A stretch of 50,808 bases of DNA from Gammaproteobacteria bacterium. GTDB taxonomy: Bacteria > Pseudomonadota > Gammaproteobacteria > Pseudomonadales > Azotimanducaceae. Positions 1 to 50,808 of this stretch are shown here, in pieces (position 1 is the first letter of the stretch; every line of letters starts with the position of its first letter). Location of the stretch: assembly GCA_003248125.1 (NCBI GenBank), contig QJXZ01000037.1:1-50808 (forward strand), given 5' to 3'. The position numbers and the translations under genes are program-made. Under the pieces are notes generated by a model that was given only the letters and a program-made list of their open reading frames with translations, was not told where the DNA came from and made no database searches.

Positions 1-581
1 GCGGCATTGGCGGCGGCTTGTCGGGTGGTGCCGGCCCGGCGAACTTGGAGCTCCGAAATACACCGCCCACGGTACTGCATGCTGTGGATAAGCCAACGAT
101 CTGTGGGCTGAACGGCTCGGCGGCCGGCTACGGCATGGACTTGGCGCTGGGGTGCGACATCCGTGTCATGGCGCAGAGCGCGAAGCTCGCAGCAGCGTTC
201 ACGGCGCGCGGCGTGCTTCCGGAATCGGGCGGCACCTGGATTCTGCCGCGTCTGCTCGGCTGGTCGAAGGCAGCCGAGATCATCTTCACCGGTAAGACAC
301 TATCTGCCGAGGAATGCCTCGAGGAAGGTCTCGTCTCGCGGGTGGTGGCCGATGGCGAGGTTGGCGCTACGGCCCGCGCGCTCGCTGCGGAGATTGCGAA
401 CAACGCGCCGCTCGCGGTGCAGGCGGCGAAGCGGATGATGCGCATGGGCATGAACGAGACGTTCAACGATCACGTGCATCACGTGTTTCTGCAACTGTTG
501 CCTTTGTTCCGATCGGAGGATTTCCGGGAAGGTATGGCCTCGTTCTTGGAGAAGCGCAAGCCGAACTTCAAGGGTAAGTAA
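1..581 (+). CDS. Enoyl-CoA hydratase/isomerase family protein (5' end missing)
   Basis: Crotonase-fold protein, cut by the left window edge; the open frame runs from base 3 to the TAA at 579-581 with about 192 residues visible. The crotonase signature is clear: an oxyanion-hole segment GSAAGYGMDLALGCDIRV, then GVLPESGGTWILPRLLG, where the Glu in PESGG sits at the position of the catalytic glutamate of enoyl-CoA hydratases. The C-terminus (FREGMASFLEKRKPNFKGK) is typical. Expected role is hydration or isomerisation of enoyl-CoA in beta-oxidation or a related acyl-CoA pathway; the true substrate cannot be told. It precedes an SDR gene on the same strand, 131 bases away, which suits a lipid or steroid-type degradation context, but this is inference. 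Confidence 0.9.
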   Translation, partial: GIGGGLSGGAGPANLELRNTPPTVLHAVDKPTICGLNGSAAGYGMDLALGCDIRVMAQSAKLAAAFTARGVLPESGGTWILPRLLGWSKAAEIIFTGKTLSAEECLEEGLVSRVVADGEVGATARALAAEIANNAPLAVQAAKRMMRMGMNETFNDHVHHVFLQLLPLFRSEDFREGMASFLEKRKPNFKGK

Positions 582-657
582 CGCGGCGAGTGCGCCCAAC
601 GCTGCGGGAAATAGGCCCGACACGCCCACGCGCACGGCGGCTTGAATCCATCGTCCT

Positions 658-669
658 TGTCCCGGGACA
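658..669. promoter_or_regulatory. 12-bp perfect palindrome upstream of the SDR gene
   Basis: TGTCCCGGGACA is a perfect palindrome with no spacer, 43 bases before the SDR start codon. No convincing -35/-10 pair was found around it. It could be an operator half-site pair or chance in GC-rich DNA. Confidence 0.25.
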
Positions 670-712
670 GCATCCCGCATAGCGTTGCGGTGCACCTTGG
701 GAGGGTATCGAC

Positions 713-1543
713 ATGGGACGATTGGAGGGCAAGGTCGCTCTGATTACTGGCGGCACCAGCGGCATGGGAGAGGCAACCGCGCACTACCTCGTGAACGAAG
801 GGGCTCAAGTCGTGGTGACGGGGCGGTCGAAGGAACGCGGAGTCGAGATTGCCGCGGAACTCGGCGAGCGCGGTTTCTATCTCGAGACGGATGTCTCCAA
901 GCCCGCCGAAGTCGAGCACATGATTGGCTGGACACACGACAAATTCGGTCGCATTGATTGCCTATTCAACAATGCGGGCGCCGGCGAAAACATCATGAGC
1001 ATCGAGGAGGTCACCGCCGACGGCATCCGGAGGGAGTTCGATCTGTTGGTTACCGCGGTGCTGCTCGGCATGAAGCACGTGGTACCCATCATGCGCGCCC
1101 AAGGCGGTGGCAGTATCGTGAACAACGCATCGATCGCCGGCATGTTCACCGGCCCCGGGATGCTCGTGTACAGCGCGGCGAAGGCGGCAGTCATCAATGC
1201 AACACAATGGGTGGCAATGGAACTCGCGTCGGCGAGAATTCGCGTGAATGCAATCTCGCCTGGCTCCGTCTACACACCGATTTTCGTGAAGATCTTCGAC
1301 CCGGATTCAACGGACGCTGCAAAATCCGAGAGCAAGATCCGGGAGGCCTTCGCCAACATTGTGCCGGTCGGGCGCGCAGGCGAAGGCCGCGAGGTTGGCG
1401 CACTGGTCGCCTATCTAGCGAGCGATGACAGCGCTTACGTCACCGGGCAGAACATTCCGATCGATGGCGGGATCACGACCGGTTGGTCGCGGCAGTATCA
1501 GCTGGGTGTGTTCGATACGATGGCGCGGGTAATTCACGGCTAG
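713..1543 (+). CDS. SDR family NAD(P)-dependent oxidoreductase
   Basis: Classical short-chain dehydrogenase/reductase of 276 residues. The Rossmann glycine motif TGGTSGMGE lies at residues 12-20, NNAG at 86-89 and the catalytic Ser140, Tyr153, Lys157 (YSAAK) are in place. The C-terminal GQNIPIDGG segment is the usual SDR substrate-loop end; a further 25-residue tail follows. The start is supported by a good Shine-Dalgarno sequence (GGGAGGG) eight bases before ATG. Family members oxidise or reduce alcohol/keto groups of many substrates, so the substrate is not predictable. Its neighbour, an enoyl-CoA hydratase, suggests acyl-CoA or steroid-like substrates. It converges on nqrF with 156 bases between them that hold three hairpins. 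Confidence 0.9.
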   Translation: MGRLEGKVALITGGTSGMGEATAHYLVNEGAQVVVTGRSKERGVEIAAELGERGFYLETDVSKPAEVEHMIGWTHDKFGRIDCLFNNAGAGENIMSIEEVTADGIRREFDLLVTAVLLGMKHVVPIMRAQGGGSIVNNASIAGMFTGPGMLVYSAAKAAVINATQWVAMELASARIRVNAISPGSVYTPIFVKIFDPDSTDAAKSESKIREAFANIVPVGRAGEGREVGALVAYLASDDSAYVTGQNIPIDGGITTGWSRQYQLGVFDTMARVIHG

Positions 1544-1624
1544 CGCGCGAGCCGCGTTGGCGTGGTGGCAACGAGGTGCATGCCGTCCATGGCGCGACCG
1601 TGAAGGCTTCGATCGAGCCCCGGC

Positions 1625-1693
1625 CCGCGCATCCATGCGCGGACGTTCGCACCTGCGCGAGCAGTACTCGCGCAATACCCCGCTTACGCGGGG
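1625..1693. terminator. Three tandem stem-loops between convergent genes
   Basis: Three perfect inverted repeats stand in a row: CCGCGCAT/ATGCGCGG (1625-1642, 2-base centre), TGCGCGAG/CTCGCGCA (1654-1674, 5-base loop) and CCCCGC/GCGGGG (1678-1693, loop TTAC). They lie between the stops of the SDR gene (1543) and nqrF (1700), which converge. No U-tract follows any of them on either strand, so a simple intrinsic terminator is not proven. A bidirectional termination or mRNA 3'-end protection role is the simplest inference. Confidence 0.45.
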
Positions 1694-1699
1694 ACGTGC

Positions 1700-2929
1700 T
1701 CACCCCCCAAAGTCGTCGAGCAGGATGTTCTCGGGTTCCACACCGAGGTCTTCGAGCATCTTGAGTACCGCGGCGATCATCGGCGGCGGTCCGCACAAGT
1801 AGTACTCGCAATCCTCGGGGTTCGGGTGATCCTTGAGATAGTGGTCGAACACCACCTGATGGATGAAGCCCGTGTACCCCGTCCAGTTGTCCTCGGGCAA
1901 TGGCTCCGACAGCGCAATGTGCCACTCGAAATTCGAGAACTCCGCCGCGAGCGAGTCGAAGTCCTCCACGTAGAACATCTCCCGCAAGCTGCGTGCGCCG
2001 TACCAGAAGGTCATCTTGTAGGTGTTGTGCTTGCGCTTCAGCTCGTCGAACAACTGTGAGCGCAGCGGCGCCATACCCGCACCGCCGCCGATCCAGACCT
2101 TCTCGTTCGGTGTGTCCTTGATGAAGAACTCACCATATGGGCCAAACACCGTGAGTCGGTCGCCAGGCTTCAAGTTGAAGCAATACGACGACATCTTACC
2201 GGGCGGGAAATTGGTACGTGGCGGTGGTGTCGCAACTCGGATGTTGAACTTCAGTACACCCTTCTCGTCCGGATAGTTCGCCATCGAGTACGCACGGATC
2301 GTTGGCTCGGTCACTTTGCTGTGGTACTGCCACACGTTGAACCGATCCCAGTCGTCGTGAAACTGCTTCTCCACGTCGATCGTCTTGTAGTCCATCTCGT
2401 AGGGTGGGATCTCGAGCTGCACGAAACCGCCGGCGCGGAAGTCGACTTCCTGTCCTTCCGGCAGCTTGAGGACCAATTCTTTGATGAACGTGGCCACGTT
2501 GTGATTGGAGATCACCTCGCAATCCCAACGCTGCACGCCAAATGCATCTTCGGGAATGTGGATCTTGAGGTCTTGCTTGACGGCCACCTGGCACGACAAG
2601 CGCCAGTGGTCGCGAATCTCCCGTCGCGTGAAGTGCCCTTCTTCGGTCGACAGAATCGACCCGCCACCCTCGGTCACCTGGCAGCGACATTGGCCGCACG
2701 TGCCGCCGCCGCCGCAGGCGCTCGACAGGAAGATACCCTTCGACGCCAATGTACCGAGCAACTTGCCGCCGGCGGGTACCGTTACGTGCTTGTGCGGATC
2801 CTCGTTGATCTCGATCGTTATGTCGCCGGTGCTCACCAGGTGCGAGCGCGCATAGAGAATCACCGCCACCAACGACAGCACCGTGACGGTGAACATGACG
2901 ACGCCGAGAATGATTGTGGTATCGAGCAT
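1700..2929 (-). CDS. nqrF: Na+-translocating NADH:quinone reductase subunit F (NADH-binding flavoprotein)
   Basis: Entry subunit of Na+-NQR: it oxidises NADH through FAD and passes electrons to a 2Fe-2S centre, feeding the Na+ pump. 409 residues, normal length. One N-terminal membrane helix (about residues 4-26) is followed by a plant-type ferredoxin domain with Cys72, Cys78, Cys81 and Cys113. Then comes a ferredoxin reductase module with the FAD motif RAYS at 212-215, the NAD-binding loop [11 protein letters not shown] and the late CGPPPM motif. Start ATG with AGGAA upstream. It is the last gene of nqrABCDEF, nine bases after nqrE. The maturation genes often found next to nqrF (nqrM, apbE) are not here; a convergent SDR gene follows instead. 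Confidence 0.98.
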
Positions 2930-2938
2930 GCTTGGTTC

Positions 2939-3550
2939 CTAGATGTCGATGCCGCCGAACGACATGAAACAGAGCGCAATCAAGCCCACCGACATGAACG
3001 TGATGCCCAACCCACGCAACCCATCCGGGACGTCGCTGTACTTGAGCTTTTCCCGCACTCCGGCAAGCGCCGTGATCGCGAGCGCCCAGCCGAGTCCAGC
3101 ACCAACGCCGAACACGGCACTTTCACCAAGCGTGTAATCACGTTCGATCATGAACAGGTGCGCACCGAGGATGGCGCAATTGACCGTAATCAAGGGCAGG
3201 AACACACCGAGCGCGTTGTACAGGAACGGTACATAGCGATCGAGGACCATCTCCAGGATCTGCACGATTGCGGCGATGACACCTATGTAGGCGAGCAAGC
3301 CGATAAAGCTCAAATCGACGTCCGGAAATCCGGCCCAGGACAAGGCCCCTTCACGCAGCAAATGGTTGTAGATCAGGTTGTTGACCGGCGTGGTGATCGC
3401 CAGCACCACCATTACGGCGATTCCGAGGCCGATGGCGGTCTCGATCTTTTTCGAGATGGCGATGAAGGTGCACATGCCCAGGAAGAACGTGAGCGCCATG
3501 TTCTCGATGAACACGGCGCGAATGAGGAGTCCGAGATAGTGCTCCAGCAT
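2939..3550 (-). CDS. nqrE: Na+-translocating NADH:quinone reductase subunit E
   Basis: Integral membrane subunit of Na+-NQR, 203 residues with six hydrophobic helices, homologous to NqrD and to RnfA. NqrD and NqrE together hold an iron centre within the membrane in known structures. The sequence shows the family features [12 protein letters not shown] near the N-terminus and [15 protein letters not shown] in the middle. The ATG start directly follows the nqrD stop (no spacer) and nqrF begins nine bases downstream, so it is read as part of one transcript. Confidence 0.97.
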
Positions 3551-4213
3551 CTACAGCGCTCCTCGATACTGCACGTTCGGCGCGATTTTGTACTCCGCTC
3601 GCTCGACTTGGGCGGGCTTCCAAGCGCGGATTGCCCAAATCAGACCACCGATGATGAAGAACGCGCTCGGTGCCAGCAGCAAGAGCCCGTTGGTTTGGTA
3701 CCAGCCACCGTCGGTCACCTTCGGCAGAATCTCGAAACCCATCAAAGTGCCGGCACCCAAGGGCTCGCGGATGAGCGCCACCAGCACGAGGATCGTGCTG
3801 TAGCCCAAGCCATTGCCGACACCATCGAGAAACGACAGCCACGGTCCGTTCTGCATCGCAAACGCTTCAGCACGACCCATGACGATGCAGTTGGTGATGA
3901 TCAGTCCAACGAACACCGACAACTTTTTGGAAATGTCGAACGCATAAGCCTGCAACACCTCATCGACGACGATCACCAGGCTCGCGATGATGGTCATTTG
4001 CACGATGATGCGGATGTTGGTCGGAATGCGGTTGCGAATGAGCGCAATCGATAGGTTGGAAAGCGCAGTTACCGCGGTGACAGCTGCGGCCATGACCAGC
4101 GTTGTGGTCATGCTCACCGTCACCGCAAGTGCCGAACAAATGCCGAGTACTTGCAGCGCGATCGGATTGTTGTTGAAGACCGGGTCGAGCAGTACTTCCT
4201 TCTGCGTGGCCAT
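3551..4213 (-). CDS. nqrD: Na+-translocating NADH:quinone reductase subunit D
   Basis: Integral membrane subunit of Na+-NQR, 220 residues and about six helices, paralogous to NqrE. The open frame runs 225 bases further upstream into nqrC, but the family N-terminus ([20 protein letters not shown]) begins at the ATG at 4213, whose A and neighbours overlap the nqrC stop as ATGA. This implies translational coupling. Conserved segments include [22 protein letters not shown] and [14 protein letters not shown]. Partner of NqrE in the Na+ path and iron site. Confidence 0.97.
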
Positions 4214-5010
4214 CAGGCGGCTTCCTTCAGCGATTTCAGAAATGGACCGAAGCCGTGTTCGCCGGTCCAAAAGCGGATCAGATTCTGTACGCCGCGCGTG
4301 GTCAGCGTGGCGCCCGACAGTGCATCCACCTCGTGCGAGGCAGCGACACTGCCTTCTGGCGAACGTGTCTTGACGAGCTGAACGGCGGGCATTCCATCGT
4401 CGTCGAAGGCATCGACACCCGGCCACAACGCGCGCCAATTCGGATTGGTGACTTCACCACCGAGTCCGGGCGTTTCTTTGTTCTCGTAAAAGGCGAGACC
4501 ACGAATCGTCTCACCGTCGCCGTCCAGCGCGAGGTAGCCGTACAACGTACCCCAGAGACCATAGCCACGCACGGGTAGAACGATTCGATCGATTCCGGAT
4601 TCGCCGTGGATGAGATACACGACCGAATAGCGCTCCAGACGCTTCAAGGTGGCAATGTCTTCCTCGTCGCTAAGCGGTCGCGACGACTTGGGGTCCTTGG
4701 CCGCCTTGAGCGGTTCGTATGTCGCAGGATCGACGGCGTCGGTGAACTCGCCAGTGGAAAGCTCCACTGCGTGAACCTCGAAGTGAGAGAACAATTCATC
4801 GACGCTGCGCCCCTGGGCATCAACAATTGCCCCATCGGGCAGCATCCCCGCCGCACGCAGGATGTTTTCCTTTCTGTCCAGCGCCTTGTTGGCTGCTTGC
4901 GCTGGCTTGAGCGCCACCGCCGCGCCCGAGACTATGATCGAGCAGACGAGACAGACCGACAGCGCGACGATCAGGATGTTCTTGATGCCATCACGATCAG
5001 AGCTGGACAC
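4213..5010 (-). CDS. nqrC: Na+-translocating NADH:quinone reductase subunit C (covalent FMN)
   Basis: Periplasmic flavin subunit of Na+-NQR with one N-terminal membrane helix (about residues 12-34). The C-terminal [10 protein letters not shown] motif carries Thr235, the expected site of covalent FMN attachment by the flavin transferase ApbE. 265 residues, normal length. GTG start with GGAGG eight bases before it; the first 14 bases overlap the end of nqrB, and the stop overlaps the nqrD start as ATGA. Because no apbE lies in this window, the flavin transferase must be encoded elsewhere. Confidence 0.97.
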
Positions 5011-6193
5011 GAGCGAGCCTCCGTTTGACCTTCGATTGCACGACGAAGTGATCGACGATCGGTGCCACCAAATTGCCGAATAGAATCGCCAACATCATGC
5101 CTTCTGGGAAGGCCGGGTTGACCACGCGAATCAGCGCGCACATGAAGCCGATGAAGATGCCGTAGATCCATCGGCCACGATCCGTCATTGCTGCGGAAAC
5201 CGGGTCGGTGGCCATGAACACGGCACCGAACGCAAAGCCGCCCAACACCAAATGCCAGGCGATGCTCATACCGAACATCGGATTGGTGTCCGACCCGATC
5301 GCATTCAACAGCAGAACAGTTGCGGCAAGTCCGACTACGCACCCCGCCACGACGCGCCACGATGCAATGCGCATGACGATCAGGATGACCGCAGCGACGA
5401 GAATGGCCAGCGTCGACGTCTCGCCCAGAGAACCCGGGATGGCGCCGATAAAAGCCTGCATCTGCGTGACGCCATAGTCGTTGCCGAGCGCAGCGCTACC
5501 CAGCGGCGTGGCCCGAGTAAAACCATCTACCGCTACCCAGACGCTATCGCCGGACATTTGGGCCGGGTAGGCGAAATAGAGAAACGCGCGACCGGTGAGC
5601 GCGGGGTTCAAAAAGTTCTTCCCGGTGCCGCCGAAAACTTCCTTACCGATCACGACGCCGAATATGACCCCGAGAGCCGCCATCCATAACGGAATTGCGG
5701 GCGGACACGTGAGCGTGAAGAGAATGCTGGTGACGAAGAACCCTTCGTTGATCTCATGGCCGCGTTTCGATGCGAACCACGCCTCGAACACGATGCCTGC
5801 CAAGAACACGACGATGTACAGCGGAATGAAATATGCGAGACCGTGTACCAAGCAATCCCAAACGCTGCCTGGGTTGTAGCCGATCAGCAGGTCGAGAATC
5901 GGACCACGCCAATTGTCGACCGTGGTCAATCCCATCGACTGCATGGCTTCGTTGGCATTGAGGCCCACGAAGTAGGCACCCGCAAATCCCGGAATGAACG
6001 CGCACATCCATACCGTGATCATGATGCGCTTCAGGTTCAGCCCATCGCGGACGTGAGAAGGTCCACCCGTTACCGTCGGCGGTGTGTACAGCGCCGTGTC
6101 GATCGCCTCGTAGACCGGGTAGAGCGCTTGCAGTTTTCCGCCCTTCTCGAACGTCGGCGCAATGTCGTCCATGAGTTTGCGGAGCGCCTTCAC
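4997..6193 (-). CDS. nqrB: Na+-translocating NADH:quinone reductase subunit B (covalent FMN, ubiquinone site)
   Basis: Largest membrane subunit of Na+-NQR, 398 residues with about ten helices; it carries FMN and the quinone-reducing site and forms the main Na+ path in known structures. The motif DGFTRATPL places Thr229 at the covalent FMN position. This motif reads TRAT rather than the SGAT seen in NqrC, with the acceptor threonine kept. GTG start, with a strong AGGAGGG five bases upstream and one base after the nqrA stop, so A and B are tightly coupled. The 3' end overlaps nqrC by 14 bases. Confidence 0.97.
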   Translation of the reverse strand: MKALRKLMDDIAPTFEKGGKLQALYPVYEAIDTALYTPPTVTGGPSHVRDGLNLKRIMITVWMCAFIPGFAGAYFVGLNANEAMQSMGLTTVDNWRGPILDLLIGYNPGSVWDCLVHGLAYFIPLYIVVFLAGIVFEAWFASKRGHEINEGFFVTSILFTLTCPPAIPLWMAALGVIFGVVIGKEVFGGTGKNFLNPALTGRAFLYFAYPAQMSGDSVWVAVDGFTRATPLGSAALGNDYGVTQMQAFIGAIPGSLGETSTLAILVAAVILIVMRIASWRVVAGCVVGLAATVLLLNAIGSDTNPMFGMSIAWHLVLGGFAFGAVFMATDPVSAAMTDRGRWIYGIFIGFMCALIRVVNPAFPEGMMLAILFGNLVAPIVDHFVVQSKVKRRLARVQL

Positions 6194-6194
6194 T

Positions 6195-7538
6195 TCAACC
6201 CTCCTTCTCGATCGACGTCAGCATCTGCCGCAACACGGGCCCATATTCGTACTTGGCGGGACAGGCATACGTGCAAAGTGCCAAATCCTCCTCGTCGAGT
6301 TCGAGGCAGCCGAGCTTGATTGCGGTGTCGATGTCGCCGACCAAGAGCGCTCTCAGCAGCTGAGTGGCCAAGGTGTCGATCCCAATCACGCGCTCGTAGG
6401 TGCCAATCGGCACCATGCCGCGCGTACTGCCGTTGGTGGTGGTCGTGAACCGCATCGCCTTGGGCTTGAACAGCGACGACAAATAGATGGGGAACACGGA
6501 GTGTTGGTCGGTGCCCGGCGACAGATAGCCGAACATACGACGCTCGCGATCTTCGGGAATGACCGAGATCTGCGTGTGGTAACGGCCGAGATAGGCTTCG
6601 GCACCGCGCGCCACGTGACCACTCAAGACGGAGCCCGAGATCACACGCTGCTCGCCCGCCGCCAACTCGCCGGCAGTGAGATCGTCGATGCTGGCACCCA
6701 AGATCGTCTCGATCAGCCGTGGCTCGACCACACCCGATCCGCCGAGGGCCACGGTTCGCTTGTTCACCAACTCACCGGCCGGCAGCGACGCGCCGATCGC
6801 GATGACGTCCTGATAGCCGATGCTCCAGACGGTGCGGCCCGCGACCACCGGATCGAGATGGTGAATGTGCGTGCCAGCCAGCCCCGCGGGGTGCGGGCCG
6901 ACGAACGACTCGACCACCACGCGGTCATTGGTCCCCTTGGGCACGTCGGCGCCTGGCGCCGTGCAAACGAATACTCGGCCTTCGGTCAGTCGAGCGAGGC
7001 AATCGAGGCCCGCCGCGAACGCGGCGCCACTGCGCGCGATGACGCGTACCGGATCAGCCGCGAGCGGATTGGTGTCCATCGCCGTAACGAAGATCGACCG
7101 TGGTACTTGATCGACCGGTGGCACCCGGCTGAACGGCCGAGTCCGAAACGCTACCCACAAGCCAGATCCGACCAATGCATCGACGATGCGCGTCCGATCG
7201 ACCGAAGCCATGGCCGACACCGCGATTGGCTCGAAACGCTCGGACTCGTCGCCGTCGATCTCGACCACCACCGACAACAACGCACGCTTGGTGCCGCGAT
7301 TGATTGCCTTGATGGTGCCCGCTGCTGGACTGGCGTAGCGAACTCCCTCGGTCTTCTTGTCGGTGAACAGCAAGCTGCCGCGCCTGACGCGATCACCTTC
7401 CTGCACGGCCATGGTCGGTTTCATACCGACGTAGTCGTTTCCGAGGACGGCGGCGGTGCGAACTGTTTTGGATGGGTCGATCGTCTCCGACGGCGCCCCC
7501 GTCAGGGGTAGGTCGATTCCGTTCTTGATCTTGATCAT
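6195..7538 (-). CDS. nqrA: Na+-translocating NADH:quinone reductase subunit A
   Basis: Soluble cytoplasmic subunit of Na+-NQR; it is needed for assembly and quinone binding and holds no redox cofactor in known structures. 447 residues from the ATG at 7538, where the family N-terminus MIKIKNGIDLPLTGAP begins. A GTG four codons upstream (7550) is an alternative start. First gene of nqrABCDEF. The 229-base leader region holds an 8-bp inverted repeat at 7564-7592, just upstream, and a weak -10-like TATACT at 7709-7714 on this strand. Confidence 0.96.
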   Translation of the reverse strand: MIKIKNGIDLPLTGAPSETIDPSKTVRTAAVLGNDYVGMKPTMAVQEGDRVRRGSLLFTDKKTEGVRYASPAAGTIKAINRGTKRALLSVVVEIDGDESERFEPIAVSAMASVDRTRIVDALVGSGLWVAFRTRPFSRVPPVDQVPRSIFVTAMDTNPLAADPVRVIARSGAAFAAGLDCLARLTEGRVFVCTAPGADVPKGTNDRVVVESFVGPHPAGLAGTHIHHLDPVVAGRTVWSIGYQDVIAIGASLPAGELVNKRTVALGGSGVVEPRLIETILGASIDDLTAGELAAGEQRVISGSVLSGHVARGAEAYLGRYHTQISVIPEDRERRMFGYLSPGTDQHSVFPIYLSSLFKPKAMRFTTTTNGSTRGMVPIGTYERVIGIDTLATQLLRALLVGDIDTAIKLGCLELDEEDLALCTYACPAKYEYGPVLRQMLTSIEKEG

Positions 7539-7563
7539 CGAATGCCACACGTCCCATAGGGAA

Positions 7564-7592
7564 GGTGATGTTGTCGGTTGCCGGACATCACC
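7564..7592 (-). promoter_or_regulatory. Stem-loop in the nqrA 5' leader
   Basis: On the nqr strand the arms GGTGATGT and ACATCACC (8 bp, perfect) enclose 13 bases that contain a small inner CGG-CAA-CCG stem. It ends 25 bases before the nqrA ATG, close to the ribosome binding region. It may be an mRNA structure controlling Na+-NQR translation or a dyad operator. No named riboswitch or regulator site is recognised. Confidence 0.4.
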
Positions 7593-7767
7593 AATGCGTT
7601 TTCGTACCGTTTACGTAATTCGAATCCCGGCCGCTCGGCGGCACGTACTTTCGAGCTGGAGAATCGAGTGTGGCGGGGTCGAGCGAAGCCCGACCGCAAG
7701 CCGCGCGAAGTATAGTAGAGCGCATTCCGAGATGCACGCAGGAGGTACCGCGTATCCGCGCAGCGCA

Positions 7768-9240
7768 TCAACCAAAGCCGGTGTGAGCGACGTCCTGGGG
7801 AATGAGCGGATAGCGTATGCCGGACCACTTCTGAACCACCCGAACGACCTGACAGGCGTAGCCGTACTCGTTGTCGTACCAAACGTACAACACTACCCGG
7901 TTGTCCTTCGCGATGGTGGCACCACCGTCGACGATGCACGCGTGGCGGTTGCCAATGAAGTCTGACGACACCATCTCGGGCGACTCCGTGTAGTCGATCT
8001 GGCGTTGCAGCGCCGAATACAGCGACGCGTTGCGCAGATGGCCGTTGACCTCTTCCAACGTCGTGCTACGCGACAAAGTCAGGTTCAAGATCGCAAGTGA
8101 CACATCGGGCGTCGGCACGCGGATGGCATTACCCGTTAGTTTGCCCTCGAGCTCAGGAAGCAGCTGTGTCACCGCACTCGATGCGCCCGTCTCCGTGATC
8201 ACCATGTTGAGCGGTGCGCTGCGCCCACGCCTGCTCTTCTTATGATAGTTGTCGATCAAGTTCTGGTCCGGCGTATACGCGTGCACGGTTTCCATGTGCC
8301 CATGCACGATCTCGAACTCGTCGTGCATCGTCCGCAGCACCGGCACGATTGCATTGGTGGTGCAAGACGCGGCACCGATGATCTTGTCATCCTTGGAAAG
8401 CTCGTTCGAATTGATGCCCGAGACGATGTTCTTCAACCCGCCTTTGACCGGCGCCGTAAGCAACACACGGGCGGCGCCTTTTGCCTTCAAATGCTCACCC
8501 AATCCCTTGGCATCGCGCCAAGCACCCGTGTTGTCGATGACGATGGCGTCGTTGATGCCGTACGCGGTGTAATCGACATCAGCCGGCGCGCCGGCGTATA
8601 TGACGCGGATGACGTTACCGTTGGCGATGATGCAACTGTTTTCCTCGTCGACTCGTATGGTGCCGGGGAAAGCGCCATGCACGGAATCACGACGCAGCAA
8701 GCTGGCGCGCTTGCCTAGGTCGTTGTCGCTCGCCTTGCGCACGACGATGGCGCGCAACCGGAGCTGCTGGCCGCTACCTGTCTTCTCGATCAAGAGCCGC
8801 GCGAGCAAACGACCGATGCGGCCAAAGCCGTACAACACGACGTCTTGCGGTTTTTCGATGGGCGGAACGTGGCGACCAATCACTTCCGCGCATTCGCGCC
8901 TGACGAAGTCGAGTGGCGTGACGCCGTTGCCGGCGCTCTCGTCCATGTACTGCGTGGCGAGCTTGCCAACGTCGATGTGCGATGGCCCAAGGTCGAGATC
9001 CGAAAGGGCCTTCAAGATCGGATAGCTCTCGAATTCGGAGAGCTCGTTCTTGGCGACCTGCCGCACGTAGCGGTGGGTCTTCATGATGCTGGTCACGCTC
9101 TGGTTGTACAGGGCACGACCGAAGCAATAGCAGACGACGTTCTTGCGGTACAGGCCGCCGATGATCGGGATCATCGCTTCGGCCAATGCTTCACGCTCCT
9201 TCCAGTCGGGGAAGTAGTCGTCGAGACTCGGTAGTGCCAC
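7768..9240 (-). CDS. Glyceraldehyde-3-phosphate dehydrogenase, long form with N-terminal extension
   Basis: 490 residues; the C-terminal two thirds are a GAPDH with the NAD-binding GFGRIGR at 138-144 and the catalytic Cys293 in AASCTTNAIVP. The enzyme interconverts glyceraldehyde 3-phosphate and 1,3-bisphosphoglycerate. About 130 residues precede the Rossmann fold, unlike the usual 335-residue enzyme. Pseudomonads have such a long GapB-like form between nqr and mfd, from memory. The GTG start at 9240 is supported by GAGGT five bases upstream and by a promoter at 9278-9306. It lies 100 bases after korB on the same strand. Whether it works mainly in glycolysis or gluconeogenesis cannot be told. 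Confidence 0.92.
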   Translation of the reverse strand: MALPSLDDYFPDWKEREALAEAMIPIIGGLYRKNVVCYCFGRALYNQSVTSIMKTHRYVRQVAKNELSEFESYPILKALSDLDLGPSHIDVGKLATQYMDESAGNGVTPLDFVRRECAEVIGRHVPPIEKPQDVVLYGFGRIGRLLARLLIEKTGSGQQLRLRAIVVRKASDNDLGKRASLLRRDSVHGAFPGTIRVDEENSCIIANGNVIRVIYAGAPADVDYTAYGINDAIVIDNTGAWRDAKGLGEHLKAKGAARVLLTAPVKGGLKNIVSGINSNELSKDDKIIGAASCTTNAIVPVLRTMHDEFEIVHGHMETVHAYTPDQNLIDNYHKKSRRGRSAPLNMVITETGASSAVTQLLPELEGKLTGNAIRVPTPDVSLAILNLTLSRSTTLEEVNGHLRNASLYSALQRQIDYTESPEMVSSDFIGNRHACIVDGGATIAKDNRVVLYVWYDNEYGYACQVVRVVQKWSGIRYPLIPQDVAHTGFG

Positions 9241-9277
9241 GCGGGACCTCTAGATCAAGGGGAGGCGACGGCCGCGT

Positions 9278-9306
9278 ATTATCGGGATTTGACCCCCTAG
9301 CGGCAA
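9278..9306 (-). promoter_or_regulatory. Predicted sigma-70-type promoter of the long gap gene
   Basis: TTGCCG (9306-9301) and GATAAT (9283-9278) are separated by 17 bases on the minus strand, about 40 bases before the GTG start of the GAPDH gene. This would let gap be expressed apart from the upstream kor genes. Confidence 0.45.
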
Positions 9307-9339
9307 CGCAAGGAATGTATGGGGTGTCGCGGATTCCTC

Positions 9340-10395
9340 TTAGCGAAAGGTACCGTTGATCGAGGCGAGCGCCGCATTGCCGGGGCAGAGATCCGCTTCG
9401 GCGAGGGAATTGAGCGGCGCATCGACGGTATTGAGGATCTTGTGGCAATCGGTGGCATCGGCATCGAGGTAGAGCAGGCCGGTGACCACCTCGCCCTCCC
9501 GCTGCTTACGCTGCAGATATGCGAGCGCATCGACGCGATCGTGGGGGTCGTAGTCATCGGCGAGCTTGCGTAGCCGTAACAGGGAGCCGTCAGGCATCAT
9601 CACGTCTTCACGCGTCCCCGGCGCATAGTCCGCCGTAATCTCGTGATGTTTAGGTACGAAGTCCGCAGCCACCACGTCGCCGCGGTGTCCGCGCACATAT
9701 TCGTAGCTCTTGGTCGAGCCCGCGTGGTTGTTGAACGCGACACAGGGTGAGATCACGTCGATGAAAGCGAATCCGCGATGCAATAGTCCCGCCTTGATGA
9801 GCGGTACGAGCTGATGCTTGTCACCGGAGAAGCTGCGGCCAACGAAGGTGGCGCCGAGCTGCAACGCGATACCGGCTAGATCGATGGGCTCGTAAAGATT
9901 CGGCGCGCCTTTCTTGCTGGTCGACCCCTTGTCATTAGTCGCCGAAAACTGTCCTTTGGTGAGACCGTAGGTGCCGTTGTTGTCGACGATGTAGAGCATG
10001 TCGATGCGACGCCGCACGATGTGGGCGAACTGACCCATGCCGATCGAAGCCGAGTCGCCGTCGCCCGAGATGCCGATGCAATACAGCTCACGGTTGGCCA
10101 GATTCGCGCCCGTGGTCACCGAAGGCATGCGTCCATGCACGGAGTTGAAACCGTGCGATTTACCGAGGAAGTACGTCGGCGTCTTCGACGAACAGCCAAT
10201 TCCCGAGACCTTTGCGAACCGATGCGGTGGGATCGCGAGTTCGGCGCATGCCTGCACGATGGCGGCACTCACCGAATCGTGGCCGCAGCCCGCACACAGA
10301 GTCGACACGGATCCTTCATAGTCACGCCGCGTGAGTCCGAGCTCGTTGCGGGGTAGTCGCGGATGGTGGGCGGCGGGTTTCGCCACGAACGTCAT
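9340..10395 (-). CDS. korB: 2-oxoacid (probably 2-oxoglutarate):acceptor oxidoreductase subunit beta
   Basis: Thiamine diphosphate and 4Fe-4S subunit of a CoA-dependent 2-oxoacid oxidoreductase, 351 residues. The TPP/Mg motif GDGDSASIGMGQ runs from residue 111 and ends with DNNGTYGLTKGQ around 138-149. Candidate cluster ligands are Cys34, Cys37, Cys68 and Cys218. With KorA it decarboxylates 2-oxoglutarate to succinyl-CoA, or runs in reverse, passing electrons to ferredoxin or to the flavoprotein encoded upstream. It overlaps korA by four bases (ATGA). The KorAB family also includes pyruvate-type enzymes, so the substrate is inferred from sequence style only. Confidence 0.92.
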   Translation of the reverse strand: MTFVAKPAAHHPRLPRNELGLTRRDYEGSVSTLCAGCGHDSVSAAIVQACAELAIPPHRFAKVSGIGCSSKTPTYFLGKSHGFNSVHGRMPSVTTGANLANRELYCIGISGDGDSASIGMGQFAHIVRRRIDMLYIVDNNGTYGLTKGQFSATNDKGSTSKKGAPNLYEPIDLAGIALQLGATFVGRSFSGDKHQLVPLIKAGLLHRGFAFIDVISPCVAFNNHAGSTKSYEYVRGHRGDVVAADFVPKHHEITADYAPGTREDVMMPDGSLLRLRKLADDYDPHDRVDALAYLQRKQREGEVVTGLLYLDADATDCHKILNTVDAPLNSLAEADLCPGNAALASINGTFR

Positions 10396-12221
10396 CGCTG
10401 CACCTCCGAGATACGCGCCAGCTTGTTTGCGACAAAGTGGTTTCGTACCTGTTCGTAGATCGTGTCGGCCGAGATCGATAAGCCACCGTAGTAACGCACC
10501 GGCACGAGTTTCGCGGGGTCGACATCGCCTTCGTTCACCAGCAGCGTGCGCATCTGTGCGTCACGATTCTGCTCGACGATGAAGGACAGCTCGTGCGTCG
10601 CGATGAACTCGTAAACCTCGTCCGAGAACGGCACCGCGCGAATGCGCATGCGGTCGACGTGAATGCCGTCGTCCGCGAGCAGATCGAGCGCTTCGTCCAT
10701 CGGTGATTCGCTGGTGCCGTAGTAGATGATTCCAAAGGGCCGCGGTTGAACCCCTTGTACGATACGGGGCGCCGGAACCAGCGTCGCTGCCGTGTGCCAC
10801 TTCTTGGTCAGCCGATCCATGTTCTCGGTGTAGATTTCCGGATCTTCCGTATAGCGGGCATAGGCATCGCGCGAGGTGCCGCGTGTGAAGAAGCTGCCCT
10901 TCGACGGATGTGTGCCGGGATACGTGCGGTAGCCGATCCCGTCGTCGTCTACGTCCACGTAGCGGCCGAACTTCTCGATGCGATCGAGATCGTCGGCATG
11001 GTAGACCTTGCCGCGATCGTATCTACGCGCGTCATCCCACTCGAGCGGCTCGCACATCATGTCGTTCATGCCGAGTTCGAGGTCGCTCAGTACGATCACC
11101 GGCGTCTGCAGCCGATCGGCGAGGTCGAGGGCATCGGCGGCGAACTGAAAGCACTCCTTCGGATCGGACGGGATCAGCAGTACGTGTTTGGTGTCGCCGT
11201 GCGACGCGTAAGTGGCCGAGATCAAATCGGATTGTTGCGTGCGTGTCGGCATACCGGTCGACGGGCCGGCACGCTGAATGTCGAACACCACAGCCGGAAT
11301 CTCGGCGAAATAAGCAAGGCCCAAGAATTCGCTCATCAGCGAAATGCCCGGACCACTCGTGGCCGTGAACGCACGTGCGCCATTCCATGCTGCACCGATC
11401 ACCATGCCGATCGCCGCGAGCTCGTCTTCCGCCTGCATGATGGCGAACTTCTTGCGGCCGGTGGCTTTGTCGATGCGCAGGCGATTGGCATAACGCTCGA
11501 ACGCCTCCGCCACAGACGTAGACGGCGTAATCGGATACCACGCGCAAACGGTGGCACCCCCATAAATGCAGCCGAGCGCAGCCGCCGTGTTGCCGTCGAT
11601 CATGATCTTGTCGCCAACCGCATCGCAGCGCTTCACTTGTATCGGCAGCGGACACTTCACGTACTCGAGCGCGTAGTTGCGGCCGATCTCCAGCGCGTGA
11701 ATGTTCGGCTTGATCAGCGCGTCCTTACCCTTGTATTGGGCGGAAATCATGCCAGTCAGCACGTCGAAGTCGATGTTGAGGAGCGCCGACAGCGCACCGA
11801 CGTAGACAATGTTCTTGAACAACGCCCGCTGCTTGGGATCGGAGAACTCGGAAAGCAATAGCGTGGAGATCGGTAGCGGCACCTCGTGGATGTCCATTCG
11901 GCGCAGTTCGCGCGCAAGCGGCTTCGAGCTGTCGTAGACGAGGTAACCGTCGGGAACGATGCTCGCGACATCCTCTTCGTAGGTTTCGGCGTTCATCGCG
12001 ACCATGATGTCGACGCCTTCGCGCCGACCGAGGTAGCCGCGTTCGTTGACGCGCACCTCGAACCAGGTCGGCAAGCCCTGAATGTTGGATGGGAAGATGT
12101 TGCGCGTGCCTACCGGAATGCCCATGCGGAACAAGGCCTTGGCAAACATGCCGTTTGCCGAGGCAGACCCTGAGCCATTGACGTTGGCGAACTTGATGAC
12201 GAAATCGTTGTAGCGCGTCAC
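10392..12221 (-). CDS. korA: 2-oxoacid (probably 2-oxoglutarate):acceptor oxidoreductase subunit alpha (gamma-alpha fusion)
   Basis: 609 residues. The N-terminal gamma-type domain starts with NDFVIKFANVNGSGSASANG and contains the NIFPSNIQGLPTWFEVRV segment. The alpha domain follows, with YPITPSTSVAEAFE and the conserved ATSGPGISLMSEFLGLAYF and DIQRAGPSTGMPTR stretches. It pairs with KorB to bind the 2-oxoacid, TPP and CoA. The frame is open 270 bases further upstream, but the family N-terminus starts at the GTG at 12221, which overlaps the stop of the preceding gene as GTGA. All three kor genes therefore have 4-base overlaps and should be translationally coupled. Confidence 0.93.
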   Translation of the reverse strand: MTRYNDFVIKFANVNGSGSASANGMFAKALFRMGIPVGTRNIFPSNIQGLPTWFEVRVNERGYLGRREGVDIMVAMNAETYEEDVASIVPDGYLVYDSSKPLARELRRMDIHEVPLPISTLLLSEFSDPKQRALFKNIVYVGALSALLNIDFDVLTGMISAQYKGKDALIKPNIHALEIGRNYALEYVKCPLPIQVKRCDAVGDKIMIDGNTAAALGCIYGGATVCAWYPITPSTSVAEAFERYANRLRIDKATGRKKFAIMQAEDELAAIGMVIGAAWNGARAFTATSGPGISLMSEFLGLAYFAEIPAVVFDIQRAGPSTGMPTRTQQSDLISATYASHGDTKHVLLIPSDPKECFQFAADALDLADRLQTPVIVLSDLELGMNDMMCEPLEWDDARRYDRGKVYHADDLDRIEKFGRYVDVDDDGIGYRTYPGTHPSKGSFFTRGTSRDAYARYTEDPEIYTENMDRLTKKWHTAATLVPAPRIVQGVQPRPFGIIYYGTSESPMDEALDLLADDGIHVDRMRIRAVPFSDEVYEFIATHELSFIVEQNRDAQMRTLLVNEGDVDPAKLVPVRYYGGLSISADTIYEQVRNHFVANKLARISEVQR

Positions 12222-14005
12222 GACGCGTACGACCCCAGCTGCGGCACGTGGATTACCGACTTCTGCATGTCCCACGCGTTGGTTGGGCAGCGCTCCGCGC
12301 AAAGTCCGCAATGCAGACAGACGTCTTCGTCCTTGACCATGATGCGTCCCGTCTTCAGCACGCCGGATGCATACAGATCCTGAGTGTCGTTGAGCGCCGG
12401 CGCGGTGAGTCGTTCGCGCAGCTCCGGCTCTTCGCCGTTCTGCGTGAAGGTGATGCAATCCATCGGACAGATGTCGACACAAGCATCGCATTCGATGCAG
12501 AGATTGTCGGTGAACACGGTCTGCACGTCGCAGTTCAGACAGCGTTGCGCTTCCCGGTAGCCGAGTTCACGGTCGAAACCGAGCTCCACCTCCATCTTCA
12601 CGTCTTTGAGCGAGACGCGCTTGTCGGCGTGTGGCACCAGATGCCGCTTCGAAGGATCGTGAGCGGCGTCGTAGCTCCACTCGTGCATACCCATCTTCTG
12701 GCTGATCAGATTCACGCCTTCGGGTGGGCGATCGGTCTTCAGATCCTTGCCCTGGCAATAGAGGTGAATGGAGATGGCTGCCTGATGGGCGTGGGCCGAA
12801 GCCCAGATGATGTTCTCGGGGCCGAACGCGGCGTCGCCGCCGAAGAACACCCGGGGATCGGTCGATTGCAACGTCACCTTGTCGAGCACGGGGCAATCCC
12901 ACTTGTCGAATTCGATGCCGATGTCGCGCTCTATCCAAGGACAATGATTGTCCTGGCCGATCGCCATCAACACGTGATCGGCGGGCATGAACACGTCCGG
13001 CTCACCGGAAGGAACGTAAGTCAAGCGGCCCTTGTCGTCTTTGACGGGCTTCACGCAGGAGAACAGGACACCCTTCAATTTGCCATTTTCGACCACGAAT
13101 TCCTTCGGCGGGCGATTGTTGATGATCGGGATGCCCTCCGACATGGCATCTTCCTTTTCCCAATCGGAGGCTTTCATCACGTCGAAGGCGGACCGCACAA
13201 CCACGGTCACCTGCTCGGCACCGATGCGCCGCGATGTGCGGCAGCAATCCATCGCCGTGTTGCCGCCGCCGAGCACGATCACCTTGCCGCTGATCGCCGT
13301 GGTGTGGCCGAAAGCAACGCTCGACAGCCAGTCGATGCCGATGTGTATGAACGGATCAGCCGCCTCGCGGCCGGGCACGTCCGGCAGATCGCGACCGCGC
13401 GGCGCGCCGGTCCCGACGAAGTAGGCATCGAAGCCTTGCTCGAGCAGGGCCTTGAAGCTGGTGATCTCGTGGCCGAAGTGAGATGTGACGCCCATGTCGA
13501 GAATGAGATCCACCTCCTCCTCGAGCACGGCCGCCGGCAGACGAAACGCCGGAATCTGGGTGCGCATCATGCCGCCGCCCTTCGGATCCTTCTCGAACAG
13601 ATGGACTTCGTAGCCCATCGGCAACAGATCTCTGGCCACCGCCAGCGACGCCGGTCCCGCGCCGATCAGTGCGATGCGCTTGCCATTCTTGACCTTTGGG
13701 ACCCTCGGTATGTACGGCGTTATGTCACCTTTGTTGTCCGCGGCGACGCGTTTCAGCCGACAGATGGCGACTGGCTTTTCTTCGGTGCGCACCCGCCGGC
13801 AAGCCGGCTCGCAGGGGCGATCGCACGTGCGGCCCAGGATGCCGGGAAAGACGTTCGAGTCCCAATTGATCATGTACGCTTCGGTGTAGCGTTCCTGGGC
13901 GATCAAGCGGATGTACTCGGGCACCGGCGTATGTGCCGGGCATGCCCATTGGCAATCGACCACCTTGTGAAAGTAGGTCGGGTCGAAGATGTTCGTCGGC
14001 TTCAC
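12218..14005 (-). CDS. GltD-like FAD/NAD(P)-binding iron-sulfur oxidoreductase, KorC-type subunit
   Basis: 595 residues from a GTG at 14005, which has GAGGAG upstream; the frame is open to 14068. Order of parts: a cysteine-rich N-terminal iron-sulfur domain of the GltD/DPD type (CQWACPAH, GRTCDRPCEPACRR), a first Rossmann fold (ALIGAGPASLAVARDL), a second (VIVLGGGNTAMDC) and a C-terminal two-cluster ferredoxin domain (CIECDACVDICPMDC and CLHCGLCAERCP). It is coupled to korA by a GTGA overlap. I infer that it links KorAB to NADP(H) or NAD(H), as reported for the third subunit of the Azoarcus evansii 2-oxoglutarate:NADP+ oxidoreductase (from memory). A ferredoxin:NADP+ role is an alternative. 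Confidence 0.85.
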   Translation of the reverse strand: MKPTNIFDPTYFHKVVDCQWACPAHTPVPEYIRLIAQERYTEAYMINWDSNVFPGILGRTCDRPCEPACRRVRTEEKPVAICRLKRVAADNKGDITPYIPRVPKVKNGKRIALIGAGPASLAVARDLLPMGYEVHLFEKDPKGGGMMRTQIPAFRLPAAVLEEEVDLILDMGVTSHFGHEITSFKALLEQGFDAYFVGTGAPRGRDLPDVPGREAADPFIHIGIDWLSSVAFGHTTAISGKVIVLGGGNTAMDCCRTSRRIGAEQVTVVVRSAFDVMKASDWEKEDAMSEGIPIINNRPPKEFVVENGKLKGVLFSCVKPVKDDKGRLTYVPSGEPDVFMPADHVLMAIGQDNHCPWIERDIGIEFDKWDCPVLDKVTLQSTDPRVFFGGDAAFGPENIIWASAHAHQAAISIHLYCQGKDLKTDRPPEGVNLISQKMGMHEWSYDAAHDPSKRHLVPHADKRVSLKDVKMEVELGFDRELGYREAQRCLNCDVQTVFTDNLCIECDACVDICPMDCITFTQNGEEPELRERLTAPALNDTQDLYASGVLKTGRIMVKDEDVCLHCGLCAERCPTNAWDMQKSVIHVPQLGSYAS

Positions 14006-14200
14006 GTGGAGACCACTCCTCGCGCTTGCCGTCACGTCACGGTGGCAGTCCAGCGCGAAACGAAACAATCCCTGGTCGCGATCGACCGACTGAGTGACTT
14101 GGACTCAGCCGCACACACGACCGCCGGAGCCCCCTGAAGACCCGGCAGCGGCACTTTAACGCGTCTGAATTAACGAATCCATGGCCCGGCACCGTAGAAT

Positions 14201-14216
14201 GTCGCGCTTTCGCGAC
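14201..14216 (+). repeat. Small inverted repeat in the mfd leader
   Basis: GTCGCG-CTTT-CGCGAC, a 6-bp stem with a 4-base loop, 23 bases before the mfd ATG and directly after a -10-like TAGAAT (14195-14200) that lacks a good -35. The remainder of the 234-base divergent spacer between the korC-like gene and mfd shows nothing else that I can name. Confidence 0.25.
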
Positions 14217-14239
14217 CACCGACGAGCCGCCCGAGGCCC

Positions 14240-17200
14240 ATGGCCGACCCCACGCTGCCGCCACTGCCATCGCGCACTGGCGACCATATCGCTTGGCAGA
14301 ATCTGCATGGCGGCGCTACGTCGCTGGCTGCAGCCCGGGCTGCGGAGCAGCATGCCGGCCTGACCTTGTGCGTGGTTGCCGACAGCGCCACCGCCTACCG
14401 CGTACAACGCGAAGCGCAGTTCTTTGCTGGCGACCCACGCTTCGACATCATGCAGTTGCCTGACTGGGAAACGCTGCCGTACGACGCATTCTCGCCCCAT
14501 CAGGACATCACCAGCGAGCGCCTCAAGACCCTCCATCGGCTCCCGCAGCTGACGCATGGACTGCTGATCGTTCCGATCAAGACGCTAATGCAGCGCCTGC
14601 CGCCTACCGAATTCTTGGGCGCCCACTCGCTCGTCATTCGACGCGGTGACCGCTTCGACGTCCACCGCCACCGAGCCGACCTCGAGCACGCGGGCTACCG
14701 GTGCGTGGAGACCGTTGCCGAGCGCGGTGAGTTCGCCGTCCGCGGCTCGTTGCTCGACGTCTTTCCGATGGGAGCAGCCACCCCGTACCGAATCGATCTA
14801 TTCGACGACGAAATCGAATCGCTACGGACGTTCGATCCCGACACGCAGCGCACCATCGATCGGGTCGATGCAATCGAGCTGCTGCCGGCCAAGGAGTTCC
14901 CGCTCGACGCTGCGGCCATCGCGCGATTTCGCAATCGCTGGCACGAGACGTTCGACGTCGACGTGCGACGCTGCGCGATCTACCAAGACGTCAGCCAGGG
15001 CTTTGCCGCCGCCGGTGTCGAGTACTACCTGCCGTTCTTCTTCACGCGCCTTTGCACATTGTTCGATTACCTGCCCGCGAACACCTTGGTGATTCGCGAT
15101 CACGATACGGAGCAGCGCGCGAACGACTTTCGCGCCGAGGTGCTGGCGCGGTTCGATAGCCTGCGGTACGACATCGAGCGGCCCATCCTCGCGCCCGATA
15201 CCCTGTACCTGCGAGTTGATGAGACCTTCGCCGGCTTGGCGGCGTTCGACACCATCGAGATTGGCGGCGCTCGACATGGTGTCGCCTTTGCAACCCGCGA
15301 GCTACCCGATCTGTCGGTGAATCACCGTGCACGGAACCCCGCCGAGCGTCTCTGCGCATTTCTCGACACGTTGGCCGAGCCGGTGCTGTTCTGCGCAGAG
15401 AGCCCCGGCCGCCGTGAGGTGCTCGATGAGTTTCTCGCCCGTGCCGGCATCGTCACGCGCCACTTCGATGGGCTAGCGGATTTCCTTGCTGCGCCGCGCG
15501 GCGGACCCGGTCTCGTCGTCACGCCCATCGACAATCCGGTTTGGTGTGACGCGTTCGCACTGATTACGGAGACACAGCTATTCGGTTCGCGAGCCGACGA
15601 CGAGCGCAGCCCAGCTGTGCGCGCGATCGACCCGGATCAGATCATCCGCAATCTGACAGAACTGCACTTGGGCGCGCCGGTCGTCCACATCGATCACGGC
15701 GTCGGGCGGTACCGGGGGCTCACCAACTTGGAATTCGACGGCGTCACGTCGGAGTTCCTCACCATCGAATATGCCGACGGAGCGATCCTCTACGTACCGG
15801 TCACGTCGCTGCACCTCATCAGTCGCTACACCGGCGCCGATGAGGACACGGCGCCGCTGCACAAGCTCGGCTCGGATCAGTGGGAGAAGGCCAAGCGCAA
15901 GGCCGCGGAGAAGATTCACGACGTGGCTGCCGAGCTACTCGACGTGCAAGCACGTCGCCAGGCTCGTGGAGGCTCGGCACTAGCCCCGCCGGATGCCGAG
16001 TACCAACGGTTCGTCGACCAGTTCCCGTTCGAGGTGACGCCCGATCAGCGCCGCGCGATCGACGACGTGATCGGTGACTTGACCGCGCCGCGAACGATGG
16101 ATCGGTTGGTGTGCGGCGACGTCGGCTTCGGTAAGACCGAGGTGGCGATGCGAGCGGCCTTCCTCGCGGTGCAGAACGATAGACAAGTGGTCATTCTGGT
16201 ACCGACAACGCTGCTCGCGCAGCAGCACTTCGACAACTTCCGCGATCGATTCGCCGATTTTCCGGTGCAGATCGAAGCGGTATCACGCTTGCGCACCGAC
16301 AAAGACATCGAGTCCATCAAGGCGCGACTCGAAAGCGGCCGCCTGGACATCGTGATCGGCACCCATCGGCTACTGTCGAGCTCGATCACCTTCGCCGATC
16401 TCGGTCTCGTCATCATCGACGAAGAGCACCGCTTCGGCGTGCGCCAGAAGGAGCGTCTCAAAGCGCTGCGTGCGGACGTCGACGTACTGACACTCACCGC
16501 AACCCCTATTCCGCGTACGCTCAACATGGCGGTTGGTGGCTTGCGCGATTTTTCGATCATTGCAACGCCACCTGCCAAACGCTTGTCGGTGAAGACGTTC
16601 GTGCATCAGCGCCGGAAGGATTTGATCCGCGAGGCCATAAGCCGTGAGCTAGCACGCGGCGGCCAGGTGTTCTACGTGCACAATGAGGTGCGAACCATCG
16701 AACAAACTGCAAACGAGCTCAGCGCGCTCGTGCCCGAAGCTCGCATCGGCGTTGGCCACGGCCAGATGGCCAAGCGACGCCTCGAGACCGTCATGAGCGA
16801 CTTCTATCACCGCCGCCTGAACGTGCTGGTTTGCTCGACGATCATCGAGAACGGTATCGACATACCGAATGCCAATACGATCGTCATCGAACGCGCGGAC
16901 AAGTTCGGTCTAGCGCAGCTCCACCAACTTCGCGGCCGCGTCGGCCGCTCCCATCGGCAGGCCTACGCCTATCTACTCACGCCACACCCCAAGGCGATCA
17001 CGGACGACGCGCGCAAGCGTTTGGAGGCCATCGAAGCGGCCGGCGAGCTCGGTGTCGGTTTTACGCTCGCGACGCACGACCTGGAGATCCGTGGTGCCGG
17101 CGAGCTGCTTGGCGACGAACAATCCGGGCAGATCGAGTCGATCGGCTTCTCGCTGTATCTCGACATGCTGAATCGCGCGGTGGCCGCGATTCGGGCCGGC

Positions 17201-17695
17201 AAGACCCCGGCACTGGATGCACCGCTGCCAGATCATCAAGAAGTCAATCTGCATGTGCCGACGCTCATTCCCGACGACTACTTGCCGGATGTGCACACGC
17301 GTCTCATTCTCTACAAGCGCATCGCCAGTGCCGCAGACCAAGAGGAGCTCGATGCGTTGAAGGTGGAGATGATCGACCGCTTCGGATTGCTACCCGAACC
17401 GACCAAGTCCCTGTTCCGGATCACCGCTCTGAAGTTGCGCGCTGCCGAGCTCGGCATCGACCGAATCGACTTCGGCCCGAGCGGCGGCCGGATCGAGTTC
17501 ACCGACGATACGCGCGTCGATCCCTTTGCACTCGTGCGGTTGGTGCAGCGGGAGCCGAACAGCTATCGCCTCGAAAGTGGCAATCGGCTACGCGTGAACG
17601 CCAATCTCGCCGATCCCGAACAGCGCTTCACACGCATCGATCAGCTGCTGACGCGCATGCGCGATGACGCCACACCGATTGCGGCATCAGCGTGA
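14240..17695 (+). CDS. mfd: Transcription-repair coupling factor
   Basis: SF2 DNA translocase that removes RNA polymerase stalled at lesions and recruits UvrA. 1151 residues, full length. The N-terminal UvrB-homologous region is followed by the RNA polymerase interaction domain (HIDHGVGRYRGLTNLEFDG). The helicase core has Walker A in CGDVGFGKTEVAMR (about residue 625) and the DEEH box in VIIDEEHRFGVRQ (about 725). The translocation motif and the C-terminal TRCF domain close the protein. Transcribed divergently from kor. Its stop overlaps the csiV start as GTGA, so the two are co-translated. It heads a block shared with pseudomonads. Confidence 0.98.
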   Translation: MADPTLPPLPSRTGDHIAWQNLHGGATSLAAARAAEQHAGLTLCVVADSATAYRVQREAQFFAGDPRFDIMQLPDWETLPYDAFSPHQDITSERLKTLHRLPQLTHGLLIVPIKTLMQRLPPTEFLGAHSLVIRRGDRFDVHRHRADLEHAGYRCVETVAERGEFAVRGSLLDVFPMGAATPYRIDLFDDEIESLRTFDPDTQRTIDRVDAIELLPAKEFPLDAAAIARFRNRWHETFDVDVRRCAIYQDVSQGFAAAGVEYYLPFFFTRLCTLFDYLPANTLVIRDHDTEQRANDFRAEVLARFDSLRYDIERPILAPDTLYLRVDETFAGLAAFDTIEIGGARHGVAFATRELPDLSVNHRARNPAERLCAFLDTLAEPVLFCAESPGRREVLDEFLARAGIVTRHFDGLADFLAAPRGGPGLVVTPIDNPVWCDAFALITETQLFGSRADDERSPAVRAIDPDQIIRNLTELHLGAPVVHIDHGVGRYRGLTNLEFDGVTSEFLTIEYADGAILYVPVTSLHLISRYTGADEDTAPLHKLGSDQWEKAKRKAAEKIHDVAAELLDVQARRQARGGSALAPPDAEYQRFVDQFPFEVTPDQRRAIDDVIGDLTAPRTMDRLVCGDVGFGKTEVAMRAAFLAVQNDRQVVILVPTTLLAQQHFDNFRDRFADFPVQIEAVSRLRTDKDIESIKARLESGRLDIVIGTHRLLSSSITFADLGLVIIDEEHRFGVRQKERLKALRADVDVLTLTATPIPRTLNMAVGGLRDFSIIATPPAKRLSVKTFVHQRRKDLIREAISRELARGGQVFYVHNEVRTIEQTANELSALVPEARIGVGHGQMAKRRLETVMSDFYHRRLNVLVCSTIIENGIDIPNANTIVIERADKFGLAQLHQLRGRVGRSHRQAYAYLLTPHPKAITDDARKRLEAIEAAGELGVGFTLATHDLEIRGAGELLGDEQSGQIESIGFSLYLDMLNRAVAAIRAGKTPALDAPLPDHQEVNLHVPTLIPDDYLPDVHTRLILYKRIASAADQEELDALKVEMIDRFGLLPEPTKSLFRITALKLRAAELGIDRIDFGPSGGRIEFTDDTRVDPFALVRLVQREPNSYRLESGNRLRVNANLADPEQRFTRIDQLLTRMRDDATPIAASA

Positions 17696-18576
17696 CGGCG
17701 GTGCGTTCAGCGATAGCGGCGATGCTCCTTGTCATGTGCGGCGCATATGCCTTCGCAGCATCCGACCCGCCAACCGACCTGTTCGAAGACAACTGGTATC
17801 GAGTCGAACTCATCCTGTTCACGCGCGACATGCCTGCCTCCCCGCAAGAGAACATTTCAAGCACGGGGCCCCGATCGTTTCCCGTCCGCACGCTGGCCTT
17901 CGACGATGACGGGCAGAGGCCGTACTTCTACGATCTAGACCCGGCCACGTATGTCGATGTGCCGCTCGCAGAGATTGATCCCGAGCTCGCTGCACGCCCG
18001 CTGACACCGATGACACTTGCCCATGAAGGCGATGCCATCCCCGACGCCGAGCCCACCGAAGTTGCGCCCTCGCCTAGCGCCGACGAGGCCGTCGTCGCGC
18101 CACCACCAACCCAGGAAGAGATCTTCGCGGCCGCGGTCGAGGCGTTCGAACGAAATCTCCGCGCCACGAGCTATCGCTGGTTGCCGGCCGGTGTACTGGT
18201 CATGACCGCGCAAGCGCGCCGCTTGAATGCCACCGGCACGCACCACGTACTCATGCATGGCGCATTCGAGCTGCCGGTGCCGCCGCGAAACGCACCGCTG
18301 CCGCTGCTGGTGCAAGCCGGTCATCGCCACGCCGGGCAATGGACGATCGAAGGCACGCTGGCAGTCACCATCGGGCGCTATCTGCATCTGCACGCACGGC
18401 TATGGCAACAAAGCGCCGAGCAGCCCGGTGCGTATTACACACTGGACGAGCATCGCCGCATGCGCAGCGGTGAGCTGCACTACCTCGACCATCCTGTGTT
18501 CGGCTTGCTGGTACGCATCGATCCCGTCGCTGCGCCAGAGTCGTTGCTTGCGCTGGCGCCGTCCTCAAACGACTGA
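17692..18576 (+). CDS. csiV: CsiV family peptidoglycan-binding protein
   Basis: 294 residues with a signal peptide (hydrophobic stretch about 5-22, ending AYAFAAS), so periplasmic. The segment DNWYRVELILFTRD near the mature N-terminus and the YRWLPAG and HRRMRSGELHYLDHPVFGLLVRI parts are typical of this family, which lies just downstream of mfd in many gammaproteobacteria. In Vibrio cholerae CsiV binds peptidoglycan and supports the LpoA/PBP1A synthase system. A proline/alanine-rich linker sits around residues 115-140. GTG start overlapping the mfd stop. The 3' end overlaps the convergent mtip gene by 12 bases. Confidence 0.85.
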   Translation: MTAVRSAIAAMLLVMCGAYAFAASDPPTDLFEDNWYRVELILFTRDMPASPQENISSTGPRSFPVRTLAFDDDGQRPYFYDLDPATYVDVPLAEIDPELAARPLTPMTLAHEGDAIPDAEPTEVAPSPSADEAVVAPPPTQEEIFAAAVEAFERNLRATSYRWLPAGVLVMTAQARRLNATGTHHVLMHGAFELPVPPRNAPLPLLVQAGHRHAGQWTIEGTLAVTIGRYLHLHARLWQQSAEQPGAYYTLDEHRRMRSGELHYLDHPVFGLLVRIDPVAAPESLLALAPSSND

Positions 18577-19308
18577 GCCAAGTGCCGCGACCGTCGCCCC
18601 GAGCAGTCTGCCGATGATTGGTACCGCCTGGCGCGCAACTGCCGCCATCGCGCCTTCCGTAATCGGCTCGCCCCGACCCGCAGCGCGGTTGACGACCAAG
18701 CAAATCGCGCCATAGGCGATGCCGAGCTCGCGCGCGAGCCCCGCTTCGGGCATCGCCGTCATGCCGACCAGATCGCAACCATCGCGTGCCATCCGCTCGA
18801 TCTCAGCCGCACTCTCGAGGCGCGGGCCCTGGGTGCAGCCGTAGGTGCCCCCATCGATCAATTGGATGCCCGCCGTGCCGCCGGCATCGAGCAATGCCGA
18901 GCGCACCACGCCATCGTAAGGCGCTCCGAACTCGGCATGCTCCAGACGATCGCCGTCCATGAAGGTGTGTTCGCGGCCCCAGGTGTAGTCGATGATCTGA
19001 TTCGGTACGGCGAGCACCCCAGTGTCGAATCCATCGCCGATGCCACCTACTGTGTTCGTCGCGATGAGGGTCTCGGCGCCCAAGGCGCGCAGCAACCAGA
19101 GGTTGGCACGATAGTTGACTCGATGCGGCGCCAGCCGGTGTGGATCGCCGTGGCGGGCGAGCAGGGTTACGTCTGCACCATGCAGCAGTCCCCGGCGCGG
19201 CACGCAAGACGCGTCACCGTACGGCGTGGCGACGCTGCCGATCGGTTCGGCATCGGTCAGCAAGCGAGCAAAGCCGGTGCCCGCGATGATCGCGATCTGG
19301 GCGCTCAC
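18565..19308 (-). CDS. S-methyl-5'-thioinosine phosphorylase / MTAP-family nucleoside phosphorylase
   Basis: 247-residue purine nucleoside phosphorylase of the MTAP/PNP class. Visible family segments are IIAGTGF at the N-terminus, LLARHGDPHRLAPHRVNYRANLWLL, TNTVGGIG, GCTQGPRLESAAEI and the substrate-site VGMTAMPEAGLARELG. The Pseudomonas enzyme in this context phosphorolyses 5'-methylthioinosine to hypoxanthine and methylthioribose 1-phosphate. The neighbour just upstream is hpt (4-base overlap), whose product would recycle the hypoxanthine, which supports that assignment over an adenosine-type MTAP. Confidence 0.85.
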   Translation of the reverse strand: MSAQIAIIAGTGFARLLTDAEPIGSVATPYGDASCVPRRGLLHGADVTLLARHGDPHRLAPHRVNYRANLWLLRALGAETLIATNTVGGIGDGFDTGVLAVPNQIIDYTWGREHTFMDGDRLEHAEFGAPYDGVVRSALLDAGGTAGIQLIDGGTYGCTQGPRLESAAEIERMARDGCDLVGMTAMPEAGLARELGIAYGAICLVVNRAAGRGEPITEGAMAAVARQAVPIIGRLLGATVAALGSVV

Positions 19309-19859
19309 TTCGACTCCTTCACTGCATAGATCTCCGCCAAGTTACGCCAATAGCCCTGGTAATCCATGCCGCGCCCGAATATGTAGCGATCTGGGCATTC
19401 GACGGCGACGAAGTCGGCATCGATCGGTCGTGTCCGTGCCAGACGTTTTCGTACCAACACTGCGGTCAGCACGTTGCGCGCGCCAAGGTCGTGCAACCGG
19501 TCGCGCACTGCCGCCAGTGTGGTGCCACCATCGAGGATGTCGTCGACCACGAGCACGTCGCGGCCGCGACATTCTGCGGACGGTTCAACGCGCCAAATCA
19601 GCTCGCCGCCGTGCGTAGTATCCGCGTACCGCGTTGCGTGTAGAAAGTCGAGTTCGAGTGGGAAATGCAGGCGCCGCAGCAAGTCACCCGTCAGCGATAC
19701 GCCACCCTTCATCACGCACATCAATAGCGGGTTACGCTCATAGAGCTGCACGCTCACTCTGACCGCGAGTTGATCGACTGCGCGATCGATCGTCTCACGG
19801 TCGAACAGACGCTCTGCGTCGTTGAGCACACGCCACATTTCCGCACCGACTTCCGTCAC
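19305..19859 (-). CDS. hpt: Hypoxanthine-guanine phosphoribosyltransferase
   Basis: 184-residue type I phosphoribosyltransferase; it makes IMP or GMP from hypoxanthine or guanine and PRPP. The PRPP-binding motif DVLVVDDILDGGTTL is at residues 101-115, and the late DRYIFGRGMDYQGYWRNL segment is the purine-binding end. GTG start overlapping the mscS stop (GTGA); its own stop overlaps the mtip start. This places purine salvage inside an operon with a mechanosensitive channel and envelope genes. Confidence 0.95.
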   Translation of the reverse strand: MTEVGAEMWRVLNDAERLFDRETIDRAVDQLAVRVSVQLYERNPLLMCVMKGGVSLTGDLLRRLHFPLELDFLHATRYADTTHGGELIWRVEPSAECRGRDVLVVDDILDGGTTLAAVRDRLHDLGARNVLTAVLVRKRLARTRPIDADFVAVECPDRYIFGRGMDYQGYWRNLAEIYAVKESK

Positions 19860-20923
19860 GACGGCTCCGCCGCTTCCATGACGATTGACCGCGTTGGGAA
19901 CGCGATCTCCGCACCGTGGTGCGCAATGATCGCAGCGATGTCGAGCAGGATGCGTTCCTTGATGGTGTGATATTCCGTCCAGACGGTAGTACGGGTAAAC
20001 GTGTAGACGAAGAAATCGAGCGACGATTCGCCGAATTTGTCGAAGTGCACCATCAATGTGCGTTCGTGATCGATGTCGGCGTCGCGTTCGAGATGCGCGC
20101 GCACGTCGTCGACGATCTTCGGCAACACTGCGCCGTCCGCGTAGCGCACGCCGATCACTTCGTAAATGCGGCGATTCCGCATGCGCGATGGATTCTCGAC
20201 CGTGATGCTCGTGAACACCGAATTTGGGACGTATAGCGGTCGCTGGTCGAACGTCCGAATGCGGGTCAGGCGCCAGCCGATCTCCTCGACTGTGCCCTCG
20301 ATATTACGATCCGGTGATCGAATCCAGTCGCCGACTGCGAACGGCCGATCGAGAAAGATGACCAGGGCACCAAAGAAGTTGGCGAGCAAATCACGCGCTG
20401 CGAACCCGACGGCAATGCCACCGATACCACCGAAAGCGAGCACGCCCGATACGGAGAATCCGAGCGTCTGCAGCACCATCAGGGTCGCGGTGATGATCAC
20501 GGCCGCGCGCAGCAGTTTGCCGATTGCACTGGCCGTGGTTTCGTCGATCGGCTGGGCGCGATAGCCCGATTGCGAGATGTGCGTCTCCACGAACCGGATG
20601 AAACGCACGGCAAACCACGCGAGCAGCACCACAACACTCACTTGTCGTGCCGGGACCACGAGCGCGACGAGTTCGTAGTCCGTGCCGTCGCCGAGGATCT
20701 CGATTGCCCACAGGATGCCCATCACCAATATGAACCAGCCAACGGGCTTGCGTGCGGCATCGAGCAACGCGTCGTCGTAGAGGTTGTGAGTGCGGTCCAA
20801 GTGGCGTGCCAGTCGGTTGAAGAGCAGCCGCATGCCGTAGCGCAACAGGAGTGTGCCGAGCACGACCAGAAACGCCGCCCAGCCGCCAGAAGCGAAATCG
20901 AATGCAGAGAGCCAGTCGGTCAA
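19856..20923 (-). CDS. MscS-family mechanosensitive ion channel
   Basis: 355 residues: several N-terminal membrane helices, then the MscS pore and beta domain (GGIGGIAVGFAARDLLANFFG, DRPFAVGDWI) and the C-terminal domain. MscS channels open under membrane tension to relieve osmotic downshock. I chose the TTG at 20923 because AGAGGAG lies eight bases upstream of it; a TTG at 20944 lacks such a site. It is 28 bases after the beta-barrel gene and overlaps hpt by four bases. The pore helix glycine/alanine spacing is kept. Confidence 0.9.
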   Translation of the reverse strand: MTDWLSAFDFASGGWAAFLVVLGTLLLRYGMRLLFNRLARHLDRTHNLYDDALLDAARKPVGWFILVMGILWAIEILGDGTDYELVALVVPARQVSVVVLLAWFAVRFIRFVETHISQSGYRAQPIDETTASAIGKLLRAAVIITATLMVLQTLGFSVSGVLAFGGIGGIAVGFAARDLLANFFGALVIFLDRPFAVGDWIRSPDRNIEGTVEEIGWRLTRIRTFDQRPLYVPNSVFTSITVENPSRMRNRRIYEVIGVRYADGAVLPKIVDDVRAHLERDADIDHERTLMVHFDKFGESSLDFFVYTFTRTTVWTEYHTIKERILLDIAAIIAHHGAEIAFPTRSIVMEAAEPS

Positions 20924-20951
20924 TCCGAACGCTCCTCTAGCCAAAGTGAGT

Positions 20952-22571
20952 TCAGAAGTATCGCGTCAGCTCGAGCTGCAAGAAATCGTCGCGCGCAAAC
21001 GCGGCAGTCTTGCGGTCGGGGTCGTCGAGCGCATTCAGTACCGATCCGATATCGCCCAGATCGACTGCGCCAACGCCTCCGAACAGCCTGCCTTCGACGA
21101 TCAAGGCCCAGTGGTCGCCGAGCCGACGGCTCCCTTCCAGCTTCACGATGTACTCATCGGTTTCATGGTCCCAGATGATACCGAGCAGCGTCTGCGTGTC
21201 GGCGACATCGTTGAACCTGAAACGCGTACCAAACGCGATATCGCGCTCGAACACGGTGTTGGCATCGTCGCCACGCTCGTCAAAGGTGTATTCGAGCACC
21301 AGGCCGAGGTCAGCGCGTGTCCCGAGCACGCCGACTAGGGTGCGCTCGAAGCCGCCCGTGGCGGCGGTATATCGCTCGCCGTCGCCGCCGCGCGACAACG
21401 CCTCGAGCTTGATCGCCCAGTCGCCGAGGATCGCCTGCGCATCGAGGCCAGTCTGATCGATCAGTGGGTAATACGGTGCCAGCATCCACTCGCCGCCCGG
21501 TCGCTGCACGAGACGCATCGTCGGGTCCCGACTGGTGCCGGCGAACTGATAAAGCCCGAACTCGACGGGACCGACACTGTGCACCCATCGCACCGCACCA
21601 TCGAGGTGCCACGCTTCTTGGTTCGACTCATAGCTCGTGTCGCGTGTGCTGACCGGTAGCAAATAACGCAGGCGGCCGTCCTCGCCCGCGAATGTGCGCT
21701 CGCGGAAGCCCGGCAACAAGTAGAGTTCGACGATGCCGAAGTTCGTGATCCACGACAAATTCACCATCGGTTGGCCAAGCTTGTCCTCACCGTCGACGTT
21801 CTCGACGAGGTCGGTTTGATTGATCACGTCGACCAAGTGATGAAACTCGGTTACGCCCCAGAACACCTGGCGCAGGCCGGCGCCGATCTCCCAGTTATCG
21901 GCAACGTAGTCGACGTACAACTCGCGAAAATCCGCATGGGTACGCTCGGAATCCTCGGCATCGAGCCTTACGAACGGCGACGCCCGCAGCCCGAAGCGGT
22001 CGTCGGCGAAGCGCATCGCCCAGTCGAGGCGTCCGCTCAACGAAGGCTGCCAACGAGCTTGACCGTCACTGCCTCGCTCGGCATACGACCGCGATTGGAA
22101 ACCCAAGTCGATGTCGAGATCAGCGGGCTCAGCTGCGCGGTCGATGGGCCCTGATGCGGGCTGCCGGGCGAATACGTGCGGGCGCGTCGGCTGCCTCGGC
22201 GACTCGACCACGACCGCTGTCGCGGGCACCGGCTGCGATTCCGTCTCGATCAGTCGCGGCTGCGTCAGCCGCCAGCTGTCGAGACCGGCTGCGCGTGCGG
22301 CTTGGGTCACGGCGAGAACACGCACGGGTGACAAAGGTTGGCTGGTCACTCGGTACATCGGTGGCGTAGTCGCACCGGCTGGTACGACCAGCACTTCGGT
22401 CGCGAGATCGAGCCGGCGACCGACTTCATCGGCGTAGCGTTCGGCGTTGCTGCGTGTCGCGAAGCTGCCAAACACGAGCCGTTGCTCGTCCTCGGCCGCG
22501 GCCGGCGAGGAGCCGAGCACGGCCCAAACGCAAAACCACGCCGCGAACCAGGCGTGAGCACGCGACTCCAT
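20952..22571 (-). CDS. SPOR-domain protein with C-terminal outer-membrane beta-barrel
   Basis: 539 residues. A signal peptide (about 1-26) precedes a SPOR-like domain, about residues 30-105, beginning RLVFGSFATRSNAERYADEV and containing MYRVTSQPLSPV. After a Pro/Ala-rich linker the remainder alternates like a porin-type barrel (about 16 strands) and ends in Phe (LQLELTRYF), the BAM recognition signature. The barrel has the pattern QVFWGVTEFHHLVDVINQTDLVE and LPGFRERTFAG seen in barrels that accompany LolA-like proteins and RND/MMPL transporters. SPOR domains bind denuded septal glycan, so this fusion could tether an outer-membrane barrel to peptidoglycan. Start ATG with GAGG five bases before it. 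Function unknown. Confidence 0.75.
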   Translation of the reverse strand: MESRAHAWFAAWFCVWAVLGSSPAAAEDEQRLVFGSFATRSNAERYADEVGRRLDLATEVLVVPAGATTPPMYRVTSQPLSPVRVLAVTQAARAAGLDSWRLTQPRLIETESQPVPATAVVVESPRQPTRPHVFARQPASGPIDRAAEPADLDIDLGFQSRSYAERGSDGQARWQPSLSGRLDWAMRFADDRFGLRASPFVRLDAEDSERTHADFRELYVDYVADNWEIGAGLRQVFWGVTEFHHLVDVINQTDLVENVDGEDKLGQPMVNLSWITNFGIVELYLLPGFRERTFAGEDGRLRYLLPVSTRDTSYESNQEAWHLDGAVRWVHSVGPVEFGLYQFAGTSRDPTMRLVQRPGGEWMLAPYYPLIDQTGLDAQAILGDWAIKLEALSRGGDGERYTAATGGFERTLVGVLGTRADLGLVLEYTFDERGDDANTVFERDIAFGTRFRFNDVADTQTLLGIIWDHETDEYIVKLEGSRRLGDHWALIVEGRLFGGVGAVDLGDIGSVLNALDDPDRKTAAFARDDFLQLELTRYF

Positions 22572-22578
22572 CGCGGCC

Positions 22579-23370
22579 TCAGTTCACCCGCTTCAAGCTG
22601 TTGGTAGAGAAATCCCGCTCCTCGACGAGACCAACGCCGAATGCGTAGTCACCCCAAATGAGCTCCGTGGATTTTCCCGATTGCAGGTTCTCCATCACCA
22701 TGCGTCCCGGTTTCCAGAATCGCCCGTCATAGCGGCGGTAGTCGTCGAGCACCAACGTCTTCGAGTGGCTCTGTTTGCGATCGAAATAGTGCACTTTGAT
22801 GATGCGAAGTTCCGCCTTGTCGAGCCACACGATCTGCCGCGTGTAACCCGAAAACGGATCGTTCGGGTAGCGTTCCACCACGTGGCATTCGACGCCATCG
22901 AGCACTTCCTCACCGACGTAGCGGTAGCGGTATTTCTCCACCTCTTGGGACGCCAAATCCTCGAACGCGAACTCGCTGCCGAGGAAAGGTCCCGACTTGT
23001 TGCGCGAGGCAATCTTCTTGACCCGCTTCACGGCCGGTAAATACAGCCATTGATCGTCGGGTTCCAGCTTGTGGCCGTACGACAGCAGCGCGGTGCCCTT
23101 GATGACCTTTGGCGTCTCGAACACGATGAGTAATTTGTCACCATCGTCCGGCACCTCGAGCTGTGCGATCGTGAGCTGCCGCGTGCTCTCGTCGCCGAGC
23201 GAGTTGCGTAGCACCATGGTTAGTTCGACCTGATAGTCGACGTAGCCGGAATTGCGCGCATCGCGTGCCTCGAAGATCTCGAGGCCGGCGGCTTCCGGAC
23301 TCAGCGCCGACAACGGCGCGCTGCTTGAGCCGGCGACCGCCAGGCCCAAGGCCGCGATGTACCCTCTCAT
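22579..23370 (-). CDS. LolA-like outer membrane lipoprotein-sorting protein family
   Basis: 263 residues starting at the ATG at 23370, preceded by AAGAAG; the frame is open further upstream but that part overlaps lexA. A signal peptide (about 1-22) leads to a periplasmic half-barrel domain. Typical segments are KVIKGTALLSYGHKLEPDDQ, LYLPAVKRVKKI, GSEFAFEDLAS and the late LIWGDYAFGVGLVEERDFS. The family is annotated as lipoprotein-sorting by fold similarity to LolA and usually travels with an RND/MMPL exporter and an outer-membrane barrel. Here the barrel gene follows after seven bases but no exporter is present. It is the first gene of a five-gene run that ends with mtip. Confidence 0.8.
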   Translation of the reverse strand: MRGYIAALGLAVAGSSSAPLSALSPEAAGLEIFEARDARNSGYVDYQVELTMVLRNSLGDESTRQLTIAQLEVPDDGDKLLIVFETPKVIKGTALLSYGHKLEPDDQWLYLPAVKRVKKIASRNKSGPFLGSEFAFEDLASQEVEKYRYRYVGEEVLDGVECHVVERYPNDPFSGYTRQIVWLDKAELRIIKVHYFDRKQSHSKTLVLDDYRRYDGRFWKPGRMVMENLQSGKSTELIWGDYAFGVGLVEERDFSTNSLKRVN

Positions 23371-23476
23371 CGACCGCTTCTTACTCACCCGACGACCGAC
23401 TCGGCAGTTTACGGGTTTCCTTGCAATTCGCATAGTTACGGAATCTTTCTCATCCAAACTTTCAGCCAATCCCAGC

Positions 23477-23506
23477 TTTTCAGCGGCACCGAGACCTGTA
23501 TATAAT
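23477..23506 (+). promoter_or_regulatory. lexA promoter
   Basis: TTTTCA (23477-23482) and a perfect TATAAT (23501-23506) with an 18-base spacer, 32 bases before the lexA ATG. The -10 lies inside the upstream LexA box, which fits autorepression. Confidence 0.65.
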
Positions 23507-23511
23507 CCCAG
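23496..23511 (+). promoter_or_regulatory. LexA box 1 (overlaps -10)
   Basis: CTGTATATAATCCCAG: CTGT-N8-CCAG, one base off the E. coli CTGT-N8-ACAG consensus. It covers the TATAAT of the lexA promoter. Confidence 0.65.
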
Positions 23512-23515
23512 CCCA

Positions 23516-23531
23516 CTGTATATCCGACCAG
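23516..23531 (+). promoter_or_regulatory. LexA box 2
   Basis: CTGTATATCCGACCAG: again CTGT-N8-CCAG, with the same first eight bases as box 1. The two boxes start 20 bases apart, about two helical turns, as in the double site of E. coli lexA. Confidence 0.65.
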
Positions 23532-23538
23532 GATCACC

Positions 23539-24138
23539 ATGCAGAGCCTGACGCCCCGCCAGCAGCAAGTGCTCGAGCTCATCAAACGCCACATCCACGC
23601 GACCGGCTATCCGCCGACCCGCGCGGACATCGCCGCCGAGCTCGGGTTCAAGTCGCCGAATGCCGCCGAGGAGCATTTGAAGGCACTCGCGCGCAAGGGT
23701 GCCATCGAAATGGTACCCGGGACGTCACGCGGTATTCGACTGCCGGAACCCCCGGGATTACCGATCGTTGGCCGGGTCGCGGCCGGTAGTCCGATTCTCG
23801 CCGAGGAGCACATCGAGGATACCTGTGCCCTGCCGCCCGAGCTGTTCCGGCCGGCCGCCCACTACCTACTCAGGGTGCGCGGCGACAGCATGCGCGACGC
23901 CGGCATTCTCGACGGCGATCTGTTGGCTGTGCACAAGACCAGCGACGCCCGTGACGGCCAGATCGTGGTGGCACGCATCGAAGACGAGGTGACCGTGAAG
24001 CGCCTCGAACGTGGCCGCTCGCGCGCGCGGCTACGGTTGTTACCGGCCAACGCCGACTATGAGCCGATCGACGTCGACCTCGCCAAGCAAAACTTTGCCA
24101 TCGAAGGACTGAGTGTCGGCGTGCTGCGCCGGTTTTGA
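23539..24138 (+). CDS. lexA: LexA repressor, SOS regulator
   Basis: 199 residues, full length. The N-terminal winged helix ([29 protein letters not shown] region) binds operators. The autocleavage site is Ala82-Gly83 in VAAGSP, and the catalytic dyad is Ser117 (GDSM) and Lys154 (VTVKRL), matching E. coli Ser119/Lys156. RecA filaments trigger self-cleavage and SOS induction. Two LexA boxes and a clear promoter precede it, so it is autoregulated. It is tail to tail with topA, with only four bases between the stops. No sulA or other SOS gene follows here. Confidence 0.98.
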
Positions 24139-24142
24139 TCGG

Positions 24143-26875
24143 TCACTCGCGGTCGGCTTTGCGCTTGTTCGACTTGGCGGGCACCTTGCGGCGCGTGCCG
24201 CGCTTGATCACGCGTTTCGTACCGGCCTTCGGCTTGCCGCGCCGCGCCGGCGCATCGTCGGCACCGGCAACCCAACGGCCGTCGACGTAGAACGCCCGCC
24301 AACCGGTCGCCTTGCCGTCGACTTCACTGGCGACGAACTGCGTGCGCGTCTTGCGGGCGTACTTCAGTACCGCTGGGTTGCCATCGGGATCGGTCTCCGG
24401 CGCCTCGAGCAAGTAGCGGAACTTGGGGTCGAGTTCGTTGCCGTGAACCTTCAGCTCAGCCACAGTCGGCGCACGGGTCTCGCGGTGTTTCGGAAACTGA
24501 CTGGCGGCCAAGAACAGACCCGATGCGCCATCGCGCAGCACATAGTGATCGTCGACCTTCGCGCAGCGCAGCTCGGGCATGGGAATCGGGTCGGCTTTCG
24601 GTGGTGCGGCTTCGCCGCTGCGCAGCAACTTGCGCGTATTCTTGCACGCACTGTTGGTGCAGCCGAAGTATTTTCCGAAGCGTCCGGACTTGAGTTGCAT
24701 CTCCGCACCGCACTTATCGCACTCGAGCGTCGGGCCTTCGTAACCCTTGAGACGAAACGTACCGCTCTCGATCGCGAACCCTGCGCAGTCCGGGTTGTTG
24801 CCGCAGACGTGTAGCTTGCGCCCGGCATCGATCAGGTAGCTCGTCATCGGCGTATCGCAGCGCGGGCAACGCCGCTTCTCGAGCAACAATCGCGACTCGC
24901 CTTCGTCCTCCTTGTCGACATCGACGATCTCGTCACCGGGAATTAGGTTGAGGGTCGCGGTGCATCGTTCCTTGGGTGGTAACGAATACCCCGAACAGCC
25001 GAGGAATACACCGGTGCTACCCGTTCGGATCTGCATCGGTCGACCGCAGCGCGCGCAAGCAATGTCGGTATTGGTCGGCGCATTCGGCCGCATGCCGTCG
25101 TCGGTCGCGGCGGCGCGCTCGAGCTTGGTACTGAAGTCGCCGTAGAACGTGTCCAACACGCCACGCCAGTCGAGGTCGCCTTCGGCGATCTGATCCAACT
25201 CGTGCTCCATCTCCGCGGTGAAGCCGTAGTCGAGCAAATTGGCAAAACTCTCCACCAACCGATCGGTTACCAACTCGCCGATCTTTTCTGCATAGAAGCG
25301 CCGATTCCGCAGCGTCACATAGCCCCGTTCCTGGATCGTGGAGATGATCGCTGCGTAAGTCGACGGTCGGCCGATGCCGCGCTTTTCGAGTTCCCGCACC
25401 AGGCTCGCCTCGCCGTAGCGTGGCGGTGGCTTCGTAAAGTGCTGGACCGGCTCGATCGCGACTGTCTCGAGCGCCTCGCCGGCGCGAAAGTCCGGCACCT
25501 CGACCTCGTCGTCCTTGCGCGCCGCTGGTGGCAGCACACGCGTGTAACCATCGAACTCCAGAATGCGGCCACGAATGCGCAACTCGTAGTCACCGGCATC
25601 GGCGGTCACCACCGTGCTCGTGTAACGAGCCGGGGGCATTTGGCAAGCGACGAACTGACGCCAGATCAGTTCGTAGAGCCGCACTGCGTCGGGATCCACA
25701 CCGGTGACCGCGTCGGCACGGGTGCTCACGTTCGACGGTCGGATGGCCTCGTGCGCCTCCTGTGCCTCGGCCTTGGCCGCATATGCGTTCGGTTCACTCG
25801 GCAAGTAGTCGCCACCAAAAGTCTTGCCTATGTAGTCGCGTGCCGCAGCGATCGCATCGGCCGACAAATTGGTCGAATCGGTGCGCATGTAGGTGATGTA
25901 GCCCGCCTCGTATAGGCGCTGGGCGAGAGTCATCGTCTTCTTTACGGAAAACGAAAGGCGCGTACTGGCTGCCTGCTGCAGGGTCGAAGTGATGAACGGT
26001 GCATTCGGTCGCGTGGTGGTCGGCTTGTCCTCGCGCCCGCGAACGACCGCACGGGCCGCAGCGATTGCGTCGACGGCCGCTTGGGCATCGATACCGTTGG
26101 TCGGGCGATAGTTCTCACCCCCCTGCTTGATCACCTGGAAGCGATGTAACGTATCTTCATCGGCACGCTTCAAGTCGACGAAAGTCTCCCAATACTCTTC
26201 GGGCACGAATGCGCGAATTTCCCGTTCCCGCTCGACGATCAACCGCACCGCAACCGATTGCACACGCCCTGCCGACAAGCCGCGCGCGACTTTCGCCCAG
26301 AGCAGCGGCGACAGTTCGAAACCAACCACCCGATCGAGGAAGCGTCGCGCTTGCTGTGCATTGACGCGATTGATGTCGATGCTCGTTGGGTTGTCGAATG
26401 CCTCGCGAATCGCGCGGCGCGTAATCTCGTTGAACACGACGCGACGATAGCGGTCCGGGTCGCCGCCGATCGTTTCGCTCAGATGCCAGGCGATCGCCTC
26501 CCCCTCGCGGTCCAAATCGGTGGCGAGATAGATTTCGTCGGCACGTGCCGCGAGCTTGCGCAACTCGTCGACCACCTTCTCTTTGCCGGGTAGCACTTCG
26601 TAGGTCGCCTGCCATCCTCGATCCGGATCGACGCCCATGCGGCGCACCAACTGCGCGCGCCCCCGCTTCGCCTTGTACACCTCCTTCTGCTTACCTTTGA
26701 GTTTGCGCGTCTTGGCGGCTTCTTCCGCGCGCGCCTTGGGATCCGCTGCCTTGCCACCACTCGGCAGGTCGCGGATGTGGCCGACGCTCGACCGCACGAT
26801 GTAGTCGTTACCTAGGTAGCGATTGATCGTTCGCGCCTTCGCTGGCGACTCGACGATGACCAAGGCTTTCGCCAT
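24143..26875 (-). CDS. topA: DNA topoisomerase I
   Basis: 910 residues; type IA enzyme that relaxes negative supercoils. The TOPRIM domain has Glu9 in VIVESPAKA and Asp120, Asp122, Glu124 in [10 protein letters not shown]. The active-site tyrosine is Tyr329 in [10 protein letters not shown]. The C-terminus has tetracysteine zinc ribbons ([25 protein letters not shown]...CTNSACKN) followed by a lysine/arginine-rich tail. A strong promoter lies at 26961-26990. Full length, no odd residue seen. Confidence 0.98.
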
Positions 26876-26960
26876 GAATCTCCCGGAAATCGTGATTTGG
26901 ACTGCGGATGTACGCCGGATCCCTCCGACGCATACGTGTACTGGCCGCGGACGGGCGCAT

Positions 26961-26990
26961 TGTATACGCGCACCATTTCGGCACTGTCAA
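26961..26990 (-). promoter_or_regulatory. Predicted sigma-70 promoter of topA
   Basis: A perfect TTGACA (26990-26985) and TATACA (26966-26961) stand 18 bases apart on the minus strand, giving a leader of about 80 bases before the topA ATG. The -35 overlaps the stop codon of the upstream gene. Confidence 0.65.
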
Positions 26991-27580
26991 CTTGCGGGTG
27001 ACTCGTCACCTTCCAACCGAGCACGCTCTTGCTCAATCTCGAGCAGGCGTGCGGCATGACGCGATTGTTGGAGCGCTGCTAGCTCACCGAGGATGTCGGC
27101 AATGGAATCCACGGCGTCCTCGGCAGCGTCTGGGTTCGCGCGCTCGCGCCAGAAACACGACATCACGCGCACGCCGGCTTCGCAGCTCAGCACATCCGTC
27201 GGCAAACGCTCTAGCAGCGGTGCGACTTCATGCCAGTAGGCTCCGTCACCGGCTGGTGCCGTGCGCCAGCGCCATCCTTGGATGGGGCCGTCACCCACCG
27301 CGCGCACCAAAGACCATGTCGGGGCATAGCCGGCTGCGCTCGGCAGATCGAGCTGATAACTGGCGCCCGCGATCGTCGGGTTCTTCAGCTTGCCACCCGC
27401 CGACACACGCGCCTCCGGTACCGGATCGGGGTCTGGCAGCCACGTTACCTCGACCCGCAACCCTCTGGTGCGGGCCTGGCTCCTCATCCGGGTCAGCAAA
27501 CGGTCGCGCCGGGACGGCACCAGCCAGAGCACCGGACCGAATGCGGCAAGCAGGACGATGGCGATGATGAACCACTTCAC
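26987..27580 (-). CDS. Hypothetical membrane-anchored protein
   Basis: 197 residues. An N-terminal hydrophobic helix (about 3-22) is followed by a positively charged stretch (PSRRDRLLTRMRSQARTRG), so the body probably faces the cytoplasm with an N-out single helix. Residues 30-150 contain a WLPDPDPVPEARVSAGGKLKNP region rich in proline. The last 50 residues are helical, Glu/Ala-rich and likely coiled (ADILGELAALQQSRHAARLL). GTG start preceded by AAAGG. I do not recognise a family. It lies just upstream of topA on the same strand and diverges from the universal stress protein gene. Confidence 0.7.
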   Translation of the reverse strand: MKWFIIAIVLLAAFGPVLWLVPSRRDRLLTRMRSQARTRGLRVEVTWLPDPDPVPEARVSAGGKLKNPTIAGASYQLDLPSAAGYAPTWSLVRAVGDGPIQGWRWRTAPAGDGAYWHEVAPLLERLPTDVLSCEAGVRVMSCFWRERANPDAAEDAVDSIADILGELAALQQSRHAARLLEIEQERARLEGDESPAS

Positions 27581-27588
27581 GGCGGCCT

Positions 27589-27605
27589 TTGCTCAAGTTG
27601 AGCAA
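27589..27605. promoter_or_regulatory. 17-bp perfect palindrome in a divergent spacer (candidate operator)
   Basis: TTGCTCAAGTTGAGCAA: 8-bp arms around one central G. It lies in the 73-base spacer between the divergent hypothetical gene (start 27580) and the universal stress gene (start 27654). Its right arm contains TTGAGC, which with TATGGT (27622-27627, 18-base spacer) forms a plausible promoter for the stress gene. A one-base loop makes an RNA hairpin unlikely, so a dimeric repressor or activator site is more likely. Confidence 0.5.
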
Positions 27606-27653
27606 CTTCGAGATTTCGGTGTATGGTCGCGCGAACATCGGGCGGGGGACAAC

Positions 27654-28103
27654 ATGGGCGCCTACAAACGCATCCTGCTGGCCGTCGATCTGACAGAAGA
27701 ATCGAACCGCGTCGCAGCACGCGCGACCGCGCTCGCAAAGTGCTACGACGCCGAACTTCACCTCATTCACGTCATCGAGCCGCTGAGTCTCGCCTACGGC
27801 GGCGACATACCTATGGACCTGTCGTCCGTGCAAGAGCAGATTCACGAGCAGGCAAAGTCGCACTTGGCTGAGTTCGGTACGTCACTTGGCGTTCCGAAGG
27901 AACATCAATATTTGATATTTGGCAGGCCCGAATCGGAGATCCACCGCGTTGCAATAGAACGCGGTGCCGACCTCGTCGTGGTCGGCAGTCACGGTCGCCA
28001 CGGCCTCGCCCTCCTGCTCGGTTCTACCGCAAACGGCGTCCTCCACGGTGCAACGACCGACGTTCTGGCGGTGCGCGTCGGCAGCGACGTGGTAGATAGC
28101 TGA
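27654..28103 (+). CDS. Universal stress protein, UspA family
   Basis: 149 residues, one Usp domain. Start ATG at 27654 with GGGGGA close upstream; the open frame extends further but without the family fold. The N-terminus MGAYKRILLAVDLTEES and the late ATP-binding type loop VVVGSHGRHGLALLLGSTANGVLHGATTDVLAVR are characteristic, with the G-2x-G-9x-G(S/T) pattern kept, so ATP binding is likely. UspA proteins rise in growth arrest and stress; no enzyme activity is known. A 17-bp palindrome lies upstream. The stop TGA overlaps the putative CTG start of the Slt gene. Confidence 0.93.
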   Translation: MGAYKRILLAVDLTEESNRVAARATALAKCYDAELHLIHVIEPLSLAYGGDIPMDLSSVQEQIHEQAKSHLAEFGTSLGVPKEHQYLIFGRPESEIHRVAIERGADLVVVGSHGRHGLALLLGSTANGVLHGATTDVLAVRVGSDVVDS

Positions 28104-30118
28104 AGTACCGAATCGTCATCGCTGTATCGGGCTTTGTACTCGCGCTGGCTAGCGGCGCGCGTGCGACCGAGGTGCGCACCGATGTCGGCCTTCGCGAGCA
28201 ATACCGCGAAGCACTCACGCACCTGCGCGCCGGTCGCCGCACCGAATTCGAACGACTGCGTGAGGGACTCGAGCAGTATGCGCTTTATCCCTACCTCGAC
28301 TACGCAGTGCACCAGCAGCGTCTCGATCGCCTGAAGAAAGAAGAAGTCGGCGCGTTTCGGCAGCGATGGCGCGACACGCCCGTCGCCGACCGGTTGTACC
28401 TGGCCTGGCTCGACCGCCTCGCTGAGCGCGACGATTGGCGTACGTACGTCGACGCATTCGAACCCGGCCAAGATGCGGCACGTACCTGCTACTATCTACG
28501 CGGATTGCTACGCCAAGGCGAAGCACAACTCGCGTTCGATCAGGTTGCGCCCCTCTGGCTCGTGCCGTACTCCCAGCACAAGCGCTGTGATCCTGTCTTC
28601 AAGGCTTGGATCGATGCAGGTCGATTGACCGAGCGCTTGGTCTGGCAGCGACTCGCACTATCGCTGGAAGCGAACGAACGAACGCTCGCCACCTATCTGA
28701 CACGCCTCTTGACGGGACCGCGCCACCGTGAGGCACTGCTCTTCCTGCGCGTCAATCGCAATCCGGGCACGGTGACCCAGCATTCTCTGTTTCGCCGTGA
28801 TAGCAGTCGGATTCGAACCATCGTCGGTCACGGCCTGCGCCGACTCGCCCGCACCGACCCGGAAGCAGCGGCCGAGGCATGGCTGCGTTTCGAAGACGAA
28901 CTTGCTTTCGAGCCGGGTACGGCGCGGCGCATCGATCAGGAAGTGACGCGACTGTTGGCACGCAAAGGCACGCTGATCGACGTGCCCGACCTATCGCCGA
29001 CCGCCGACGGCAGGCACTTCGATACTGCCGAAGCGTTGGTCGTGGCGGCCATTCAGCATGGTGCTTACGAGCGAGCGATTCGCTGGATAGACACGATCGA
29101 TCCCGATCGCGATGGCGACCCACGCTGGCGCTACTGGCTCGGCAGGGCATTGCTCGGTTCGCCCACCACGCTGGCGGCCGGCCGAGACGTGCTCGCGGCG
29201 CTCGCAACGGAGCGCAACTACTACGGATTTCTGGCTGCCGAGCGAATCGGCCGCGAGCCAGTGCTAAATGCCGTGGAGCCAGACGTTGCCGAGAGTGCAC
29301 GCGCGCGTCTCGATCGCGAGCCGGGATTCGCCCGCCTGCGTGAACTCTATGCACTAGACGATCGATTGAATGCCCGTCGCGAGTGGCGCATGGTCGCACC
29401 GCGTCTCGATGCCGAACTATCGGTTGCCGCAGTCGTCGCCATCGCGGAAATGGGTTGGACCGATCTCGCCGTGATCGCGGCTGGCGATGCCGGCATGACC
29501 GACTACCTATCGATACGGTTTCCGCGCCCGTGGCCCAGACAATATGCGCGTGCGGCAAAAGCGACGGCGCTTCCGGCGAGCTTCCTCTACGGGGTAACGA
29601 GGCAAGAGAGCGCGTTCTGGGAGTCGGCCGTGTCGACTGCCGGCGCGCTCGGGCTGATGCAGCTGATGCCGCCTACCGCCGCGCGCACTGCCCGTGCGCT
29701 CGGCCTGCGGTCGCCTTCGCGATCGCAGCTTCTGACCGCGGCCGTGAACATACCGCTCGGTAGCAATCACCTCGCCGCGCTGGTCAAGCGTTATGGTGGT
29801 AATCGAGCACTGGCCGCTGCCGCCTATAACGCCGGCGAGCATCGGGTCGATCGCTGGCTCGACGAGCGACCTTTCGTCGCGATCGATCTCTGGGTCGACA
29901 TGATTCCATTTCTCGAGACCCGCAACTACGTGAAGGGCGTACTCGCGTTCAGCTACATCTATGGCCAACTGCTCGACGACCCGCAACCATTTCTCACCGA
30001 ACGCGAGCGTGGCAGCGGATTTGCAATCGATCACAGTACATCGATCACGTCATCGGCGTTGAATGGCCAATCCAGTAGCTTGCCATCGATATTCAGTACC
30101 GGAATGCGCGTGCCGTAG
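28100..30118 (+). CDS. slt: Soluble lytic murein transglycosylase (Slt type), probable CTG start
   Basis: About 672 residues: periplasmic signal peptide, long alpha-superhelical domain, and C-terminal SLT domain with the catalytic glutamate (about residue 503) in TRQESAFWESAVS, then GALGLMQLMPPTAART and AAAYNAGEHRVDRWL. It cleaves peptidoglycan glycan strands to 1,6-anhydro products. The first ATG/GTG/TTG in frame (GTG at 28172) would leave no signal peptide. The frame opens just after a TAG at 28097 with CTG at 28100, followed by KYRIVIAVSGFVLALASGA, a textbook signal peptide. I therefore set the start at CTG, overlapping the usp stop as CTGA. The last 29 codons overlap the grx gene on the other strand. 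Confidence 0.85.
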   Translation: MKYRIVIAVSGFVLALASGARATEVRTDVGLREQYREALTHLRAGRRTEFERLREGLEQYALYPYLDYAVHQQRLDRLKKEEVGAFRQRWRDTPVADRLYLAWLDRLAERDDWRTYVDAFEPGQDAARTCYYLRGLLRQGEAQLAFDQVAPLWLVPYSQHKRCDPVFKAWIDAGRLTERLVWQRLALSLEANERTLATYLTRLLTGPRHREALLFLRVNRNPGTVTQHSLFRRDSSRIRTIVGHGLRRLARTDPEAAAEAWLRFEDELAFEPGTARRIDQEVTRLLARKGTLIDVPDLSPTADGRHFDTAEALVVAAIQHGAYERAIRWIDTIDPDRDGDPRWRYWLGRALLGSPTTLAAGRDVLAALATERNYYGFLAAERIGREPVLNAVEPDVAESARARLDREPGFARLRELYALDDRLNARREWRMVAPRLDAELSVAAVVAIAEMGWTDLAVIAAGDAGMTDYLSIRFPRPWPRQYARAAKATALPASFLYGVTRQESAFWESAVSTAGALGLMQLMPPTAARTARALGLRSPSRSQLLTAAVNIPLGSNHLAALVKRYGGNRALAAAAYNAGEHRVDRWLDERPFVAIDLWVDMIPFLETRNYVKGVLAFSYIYGQLLDDPQPFLTERERGSGFAIDHSTSITSSALNGQSSSLPSIFSTGMRVP

Positions 30119-30258
30119 CGGCCGAGCAAGCACTCGTCATCCGCAATGTCGACGACCCGCACAGTGCACCGTGCCAGTTCTGGCATACTGCGAAGCAGAC
30201 GTTCGGCACGCTCGCACAGTTCGCAGGCGGCAGTGGAATAGAGCGTAATCGTGGTCAT
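30031..30258 (-). CDS. Glutaredoxin-like thioredoxin-fold protein
   Basis: 75 residues, a compact thioredoxin fold of the DUF836/glutaredoxin-like type. The redox motif is CELC near the N-terminus (TLYSTAACELCERAERLL), and RIPVLNIDGKLLDWPF holds the cis-proline. Expected role is a small cytoplasmic dithiol oxidoreductase; partner unknown. ATG start at 30258. The 3' end overlaps the C-terminal codons of slt by 88 bases on the opposite strand. Confidence 0.88.
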   Translation of the reverse strand: MTTITLYSTAACELCERAERLLRSMPELARCTVRVVDIADDECLLGRYGTRIPVLNIDGKLLDWPFNADDVIDVL

Positions 30259-30284
30259 GGCGGACGCATGTCAGTAAACATGGA

Positions 30285-31226
30285 ATGATCCCACGGATGC
30301 AAACCTCTAGATTCGCATCCCCAGACGTTGCAACGCGTTATCCCCTAAAGGTAGTGGGCGAATTGGAGTGGCGCCGCGTCGACGGTGGCCATCTCGGCAC
30401 TATCGCGCTGCCCCCACTTGCACCCGACGACATCGTAGTACCGAGTCTCGCGTTCGACGGCACCGATCACGGCCACCGATTCGAACTTGCGGTTGGCGCC
30501 ACCCGCGTGGCACTGGATCCCATCATGGCGCCTGCCTGCCGAGCACCGATGGCCACCTCGCCGTTCAAGTCGCACATCGACTACTTCTCGTCGGACATCG
30601 TTTGCCGAGACGCGGAACTTAGCGTGTTCGTTACTGGCAACACGGCACCGGAACGTTACTTGCTCGCGGTGAGCATACGACCACGCGTACTCGAGCCGAA
30701 TGCAGGGCACTGCATCACGCCGCGGCTGTGTGTTGCGCCTCTCTCACAGCTCACCGCACCGCGCGCCATCCGCCGTCGTATTTGCTCACCAGCGTGCATC
30801 GCAATGGTGACGCATCACTTGGGCACCGCCACGTCGCTCGCAACGACCGTGGCGGATTGCACGCACGAGGCGACTGGCATCTACGGCGTGTGGCCACTCG
30901 CAATTCGCTCGGCGGCGCGCGCCGGTGTAATCGGCGCAGTGGAAGCAATCGATAGTCTCGACACCATCGCCCCGTTTCTGATGCGCGACCTACCAGTGGT
31001 GGCAAGCATTCGATTCGAACGCGGGGGACTCGAGGGTTCGCCGCTAGAACGAACACACGGACACCTAGTGGTGGTCACGGGGCTCGACCAGAGTGTGGTG
31101 CACGTCAATGATCCCGCTGCCAAAGATGCAGCCGAAGTGCCCCGCACCTATCGTCGCGACCAATTCGCAGCCGCTTGGCTGCGTGAGCGGGGCGCCGCGT
31201 ATCTGTTTGCTGAGCGAAAGCAGTGA
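30285..31226 (+). CDS. Peptidase C39-like (papain-fold) family protein
   Basis: 313 residues. The N-terminal 150 residues form a beta-rich region without a signal peptide. The C-terminal part is a C39-like cysteine protease domain: Cys167 in ICSPACIAMV, His260 in RTHGHLVVVTGL and Asp276 in VHVNDPAA form the expected catalytic triad. Such single-domain C39 proteins are common in actinobacteria and some proteobacteria with no ABC transporter attached, as here. Substrate unknown. It starts a run with a small membrane protein (TGATG junction), a GNAT enzyme and a Ddl-type ligase, suggesting a peptide or murein-peptide task. An alternative start is the ATG at 30297. Confidence 0.82.
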   Translation: MIPRMQTSRFASPDVATRYPLKVVGELEWRRVDGGHLGTIALPPLAPDDIVVPSLAFDGTDHGHRFELAVGATRVALDPIMAPACRAPMATSPFKSHIDYFSSDIVCRDAELSVFVTGNTAPERYLLAVSIRPRVLEPNAGHCITPRLCVAPLSQLTAPRAIRRRICSPACIAMVTHHLGTATSLATTVADCTHEATGIYGVWPLAIRSAARAGVIGAVEAIDSLDTIAPFLMRDLPVVASIRFERGGLEGSPLERTHGHLVVVTGLDQSVVHVNDPAAKDAAEVPRTYRRDQFAAAWLRERGAAYLFAERKQ

Positions 31227-31471
31227 TGCGCGGCCGAGCGGGACAGCTTTTGGTGCGCTGTCTGCTGCTCAGCGTCGCGTTCGCGCTAACCACGCTTGCC
31301 CTGGCGCAATGGCAAGCGATCGGCTTTTCGTGGCACGACGTGTGGCCACTAGCAGGCGACTTCCACCTCCATCCGGTGCATCTGTTGGTGATCGGGGTTG
31401 CGATGATCCCGCCGACCGTTTGGGAAATTTTCCTCTTGGATTCCGGACGCTTGAACCGTGAGTCGCGCTGA
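31226..31471 (+). CDS. Small hypothetical membrane protein
   Basis: 81 residues from the ATG that shares its A with the preceding TGA (TGATG); a GTG one codon earlier is equally possible. Two hydrophobic segments (about 7-27 and 50-68) flank a DVWPLAGDFHLHPVHL loop. The C-terminus is polar. No family recognised. It overlaps the next gene by 14 bases, so it belongs to the protease/GNAT/ligase unit and may anchor or serve that set. Confidence 0.7.
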   Translation: MRGRAGQLLVRCLLLSVAFALTTLALAQWQAIGFSWHDVWPLAGDFHLHPVHLLVIGVAMIPPTVWEIFLLDSGRLNRESR

Positions 31472-32003
31472 GGTCTACCTGCGCGGCGTGACCGCGAGCG
31501 ATCGCCAGGAGTTCCTGGAGCTAATGCGCGCCAGTCGCGCACTGCACGCCCCATGGATCACGCCGCCGACTTCGGATCGCACCTTCGCCCAGTATTTGGC
31601 GCGCACGCAGTCCGACGACCACCGCGGCATGCTCGTTTGCCGACGCAGCGACGGTGCAATCGTCGGCGTGATCAACATCAATGGCATCGTCCGCGGCACC
31701 TTCCTGAGCGCATCGCTTGGGTACTACGTCGGTGCCCCGTATACGGGTCATGGCTACATGACCGAAGGCTTGCGGCAAACGATCAAGCACGCGTTCGGCG
31801 ACCTCGGTCTGCACCGCCTGGAGGCGAACATCCAACCGGACAATCTTCGTTCGCGAGCACTGGTCGCCAGATGTGGATTCGTCAACGAGGGGCTCGCCAA
31901 GCGGTTTCTCTACATCGACGGTGCCTGGCGCGACCACGAGCGCTGGGCGATGTACGACGAACGCGCTACATTGGCAGCCTCCAAGACTCGCTACCACGGA
32001 TGA
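31458..32003 (+). CDS. GNAT family N-acetyltransferase (RimJ/RimL type)
   Basis: 181 residues, one GNAT domain. Family features: LRGVTASDRQEFLELMRASR at the N-terminus, the GYYVGAPYTGHGYMTEGLRQ acetyl-CoA loop (pattern Q/RxxGxG/A in the form APYTGHGYM), LHRLEANIQPDNLRSRALVARCGF and FLYIDGAWRDHERWAM at the end. RimJ/L-like enzymes acetylate protein N-termini or small amines; the substrate here is unknown. GTG start inside the preceding gene; the stop overlaps the next ATG (ATGA). Confidence 0.9.
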   Translation: MSRAEVYLRGVTASDRQEFLELMRASRALHAPWITPPTSDRTFAQYLARTQSDDHRGMLVCRRSDGAIVGVININGIVRGTFLSASLGYYVGAPYTGHGYMTEGLRQTIKHAFGDLGLHRLEANIQPDNLRSRALVARCGFVNEGLAKRFLYIDGAWRDHERWAMYDERATLAASKTRYHG

Positions 32004-32962
32004 CGAACATGGCGCTCGAGAAAGTCGCCGTGATTGCCGGTGGCCCCTCGCGCGAGGCGTCTGTATCGCGCTCTTCGGCCGCCGAGGTAGTGAAGGCGCT
32101 CGAACACGAACGTACCGAGGTCATTCTGCTCGAGCTCGACGGCAGTTTGACGGAACGACTCGTCGACATGCGACCTCATGCCGTGTTTCCGGTGTTGCAC
32201 GGCCCGCCCGGAGAAGACGGTACCGTGCAGGGTTATCTCGAAATCCTCGGTCTGCCATACGTGGGCAGCGGCGTGCATGCGAGCGCGACCGCGATGGACA
32301 AAAGCTTGGCAAAGGCCGTGTTCGCGCGCGCTGGGCTACCCGTGTGCGACGATCTCGTATTCCCGGCCGGCACGTCACCGCAGGCGGCGGCACGCCGCAT
32401 TCAATCGCGCTTCGGCGACCGTGTTGTCGTCAAACCACTTTGCCAAGGTTCGGCCATCGGCGTGACACCGGTGATGAACGGCGGCGACTTGGAAGCTCCG
32501 CTCGAGCTCGCATTCGAAATGGGTGGCGGCGTGCTCGTGGAACCCTTCGTCCTCGGCATGGAAGCCACGGTCGGTGTGCTCGATTTGGAAGGCCAGGCAG
32601 CGCGCGCATTTCCACCCATCGAGATTCGCACACCCGCCGGCACGTGGTACGACTTCGAACACCGCTACACGGCCGGCGAGAGCGACCACATCATTCCCGC
32701 ACGAGTGTCGGCAGCGGTCGCATCACGCCTCGAACGCATCGCCATCGATGCGCACCAATCGCTAGGCTGTCGCGATCTCTCGCGCGCAGATTTCATCGTC
32801 AAAGACGACGGCGAGATCGTGTTGCTCGAGATCAACACGCTCCCTGGCATGACGCCGACCAGCCTCTATCCGGACGGCGCCAAAGCGATCGGCATCGGCT
32901 TCGCAGACCTCATGCGGCAACTGGTCGCCAGCGCGCGGCGACGTGGGCCACCGCGTCCTTAG
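32000..32962 (+). CDS. ddl: D-alanine--D-alanine ligase (Ddl-type ATP-grasp)
   Basis: 320 residues. It has the Ddl landmarks aligned to E. coli DdlB by eye: Glu of GGPSRE (Glu15), Ser of QGSAIGV (Ser150), Tyr in FEHRYTAG (Tyr216), Arg/Asp in SRADFIV (Arg255/Asp257), Glu/Asn in LLEINTLPGMT (Glu270/Asn272) and Ser/Leu of TPTSLYP (Ser281/Leu282). It is expected to join two D-alanines with ATP for murein precursors. It is not beside murC/ftsQ as ddlB often is, but behind a GNAT gene with an ATGA overlap, so it may be an extra ligase or make a variant dipeptide. A second ATG at 32009 is an alternative start. Confidence 0.88.
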   Translation: MTNMALEKVAVIAGGPSREASVSRSSAAEVVKALEHERTEVILLELDGSLTERLVDMRPHAVFPVLHGPPGEDGTVQGYLEILGLPYVGSGVHASATAMDKSLAKAVFARAGLPVCDDLVFPAGTSPQAAARRIQSRFGDRVVVKPLCQGSAIGVTPVMNGGDLEAPLELAFEMGGGVLVEPFVLGMEATVGVLDLEGQAARAFPPIEIRTPAGTWYDFEHRYTAGESDHIIPARVSAAVASRLERIAIDAHQSLGCRDLSRADFIVKDDGEIVLLEINTLPGMTPTSLYPDGAKAIGIGFADLMRQLVASARRRGPPRP

Positions 32963-32992
32963 GCGCGCAGCGCACGATTCTTTGGCAAATAC

Positions 32993-34294
32993 CTACAGAT
33001 CGTAGCCTCGCTCGTTGTGCAGCGCGATATCTAGGCCTTCCATCTCTTCTTCTGCAGAGACCCTGAGGGGCGTAATGGCACCCACGATCTTGAGCAGCAC
33101 CCAAGTGACCACCATCGTATAGACGAGGCCGCTGAACGCGCCGATTGCCTGCACGCCGAGCTGCTCCGCGATGACGATGTCTTCTTGGCCGCTGAACACG
33201 CCCAGCGCGCTGCTCGCGAACACACCGGTCAGAATCGTGCCCAGCAATCCACCGACACCGTGTACTGGGAATACGTCGAGCGAATCGTCGATCTTCAACA
33301 CGCGCTTCATGTAGTTGGTGGCGATGAAGCAGAGTAAGCCGGCGGCAATGCCGATCAACAGCGCGCCAGCCGGACCAACGAACCCGGAAGCGGGCGTGAT
33401 GGTGCCAAGGCCCGCCACCATGCCGGTGACCGCACCCAATGCGCTCGGCTTGTCGTAGCGAATCCACTCCGCGCACATCCACGTGAATGCGCCGGCGGCC
33501 GCACTGATGTGGGTCACCAACATGGCCATCGCGGCATCGCCGTTGGATGCCAATGCACTACCGCCGTTGAAGCCGAACCAGCCGACCCAAAGCATGCCCG
33601 CCCCCGCGACGGTGAGCGTCATGTTGTGCGGCAGCATCGGCGTCGACGGGAAGCCGCTGCGTGAGCCGAGTACCAAGGCTGCGGTCAACGCGCCGGCACC
33701 GGCCGTGATGTGCACCACGATGCCACCCGCGAAATCCTTGACGCCCAACTCGCCAAGCCATCCACCGCCCCATACCCAATGGCAGACGGGCACGTAGACC
33801 GCCAGCAACCAAAGCGCCGAGAACCACAGCACCGCCGAAAACCGCATGCGTTCGGCGAAGCCGCCAACGACCAGCGCCGGCGTAATGATCGCGAAGGTCA
33901 ATTGGAACAGCGCGAATGCGCTCTCCGGCACGCTGCCGGACACCGTGTCCTCGGCGACACCGGCGAACAGCACGTTCGATAGGCCGCCGATAAAGGCGTT
34001 GCCTTCGGAGAAGGCGAGGCTATAACCCCCTACCAGCCACAGCATGGTCACGAGGCACGTGATCGCGAAGCACTGCATCAAGACGCTCAGCACGTTCTTG
34101 GTGCGCACCAGACCGCCATAGAACAGCGACAGACCGGGAATGGTCATGAACAGCACGAGCGCGGTGGCCGTGAGGATCCAAGCGGTGTCGCCTTCGACGA
34201 GTTCGCCGCCGTCCGCCTGTGCCCCGAACGCGATTACGGCGAGTGCTGCTGCCAGCATACCCTGCCCCACGAATGACCTGTGCCTACCTCTCAT
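32993..34294 (-). CDS. amtB: Ammonium transporter
   Basis: 433 residues from the ATG at 34294, which has a very strong GGAGGAG upstream. A signal peptide (about 1-25, ending FGAQADGG) is followed by about eleven helices. The pore histidine pair lies in VVHITAGAGAL and FPVHGVGGLLGTIL, and the family segments TIPGLSLFYGGLVR and GWFGFNGGSAL are clear. The C-terminal ISL-like tail (DIALHNERGYDL), where GlnK would dock, is kept. AmtB moves NH3/NH4+ into the cell at low ammonium. The usual glnK partner is not next to it. A GC-rich hairpin lies in its leader (34323-34339). Confidence 0.96.
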   Translation of the reverse strand: MRGRHRSFVGQGMLAAALAVIAFGAQADGGELVEGDTAWILTATALVLFMTIPGLSLFYGGLVRTKNVLSVLMQCFAITCLVTMLWLVGGYSLAFSEGNAFIGGLSNVLFAGVAEDTVSGSVPESAFALFQLTFAIITPALVVGGFAERMRFSAVLWFSALWLLAVYVPVCHWVWGGGWLGELGVKDFAGGIVVHITAGAGALTAALVLGSRSGFPSTPMLPHNMTLTVAGAGMLWVGWFGFNGGSALASNGDAAMAMLVTHISAAAGAFTWMCAEWIRYDKPSALGAVTGMVAGLGTITPASGFVGPAGALLIGIAAGLLCFIATNYMKRVLKIDDSLDVFPVHGVGGLLGTILTGVFASSALGVFSGQEDIVIAEQLGVQAIGAFSGLVYTMVVTWVLLKIVGAITPLRVSAEEEMEGLDIALHNERGYDL

Positions 34295-34322
34295 GCGTGC
34301 CTCCTCCAGTATTGTTCGATGG

Positions 34323-34339
34323 TCGCGCGCGGCGCGCGA
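34323..34339 (-). promoter_or_regulatory. GC-rich inverted repeat in the amtB leader
   Basis: TCGCGCG-C/G-rich 3-base loop-CGCGCGA, 7-bp perfect arms, 28 bases before the amtB ATG and upstream of its strong Shine-Dalgarno. No sigma-54 (-24/-12) element was convincing in the 104-base spacer to pyrD. Confidence 0.3.
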
Positions 34340-34398
34340 TGACACGAATTCTCGTTGGTGCACGAAGCGTATAGCTTCACCGCGATTGGGGCCACACT

Positions 34399-35430
34399 TC
34401 AGTTGAGGCCGCCCAAGGATCGCGCGATGTCGCGCACCAAATTGGGACCGTGATAGATGAAACCCGTGTAGATCTGAACCAGGCTGGCGCCGGCATCGAT
34501 CATCCGTCGCGCACCGGCTACGGTGTGGATGCCGCCGACACCGACGATCGGCAGGCGTCCGGCGAGCGTACGTGCGAGCCGCGCGACGACGTGCAGCGCG
34601 AGATGCTCGAGCGGTGCGCCGGACAGGCCCCCCGGCTCGGCTCGGTGCCGGCCCGTGAGCGTCGCCGGCCGAGTGACCGTGGTATTGGTTGCAACCACCC
34701 CATCGACACCACTTTCGACCAGCACATTGGCCATGGCGTCGACCGAGTCGTCATCGAGATCCGGCGCGAGCTTGGCAAGCAGCGGTACGCGTCGACCGCT
34801 GGCGCGGTCGAGTTCATCCCGATCTGCAACCAGCGTGACCAGAAGCTGGCGCAGTGTGCTCGCTTCCTGCAAATCGCGCAGCCCCGGCGTGTTCGGCGAC
34901 GAGACATTGACGGTGACGTAGTCGGCGACGCCGTGCAGCGTCGCCAAGCAAACCCGATAGTCGTCGACCGCGTGCTCGTTCGGCGTGTCCTTGTTCTTGC
35001 CGATGTTGATGCCGACCACCGCGCCCGGATGGTCGATGCGTTGCCGGGCCCTTGCCAATCTCGCAGCCACGACGCGCGCACCATGGTTGTTGAATCCCAT
35101 CCGATTGACGAGGGCTTGGTCTTCGACCAAGCGAAACAGACGAGGCCTGGGGTTACCCGACTGGGGCCGTGGCGTGACCGTGCCGACTTCGATGAAGCCG
35201 AAGCCCATGGCGAGCAATCCGCCTACACAGCGGGCGTTCTTGTCCAGTCCGGCCGCCAGTCCGACGCGGTTGCGAAAGCGAATACCCATGACAGTGGCCG
35301 GCTGAAACACGGGATGCACAATCCGCTCTGTCACGCCCAGCCGTTCGCCGGCGGCGAGTGCGGTCAGCGCCACATCGTGCGACAGCTCGGTCGGGAGCAG
35401 GAACAGGCAATCTCGCAACAGACGGTACAT
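34399..35430 (-). CDS. pyrD: Dihydroorotate dehydrogenase (quinone), class 2
   Basis: 343 residues. N-terminal MYRLLRDCLFLLPTELSHDVAL is the membrane-associated helix pair of class 2 enzymes. FMN and orotate sites are seen in GLAAGLDKNARCV, MGFNNHGA, NVSSPNTPGLRDLQ (catalytic Ser) and VATNTTVTRP, with GVGGIHTVAGA and QIYTGFIYHGP near the end. It oxidises dihydroorotate to orotate, reducing quinone. ATG at 35430 with GGGAG four bases upstream; a longer frame exists but lacks family sequence. It diverges from moxR. Confidence 0.96.
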   Translation of the reverse strand: MYRLLRDCLFLLPTELSHDVALTALAAGERLGVTERIVHPVFQPATVMGIRFRNRVGLAAGLDKNARCVGGLLAMGFGFIEVGTVTPRPQSGNPRPRLFRLVEDQALVNRMGFNNHGARVVAARLARARQRIDHPGAVVGINIGKNKDTPNEHAVDDYRVCLATLHGVADYVTVNVSSPNTPGLRDLQEASTLRQLLVTLVADRDELDRASGRRVPLLAKLAPDLDDDSVDAMANVLVESGVDGVVATNTTVTRPATLTGRHRAEPGGLSGAPLEHLALHVVARLARTLAGRLPIVGVGGIHTVAGARRMIDAGASLVQIYTGFIYHGPNLVRDIARSLGGLN

Positions 35431-35584
35431 GCGGCTCCCGCGGCCATTCGATCGGCCGAGCAGTTTAGCGATCGCCAATGCGCTTGGGCATTACCAAGGG
35501 AACCACCGCGCTGTCTCCCCTGCACTGCTGCCCGCGCACCGCTACAATGACCCGCTTTTGTTACCGGCGCATCAAGCAGGACCT

Positions 35585-36562
35585 ATGGAGGCGCTCAAGA
35601 GCACGCCGCGGGAACGCGTCCGGGCCGTCGACGATTGGCTTGCTACTCGGGTCATCGGCCAGCCGGCTCTGGTGCAACGGCTGCTGATGGCGCTCTTGTG
35701 TGGTGGACACCTGCTAGTCGAAGGCGCGCCTGGCCTCGCCAAGACGCGGGCGATCAAGGAATTGGCCGCTGCCGTAGAGGGCGATTTTCACCGCATCCAG
35801 TTCACACCCGACTTGTTGCCGAGCGACATCACTGGCAGTGAGGTGTTTCGTCCGGAAGACGGCTCGTTCCACTTCCAGCAAGGCCCGATCTTCCACAACC
35901 TGATTCTCGCCGACGAGGTGAATCGCGCGCCGGCGAAGGTGCAGTCGGCGTTGCTCGAGGCGATGGCCGAGCACCAAGTGAGCATCGGCCGGCGAACCTT
36001 TCGATTGCCCGAACTATTTCTGGTGATGGCGACTCAAAACCCAATCGAACAGGAAGGCACCTATCCGTTGCCCGAGGCTCAGCTCGACCGCTTCCTGCTG
36101 CACGTCAACGTCGGCTATCCGGCGGCAGCGGCAGAGCATGACATTCTCGCTCTGGTTCGCGGCGAGACGCTCGCAAGCGCCACCGTTCGACCACCGGTTC
36201 GGCTGACCACGGACGATGTGTTCGGCGCTCGCCATGCCATGCTCAAGCTGCACATGGCGAAGTCGGTAGAAACCTATTTGGTGGAAATCGTGCTCGCCAC
36301 GCGCGAGGCGACCCGCTATGACCCGGAAGTCGGTGCCTGGTTGGAATACGGCGCGAGCCCACGAGGTACGCTCGCACTCGATCAATTGAGCCGCGCCGGC
36401 GCCTGGCTCGCGGATCGCGACTTCGTCACGCCCGACGACGTGCGAGCCGTCGCGCACGATGCCCTGCGCCATCGCATCATTTTGAGCTTCGAAGCGGAAG
36501 CCGACGGCATCACCAACGACGACGTCATCGACCGCCTGCTGAGCCGCGTTCCGGCGCCGTGA
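35585..36562 (+). CDS. MoxR-family AAA+ ATPase
   Basis: 325 residues from the ATG at 35585 (AGGA upstream). Walker A in EGAPGLAKTRAIKELAAAV, Walker B and sensor in LILADEVNRAPAKVQSALLEAM, and the arginine-rich C-terminal lid. MoxR AAA+ proteins act as chaperones that, with von Willebrand A-domain partners, insert cofactors or guard envelope proteins; the exact client is unknown. It heads a six-gene coupled operon to batD. A -10-like TACAAT (35543-35548) precedes it, without a good -35. Confidence 0.93.
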   Translation: MEALKSTPRERVRAVDDWLATRVIGQPALVQRLLMALLCGGHLLVEGAPGLAKTRAIKELAAAVEGDFHRIQFTPDLLPSDITGSEVFRPEDGSFHFQQGPIFHNLILADEVNRAPAKVQSALLEAMAEHQVSIGRRTFRLPELFLVMATQNPIEQEGTYPLPEAQLDRFLLHVNVGYPAAAAEHDILALVRGETLASATVRPPVRLTTDDVFGARHAMLKLHMAKSVETYLVEIVLATREATRYDPEVGAWLEYGASPRGTLALDQLSRAGAWLADRDFVTPDDVRAVAHDALRHRIILSFEAEADGITNDDVIDRLLSRVPAP

Positions 36563-37497
36563 GCCGCGCCGCGCCGGCCGCGCCCTTGCTGCGCGGCGCA
36601 ACCGCCGACATCGAAGATTTGATCGGCCTGCGCCGTGTCCGGCTGCCACAGCGCATGCCGGCCGCGACCCGAGGCACCCCGGGAGGGGCGCGTCTGACGC
36701 GCCTGCGCGGCCGCGGCATGGACTTCGCCGAGGTAAGGCCGTACCAGCCAGGTGACGACGCGCGCAGCATCGATTGGCGCGTCACCGCGCGCAAGCACAA
36801 GGTGCACACCAAGATCTTCCGCGAGGAGCGCGAACGACCGACATTGGTGCTGGTCGATCAATCGCGCGCGATGTTCTTCGGCAGCCGCCTGCGGCTCAAG
36901 TCCGTTGCCGCCGCCGAAGCGGCCGCACTGCTCGCCTGGCATGCCGTCGACGCCGGTGACCGCGTTGGCGGATTGGTGGTCGACTCGAACGCCGAGCGCA
37001 TCGTGCGGCCACACCGCAATCCCCGCACCGTGGTGAGATTGCTCGGACTCGTCGCGCAGAGCAACCGGGCGCTGCTCGAACGCCGAGCGACACTCACCGT
37101 CGATGACCGTGAGCGTATGCACCGCGCCCTCGATCACTTGATGAGGCTTGCGCGCAACGGCTTTCGGATCTATTTGGTCAGCGACTTCGGTAGTTTCGAT
37201 CCGGGTATGGAGCAGCGCATCATGCGCCTCGCGCGCCACAACAGCGTGGTGCTGGTGCGCATCGTCGATCCGTTGGACCGCGAGCTACCGCCACCCGCGC
37301 ACTACCACATCTCCGATGGCAACTACCGGCTCGAAATCGACACCGGCAGCGAACTCGAACGACAACGGTATCGCGCCGAATTCGCGGCACGCACGGCGGC
37401 CATCGAAGCCACCTGTCGACGCGTGGGAGCGGCACTAGTCACCGTCGCCACGGACGAATCCGCGGTGCACGGGCTCGCCGAACGTCTGGTGCTCTGA
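36559..37497 (+). CDS. DUF58 domain-containing protein
   Basis: 312 residues. The signature RGRGMDFAEVRPYQPGDDARSIDWRVTARKHKVHTKIFREER (shortened here: RPYQPGDDARSIDWRVTAR) identifies DUF58, a vWA-like domain that always travels with MoxR. The first part of the vWA fold (TLVLVDQSRAMFFG) has lost the complete DxSxS metal motif. Cytoplasmic, no membrane segment seen. Starts with GTG overlapping the moxR stop by four bases; its stop abuts the next start. Confidence 0.9.
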   Translation: MSRAAPAAPLLRGATADIEDLIGLRRVRLPQRMPAATRGTPGGARLTRLRGRGMDFAEVRPYQPGDDARSIDWRVTARKHKVHTKIFREERERPTLVLVDQSRAMFFGSRLRLKSVAAAEAAALLAWHAVDAGDRVGGLVVDSNAERIVRPHRNPRTVVRLLGLVAQSNRALLERRATLTVDDRERMHRALDHLMRLARNGFRIYLVSDFGSFDPGMEQRIMRLARHNSVVLVRIVDPLDRELPPPAHYHISDGNYRLEIDTGSELERQRYRAEFAARTAAIEATCRRVGAALVTVATDESAVHGLAERLVL

Positions 37498-37967
37498 TGG
37501 ACGACGCACTGCGGCAGCTCCACGACGTACACCTACCCGCCGCCCCGCTGTGGTGGCCGCCAGCGCCGGGTTGGTGGTTGGTCGCGTTGGCAACCATAGT
37601 CGCGATCGTCGTGCTGGTCAGGGTATGGCGGCGACGCAACCAACGCCGCCGACCGCTACGAGCGGCACGCGCAGAACTGGGCGCCTGGCTTCGCAACACC
37701 GGCGCTACCGATGGCGACTTCGTGGACGGTGCGAATGCGATCGTGCGGCGCGCCGCGATCCACGGTCTGAAGGACGAATCGGCCGCGTCGCTGACGGGCG
37801 CGCGCTGGCTGCGCTATCTGGATGGGCTCAACGACGACGATACGATCTCGCGCGGTACCGGCCATGTGCTTGGCGACGATCGATTTGCTCGCCAACTCAG
37901 CGTCGATCGCAATGCACTGGTGCGCGATCTCGATCGACTGCTTGCGAGAATGGAGCAGCGCGCATGA
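37497..37967 (+). CDS. DUF4381 domain-containing membrane protein
   Basis: 156 residues with one membrane helix (about 24-44) preceded by a PLWWPPAPGWW stretch and followed by a basic RRRNQRRRPLRAAR segment, so the body is cytoplasmic. This layout is the DUF4381 pattern found between DUF58 and BatA genes. Function unknown; it probably helps assemble the Bat complex. The start overlaps the DUF58 stop and its stop overlaps batA (ATGA). Confidence 0.88.
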   Translation: MDDALRQLHDVHLPAAPLWWPPAPGWWLVALATIVAIVVLVRVWRRRNQRRRPLRAARAELGAWLRNTGATDGDFVDGANAIVRRAAIHGLKDESAASLTGARWLRYLDGLNDDDTISRGTGHVLGDDRFARQLSVDRNALVRDLDRLLARMEQRA

Positions 37968-38959
37968 TCGAGTGGCTCGCGCCATGGATGTTCGCGCTTG
38001 CACCGCTGCCGCTTTTGATCACACGTTGGTGGCGCCCGCTACCCCGTCCCGCTGCTGCCCTGCGGGTGCCCGACACCACGCGCTTCGCACATCCAGTCGC
38101 GACAACCAGCCGTTCGACCGGACGCCGTTGGCGACTGCTACTGGCGTGCATCGCATGGCTTGCCTTGTTGGCCGCGGCTGCGCGTCCACAACTGACCGGC
38201 GATCCGGTCAGCTTGCCGACGACCGGCCGCGATCTCATGTTGGCCGTGGACATCTCGGGCAGCATGAACACCGAAGACATGATGCTCGACGGCCGTCCGG
38301 TCGATCGTCTGACCACGGTCAAGTCGGTGGTCGAGGATTTCATCACCCGACGTCGCGGCGACCGTATCGGTCTCGTGCTGTTCGGCAGCAATGCCTATTT
38401 GCAAGCGCCACTGACGTTCGACGTCGGCACCCTCGGCAAGCTGCTCGACGAAGCACCGGTCGGCATCGCCGGCGGTAAGACCGCGATCGGCGATGCCATC
38501 GGCCTCGCTGTGAAACGGTTGCGCGACCGGCCGGCAGAGTCACGAGTGATCGTTTTGCTCACCGACGGTGCCAACAACGTCGGCGAGGTAACACCGGACA
38601 AGGCGGCCGAATTGGCAGCCGCTGCCGGGCTACGCATCTACACCATCGGCGTGGGCGCCGAAGAGATGCGCGTACCTGGATTTTTTCGTGATCGAATCGT
38701 CAATCCCTCCGCCGATTTGGACGAAGCCTCGCTGCAAGCAATCGCCAACACCACGGGTGGTCGGTACTTTCGGGCGCGCAACACCGAGCAACTGGAAGAG
38801 ATCTACCGATTGATCGACGAATTGGAACCGGTCGAGCAGGAGGCACGCACGTTCCGTCCAACCAAGGCATTGTTCCATTGGCCGCTCGCCGTTGCGTTCG
38901 TTGTCTTTCTGCTACTTGCGGTCGGTACGTCACGGGGTGATCGCCGTGTGGCCACCTGA
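37964..38959 (+). CDS. batA: BatA-type von Willebrand factor A membrane protein
   Basis: 331 residues. Two N-terminal hydrophobic helices (about 5-20 and 58-75), then a vWA domain with an intact MIDAS start DISGSMN (Asp96, Ser98, Ser100) and LLTDGANN; a last helix near 305-325. Metal-dependent adhesion to protein partners is expected on the periplasmic side. BatA/BatB partners of MoxR were first linked to aerotolerance in Bacteroides. Overlaps DUF4381 by four bases and batB by 14. Confidence 0.9.
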   Translation: MIEWLAPWMFALAPLPLLITRWWRPLPRPAAALRVPDTTRFAHPVATTSRSTGRRWRLLLACIAWLALLAAAARPQLTGDPVSLPTTGRDLMLAVDISGSMNTEDMMLDGRPVDRLTTVKSVVEDFITRRRGDRIGLVLFGSNAYLQAPLTFDVGTLGKLLDEAPVGIAGGKTAIGDAIGLAVKRLRDRPAESRVIVLLTDGANNVGEVTPDKAAELAAAAGLRIYTIGVGAEEMRVPGFFRDRIVNPSADLDEASLQAIANTTGGRYFRARNTEQLEEIYRLIDELEPVEQEARTFRPTKALFHWPLAVAFVVFLLLAVGTSRGDRRVAT

Positions 38960-40676
38960 AGCCGCCGACTTCCAATTCTTGCGCCCGGCATGGCTGGCCG
39001 CTCTGCCGTTCGCACTCTGGGCGGCTTGGCGCCATTCGCGCCCCGGCGGTACCAGGTCCGCATGGACCGATGTTGTCGACGCCTCGTTGCTGACTGTCTT
39101 GCTGGAGGTGCCCAAAGACCAATCGCGCCGCATTGCTGCTGTGCTGCTCGCGCTCGCCCTGGTCGCGGCGACGCTCGCCCTTGCAGGTCCGACCTGGACA
39201 CGAATCGAGCAGCCGGTCGAGCGTCGCGACGATGCGCTCGTGATCGCGTTGGATCTGTCGCTGTCGATGCACGCCCGAGACTTGCAGCCGTCACGTCTGG
39301 TGCGTGCGCGGCTCAAGCTCACCGACTTGTTGCGCGAACGGCAGGAAGGGCACACGGCGTTGATCGGCTACGCCGGTGATGCGCACGTCGTCACGCCACT
39401 CACGGACGACGTCGCTACGATCGAGAACCTACTGGCGACACTGACACCGGAAATGATGCCGGTACTGGGCTCGAAACCACGGTCCGCCCTCGACGCGGCA
39501 CATGGCTTGTTCGAGAGCGCCGGGGTTGCCCGCGGCCGCATTTTGCTCGTTACGGACAGCATTGATCGCCTCGCCGATGTCACCGAAGCCTGCACGGCCG
39601 ACTTTCCCGTCTCGGTGCTCGGTGTGGGTACGGCCGCGGGTGCGCGCATCCCCCTCGATTTCGTCGGGCAGCGCGGCAAATTTCTCACCGATCGTTCTGG
39701 ACGCGAGATCGAAGTGGGCCTCGATTCGCCACGGCTGGAGAATGCCGCAGCGCGTTGCCACGGCCGTTACCACACGATCACCGCCGGCGACGAAGACTTG
39801 GCCAGCGTGCTCGACATCGAGTCGGACGTTACGGTCGAGGAGGATCCGAGCCGCTTCCGCTACGACGCTTGGATAGATGCCGGACAGTGGCTCGTACTCG
39901 TGTTGATTCCGTTTGCCTTGCTGGGATTCCGACGCGGTGTGCTGCTGTCCTGCGCATTGCTGGTCGTCGATCCCGTGCAAGCGAGCCTCTGGGACGACCT
40001 CTGGCTGCGAGCCGATCAACAAGCGTACGAGCGGCTGCGCGACGGCGAGCCAGAGCAGGCGGTACCGCTATTCGAAGACCCACAGTGGCAGGCAGTCGCC
40101 CGCTATCGCAGCGGCGATTTCGCTGGCGCGGCGGAACGGTTCGCGGCCGACGCCAGCGCCGATGGTCACTACAACCGCGCCAATGCACTCGCAATGCAAG
40201 GACGTTTGCCCGAGGCAATTGCGGCATACGATCAGGCGCTCACGATCGATCCGGTACACGCCGACGCGCAATACAACAAAGCACTCATCGAGCGGCTGCT
40301 GAAGGAGCAACAGCAGGCAGAAGGCAACGCAAACCAAGACCCAACCATGCCGCGCGACGCGGAACAGCAACCAGAGATCAACGGCAGTGAGTCGGGCGAC
40401 TCGGACCAAGTACCGTCGACCGAAGACGCAGAAGTACAGCCGAGCAAGAGCGGCGAGGAAAGTGATCAGCAGTCGGACGATTCCGAGCAGGACCAAAAGC
40501 AGCTCGCCGACACCAGTGAGCCGCCGCGCGACGAGCAACAGGAAGCACTGGAGCAGTGGATGCGACGCGTGCCGGACGATCCCTCTGGCTTGCTGCGTCG
40601 CAAGTTTCAGTACGAAACGAACCAACGCATGCGGCGTGGCGAATATCCCGACCGCGACGAGGAGCGATTCTGGTGA
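38946..40676 (+). CDS. batB: BatB-BatC fusion: vWA domain with TPR and acidic tail
   Basis: 576 residues. Start chosen at the GTG at 38946 because GGTGATC, a perfect anti-16S match, precedes it; a GTG at 38937 is possible. Order: two helices, vWA domain with MIDAS DLSLS (Asp103, Ser105, Ser107), a helix near 315-335, then TPR-like repeats (HYNRANALAMQGRLPEAIAAYDQALTI, shortened) around 400-460, and a Glu/Gln/Asp-rich tail of about 110 residues ending in RRGEYPDRDEERFW. In Bacteroides BatB and BatC are separate; here they are one chain. The stop overlaps batD by four bases. Confidence 0.9.
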   Translation: MWPPEAADFQFLRPAWLAALPFALWAAWRHSRPGGTRSAWTDVVDASLLTVLLEVPKDQSRRIAAVLLALALVAATLALAGPTWTRIEQPVERRDDALVIALDLSLSMHARDLQPSRLVRARLKLTDLLRERQEGHTALIGYAGDAHVVTPLTDDVATIENLLATLTPEMMPVLGSKPRSALDAAHGLFESAGVARGRILLVTDSIDRLADVTEACTADFPVSVLGVGTAAGARIPLDFVGQRGKFLTDRSGREIEVGLDSPRLENAAARCHGRYHTITAGDEDLASVLDIESDVTVEEDPSRFRYDAWIDAGQWLVLVLIPFALLGFRRGVLLSCALLVVDPVQASLWDDLWLRADQQAYERLRDGEPEQAVPLFEDPQWQAVARYRSGDFAGAAERFAADASADGHYNRANALAMQGRLPEAIAAYDQALTIDPVHADAQYNKALIERLLKEQQQAEGNANQDPTMPRDAEQQPEINGSESGDSDQVPSTEDAEVQPSKSGEESDQQSDDSEQDQKQLADTSEPPRDEQQEALEQWMRRVPDDPSGLLRRKFQYETNQRMRRGEYPDRDEERFW

Positions 40677-42388
40677 GACGGTTGCTTACCACCGGGATCA
40701 TGTTGGCGACGACCATTGCCGCGATGGCAGCGGTAGCGGCCATCGAAGTGCACCCCGACGCACGTGTGATCGACGAAAACGGCACGCTGCACCTGACCAT
40801 TCGACTCGACGGTTCCATGCAACAAGCCTCGCCCGACCTTGGCGCCTTGGCGCGCGACTTCGAGATCGTGTCTCGGCAATCGGCTAGTCAGCTGCGCAGC
40901 ATCAACGGCAATGTCGAGTCGTGGACCGAATGGACATTGACACTACGGCCGCGGCGAACGGGCACACTGGAAATTCCATCGCTCACAATCGACGGCGCTC
41001 GCTCGCAGCCAATCGCGATCGAGGTGCGTCCCCTCGATGTGGAGACCCGCCGGCTGATCGAAAGCCTCGCGCGCTTCGAGGTCGAGCACCAGCCGAGCGT
41101 CGTCTACGTGCAGGCACAACTGACTGTCACGCGCCGTTTGACCTATGCCGAGGGCACGCAGTTGTATGGTGAATTGCCGGGGCTCCCCGAGATCGATGGC
41201 GCCGTGGTGCAAGCCTTCGGCGACGCCGATCATCACACCGAGCTACGTGATGGTCGCCGCGTCGGCGTGATCGAGCAGCGATTCCTCGTCTTTCCGGAGC
41301 GCAGCGGCCCGCTGACCGTACCCGGGGCAACCATCATGGCCAGCGTCGTCGTGCCACGCCGTGCAGGCGGCCGCTCTGGACGAACCGAACTGCGCGTCGC
41401 GTCGCAGCCACTCACGATCGACGTCTTGCCAGTGCCGAGTAGCTATCCGCGGAGCGCGCCGTGGCTGCCCGCTCGAGCGGTGGCGATCGACGAGGAATGG
41501 CCGACCCGAGGTGCGTGGGCCGTGGGCGACCCGCGCGCACGTACACTGATCGTGCGTGCCGCCGGCGGCGCCGCATCGCGCATTGCGCCGCTCACGGTCG
41601 ACTATCCGCCGTCGCTCAAGGTGTATCCGGAAGCCCCAGTCCTTGACGAACAGAGCGATGAGCTCGGCGTCGTGGGCATGAGAACGGAAACGGTGCGCCT
41701 GATACCTACCGAAGCCGGTGCCATTCGACTGCCGGCCGTGGAGGTCGTGTGGTGGAACACCGAGCTCGATCGGTTGCAACGCACGCAACTACCACCGCGC
41801 AACGAACGCACCTACGGTGCGTCGATTGCAAAGCCGGCCGGCGCGCCCGATGCTGCTGCGGTCACGATGCCGCCGCAGGTTGCACCTTCGCAATCGGAGG
41901 CATCCGCACAGGAACCGGTCGATGCACCGCCACGGCGGCTGCTGTGGACAGTGATCGGCGCGCTGGCCGCAATCGCCGCGGTGGCCACGGCAGTCGCCGT
42001 GGCGGCGGCCAAGATGCACTCGAAGTCTGCCGTTCGCGGTCGCCGACCATCGGAACCCATCGCGCTTCGTGATCTTCCGCGGTCGGAACGCGCCATGTTT
42101 CGGGCCTTGCGGCGAGCGGTCCGCAGCGGCAGCGCACGGGCGATGCACGATGCCCTGGCGGCATGGTTGACGATTCGCCACGGCGATCGAATGCGTGGCC
42201 TCGAACGGTTCGCAGGCGTGGGCGGTGCGCAACTCGCTCAGCTAGACGAACGGCTCTATGGCAACGTACCGGACGATGCCTTCGATGGCACTGCGCTGTG
42301 GCGAGCCGCACGGATGCATCGTCACCAACGACGCACGCGGACCCCGCCACCAGACCTGCCGGCGCTCTATCCTTCGCGCGCTACCTGA
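40673..42388 (+). CDS. batD: BatD-family protein (oxygen tolerance / Bat complex)
   Basis: 571 residues. GTG start overlapping the batB stop with GAGGAG eight bases upstream. A signal peptide (about 1-24) leads to a large beta-rich periplasmic part with repeats of the BatD type (EWTLTLRPRRTGTLEIPSLTI, shortened, and FLVFPERSGPLTVPG), one membrane helix (about residues 425-445, LLWTVIGALAAIAAVATAVAV) and a cytoplasmic basic tail. It completes the Bat complex with BatA and BatB. The 3' end overlaps convergent pepN by 22 bases. Confidence 0.9.
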   Translation: MRRLLTTGIMLATTIAAMAAVAAIEVHPDARVIDENGTLHLTIRLDGSMQQASPDLGALARDFEIVSRQSASQLRSINGNVESWTEWTLTLRPRRTGTLEIPSLTIDGARSQPIAIEVRPLDVETRRLIESLARFEVEHQPSVVYVQAQLTVTRRLTYAEGTQLYGELPGLPEIDGAVVQAFGDADHHTELRDGRRVGVIEQRFLVFPERSGPLTVPGATIMASVVVPRRAGGRSGRTELRVASQPLTIDVLPVPSSYPRSAPWLPARAVAIDEEWPTRGAWAVGDPRARTLIVRAAGGAASRIAPLTVDYPPSLKVYPEAPVLDEQSDELGVVGMRTETVRLIPTEAGAIRLPAVEVVWWNTELDRLQRTQLPPRNERTYGASIAKPAGAPDAAAVTMPPQVAPSQSEASAQEPVDAPPRRLLWTVIGALAAIAAVATAVAVAAAKMHSKSAVRGRRPSEPIALRDLPRSERAMFRALRRAVRSGSARAMHDALAAWLTIRHGDRMRGLERFAGVGGAQLAQLDERLYGNVPDDAFDGTALWRAARMHRHQRRTRTPPPDLPALYPSRAT

Positions 42389-45057
42389 AGACTCTTCGAC
42401 ACCACTTCGAAGACGTCCTTCGACAGCGACGTACGTCCAGCGATCAGTTCCAGCGCGCGCACCATGCCGTCGCGCTGTGGTGATGCATAGCGCCGCGGCC
42501 GCGTGAGCGGATTCACCAAGCGCGCCGCAAGCTGGGGGTTAGCTGCATCGATCTCACAGATGCGCTCCGCCAAGAATCGATAGCCTTCGCCGTCCGGCCG
42601 ATGAAATGCGACTGCGTTCTGGGTCCCAAACGCTCCGTACAAGGCACGCACTCGGTTCGGATTGCGCTTGTCGAACACCGGATGACGCTCGAGCGCCTGC
42701 AATCGCGCAAGCACGTCACCGATCGGGCTCGTTGCCTGCAAGCTGAACCACAGATCGACGACCAGCTTCTCGTGCTGCCACCGGTCGTAAAAGTCGTTTA
42801 GTGCCCGTGAACGTACGCCATCCATGATCCACTCGGCATCGACGATTTCTCGCAGCGAGGCGATACGGTCGGTGAGATTGTCCGCGGCCGAGAGATGCGC
42901 AAGCAGCCGCCCTTCCATTTCATCGCCGCGCTCGGCAACGGCTTCCACCGCGGCGCTCGAGAATGCGAGCGCCAAGTTGGCGAGCCTGCGCCGGGCCATG
43001 CCGTCAGCATCCGGCCGGTACGGGATCGCCGGCAGCTTCGCCAGTACCGATTGCCAGCGCTGCCAATGCGCCGCGCCAACTTGTGTGCGCAAGCGCCGGC
43101 GCGCGCCGTGAATGCCCGGCACGTCGATCACCTCGGCCAAGTCGCTCAAATAAGCCTCAGTCGGCAATGCCAACATCTCGGCAAGAATGGCCATCGACTC
43201 GGCATCGTCCTTGCCGTCTAGAAAGTCGTCGATCAAGTTGCCGTACACCCCGAGTAATTCGTCGGCATCGCCAGTAGACGCTCGCATGCGCTCGATGGCT
43301 GTCACCTGCAGCGCACGCATCGCGTCCCAGCGACAAAAGCCATCGCTGTCGTTCTGCGCGAGGAATGCGAGTTCCGTGGCAGAACGCTCGAAATTCAAGC
43401 GCACCGGCGCCGAAAAGTTACGCAACATGCTGACCGCGGGCGCGGCTTCGAGACCGCCGATGGCCACGCGTGCTCGATCGGTCGTGAGATGCAGCATCAG
43501 CGTCCCGCCTTGTCGGCGCTCCACCCGGCCATCGGTGTCGATGGTGACGCCTGAAGACGGGACCTCGTCGCCAGCGCCATCGATCAAACCAAACGCGATA
43601 GGAAGGTACATCGGCACCTTCTCGCTCTGTCCAGGAGTCGGCGGGCAACGCTGCGTGAAGTCGAGCACCAGCTCGCCGTTCCGATACGCTCGCGTGACCG
43701 TGACCAGCGGCGTACCCGCTTGTCCATACCAGCGCCGGAAATGCGACAGATCGACACCGTTAGCGTCTTCCATCGCATCGACGAAATCGTCAGTGGTCAC
43801 CGCTTGGCCATCATGTCGATCGAAGTAGAGATCGGTACCGCGCCGAAATGCATCTGCACCGAGCAGCGTGTGCAGCATGCCCACCACCTCCGAACCCTTC
43901 TCGTAGACCGTCGGTGTGTAGAAGTTGGAGATTTCGATGTACGAGTCGGGCCGCACCGGATGCGCCATAGGCCCGCTGTCCTCGGGAAACTGAACGGCAC
44001 GCAGGAACTCCACATCCTCGATGCGCTTGATCGTGCGCGACTGCACGTCGCCCGAGAACTGTGCGTCGCGGAACACGGTAAAGCCTTCTTTGAGGCTCAG
44101 CTGAAACCAATCACGGCAGGTCACGCGGTTGCCGGACCAATTGTGGAAATACTCGTGCGCAACCACAGCTTCCACACGCCTGTACGCTGCGTCGGTAGCG
44201 GTATCAGGCGCCGCCAATACGCAGGACGTGTTGAAGACGTTCAGGCCTTTGTTCTCCATCGCGCCCATGTTGAAGTCCTCCGCCGCGACGATCATGAACA
44301 CGTCCAGGTCGTACTCGCGGCCGTAGATCTCCTCGTCCCAGCGCATGGCACGCTTCAACGCGGCCATCGCGAACTGGCATTGAGCGATGTTGTGCGGTTC
44401 CGAGTAAATCTCGAGCGCGACCTTGCGACCGGAACACGTGACGAACGAATCCTTCATGACCGCGAGATCGCCCGCCACCAACGCGAACAGATAACTCGGT
44501 TTCGGGAAGGGATCGTGCCAGGTAACGCGGCGACGGCCATCCGCCGTGGTGTCGTCGGCGATCAAATTGCCGTTCGACAGCATCACCGGGGTGCGGTTGG
44601 GATCGGAGACAATCGTCGTTGTGTAGCGCGCCAACACATCCGGACGGTCGGGGAAGTAGGTAATCTTGCGAAATCCTTCGGCTTCGCATTGCGTACAGTA
44701 CATGCGTCCTGAACGGTACAGGCCCTCGAGCGCCGTATTGGCTTCGGGATGAATTCGCGTTTCGACGGTGATGCGTGCCGCAGCCGGCACGTCGAACACC
44801 GTGAGGTGTTCGTCATCGACACGATATTCGTTGCCGGCCAGCACGCGTCCGTCCACCGCTACCGAACGTAGCTCGAGTTCGACCCCGTCGAGCACGACGT
44901 CTCGCGCATCTGGCCGGTCGCGCACCACGTCCAAATGCGCGGTGACGTCGGTAGTACCGTCGCGAATGTCGAAGGTCAGCTCGATGTCGGTCACGCGGAA
45001 ATCGGGCGCCCGGTAGTCCTCGCGCAGGATCGCCTTCGGGCTTGCATCGTCTGCCAT
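42367..45057 (-). CDS. pepN: Aminopeptidase N (M1 zinc metallopeptidase)
   Basis: 896 residues, full length. The substrate motif GAMEN is at 265-269 and the zinc site is His301, Glu302, His305 (HEYFHNW) with Glu324 (KEGFTVFRD). The three-domain bacterial PepN layout is complete, with the long helical C-terminus (LARLQALERHPVFDKRNPNRVRAL region). It removes N-terminal residues in general cytoplasmic peptide turnover. ATG start sharing one base with the DUF2797 stop (TGATG). Confidence 0.97.
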   Translation of the reverse strand: MADDASPKAILREDYRAPDFRVTDIELTFDIRDGTTDVTAHLDVVRDRPDARDVVLDGVELELRSVAVDGRVLAGNEYRVDDEHLTVFDVPAAARITVETRIHPEANTALEGLYRSGRMYCTQCEAEGFRKITYFPDRPDVLARYTTTIVSDPNRTPVMLSNGNLIADDTTADGRRRVTWHDPFPKPSYLFALVAGDLAVMKDSFVTCSGRKVALEIYSEPHNIAQCQFAMAALKRAMRWDEEIYGREYDLDVFMIVAAEDFNMGAMENKGLNVFNTSCVLAAPDTATDAAYRRVEAVVAHEYFHNWSGNRVTCRDWFQLSLKEGFTVFRDAQFSGDVQSRTIKRIEDVEFLRAVQFPEDSGPMAHPVRPDSYIEISNFYTPTVYEKGSEVVGMLHTLLGADAFRRGTDLYFDRHDGQAVTTDDFVDAMEDANGVDLSHFRRWYGQAGTPLVTVTRAYRNGELVLDFTQRCPPTPGQSEKVPMYLPIAFGLIDGAGDEVPSSGVTIDTDGRVERRQGGTLMLHLTTDRARVAIGGLEAAPAVSMLRNFSAPVRLNFERSATELAFLAQNDSDGFCRWDAMRALQVTAIERMRASTGDADELLGVYGNLIDDFLDGKDDAESMAILAEMLALPTEAYLSDLAEVIDVPGIHGARRRLRTQVGAAHWQRWQSVLAKLPAIPYRPDADGMARRRLANLALAFSSAAVEAVAERGDEMEGRLLAHLSAADNLTDRIASLREIVDAEWIMDGVRSRALNDFYDRWQHEKLVVDLWFSLQATSPIGDVLARLQALERHPVFDKRNPNRVRALYGAFGTQNAVAFHRPDGEGYRFLAERICEIDAANPQLAARLVNPLTRPRRYASPQRDGMVRALELIAGRTSLSKDVFEVVSKSLQVAREG

Positions 45058-45935
45058 CAAAATAGCTCCATTTGGTCATTGCTCGGTGGCGGCTGCGGCG
45101 GCGTCTCCGAGAGACGCACATCATAAGAGCCATGTGCGCGCACGTTGAATACGCCGCGATCGAACAACAGATAGCTGCCGATGACACCGTCTAAACGGCC
45201 GCCGACGGCTTTGTCGTCAAGCTTCAGCTGCAGGGCGGGCGAGTAGCGCGCTACCGGATACGTGAAGCGCATGACTTCGGCATCTGTGCGGACGTCGAGT
45301 GCGAACTGCGCGTGGAGCCCGTCGAATTCGTGGCGCGTGAGGTGAGCGAGTTGCCGCCACAGCTCGGGCAGGTCGACGTCTTGTGCCGGTGCGCTGACCA
45401 GCGCGCGCCAATCGGTGCTCTCGCGCAGATGACGTCCAATCACCTTCTCGACGCATCCGGCAGCATGACGGGTCTCAGTGCTGACGATTGGCAACGCGGC
45501 AGCGGCACCCTGGTCGAGCCATCGGCCGGGCAGGTTACCCGGGTGCGTAATGCCAACCTTGGCGCCCGCGCTGTTGGCGAGATAGACGAGGTGGGGTCGC
45601 ATACAGAATTCGAGCCCCCACTCAGGCTCGCGGCACGTCCCACGTTCGAAGTGGCAACGATCGGGGCTGACGACGCAAAGGTCGCAGCGCGCCAGCGTCG
45701 AGAAGCAGCGATAGCAGTAGCCATCGCCGAAGCGCTTGGACGACTCGGCACCGCAGCTGGCACAAACGATGCGCCCGGTCCACTCGAGTCGCAGCCAGTT
45801 TCCTAGGTAGCGATCGATGTCGAGTTGCGCATCGCCAATCGTGAGCCGATAGCGCACCGGATCCCCCGCACGCTCGCCGAGTGCGCCGCGCATCTCGCCA
45901 ATGACACCCGAAGCAATTGCAGTGGCGTCAGACAT
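45057..45935 (-). CDS. DUF2797 domain-containing protein
   Basis: 292 residues from the ATG at 45935 (GAGG upstream). A cysteine cluster (VCASCGAES, GYCYRCFSTLARCDLC, then GTCREPEWG) looks like a metal-binding region around residues 60-115. It is followed by HLVYLANSAGAKVGITHPG...RWLDQGA, which resembles the first motif region of GIY-YIG nucleases, a resemblance seen by eye only. Function unknown. It overlaps the rhomboid gene by eight bases and touches pepN, so it is in one unit with them, as in pseudomonads from memory. Confidence 0.85.
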   Translation of the reverse strand: MSDATAIASGVIGEMRGALGERAGDPVRYRLTIGDAQLDIDRYLGNWLRLEWTGRIVCASCGAESSKRFGDGYCYRCFSTLARCDLCVVSPDRCHFERGTCREPEWGLEFCMRPHLVYLANSAGAKVGITHPGNLPGRWLDQGAAAALPIVSTETRHAAGCVEKVIGRHLRESTDWRALVSAPAQDVDLPELWRQLAHLTRHEFDGLHAQFALDVRTDAEVMRFTYPVARYSPALQLKLDDKAVGGRLDGVIGSYLLFDRGVFNVRAHGSYDVRLSETPPQPPPSNDQMELF

Positions 45936-46800
45936 CCCCGCGCCTCGAGCGCGCCGTGACGAACGCAAGCAACGCACCCATTGCCAATCCCGACCAATGC
46001 GCCCCGTTTGCGATGCCGAGACCGATGAGTTCCGTGACGCCGGTCGACATCAGCACCAAGAGAGCAACGAATGTGAGCACGAAGCCGGGATGCAGGCGCC
46101 ATTCGGGCCGCAGCGGTTCGGCGCGTGCTCGAACAACTACGAATCCGAACAAGCCATACACGACGCCGGATAGCCCGCCGAACAGCAACGAGCCGCCGAT
46201 CACGTACTGAGCAACGTTGCTGACGGCACCGATTGTGGCTGCGAGGAACAAAAGCGGCCAGCCACCGAGCGCATGTTCGATACGTCGCCCGAACTCGACG
46301 AACAGTGCCACGTTGAACGCAAGGTGCACGAAGCCGAAATGCAGAAAGACCGGTGTCACCAGTCGCCAAATCTGGCCAGCCATTAGCGCCTCGGCGAGCG
46401 AGTGGCCAACGATGCCGCCCCGCTCTACCGACAGCTCGACGATTGTCATCCACGGCAGCACGGTGCCGAGTTGATCGTGATCGAGCGGCCACGTCACAGG
46501 CAGACAGACGACGGCGACTATCGCAACGGCCAATACGGCTGGATATCGAAGCACGGCACGCCAGTCGATATTGCCTACAGGTGCGGGCTCGGCGCGAAGC
46601 ATTGCAGCGCCGCTCCGCCAACGGCTATACAGGTCGCGCACACGCTCTGCGTCGGCCTCCGTCAGCACCTCCACGACCTGGGCGCCGCGATCCTCGTAGA
46701 TGCGGTGCCGAATGCGCGCGGCATACAGGTGAGCCGACAGTGGCGCGATGTTCTCGTCGACCGTGAGCGTCAGCGCCCGAACAGGCGCACTGCGGCGCAT
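45928..46800 (-). CDS. Rhomboid family intramembrane serine protease
   Basis: 290 residues. A cytoplasmic N-terminal domain of the GlpG kind (about 1-80) precedes six helices. The catalytic pair is Ser211 in GGLSGVVYG and His268 in GAHWSGLAMG, with WRLVTPVFLHFGFVHLAFN as the conserved second-helix HxxxN region. It cuts membrane proteins within the bilayer; natural substrate unknown. First gene of a three-gene minus-strand unit (rhomboid, DUF2797, pepN). Confidence 0.93.
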   Translation of the reverse strand: MRRSAPVRALTLTVDENIAPLSAHLYAARIRHRIYEDRGAQVVEVLTEADAERVRDLYSRWRSGAAMLRAEPAPVGNIDWRAVLRYPAVLAVAIVAVVCLPVTWPLDHDQLGTVLPWMTIVELSVERGGIVGHSLAEALMAGQIWRLVTPVFLHFGFVHLAFNVALFVEFGRRIEHALGGWPLLFLAATIGAVSNVAQYVIGGSLLFGGLSGVVYGLFGFVVVRARAEPLRPEWRLHPGFVLTFVALLVLMSTGVTELIGLGIANGAHWSGLAMGALLAFVTARSRRGDV

Positions 46801-46854
46801 CGTGATCTGGTCCTGGTGTAGACTGACCTCACCCTAATTGTGGAGTGCCGAGCG

Positions 46855-47853
46855 ATGCAAGCCGTCGACCAAGCTGTCATCGCGCAAGCGCGCGACTGGC
46901 TCGTCGCCGGTGCGCCGTGCTGGCTCGCGACTGTGGTTGCCACTTACGGCTCGTCACCGCGCCCCGTAGGATCGGTTTTCACCTGCAACCACACCGGCCA
47001 GTCGATGGGCTCTTTGTCCGGCGGGTGCGTGGAAGACGACCTCGTCGAAAAGCTCGCTGCCGGCTCGCTCGCATCGGACAAGGCCGAGTTCTACCGCTAC
47101 GGCATCACCGAGGAAGAGACCGAACGGCTCGGCCTACCATGTGGTGGATATCTCGACATCGTCGTCGAACCGCTGCAATCGGAGATGCATCGAGCGCAAC
47201 TCGATCAGATCGCGCGCCGCCTCGCCGCCCGGTTGGCGACACGACGCGAGGTGGATCTCGCCACCGGCGAGTCGTCGATCACCGACTCCGATGGCGGCAA
47301 GCCGACCCGCTTCGACGAAGCCAGGCAGTTGCTCGTCCAGGAATTCGGCCCACGCTACCGCCTATTCATCATCGGCGCAGGCATGGTGTCGCGATATCTC
47401 GCCGAGATGGCACAAGCACTCGACTACGCGGTGACGCTCTGCGATCCGCGCCAGGCCCTACTCGACGAATTCGCGGTCGATGGCGTAGAGCGCATCTGTG
47501 AGATGCCCGATGACGCAGTGCGTTTGCGCACGGATGCCAACACCGCGATCGTGGCGCTCACGCACGATCCTCGTATCGACGACATGGGGCTCATGGAGGC
47601 GCTAAAAGCTCATGCCTTCTATGTCGGCGCGATGGGCTCGAAACGCACGTCCGAAAGCCGACGCGAACGCCTGCTGCAACTCGACATCACCGACGCCGAG
47701 TTGGCGCGTCTGCACGCGCCCATCGGACTGCCGATCGGCAGCAAGACACCGCCCGAGATCGCGATTGCCATTCTCGCGGAAATCACCGCAGTGAAGAAGG
47801 CTTGCGAACGCGTGGCTCGCGAACATCTGGAGCGCCTCAACCGAGCAGCTTGA
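46855..47853 (+). CDS. XdhC/CoxI family protein
   Basis: 332 residues from the ATG at 46855 (alternative GTG at 46840). The N-terminal XdhC/CoxI domain (LATVVATYGSSPRPVGS, GSLSGGCVEDDLV, GLPCGGYLDIVVEPL) is followed by a Rossmann-type domain (RLFIIGAGMVSRYLAEMA). Such proteins bind and sulfurate molybdenum cofactor for xanthine dehydrogenase-type enzymes. No molybdoenzyme gene is present in the window. It is one base from the cytidylyltransferase-like gene, with which it probably forms a cofactor pair. Confidence 0.9.
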   Translation: MQAVDQAVIAQARDWLVAGAPCWLATVVATYGSSPRPVGSVFTCNHTGQSMGSLSGGCVEDDLVEKLAAGSLASDKAEFYRYGITEEETERLGLPCGGYLDIVVEPLQSEMHRAQLDQIARRLAARLATRREVDLATGESSITDSDGGKPTRFDEARQLLVQEFGPRYRLFIIGAGMVSRYLAEMAQALDYAVTLCDPRQALLDEFAVDGVERICEMPDDAVRLRTDANTAIVALTHDPRIDDMGLMEALKAHAFYVGAMGSKRTSESRRERLLQLDITDAELARLHAPIGLPIGSKTPPEIAIAILAEITAVKKACERVAREHLERLNRAA

Positions 47854-47854
47854 C

Positions 47855-48442
47855 GTGGCCGCCGGTGCACTGATCCTCGCTGCCGGCTATTCGCACCGCT
47901 TTGGCAGCGACAAGCGAAGCTTCGTCATGCCCGATGGCAGATCGCTGCTTGCTGCGACCTTGGCGCCCTATCTCGAATCGTTCGCCAACGTCGCCGTGGT
48001 GGTGCGCGACTCCGACAGCACCATCGCCCAGCAATTGGCAAGCTTGGGCTCGCGCCGCAAACCCATAATCATTCCCACCGCGCGCGCGAGTGACGGTATG
48101 GCGGCCAGCCTCGGCGACGGCGTGCGCGCGCTGGCGGATTGGGAGTATGTCTTCATCGGCTTGGGCGACATGCCATTCGTGCGCGCCGAAACCCTACGTA
48201 TGCTCGATGCCACGATGCGCAGCAGCCTCTGTGGCGCGAATTCAGGCGTCATCGTACAGCCGCGTTGTAACGACCAACGTGGGCACCCAGTGGGATTTTC
48301 CAGCCATTTTTTTTCGGAACTCATGTCGCTCGAGGGCGATCGCGGCGCCCAGGCCGTCATCGCGGCGCACGCCGGCGTGCTCGTCGAACTGCCGACCGAC
48401 GACCGCGGCGTGCTGGAGGATGTCGATCAGCCGCCGGACTGA
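47855..48442 (+). CDS. MobA/MocA-like molybdenum cofactor nucleotidyltransferase
   Basis: 195 residues. The N-terminal LILAAGYSHRFGSDKRSFVMPDG is the nucleotide-binding signature, IGLGDMPFV is the metal/substrate turn, and QRGHPVGFSS and GDRGAQAVI follow the MocA pattern. MocA makes molybdopterin cytosine dinucleotide for XdhC-dependent enzymes. The adjacent XdhC gene supports that reading; a GTP-using MobA is less likely. GTG start one base after the xdhC stop. Overlaps nadK by 16 bases, tail to tail. Confidence 0.85.
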   Translation: MAAGALILAAGYSHRFGSDKRSFVMPDGRSLLAATLAPYLESFANVAVVVRDSDSTIAQQLASLGSRRKPIIIPTARASDGMAASLGDGVRALADWEYVFIGLGDMPFVRAETLRMLDATMRSSLCGANSGVIVQPRCNDQRGHPVGFSSHFFSELMSLEGDRGAQAVIAAHAGVLVELPTDDRGVLEDVDQPPD

Positions 48443-49329
48443 TCGGCGAGGGTGCCACCGAGGCGGGAAGCCCAATCCAACTTGCTGCGGCAGGCTTCGT
48501 AGAAGCTGTGGTCGGTGGGATAAATCAGTCGCAGCGGGTGCGGATACTTACTGATGCGGACCGAGTCGCCTGCACGCACCGACACGTCTACTTGCGAGTC
48601 GCAGCTGAATTGCGGGTTGGGTGAACTCGTCCGTCCGATCACGACTTCGATCGTGCTCGTACCGCGCACCACCAACGGCCGCGAAGTGAGCGTGTGCGGA
48701 AACATCGGCACGATGACGATGGCGTCGAGATGCGGATGCATGATCGGCCCGCCGGCCGACAGTGCATACGCCGTCGAACCCGTCGGCGATGCGACAATCA
48801 GCCCGTCGGATCGCTGGCTATAGACGAACTGACCGTCGATCTTGAGATCGAATTCCATCATGCGCGACATGGTGCCCGGATGAACCACCACGTCGTTCAG
48901 CGCTGGCGAGCCGCCGAGCACGACACCGTCGCGGTGACCGCTCGCCTGCAACAAGAACCGGTCGTCAACGACGTAGTTACCCTCGAGCACAGGCGCCAAG
49001 CGCGATTCGATCTGCTCGGGTGAGATGTCGGCTAAGAATCCGAGCCCGCCGCGATTGATGCCGATCACGGCGACCTGGCTCGCTGCCAAATCGCGTGCTA
49101 CACCGAGCAGGCTGCCATCACCGCCGACCACGATCACGAGATCGCAGTGCTCGCCCATGGCAGTACGGGCAATGCGCCGGCCGGCACCATCGAGCAAGGG
49201 CGCCGTGTCATCTTCGAGCAGCGGATCGATGCCACGGGCAACGAGGAAGTCGACCAGACTCACGACCGTGTCGACGATGCTGGGGCTACCGCGGCGAGCG
49301 ACGATGCCCACCCGCTTGAACGCTGCCAT
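48427..49329 (-). CDS. nadK: NAD kinase
   Basis: 300 residues, cytosolic. It phosphorylates NAD to NADP. Motif GGDGSLLG at 69-76, GINRGGLGFLADI, ALNDVVVHPG and DGLIVASPTGSTAYALSAGGPI are all present. Start ATG at 49329; a longer frame exists without family sequence. It diverges from cysE. Confidence 0.96.
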   Translation of the reverse strand: MAAFKRVGIVARRGSPSIVDTVVSLVDFLVARGIDPLLEDDTAPLLDGAGRRIARTAMGEHCDLVIVVGGDGSLLGVARDLAASQVAVIGINRGGLGFLADISPEQIESRLAPVLEGNYVVDDRFLLQASGHRDGVVLGGSPALNDVVVHPGTMSRMMEFDLKIDGQFVYSQRSDGLIVASPTGSTAYALSAGGPIMHPHLDAIVIVPMFPHTLTSRPLVVRGTSTIEVVIGRTSSPNPQFSCDSQVDVSVRAGDSVRISKYPHPLRLIYPTDHSFYEACRSKLDWASRLGGTLADQSGG

Positions 49330-49421
49330 GGTCTGATTCCGCACCACCAAGGGCCGAGTATACGCGCTTGAATTCATGCCTATTACCATTCACCCTCACC
49401 GGCTCGAATTGGGAGAGCGAC

Positions 49422-50261
49422 ATGAAGAGCGCGCTGGATTCCCGCCTATCGGAAGTGCTGAGCACCGCCAACAGCAAGCTCAAACGCGCGCCCGGCACCA
49501 GCCTCTGGGAAGCCATGCGGCAGGAAGCCGACTCCAAGGCGGCACACGAACCCATTCTCGGCAGCTACTTCCATGCCACGATCCTGAATCACAAGAGCTT
49601 CCGTTCTGCGCTGTCGTTTCGCCTGGCGAGCAAGATCGACACGCCGATGCTGCCGACGATGATGATTCGCGACGTCATCGAGGAAGCGATGGACGACGAT
49701 CCGCACATCATCACATCGGCCGAGATCGACATTCTGGCCACATACAATCGCGACCCGGCGTGCGAAGACGTATCGACTCCGTTTTTGTTCTTCAAGGGTT
49801 TTCACGCCTTGCAGGCGCACCGTGTCGCGCACTGGCTTTGGCACCAAGACCGGCGCACGCTAGCGCGGTTCTTCCAGAATCAGATCAGTGCAAGCCTCGG
49901 TGTCGACATCCACCCCGCGGCGCGCATCGGCTCCGGCATCATGCTCGACCACGCGACCGGTATCGTGATTGGTGAAACCGCCGTGGTCGATGACGACGTA
50001 TCGATCCTGCACTCGGTGACGCTCGGCGGCTCTGGCAAGGACAGCGGTGATCGACACCCCAAGATACGCCGCGGCGTGCTGCTCTCGGCCGGCTGCAAGG
50101 TCATCGGCAACATCGTTGTTGGCGAAGGCGCGAAGGTCGGTGCGGGCAGTGTGGTATTGCGCGACGTACCACCACACGTCACGGTCGCCGGCGTGCCCGC
50201 GCAAGTCGTCGGCCGACCAGTGGGCGAATCGCCGGCACTCGACATGGACGCCAGCATTTAG
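49422..50261 (+). CDS. cysE: Serine O-acetyltransferase
   Basis: 279 residues from the ATG at 49422, with GGGAGAG six bases upstream. An N-terminal helical domain (LWEAMRQEADSKAAHEPILGSY, shortened) leads to the left-handed beta helix (DIHPAARIGSGIMLDHATG, VIGETAVVDDDVSILHSVTLGG) and the C-terminal HVTVAGVPAQVVG. It makes O-acetylserine, the carbon skeleton for cysteine. No sulfur-assimilation gene is adjacent. Confidence 0.95.
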   Translation: MKSALDSRLSEVLSTANSKLKRAPGTSLWEAMRQEADSKAAHEPILGSYFHATILNHKSFRSALSFRLASKIDTPMLPTMMIRDVIEEAMDDDPHIITSAEIDILATYNRDPACEDVSTPFLFFKGFHALQAHRVAHWLWHQDRRTLARFFQNQISASLGVDIHPAARIGSGIMLDHATGIVIGETAVVDDDVSILHSVTLGGSGKDSGDRHPKIRRGVLLSAGCKVIGNIVVGEGAKVGAGSVVLRDVPPHVTVAGVPAQVVGRPVGESPALDMDASI

Positions 50262-50291
50262 CGCGACGCCGATCGAACGACGCGCGCTCCG

Positions 50292-50808
50292 TCAGCGGTC
50301 GGTTTCGCCGCGCAGTAGTTGTTGCAGCCGCCGGTTGCGGCTCTGCTCGTGTCGTAGCAATCCCTTCAGGCGCTGGATCTCATCGCGGCAACTGCGAATC
50401 TGATCGAGGTAGATCTGTTGCTGTTGCTCGAGGTCGGAGCGGTACTTACGGGTGGTCGTCTCGAGCTGTTGACTGTGGTTACGAATGAGTTGCTGCAGGC
50501 TCACGCGCCCTTCATCCCCGAATGCCTCGTCGAGCTTTTGCTCTTTGGCCGCGCGCACCCCGGCGGCGGTCGCCGGAAACGCGACCTCCTCGGCCTTGGT
50601 GAGCTTCAGTCCGAGCCGATTGCGCCACACCGCGCGCTGCAGCACCTTGAGCGGATTGGCTTCGCCGTCGCCTTCCGGTTGCCAAAGATTGAGCGCGTGC
50701 CAAGACACCGAGCATTGGCTCTTCGAAGACAGTCTGATCGGCCCGAAGCCGAGGTCTGGGCCCGGCCCTGCATGCCGCACGAGATGCCGCAGCGGGACGC
50801 TGAAACTG
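50292..50808 (-). CDS. Hypothetical coiled-coil protein (5' end beyond window)
   Basis: The frame is open to the right edge; 172 codons, including the stop, are visible. The visible N-terminal part reads SFSVPLRHLVRHAGPGPD, then a region with WHALNLWQPEGDGEANPLKVLQRAVW. Residues in the last 80 form a long, charged, likely coiled-coil helix (QQLIRNHSQQLETTTRKYR, LRHEQSRNRRLQQLLRG). A GTG at 50780 could be a start, but the sequence before it also looks coding. I do not recognise a family. It lies downstream of cysE on the other strand. Confidence 0.55.
   Translation of the reverse strand, partial: SFSVPLRHLVRHAGPGPDLGFGPIRLSSKSQCSVSWHALNLWQPEGDGEANPLKVLQRAVWRNRLGLKLTKAEEVAFPATAAGVRAAKEQKLDEAFGDEGRVSLQQLIRNHSQQLETTTRKYRSDLEQQQQIYLDQIRSCRDEIQRLKGLLRHEQSRNRRLQQLLRGETDR

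Follow-up and report, generated by a model that had tools for sequence, protein, structure and literature searches.

A Ddl-type ATP-grasp ligase gene that overlaps an acetyltransferase gene, and that follows the genes of a papain-like peptidase and a small membrane protein, raises the question of whether the ligase is one step of a dedicated peptide pathway, an extra copy with passengers, or the ordinary enzyme of the cell placed beside a separate module. Ddl makes the D-Ala-D-Ala end of the cell-wall building blocks, being an essential enzyme and a drug target. The genes concerned lie as follows in the window, that is, the whole stretch of 50,808 nucleotides that was analyzed.

28172 to 30118, plus strand: soluble lytic murein transglycosylase (SLT), left flank (PF01464, E 1.3e-26; PF14718, E 7.4e-12)
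30031 to 30258, minus strand: glutaredoxin-like protein (Grx), flank (PF05768, E 7.5e-15)
30285 to 31226, plus strand: C39-fold (papain-like) peptidase gene (PF13529), with an N-terminal beta-rich domain
31226 to 31471 (ATG at 31226) or from a GTG at 31223, plus strand: gene of a small two-transmembrane protein (SMP), predicted by hydropathy
31458 to 32003, plus strand: RimJ/MccE-like GNAT N-acetyltransferase gene (PF13302, E 1.9e-25)
32000 to 32962, plus strand: D-alanine–D-alanine ligase (Ddl) gene, over the cut-offs of TIGR01205 and NF002378 and in a clade of its own
32000 to 32003, plus strand: ATGA junction of GNAT and Ddl, the site of an S9 peptidase gene in many relatives
32993 to 34363, minus strand: Amt ammonium transporter, right flank (PF00909, E 4.4e-115)

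The four plus-strand genes and their coordinates were reproduced as in the original prediction, with TGATG between C39 and SMP (a 4-base overlap instead if SMP starts at GTG 31223), a 14-base overlap between SMP and GNAT, and ATGA between GNAT and Ddl. These overlaps suggest that C39, SMP, GNAT, and Ddl, together with S9 in relatives, are probably carried on one message. The motifs described there as intact are so, the C39 triad being invariant and the GNAT and Ddl domains scoring over their cut-offs. The Grx gene lies antisense between SLT and the operon and adjoins C39 in most of the loci that were read, and the SLT and Amt flanks are retained in many relatives. A PADLOC search with the four proteins gave no match, for which reason a known defence system was dropped, and none of the papers listed from the open-licence part of PMC deals with a C39-SMP-GNAT-Ddl gene set.

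The last gene is probably the ordinary and sole D-Ala-D-Ala ligase of the cell, as predicted from its domains and motifs. Its N and C domains score 76.4 with PF01820 (cut-off 34.6) and 152 with PF07478 (cut-off 24), respectively. All top-scoring models are Ddl models, at 304.8 (NF002378, cut-off 243), 273.6, and 269.9 (TIGR01205, cut-off 245.65), whereas the best Van model among the 25 matches listed is VanG, with 205 versus a cut-off of 495. In the alignment to 1iov, the window Ddl retains all of the residues that we take to be catalytic in E. coli DdlB (E15, S150, Y216, R255, E270, N272, and S281), and K215 is replaced by Arg. A search of the source genome with TIGR01205 gave 14 matches, the window Ddl being the only one over the cut-off and the runner-up (C130) reaching 123.5 versus 245.65; PF07478 alone is over its cut-off at nine places, of which only the window gene passes the Ddl family model. 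As far as a 383-contig assembly shows, this is the only Ddl of the genome, an outcome that the original prediction had named as part of what would speak against it. The K189A/HTCC2089-type gammaproteobacterial family is represented largely by environmental DNA. Of the 61 family genomes analyzed, 56 give a single Ddl match, one gives two partial fragments split over two contigs, and four give no match. With a sole copy over the cut-off and with the Ddl models outscoring the Van models, an extra or resistance-type Ddl is rejected.

In the source genome, murC is followed directly by ftsQ; the second ddl that the original prediction proposed to look for in this region is absent from it, and the idea of an extra Ddl with passengers fails on this point as well as on copy number. 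A murC gene adjoining ftsQ without a Ddl is found in 10 of 10 family loci that were read versus 1 of 20 outgroup loci. Also, a comparison by hand places a Ddl beside ftsQ in none of the 53 family genomes having both matches, versus 33 of 36 outgroups. In the tree, the family Ddls form their own clade with support of 100/99, and the dcw Ddls of the order another (100/97), with one outgroup genome carrying both types. Ten of the 61 family genomes are not in this tree: two truncated at contig ends (G018 and G041), four without a match (G020, G040, G047, and G057), one without a usable open reading frame (G060), and G014, G022, and G027. Moreover, all 49 family rows in which the YDxxxKY motif could be located have Arg at the Lys position, whereas 32 of the 33 outgroup rows have Lys, and the single outgroup Arg belongs to the second Ddl copy of the genome with both types. 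The window Ddl therefore shares domains and catalytic motifs with the dcw Ddl (murC-ddlB-ftsQ) but differs from it by clade, by Arg for Lys in YDxxxKY, and by its non-dcw position. A dcw-type DdlB orthologue would lie between murC and ftsQ and would cluster in the tree with the other dcw copies of the order, and the window Ddl does neither. Copy number, synteny, and the tree show, at the level of gene sequences, that the dcw ddl was lost in this family and that a predicted Ddl of another clade at another locus replaces it.

Other genomes have the genes in this order too, with proteins about 30 to 69% identical, so the arrangement is not due to chance. The shared order is TopA-USP-SLT-Grx-C39-SMP-GNAT-S9-Ddl-Amt-PyrD-MoxR, with some members missing here and there, and, these surroundings being common to relatives, a cassette private to the source genome is rejected. 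Counting the window, GNAT adjoins C39 at 28 of 30 loci, which contradicts the lack of conservation that the original prediction had proposed to check for. Ddl lies downstream of the module in the same direction in 31 of 35 C39-bearing regions (in G004 with one gene between), a pattern that a functional link would give likewise and that counts against mere co-expression. On the other side, nine relatives retain Ddl with SLT or Grx and carry no module gene, although they are largely one clade (all six that are in the tree, the other three sharing genera with them) and may reflect a single event. Paralogous C39-S9 pairs also occur away from Ddl (L086 and L087), in a stretch without GNAT or Ddl. 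Ddl without the module and C39-S9 pairs without Ddl indicate that the ligase does not belong specifically to the module.

The C39 protein scores 45.3 bits with PF13529 (E 1.7e-11, cut-off 24), and two alignments, of 34 and 25 sequences, show its Cys167, His260, and Asp276 in every row; both include the window's sequence, and they have some genomes in common. Its structure model (pLDDT 94.3) matches the peptidase domain of PCAT1 (Z 18.4 over 134 residues) and PeiR (Z 16.5), the N-terminal beta-rich domain giving weak fold matches in the whole-model search. Family score, papain-like fold, and Cys-His-Asp triad all place it among the C39-like PF13529 proteins, and it shares catalytic residues and fold with these and with the exporter peptidases of PCAT1 and ComA. 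However, its gene is a 313-residue open reading frame that lacks the ABC transporter domains of the exporters and is not part of an ABC exporter protein, it carries the extra N-terminal domain, and it reaches 20.3 with the bacteriocin exporter model PF03412, under the cut-off of 22. Hydropathy revealed no hydrophobic segment in it. In 398 genomes drawn from the phylum, two match this C39 at 1e-15, one being the source genome; the other match (L299) sits behind an EpmB gene.

Homologues of SMP, with its two hydrophobic segments, are placed between C39 and GNAT in relatives, and in one relative (L081) SMP and GNAT are fused. The GNAT family alignment holds 29 invariant columns in 33 sequences, and its profile matches the RimJ-type structure 3igr (E 7.9e-26) and MccE 3r95 (E 3.1e-10). 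The window GNAT thus shares the Acetyltransf_3 domain with the RimJ, RimL, and MccE enzymes but stays at 87.8 below the RimJ equivalog cut-off of 190 (NF008072) and adjoins a two-transmembrane protein. Many of its relatives lie in other settings: 44 of the best 80 GNAT loci have neither a C39 nor a Ddl of this type nearby.

The S9 peptidase gene is present in 29 of 35 C39-bearing regions and overlaps GNAT by 4 bases in 18 of 25 loci but is absent from the window. Its relocation elsewhere in the source genome is rejected, since the best match there (35%) covers the C-terminal part only and none is found at 1e-80. An S9 specific to the family is likewise rejected, the gene occurring in 8 of 36 outgroups and off the ddl locus in some family members. 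The putative S9 peptidase of a relative matches the S9 peptidase structure 7c72 over nearly its whole length (E 7.9e-124) and likewise 3azo (E 1e-113). We take 3azo/3azp to be a puromycin hydrolase, and the structure match labels it an aminopeptidase. In Streptomyces, S9 and GNAT genes lie close together in L150, L171, L180, L182, L184, L191, and L198, which is only a lead; in the three loci inspected, the intervening genes differ, with an S66-like gene below cut-off in L150 and a phosphopantetheinyl transferase in L171.

The explanation that we consider probable is that a housekeeping Ddl is expressed together with a peptide-processing module that is specific to the lineage, cytosolic, and associated with the membrane. 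C39, the two-transmembrane protein, and GNAT, with S9 in most C39-bearing relatives, would form a separate and optional module ahead of ddl. Given the SMP-GNAT fusion, the two-transmembrane protein may hold GNAT, and perhaps the peptidases too, on the cytoplasmic side of the membrane. GNAT would acetylate amines on incoming peptides or aminoacyl compounds, C39 and S9 would cleave peptide or aminoacyl bonds, and the products would be recycled or rendered harmless; in the window, lacking S9, such a scheme is incomplete. Ddl would be co-expressed with the module without being one of its steps. A more specific form, in which C39-SMP-GNAT-S9 is a membrane-tethered acetylate-and-cleave machine for peptides or aminoacyl-nucleosides and its placement before ddl couples salvage to wall-precursor supply through the polycistronic message, seems to us quite unlikely.

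Among the alternatives, recycling of murein peptides is rather unlikely. In this scheme SLT would free muropeptides, C39 (with S9) would cut imported stem peptides, GNAT would block or mark the product, and Ddl would re-join D-Ala, which agrees with SLT and Ddl flanking the module in many relatives and with PeiR, a pseudomurein endoisopeptidase, ranking among the nearest structural matches of the C39 domain. However, the top folds are leader-peptide peptidases, C39 has no hydrophobic export segment, nine relatives keep SLT or Grx with Ddl and no module, and the source genome encodes Mpl, which belongs to conventional murein recycling. Two Deinococcus plasmid C39 relatives do adjoin M23 or amidase genes, but no such hydrolases are annotated in two further Deinococcus regions or in a Haladaptatus region, and a Nonomuraea region carried no annotation. 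Dedicated peptide synthesis as originally proposed, in which a D-dipeptide from Ddl would be acetylated by GNAT and trimmed by C39, is most improbable. The GNAT/Ddl overlap and the order kept in many relatives are compatible with it, but a Ddl that is the only one over the cut-off in its genome has to supply the cell wall, the gene is retained where the module is missing, and C39-S9 pairs occur away from it. Neighbourhoods of ATP-grasp, GNAT, and papain-fold peptidase genes have reportedly been described by Iyer, Aravind, and colleagues; the window combines the same three kinds of enzyme but differs in that its ligase is a sole, separable Ddl, whereas the ligase of a peptide-synthesis cassette would be dedicated to it and co-inherited with it.

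Detoxification of aminoacyl-nucleoside or peptide antibiotics, with GNAT acetylating the alpha-amine and S9 or C39 hydrolyzing the amide by analogy to MccE/MccF, is also unlikely. The GNAT profile matches MccE, and the S9 of a relative is close to 3azo/3azp, presumably a puromycin hydrolase. As for precedents, two papers describe MccE and RimL as acetylating and MccF as cleaving aminoacyl adenylates (PMC3817062) and the acetyltransferase PAC as inactivating puromycin (PMC11641026). However, in the latter paper the partner hydrolase NapH strips the acetyl group and re-activates puromycin, so PAC and NapH are not a double inactivation (PMC11641026). Moreover, GNAT and S9 are neighbours in many relatives, where they would have to act on one and the same compound to form an MccE/MccF-like immunity pair, but such an S9 is missing from the window, the GNAT profile fits RimJ better than MccE, and PADLOC gave no match.

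A housekeeping Ddl beside a peptide-processing module thus remains the reading that we favour. It offers a testable, defined five-gene neighbourhood around a predicted GNAT and two putative peptidases. Finally, across the sampled family, an essential enzyme that is a drug target has been swapped for one of another clade and moved out of its classical gene cluster, an exchange that the Arg residue signature marks.

The four plus-strand genes at 30285-32962, with the junctions that the original prediction described (TGATG, a 14-base overlap and ATGA), are confirmed in the window sequence. They encode a C39-like peptidase assigned by PF13529 (Pfam), a small protein (SMP) with two hydrophobic segments by hydropathy and no family match in Pfam or NCBIfam, an Acetyltransf_3-type GNAT, and a D-Ala-D-Ala ligase (Ddl) above the Pfam and NCBIfam cut-offs. 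No hydrophobic segment is present in the window's C39, nor is one found near the start in any of 37 translations of its relatives, partial ones included. A glutaredoxin-like gene (Grx, 30031-30258) lies antisense across the end of the flanking transglycosylase gene (SLT).

The idea that this ligase is an extra Ddl does not hold, being the only one of 14 matches above the TIGR01205 cut-off in its own genome (completeness 100, contamination 4.55, 383 contigs). The murC-ftsQ region, on contig C6, holds no second ddl: murC runs directly into ftsQ. Among 97 genomes compared (61 of the window's family and 36 outgroups from other families of the order), 93 have a Ddl match at 1e-20 and 92 an FtsQ match; the four with no Ddl at this threshold belong to the family (G020, G040, G047 and G057), in which 56 genomes have one match and G041 two partial pieces. 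The window's Ddl shares 49-66% identity with the others of the family and 31-40% with those outside, the exception being the second copy of the outgroup genome G067, at 49%. A comparison by hand of the two match tables shows Ddl adjoining ftsQ in 33/36 outgroups (exceptions G075, G088 and G096) and in 0/53 family genomes with both matches. In the 30 FtsQ loci read, murC adjoins ftsQ without Ddl in 10/10 from the family, and Ddl is present in 19/20 from the outgroups. The sole copy and the motifs make the window's ligase the probable housekeeping enzyme, with a predicted activity.

A careful tree was built from 88 Ddls, 51 from the family and 37 from outgroups, besides a quick tree. It unites all 51 family Ddls with a single outgroup sequence, G067b, in one clade (support 100/99). 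A second clade (100/97) holds 33 outgroup Ddls, including the copy of G067 between murC and ftsQ (the dcw copy); those of G075, G088 and G096 fall outside both. G067 is thus an outgroup genome with both types (loci L221 6083-7084 and L222 4997-5890). At the position of Lys215 in E. coli DdlB, all 49 family sequences whose motif was located carry Arg (49/49; 2 of 51 missed), as does G067b, and the 32 remaining outgroup sequences with a located motif carry Lys (4 of 37 missed). The other catalytic residues of the window's Ddl are conserved in the alignment to 1iov. The separate clade, the two types in G067 and the Arg/Lys split indicate that the dcw copy was lost from the family, which either gained the HTCC2089-type Ddl or kept it from an earlier pair; both directions fit.

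Conservation of the neighbourhood is borne out, with GNAT beside C39 in 28/30 loci examined, the window's counted, and Ddl-containing patterns recurring across 56 family regions. C39 is present in 36/61 family genomes and 0/36 outgroups.

Gene patterns in family regions (56 regions, each from a different genome; G000, the window's own, G020, G027, G040 and G057 left out). Presence is by tblastn, which may overlook a diverged SMP, and contig ends cut some of the regions short.
C39-SMP-GNAT-S9-Ddl: 18
Ddl alone: 14
C39-GNAT-S9-Ddl: 7
GNAT-S9-Ddl: 4
C39-SMP-GNAT-Ddl (the window's pattern): 4
C39-S9-Ddl: 2
S9-Ddl: 2
Five further patterns: one region each

In G034 the Ddl is on the opposite strand, and in G004 an additional gene lies between S9 and Ddl. 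Among the best 80 of 550 confirmed GNAT loci from named genomes, 36 carry the C39 or Ddl of the set, all metagenome-assembled genomes labelled Gammaproteobacteria, Pseudomonadales, 'marine gamma proteobacterium HTCC2089' or 'K189A clade' (the NCBI taxonomy places HTCC2089 in the OMG group, under the K189A clade). The other 44, largely Actinomycetota, carry neither, and this wide occurrence of the GNAT counts against specificity of the association. In several Streptomyces (L150, L171, L180, L182, L184, L191 and L198), a GNAT relative and an S9 peptidase of the same kind are no more than about 6 kb apart, with varying intervening genes in the loci read.

The S9 peptidase (620-690 residues; PF00326, E 1.8e-49) lies between GNAT and Ddl in many relatives, being present in 29/35 C39-bearing regions and overlapping GNAT by 4 bases in 18/25 loci. 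It is found in 46/61 family genomes and 8/36 outgroups, sometimes away from the ddl locus; the window's genome has none of the module type at 1e-80, its best paralogue showing 35%. All full-length copies of two overlapping sets (29/29 and 26/26) carry the Ser motif as GGSAGG or GSSAGG, and looser patterns matched fewer (Asp 25/29 and His 17/29; Asp 22/26 and His 23/26). One relative's S9 resembles the solved structures 7c72 and 3azo/3azp along nearly its whole length.

In the AlphaFold model of C39, which is confident (pLDDT 94.3), the catalytic half matches the exporter peptidases PCAT1 (6mpz; Z 18.4, rmsd 1.8, 134 residues) and ComA (3k8u; Z 17.0) and the pseudomurein endoisopeptidase PeiR (Z 16.5), and the beta-rich N-terminal half has weak structural matches. 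Foldseek gives three matches below 1e-3, one C39-like peptidase and two PeiR entries. A distant C39 relative from a different family within the class (L299 161-2190, G206) lies downstream of the gene for EpmB (EF-P beta-lysylation) with a 4-base overlap; others on Deinococcus plasmids (L294, L295, L300 and L301) lie amid copper- or heavy-metal genes, two of these four loci having M23 or amidase genes alongside.

Ddl and module are separable. Nine of the 14 'Ddl alone' regions still show SLT or Grx (G001, G014, G022, G037, G045, G050, G051, G053 and G060), and these should not be counted as nine separate cases: all six that are placed in the Ddl tree share one 13-row clade (99/92), and the other three come from its genera. 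Second C39-S9 pairs are found elsewhere in G044 and G013 (L086, whose two genes overlap by 4 bases, and L087, starting at a contig end), with no GNAT, SMP or Ddl in the stretches read; the ddl locus of both genomes lacks GNAT, and its C39 and S9 genes share 4 bases. In G006 a second C39 stands by itself (L088). A housekeeping Ddl with a separate, optional peptide-processing module is our preferred reading, held with moderate confidence, and dedicated D-dipeptide synthesis by the four coupled genes is very unlikely. Grx is opposite in strand to C39 in C39-bearing regions where found and on the Ddl strand in the nine module-less regions; an inversion may mark the module's arrival or loss.

GNATs of the RimJ/MccE kind acetylate amines, and C39 and S9 enzymes cut peptide or aminoacyl bonds; from this family knowledge, the module would acetylate amines through its GNAT and cleave such bonds through its peptidases. 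In G036, SMP and GNAT are fused as a single 304-residue protein, which speaks for the pair being a unit and for a GNAT able to sit at the membrane. The module would work in the cytosol at the membrane, because C39 lacks a hydrophobic export segment, its neighbour has two transmembrane segments and one SMP-GNAT fusion exists. Murein recycling and detoxification are candidate roles of the optional module, the first unlikely and the second slightly more so. For such chemistry, PMC3817062 describes acetylation of aminoacyl adenylates by MccE/RimL and their cleavage by MccF, and PMC11641026 describes inactivation of puromycin by PAC, the acetyl being taken off again outside the cell by NapH.

In the same genome, contig C130 carries on the minus strand a Ddl-like ATP-grasp gene below the Ddl cut-off, overlapping by 4 bases with a putative zinc peptidase (L002 1453-2487 and 2484-3536; Peptidase_Mx 25.8, cut-off 27). 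This pair is perhaps a better peptide-modifying candidate than the window's Ddl.

No earlier description of this gene set was found in the open-licence papers searched. The individual parts all belong to known kinds; what is new is their association and the displacement of Ddl across the family. Finally, G067, with a dcw Ddl and an HTCC2089-type Ddl together, offers a natural system in which to examine how two such ligases divide their work.
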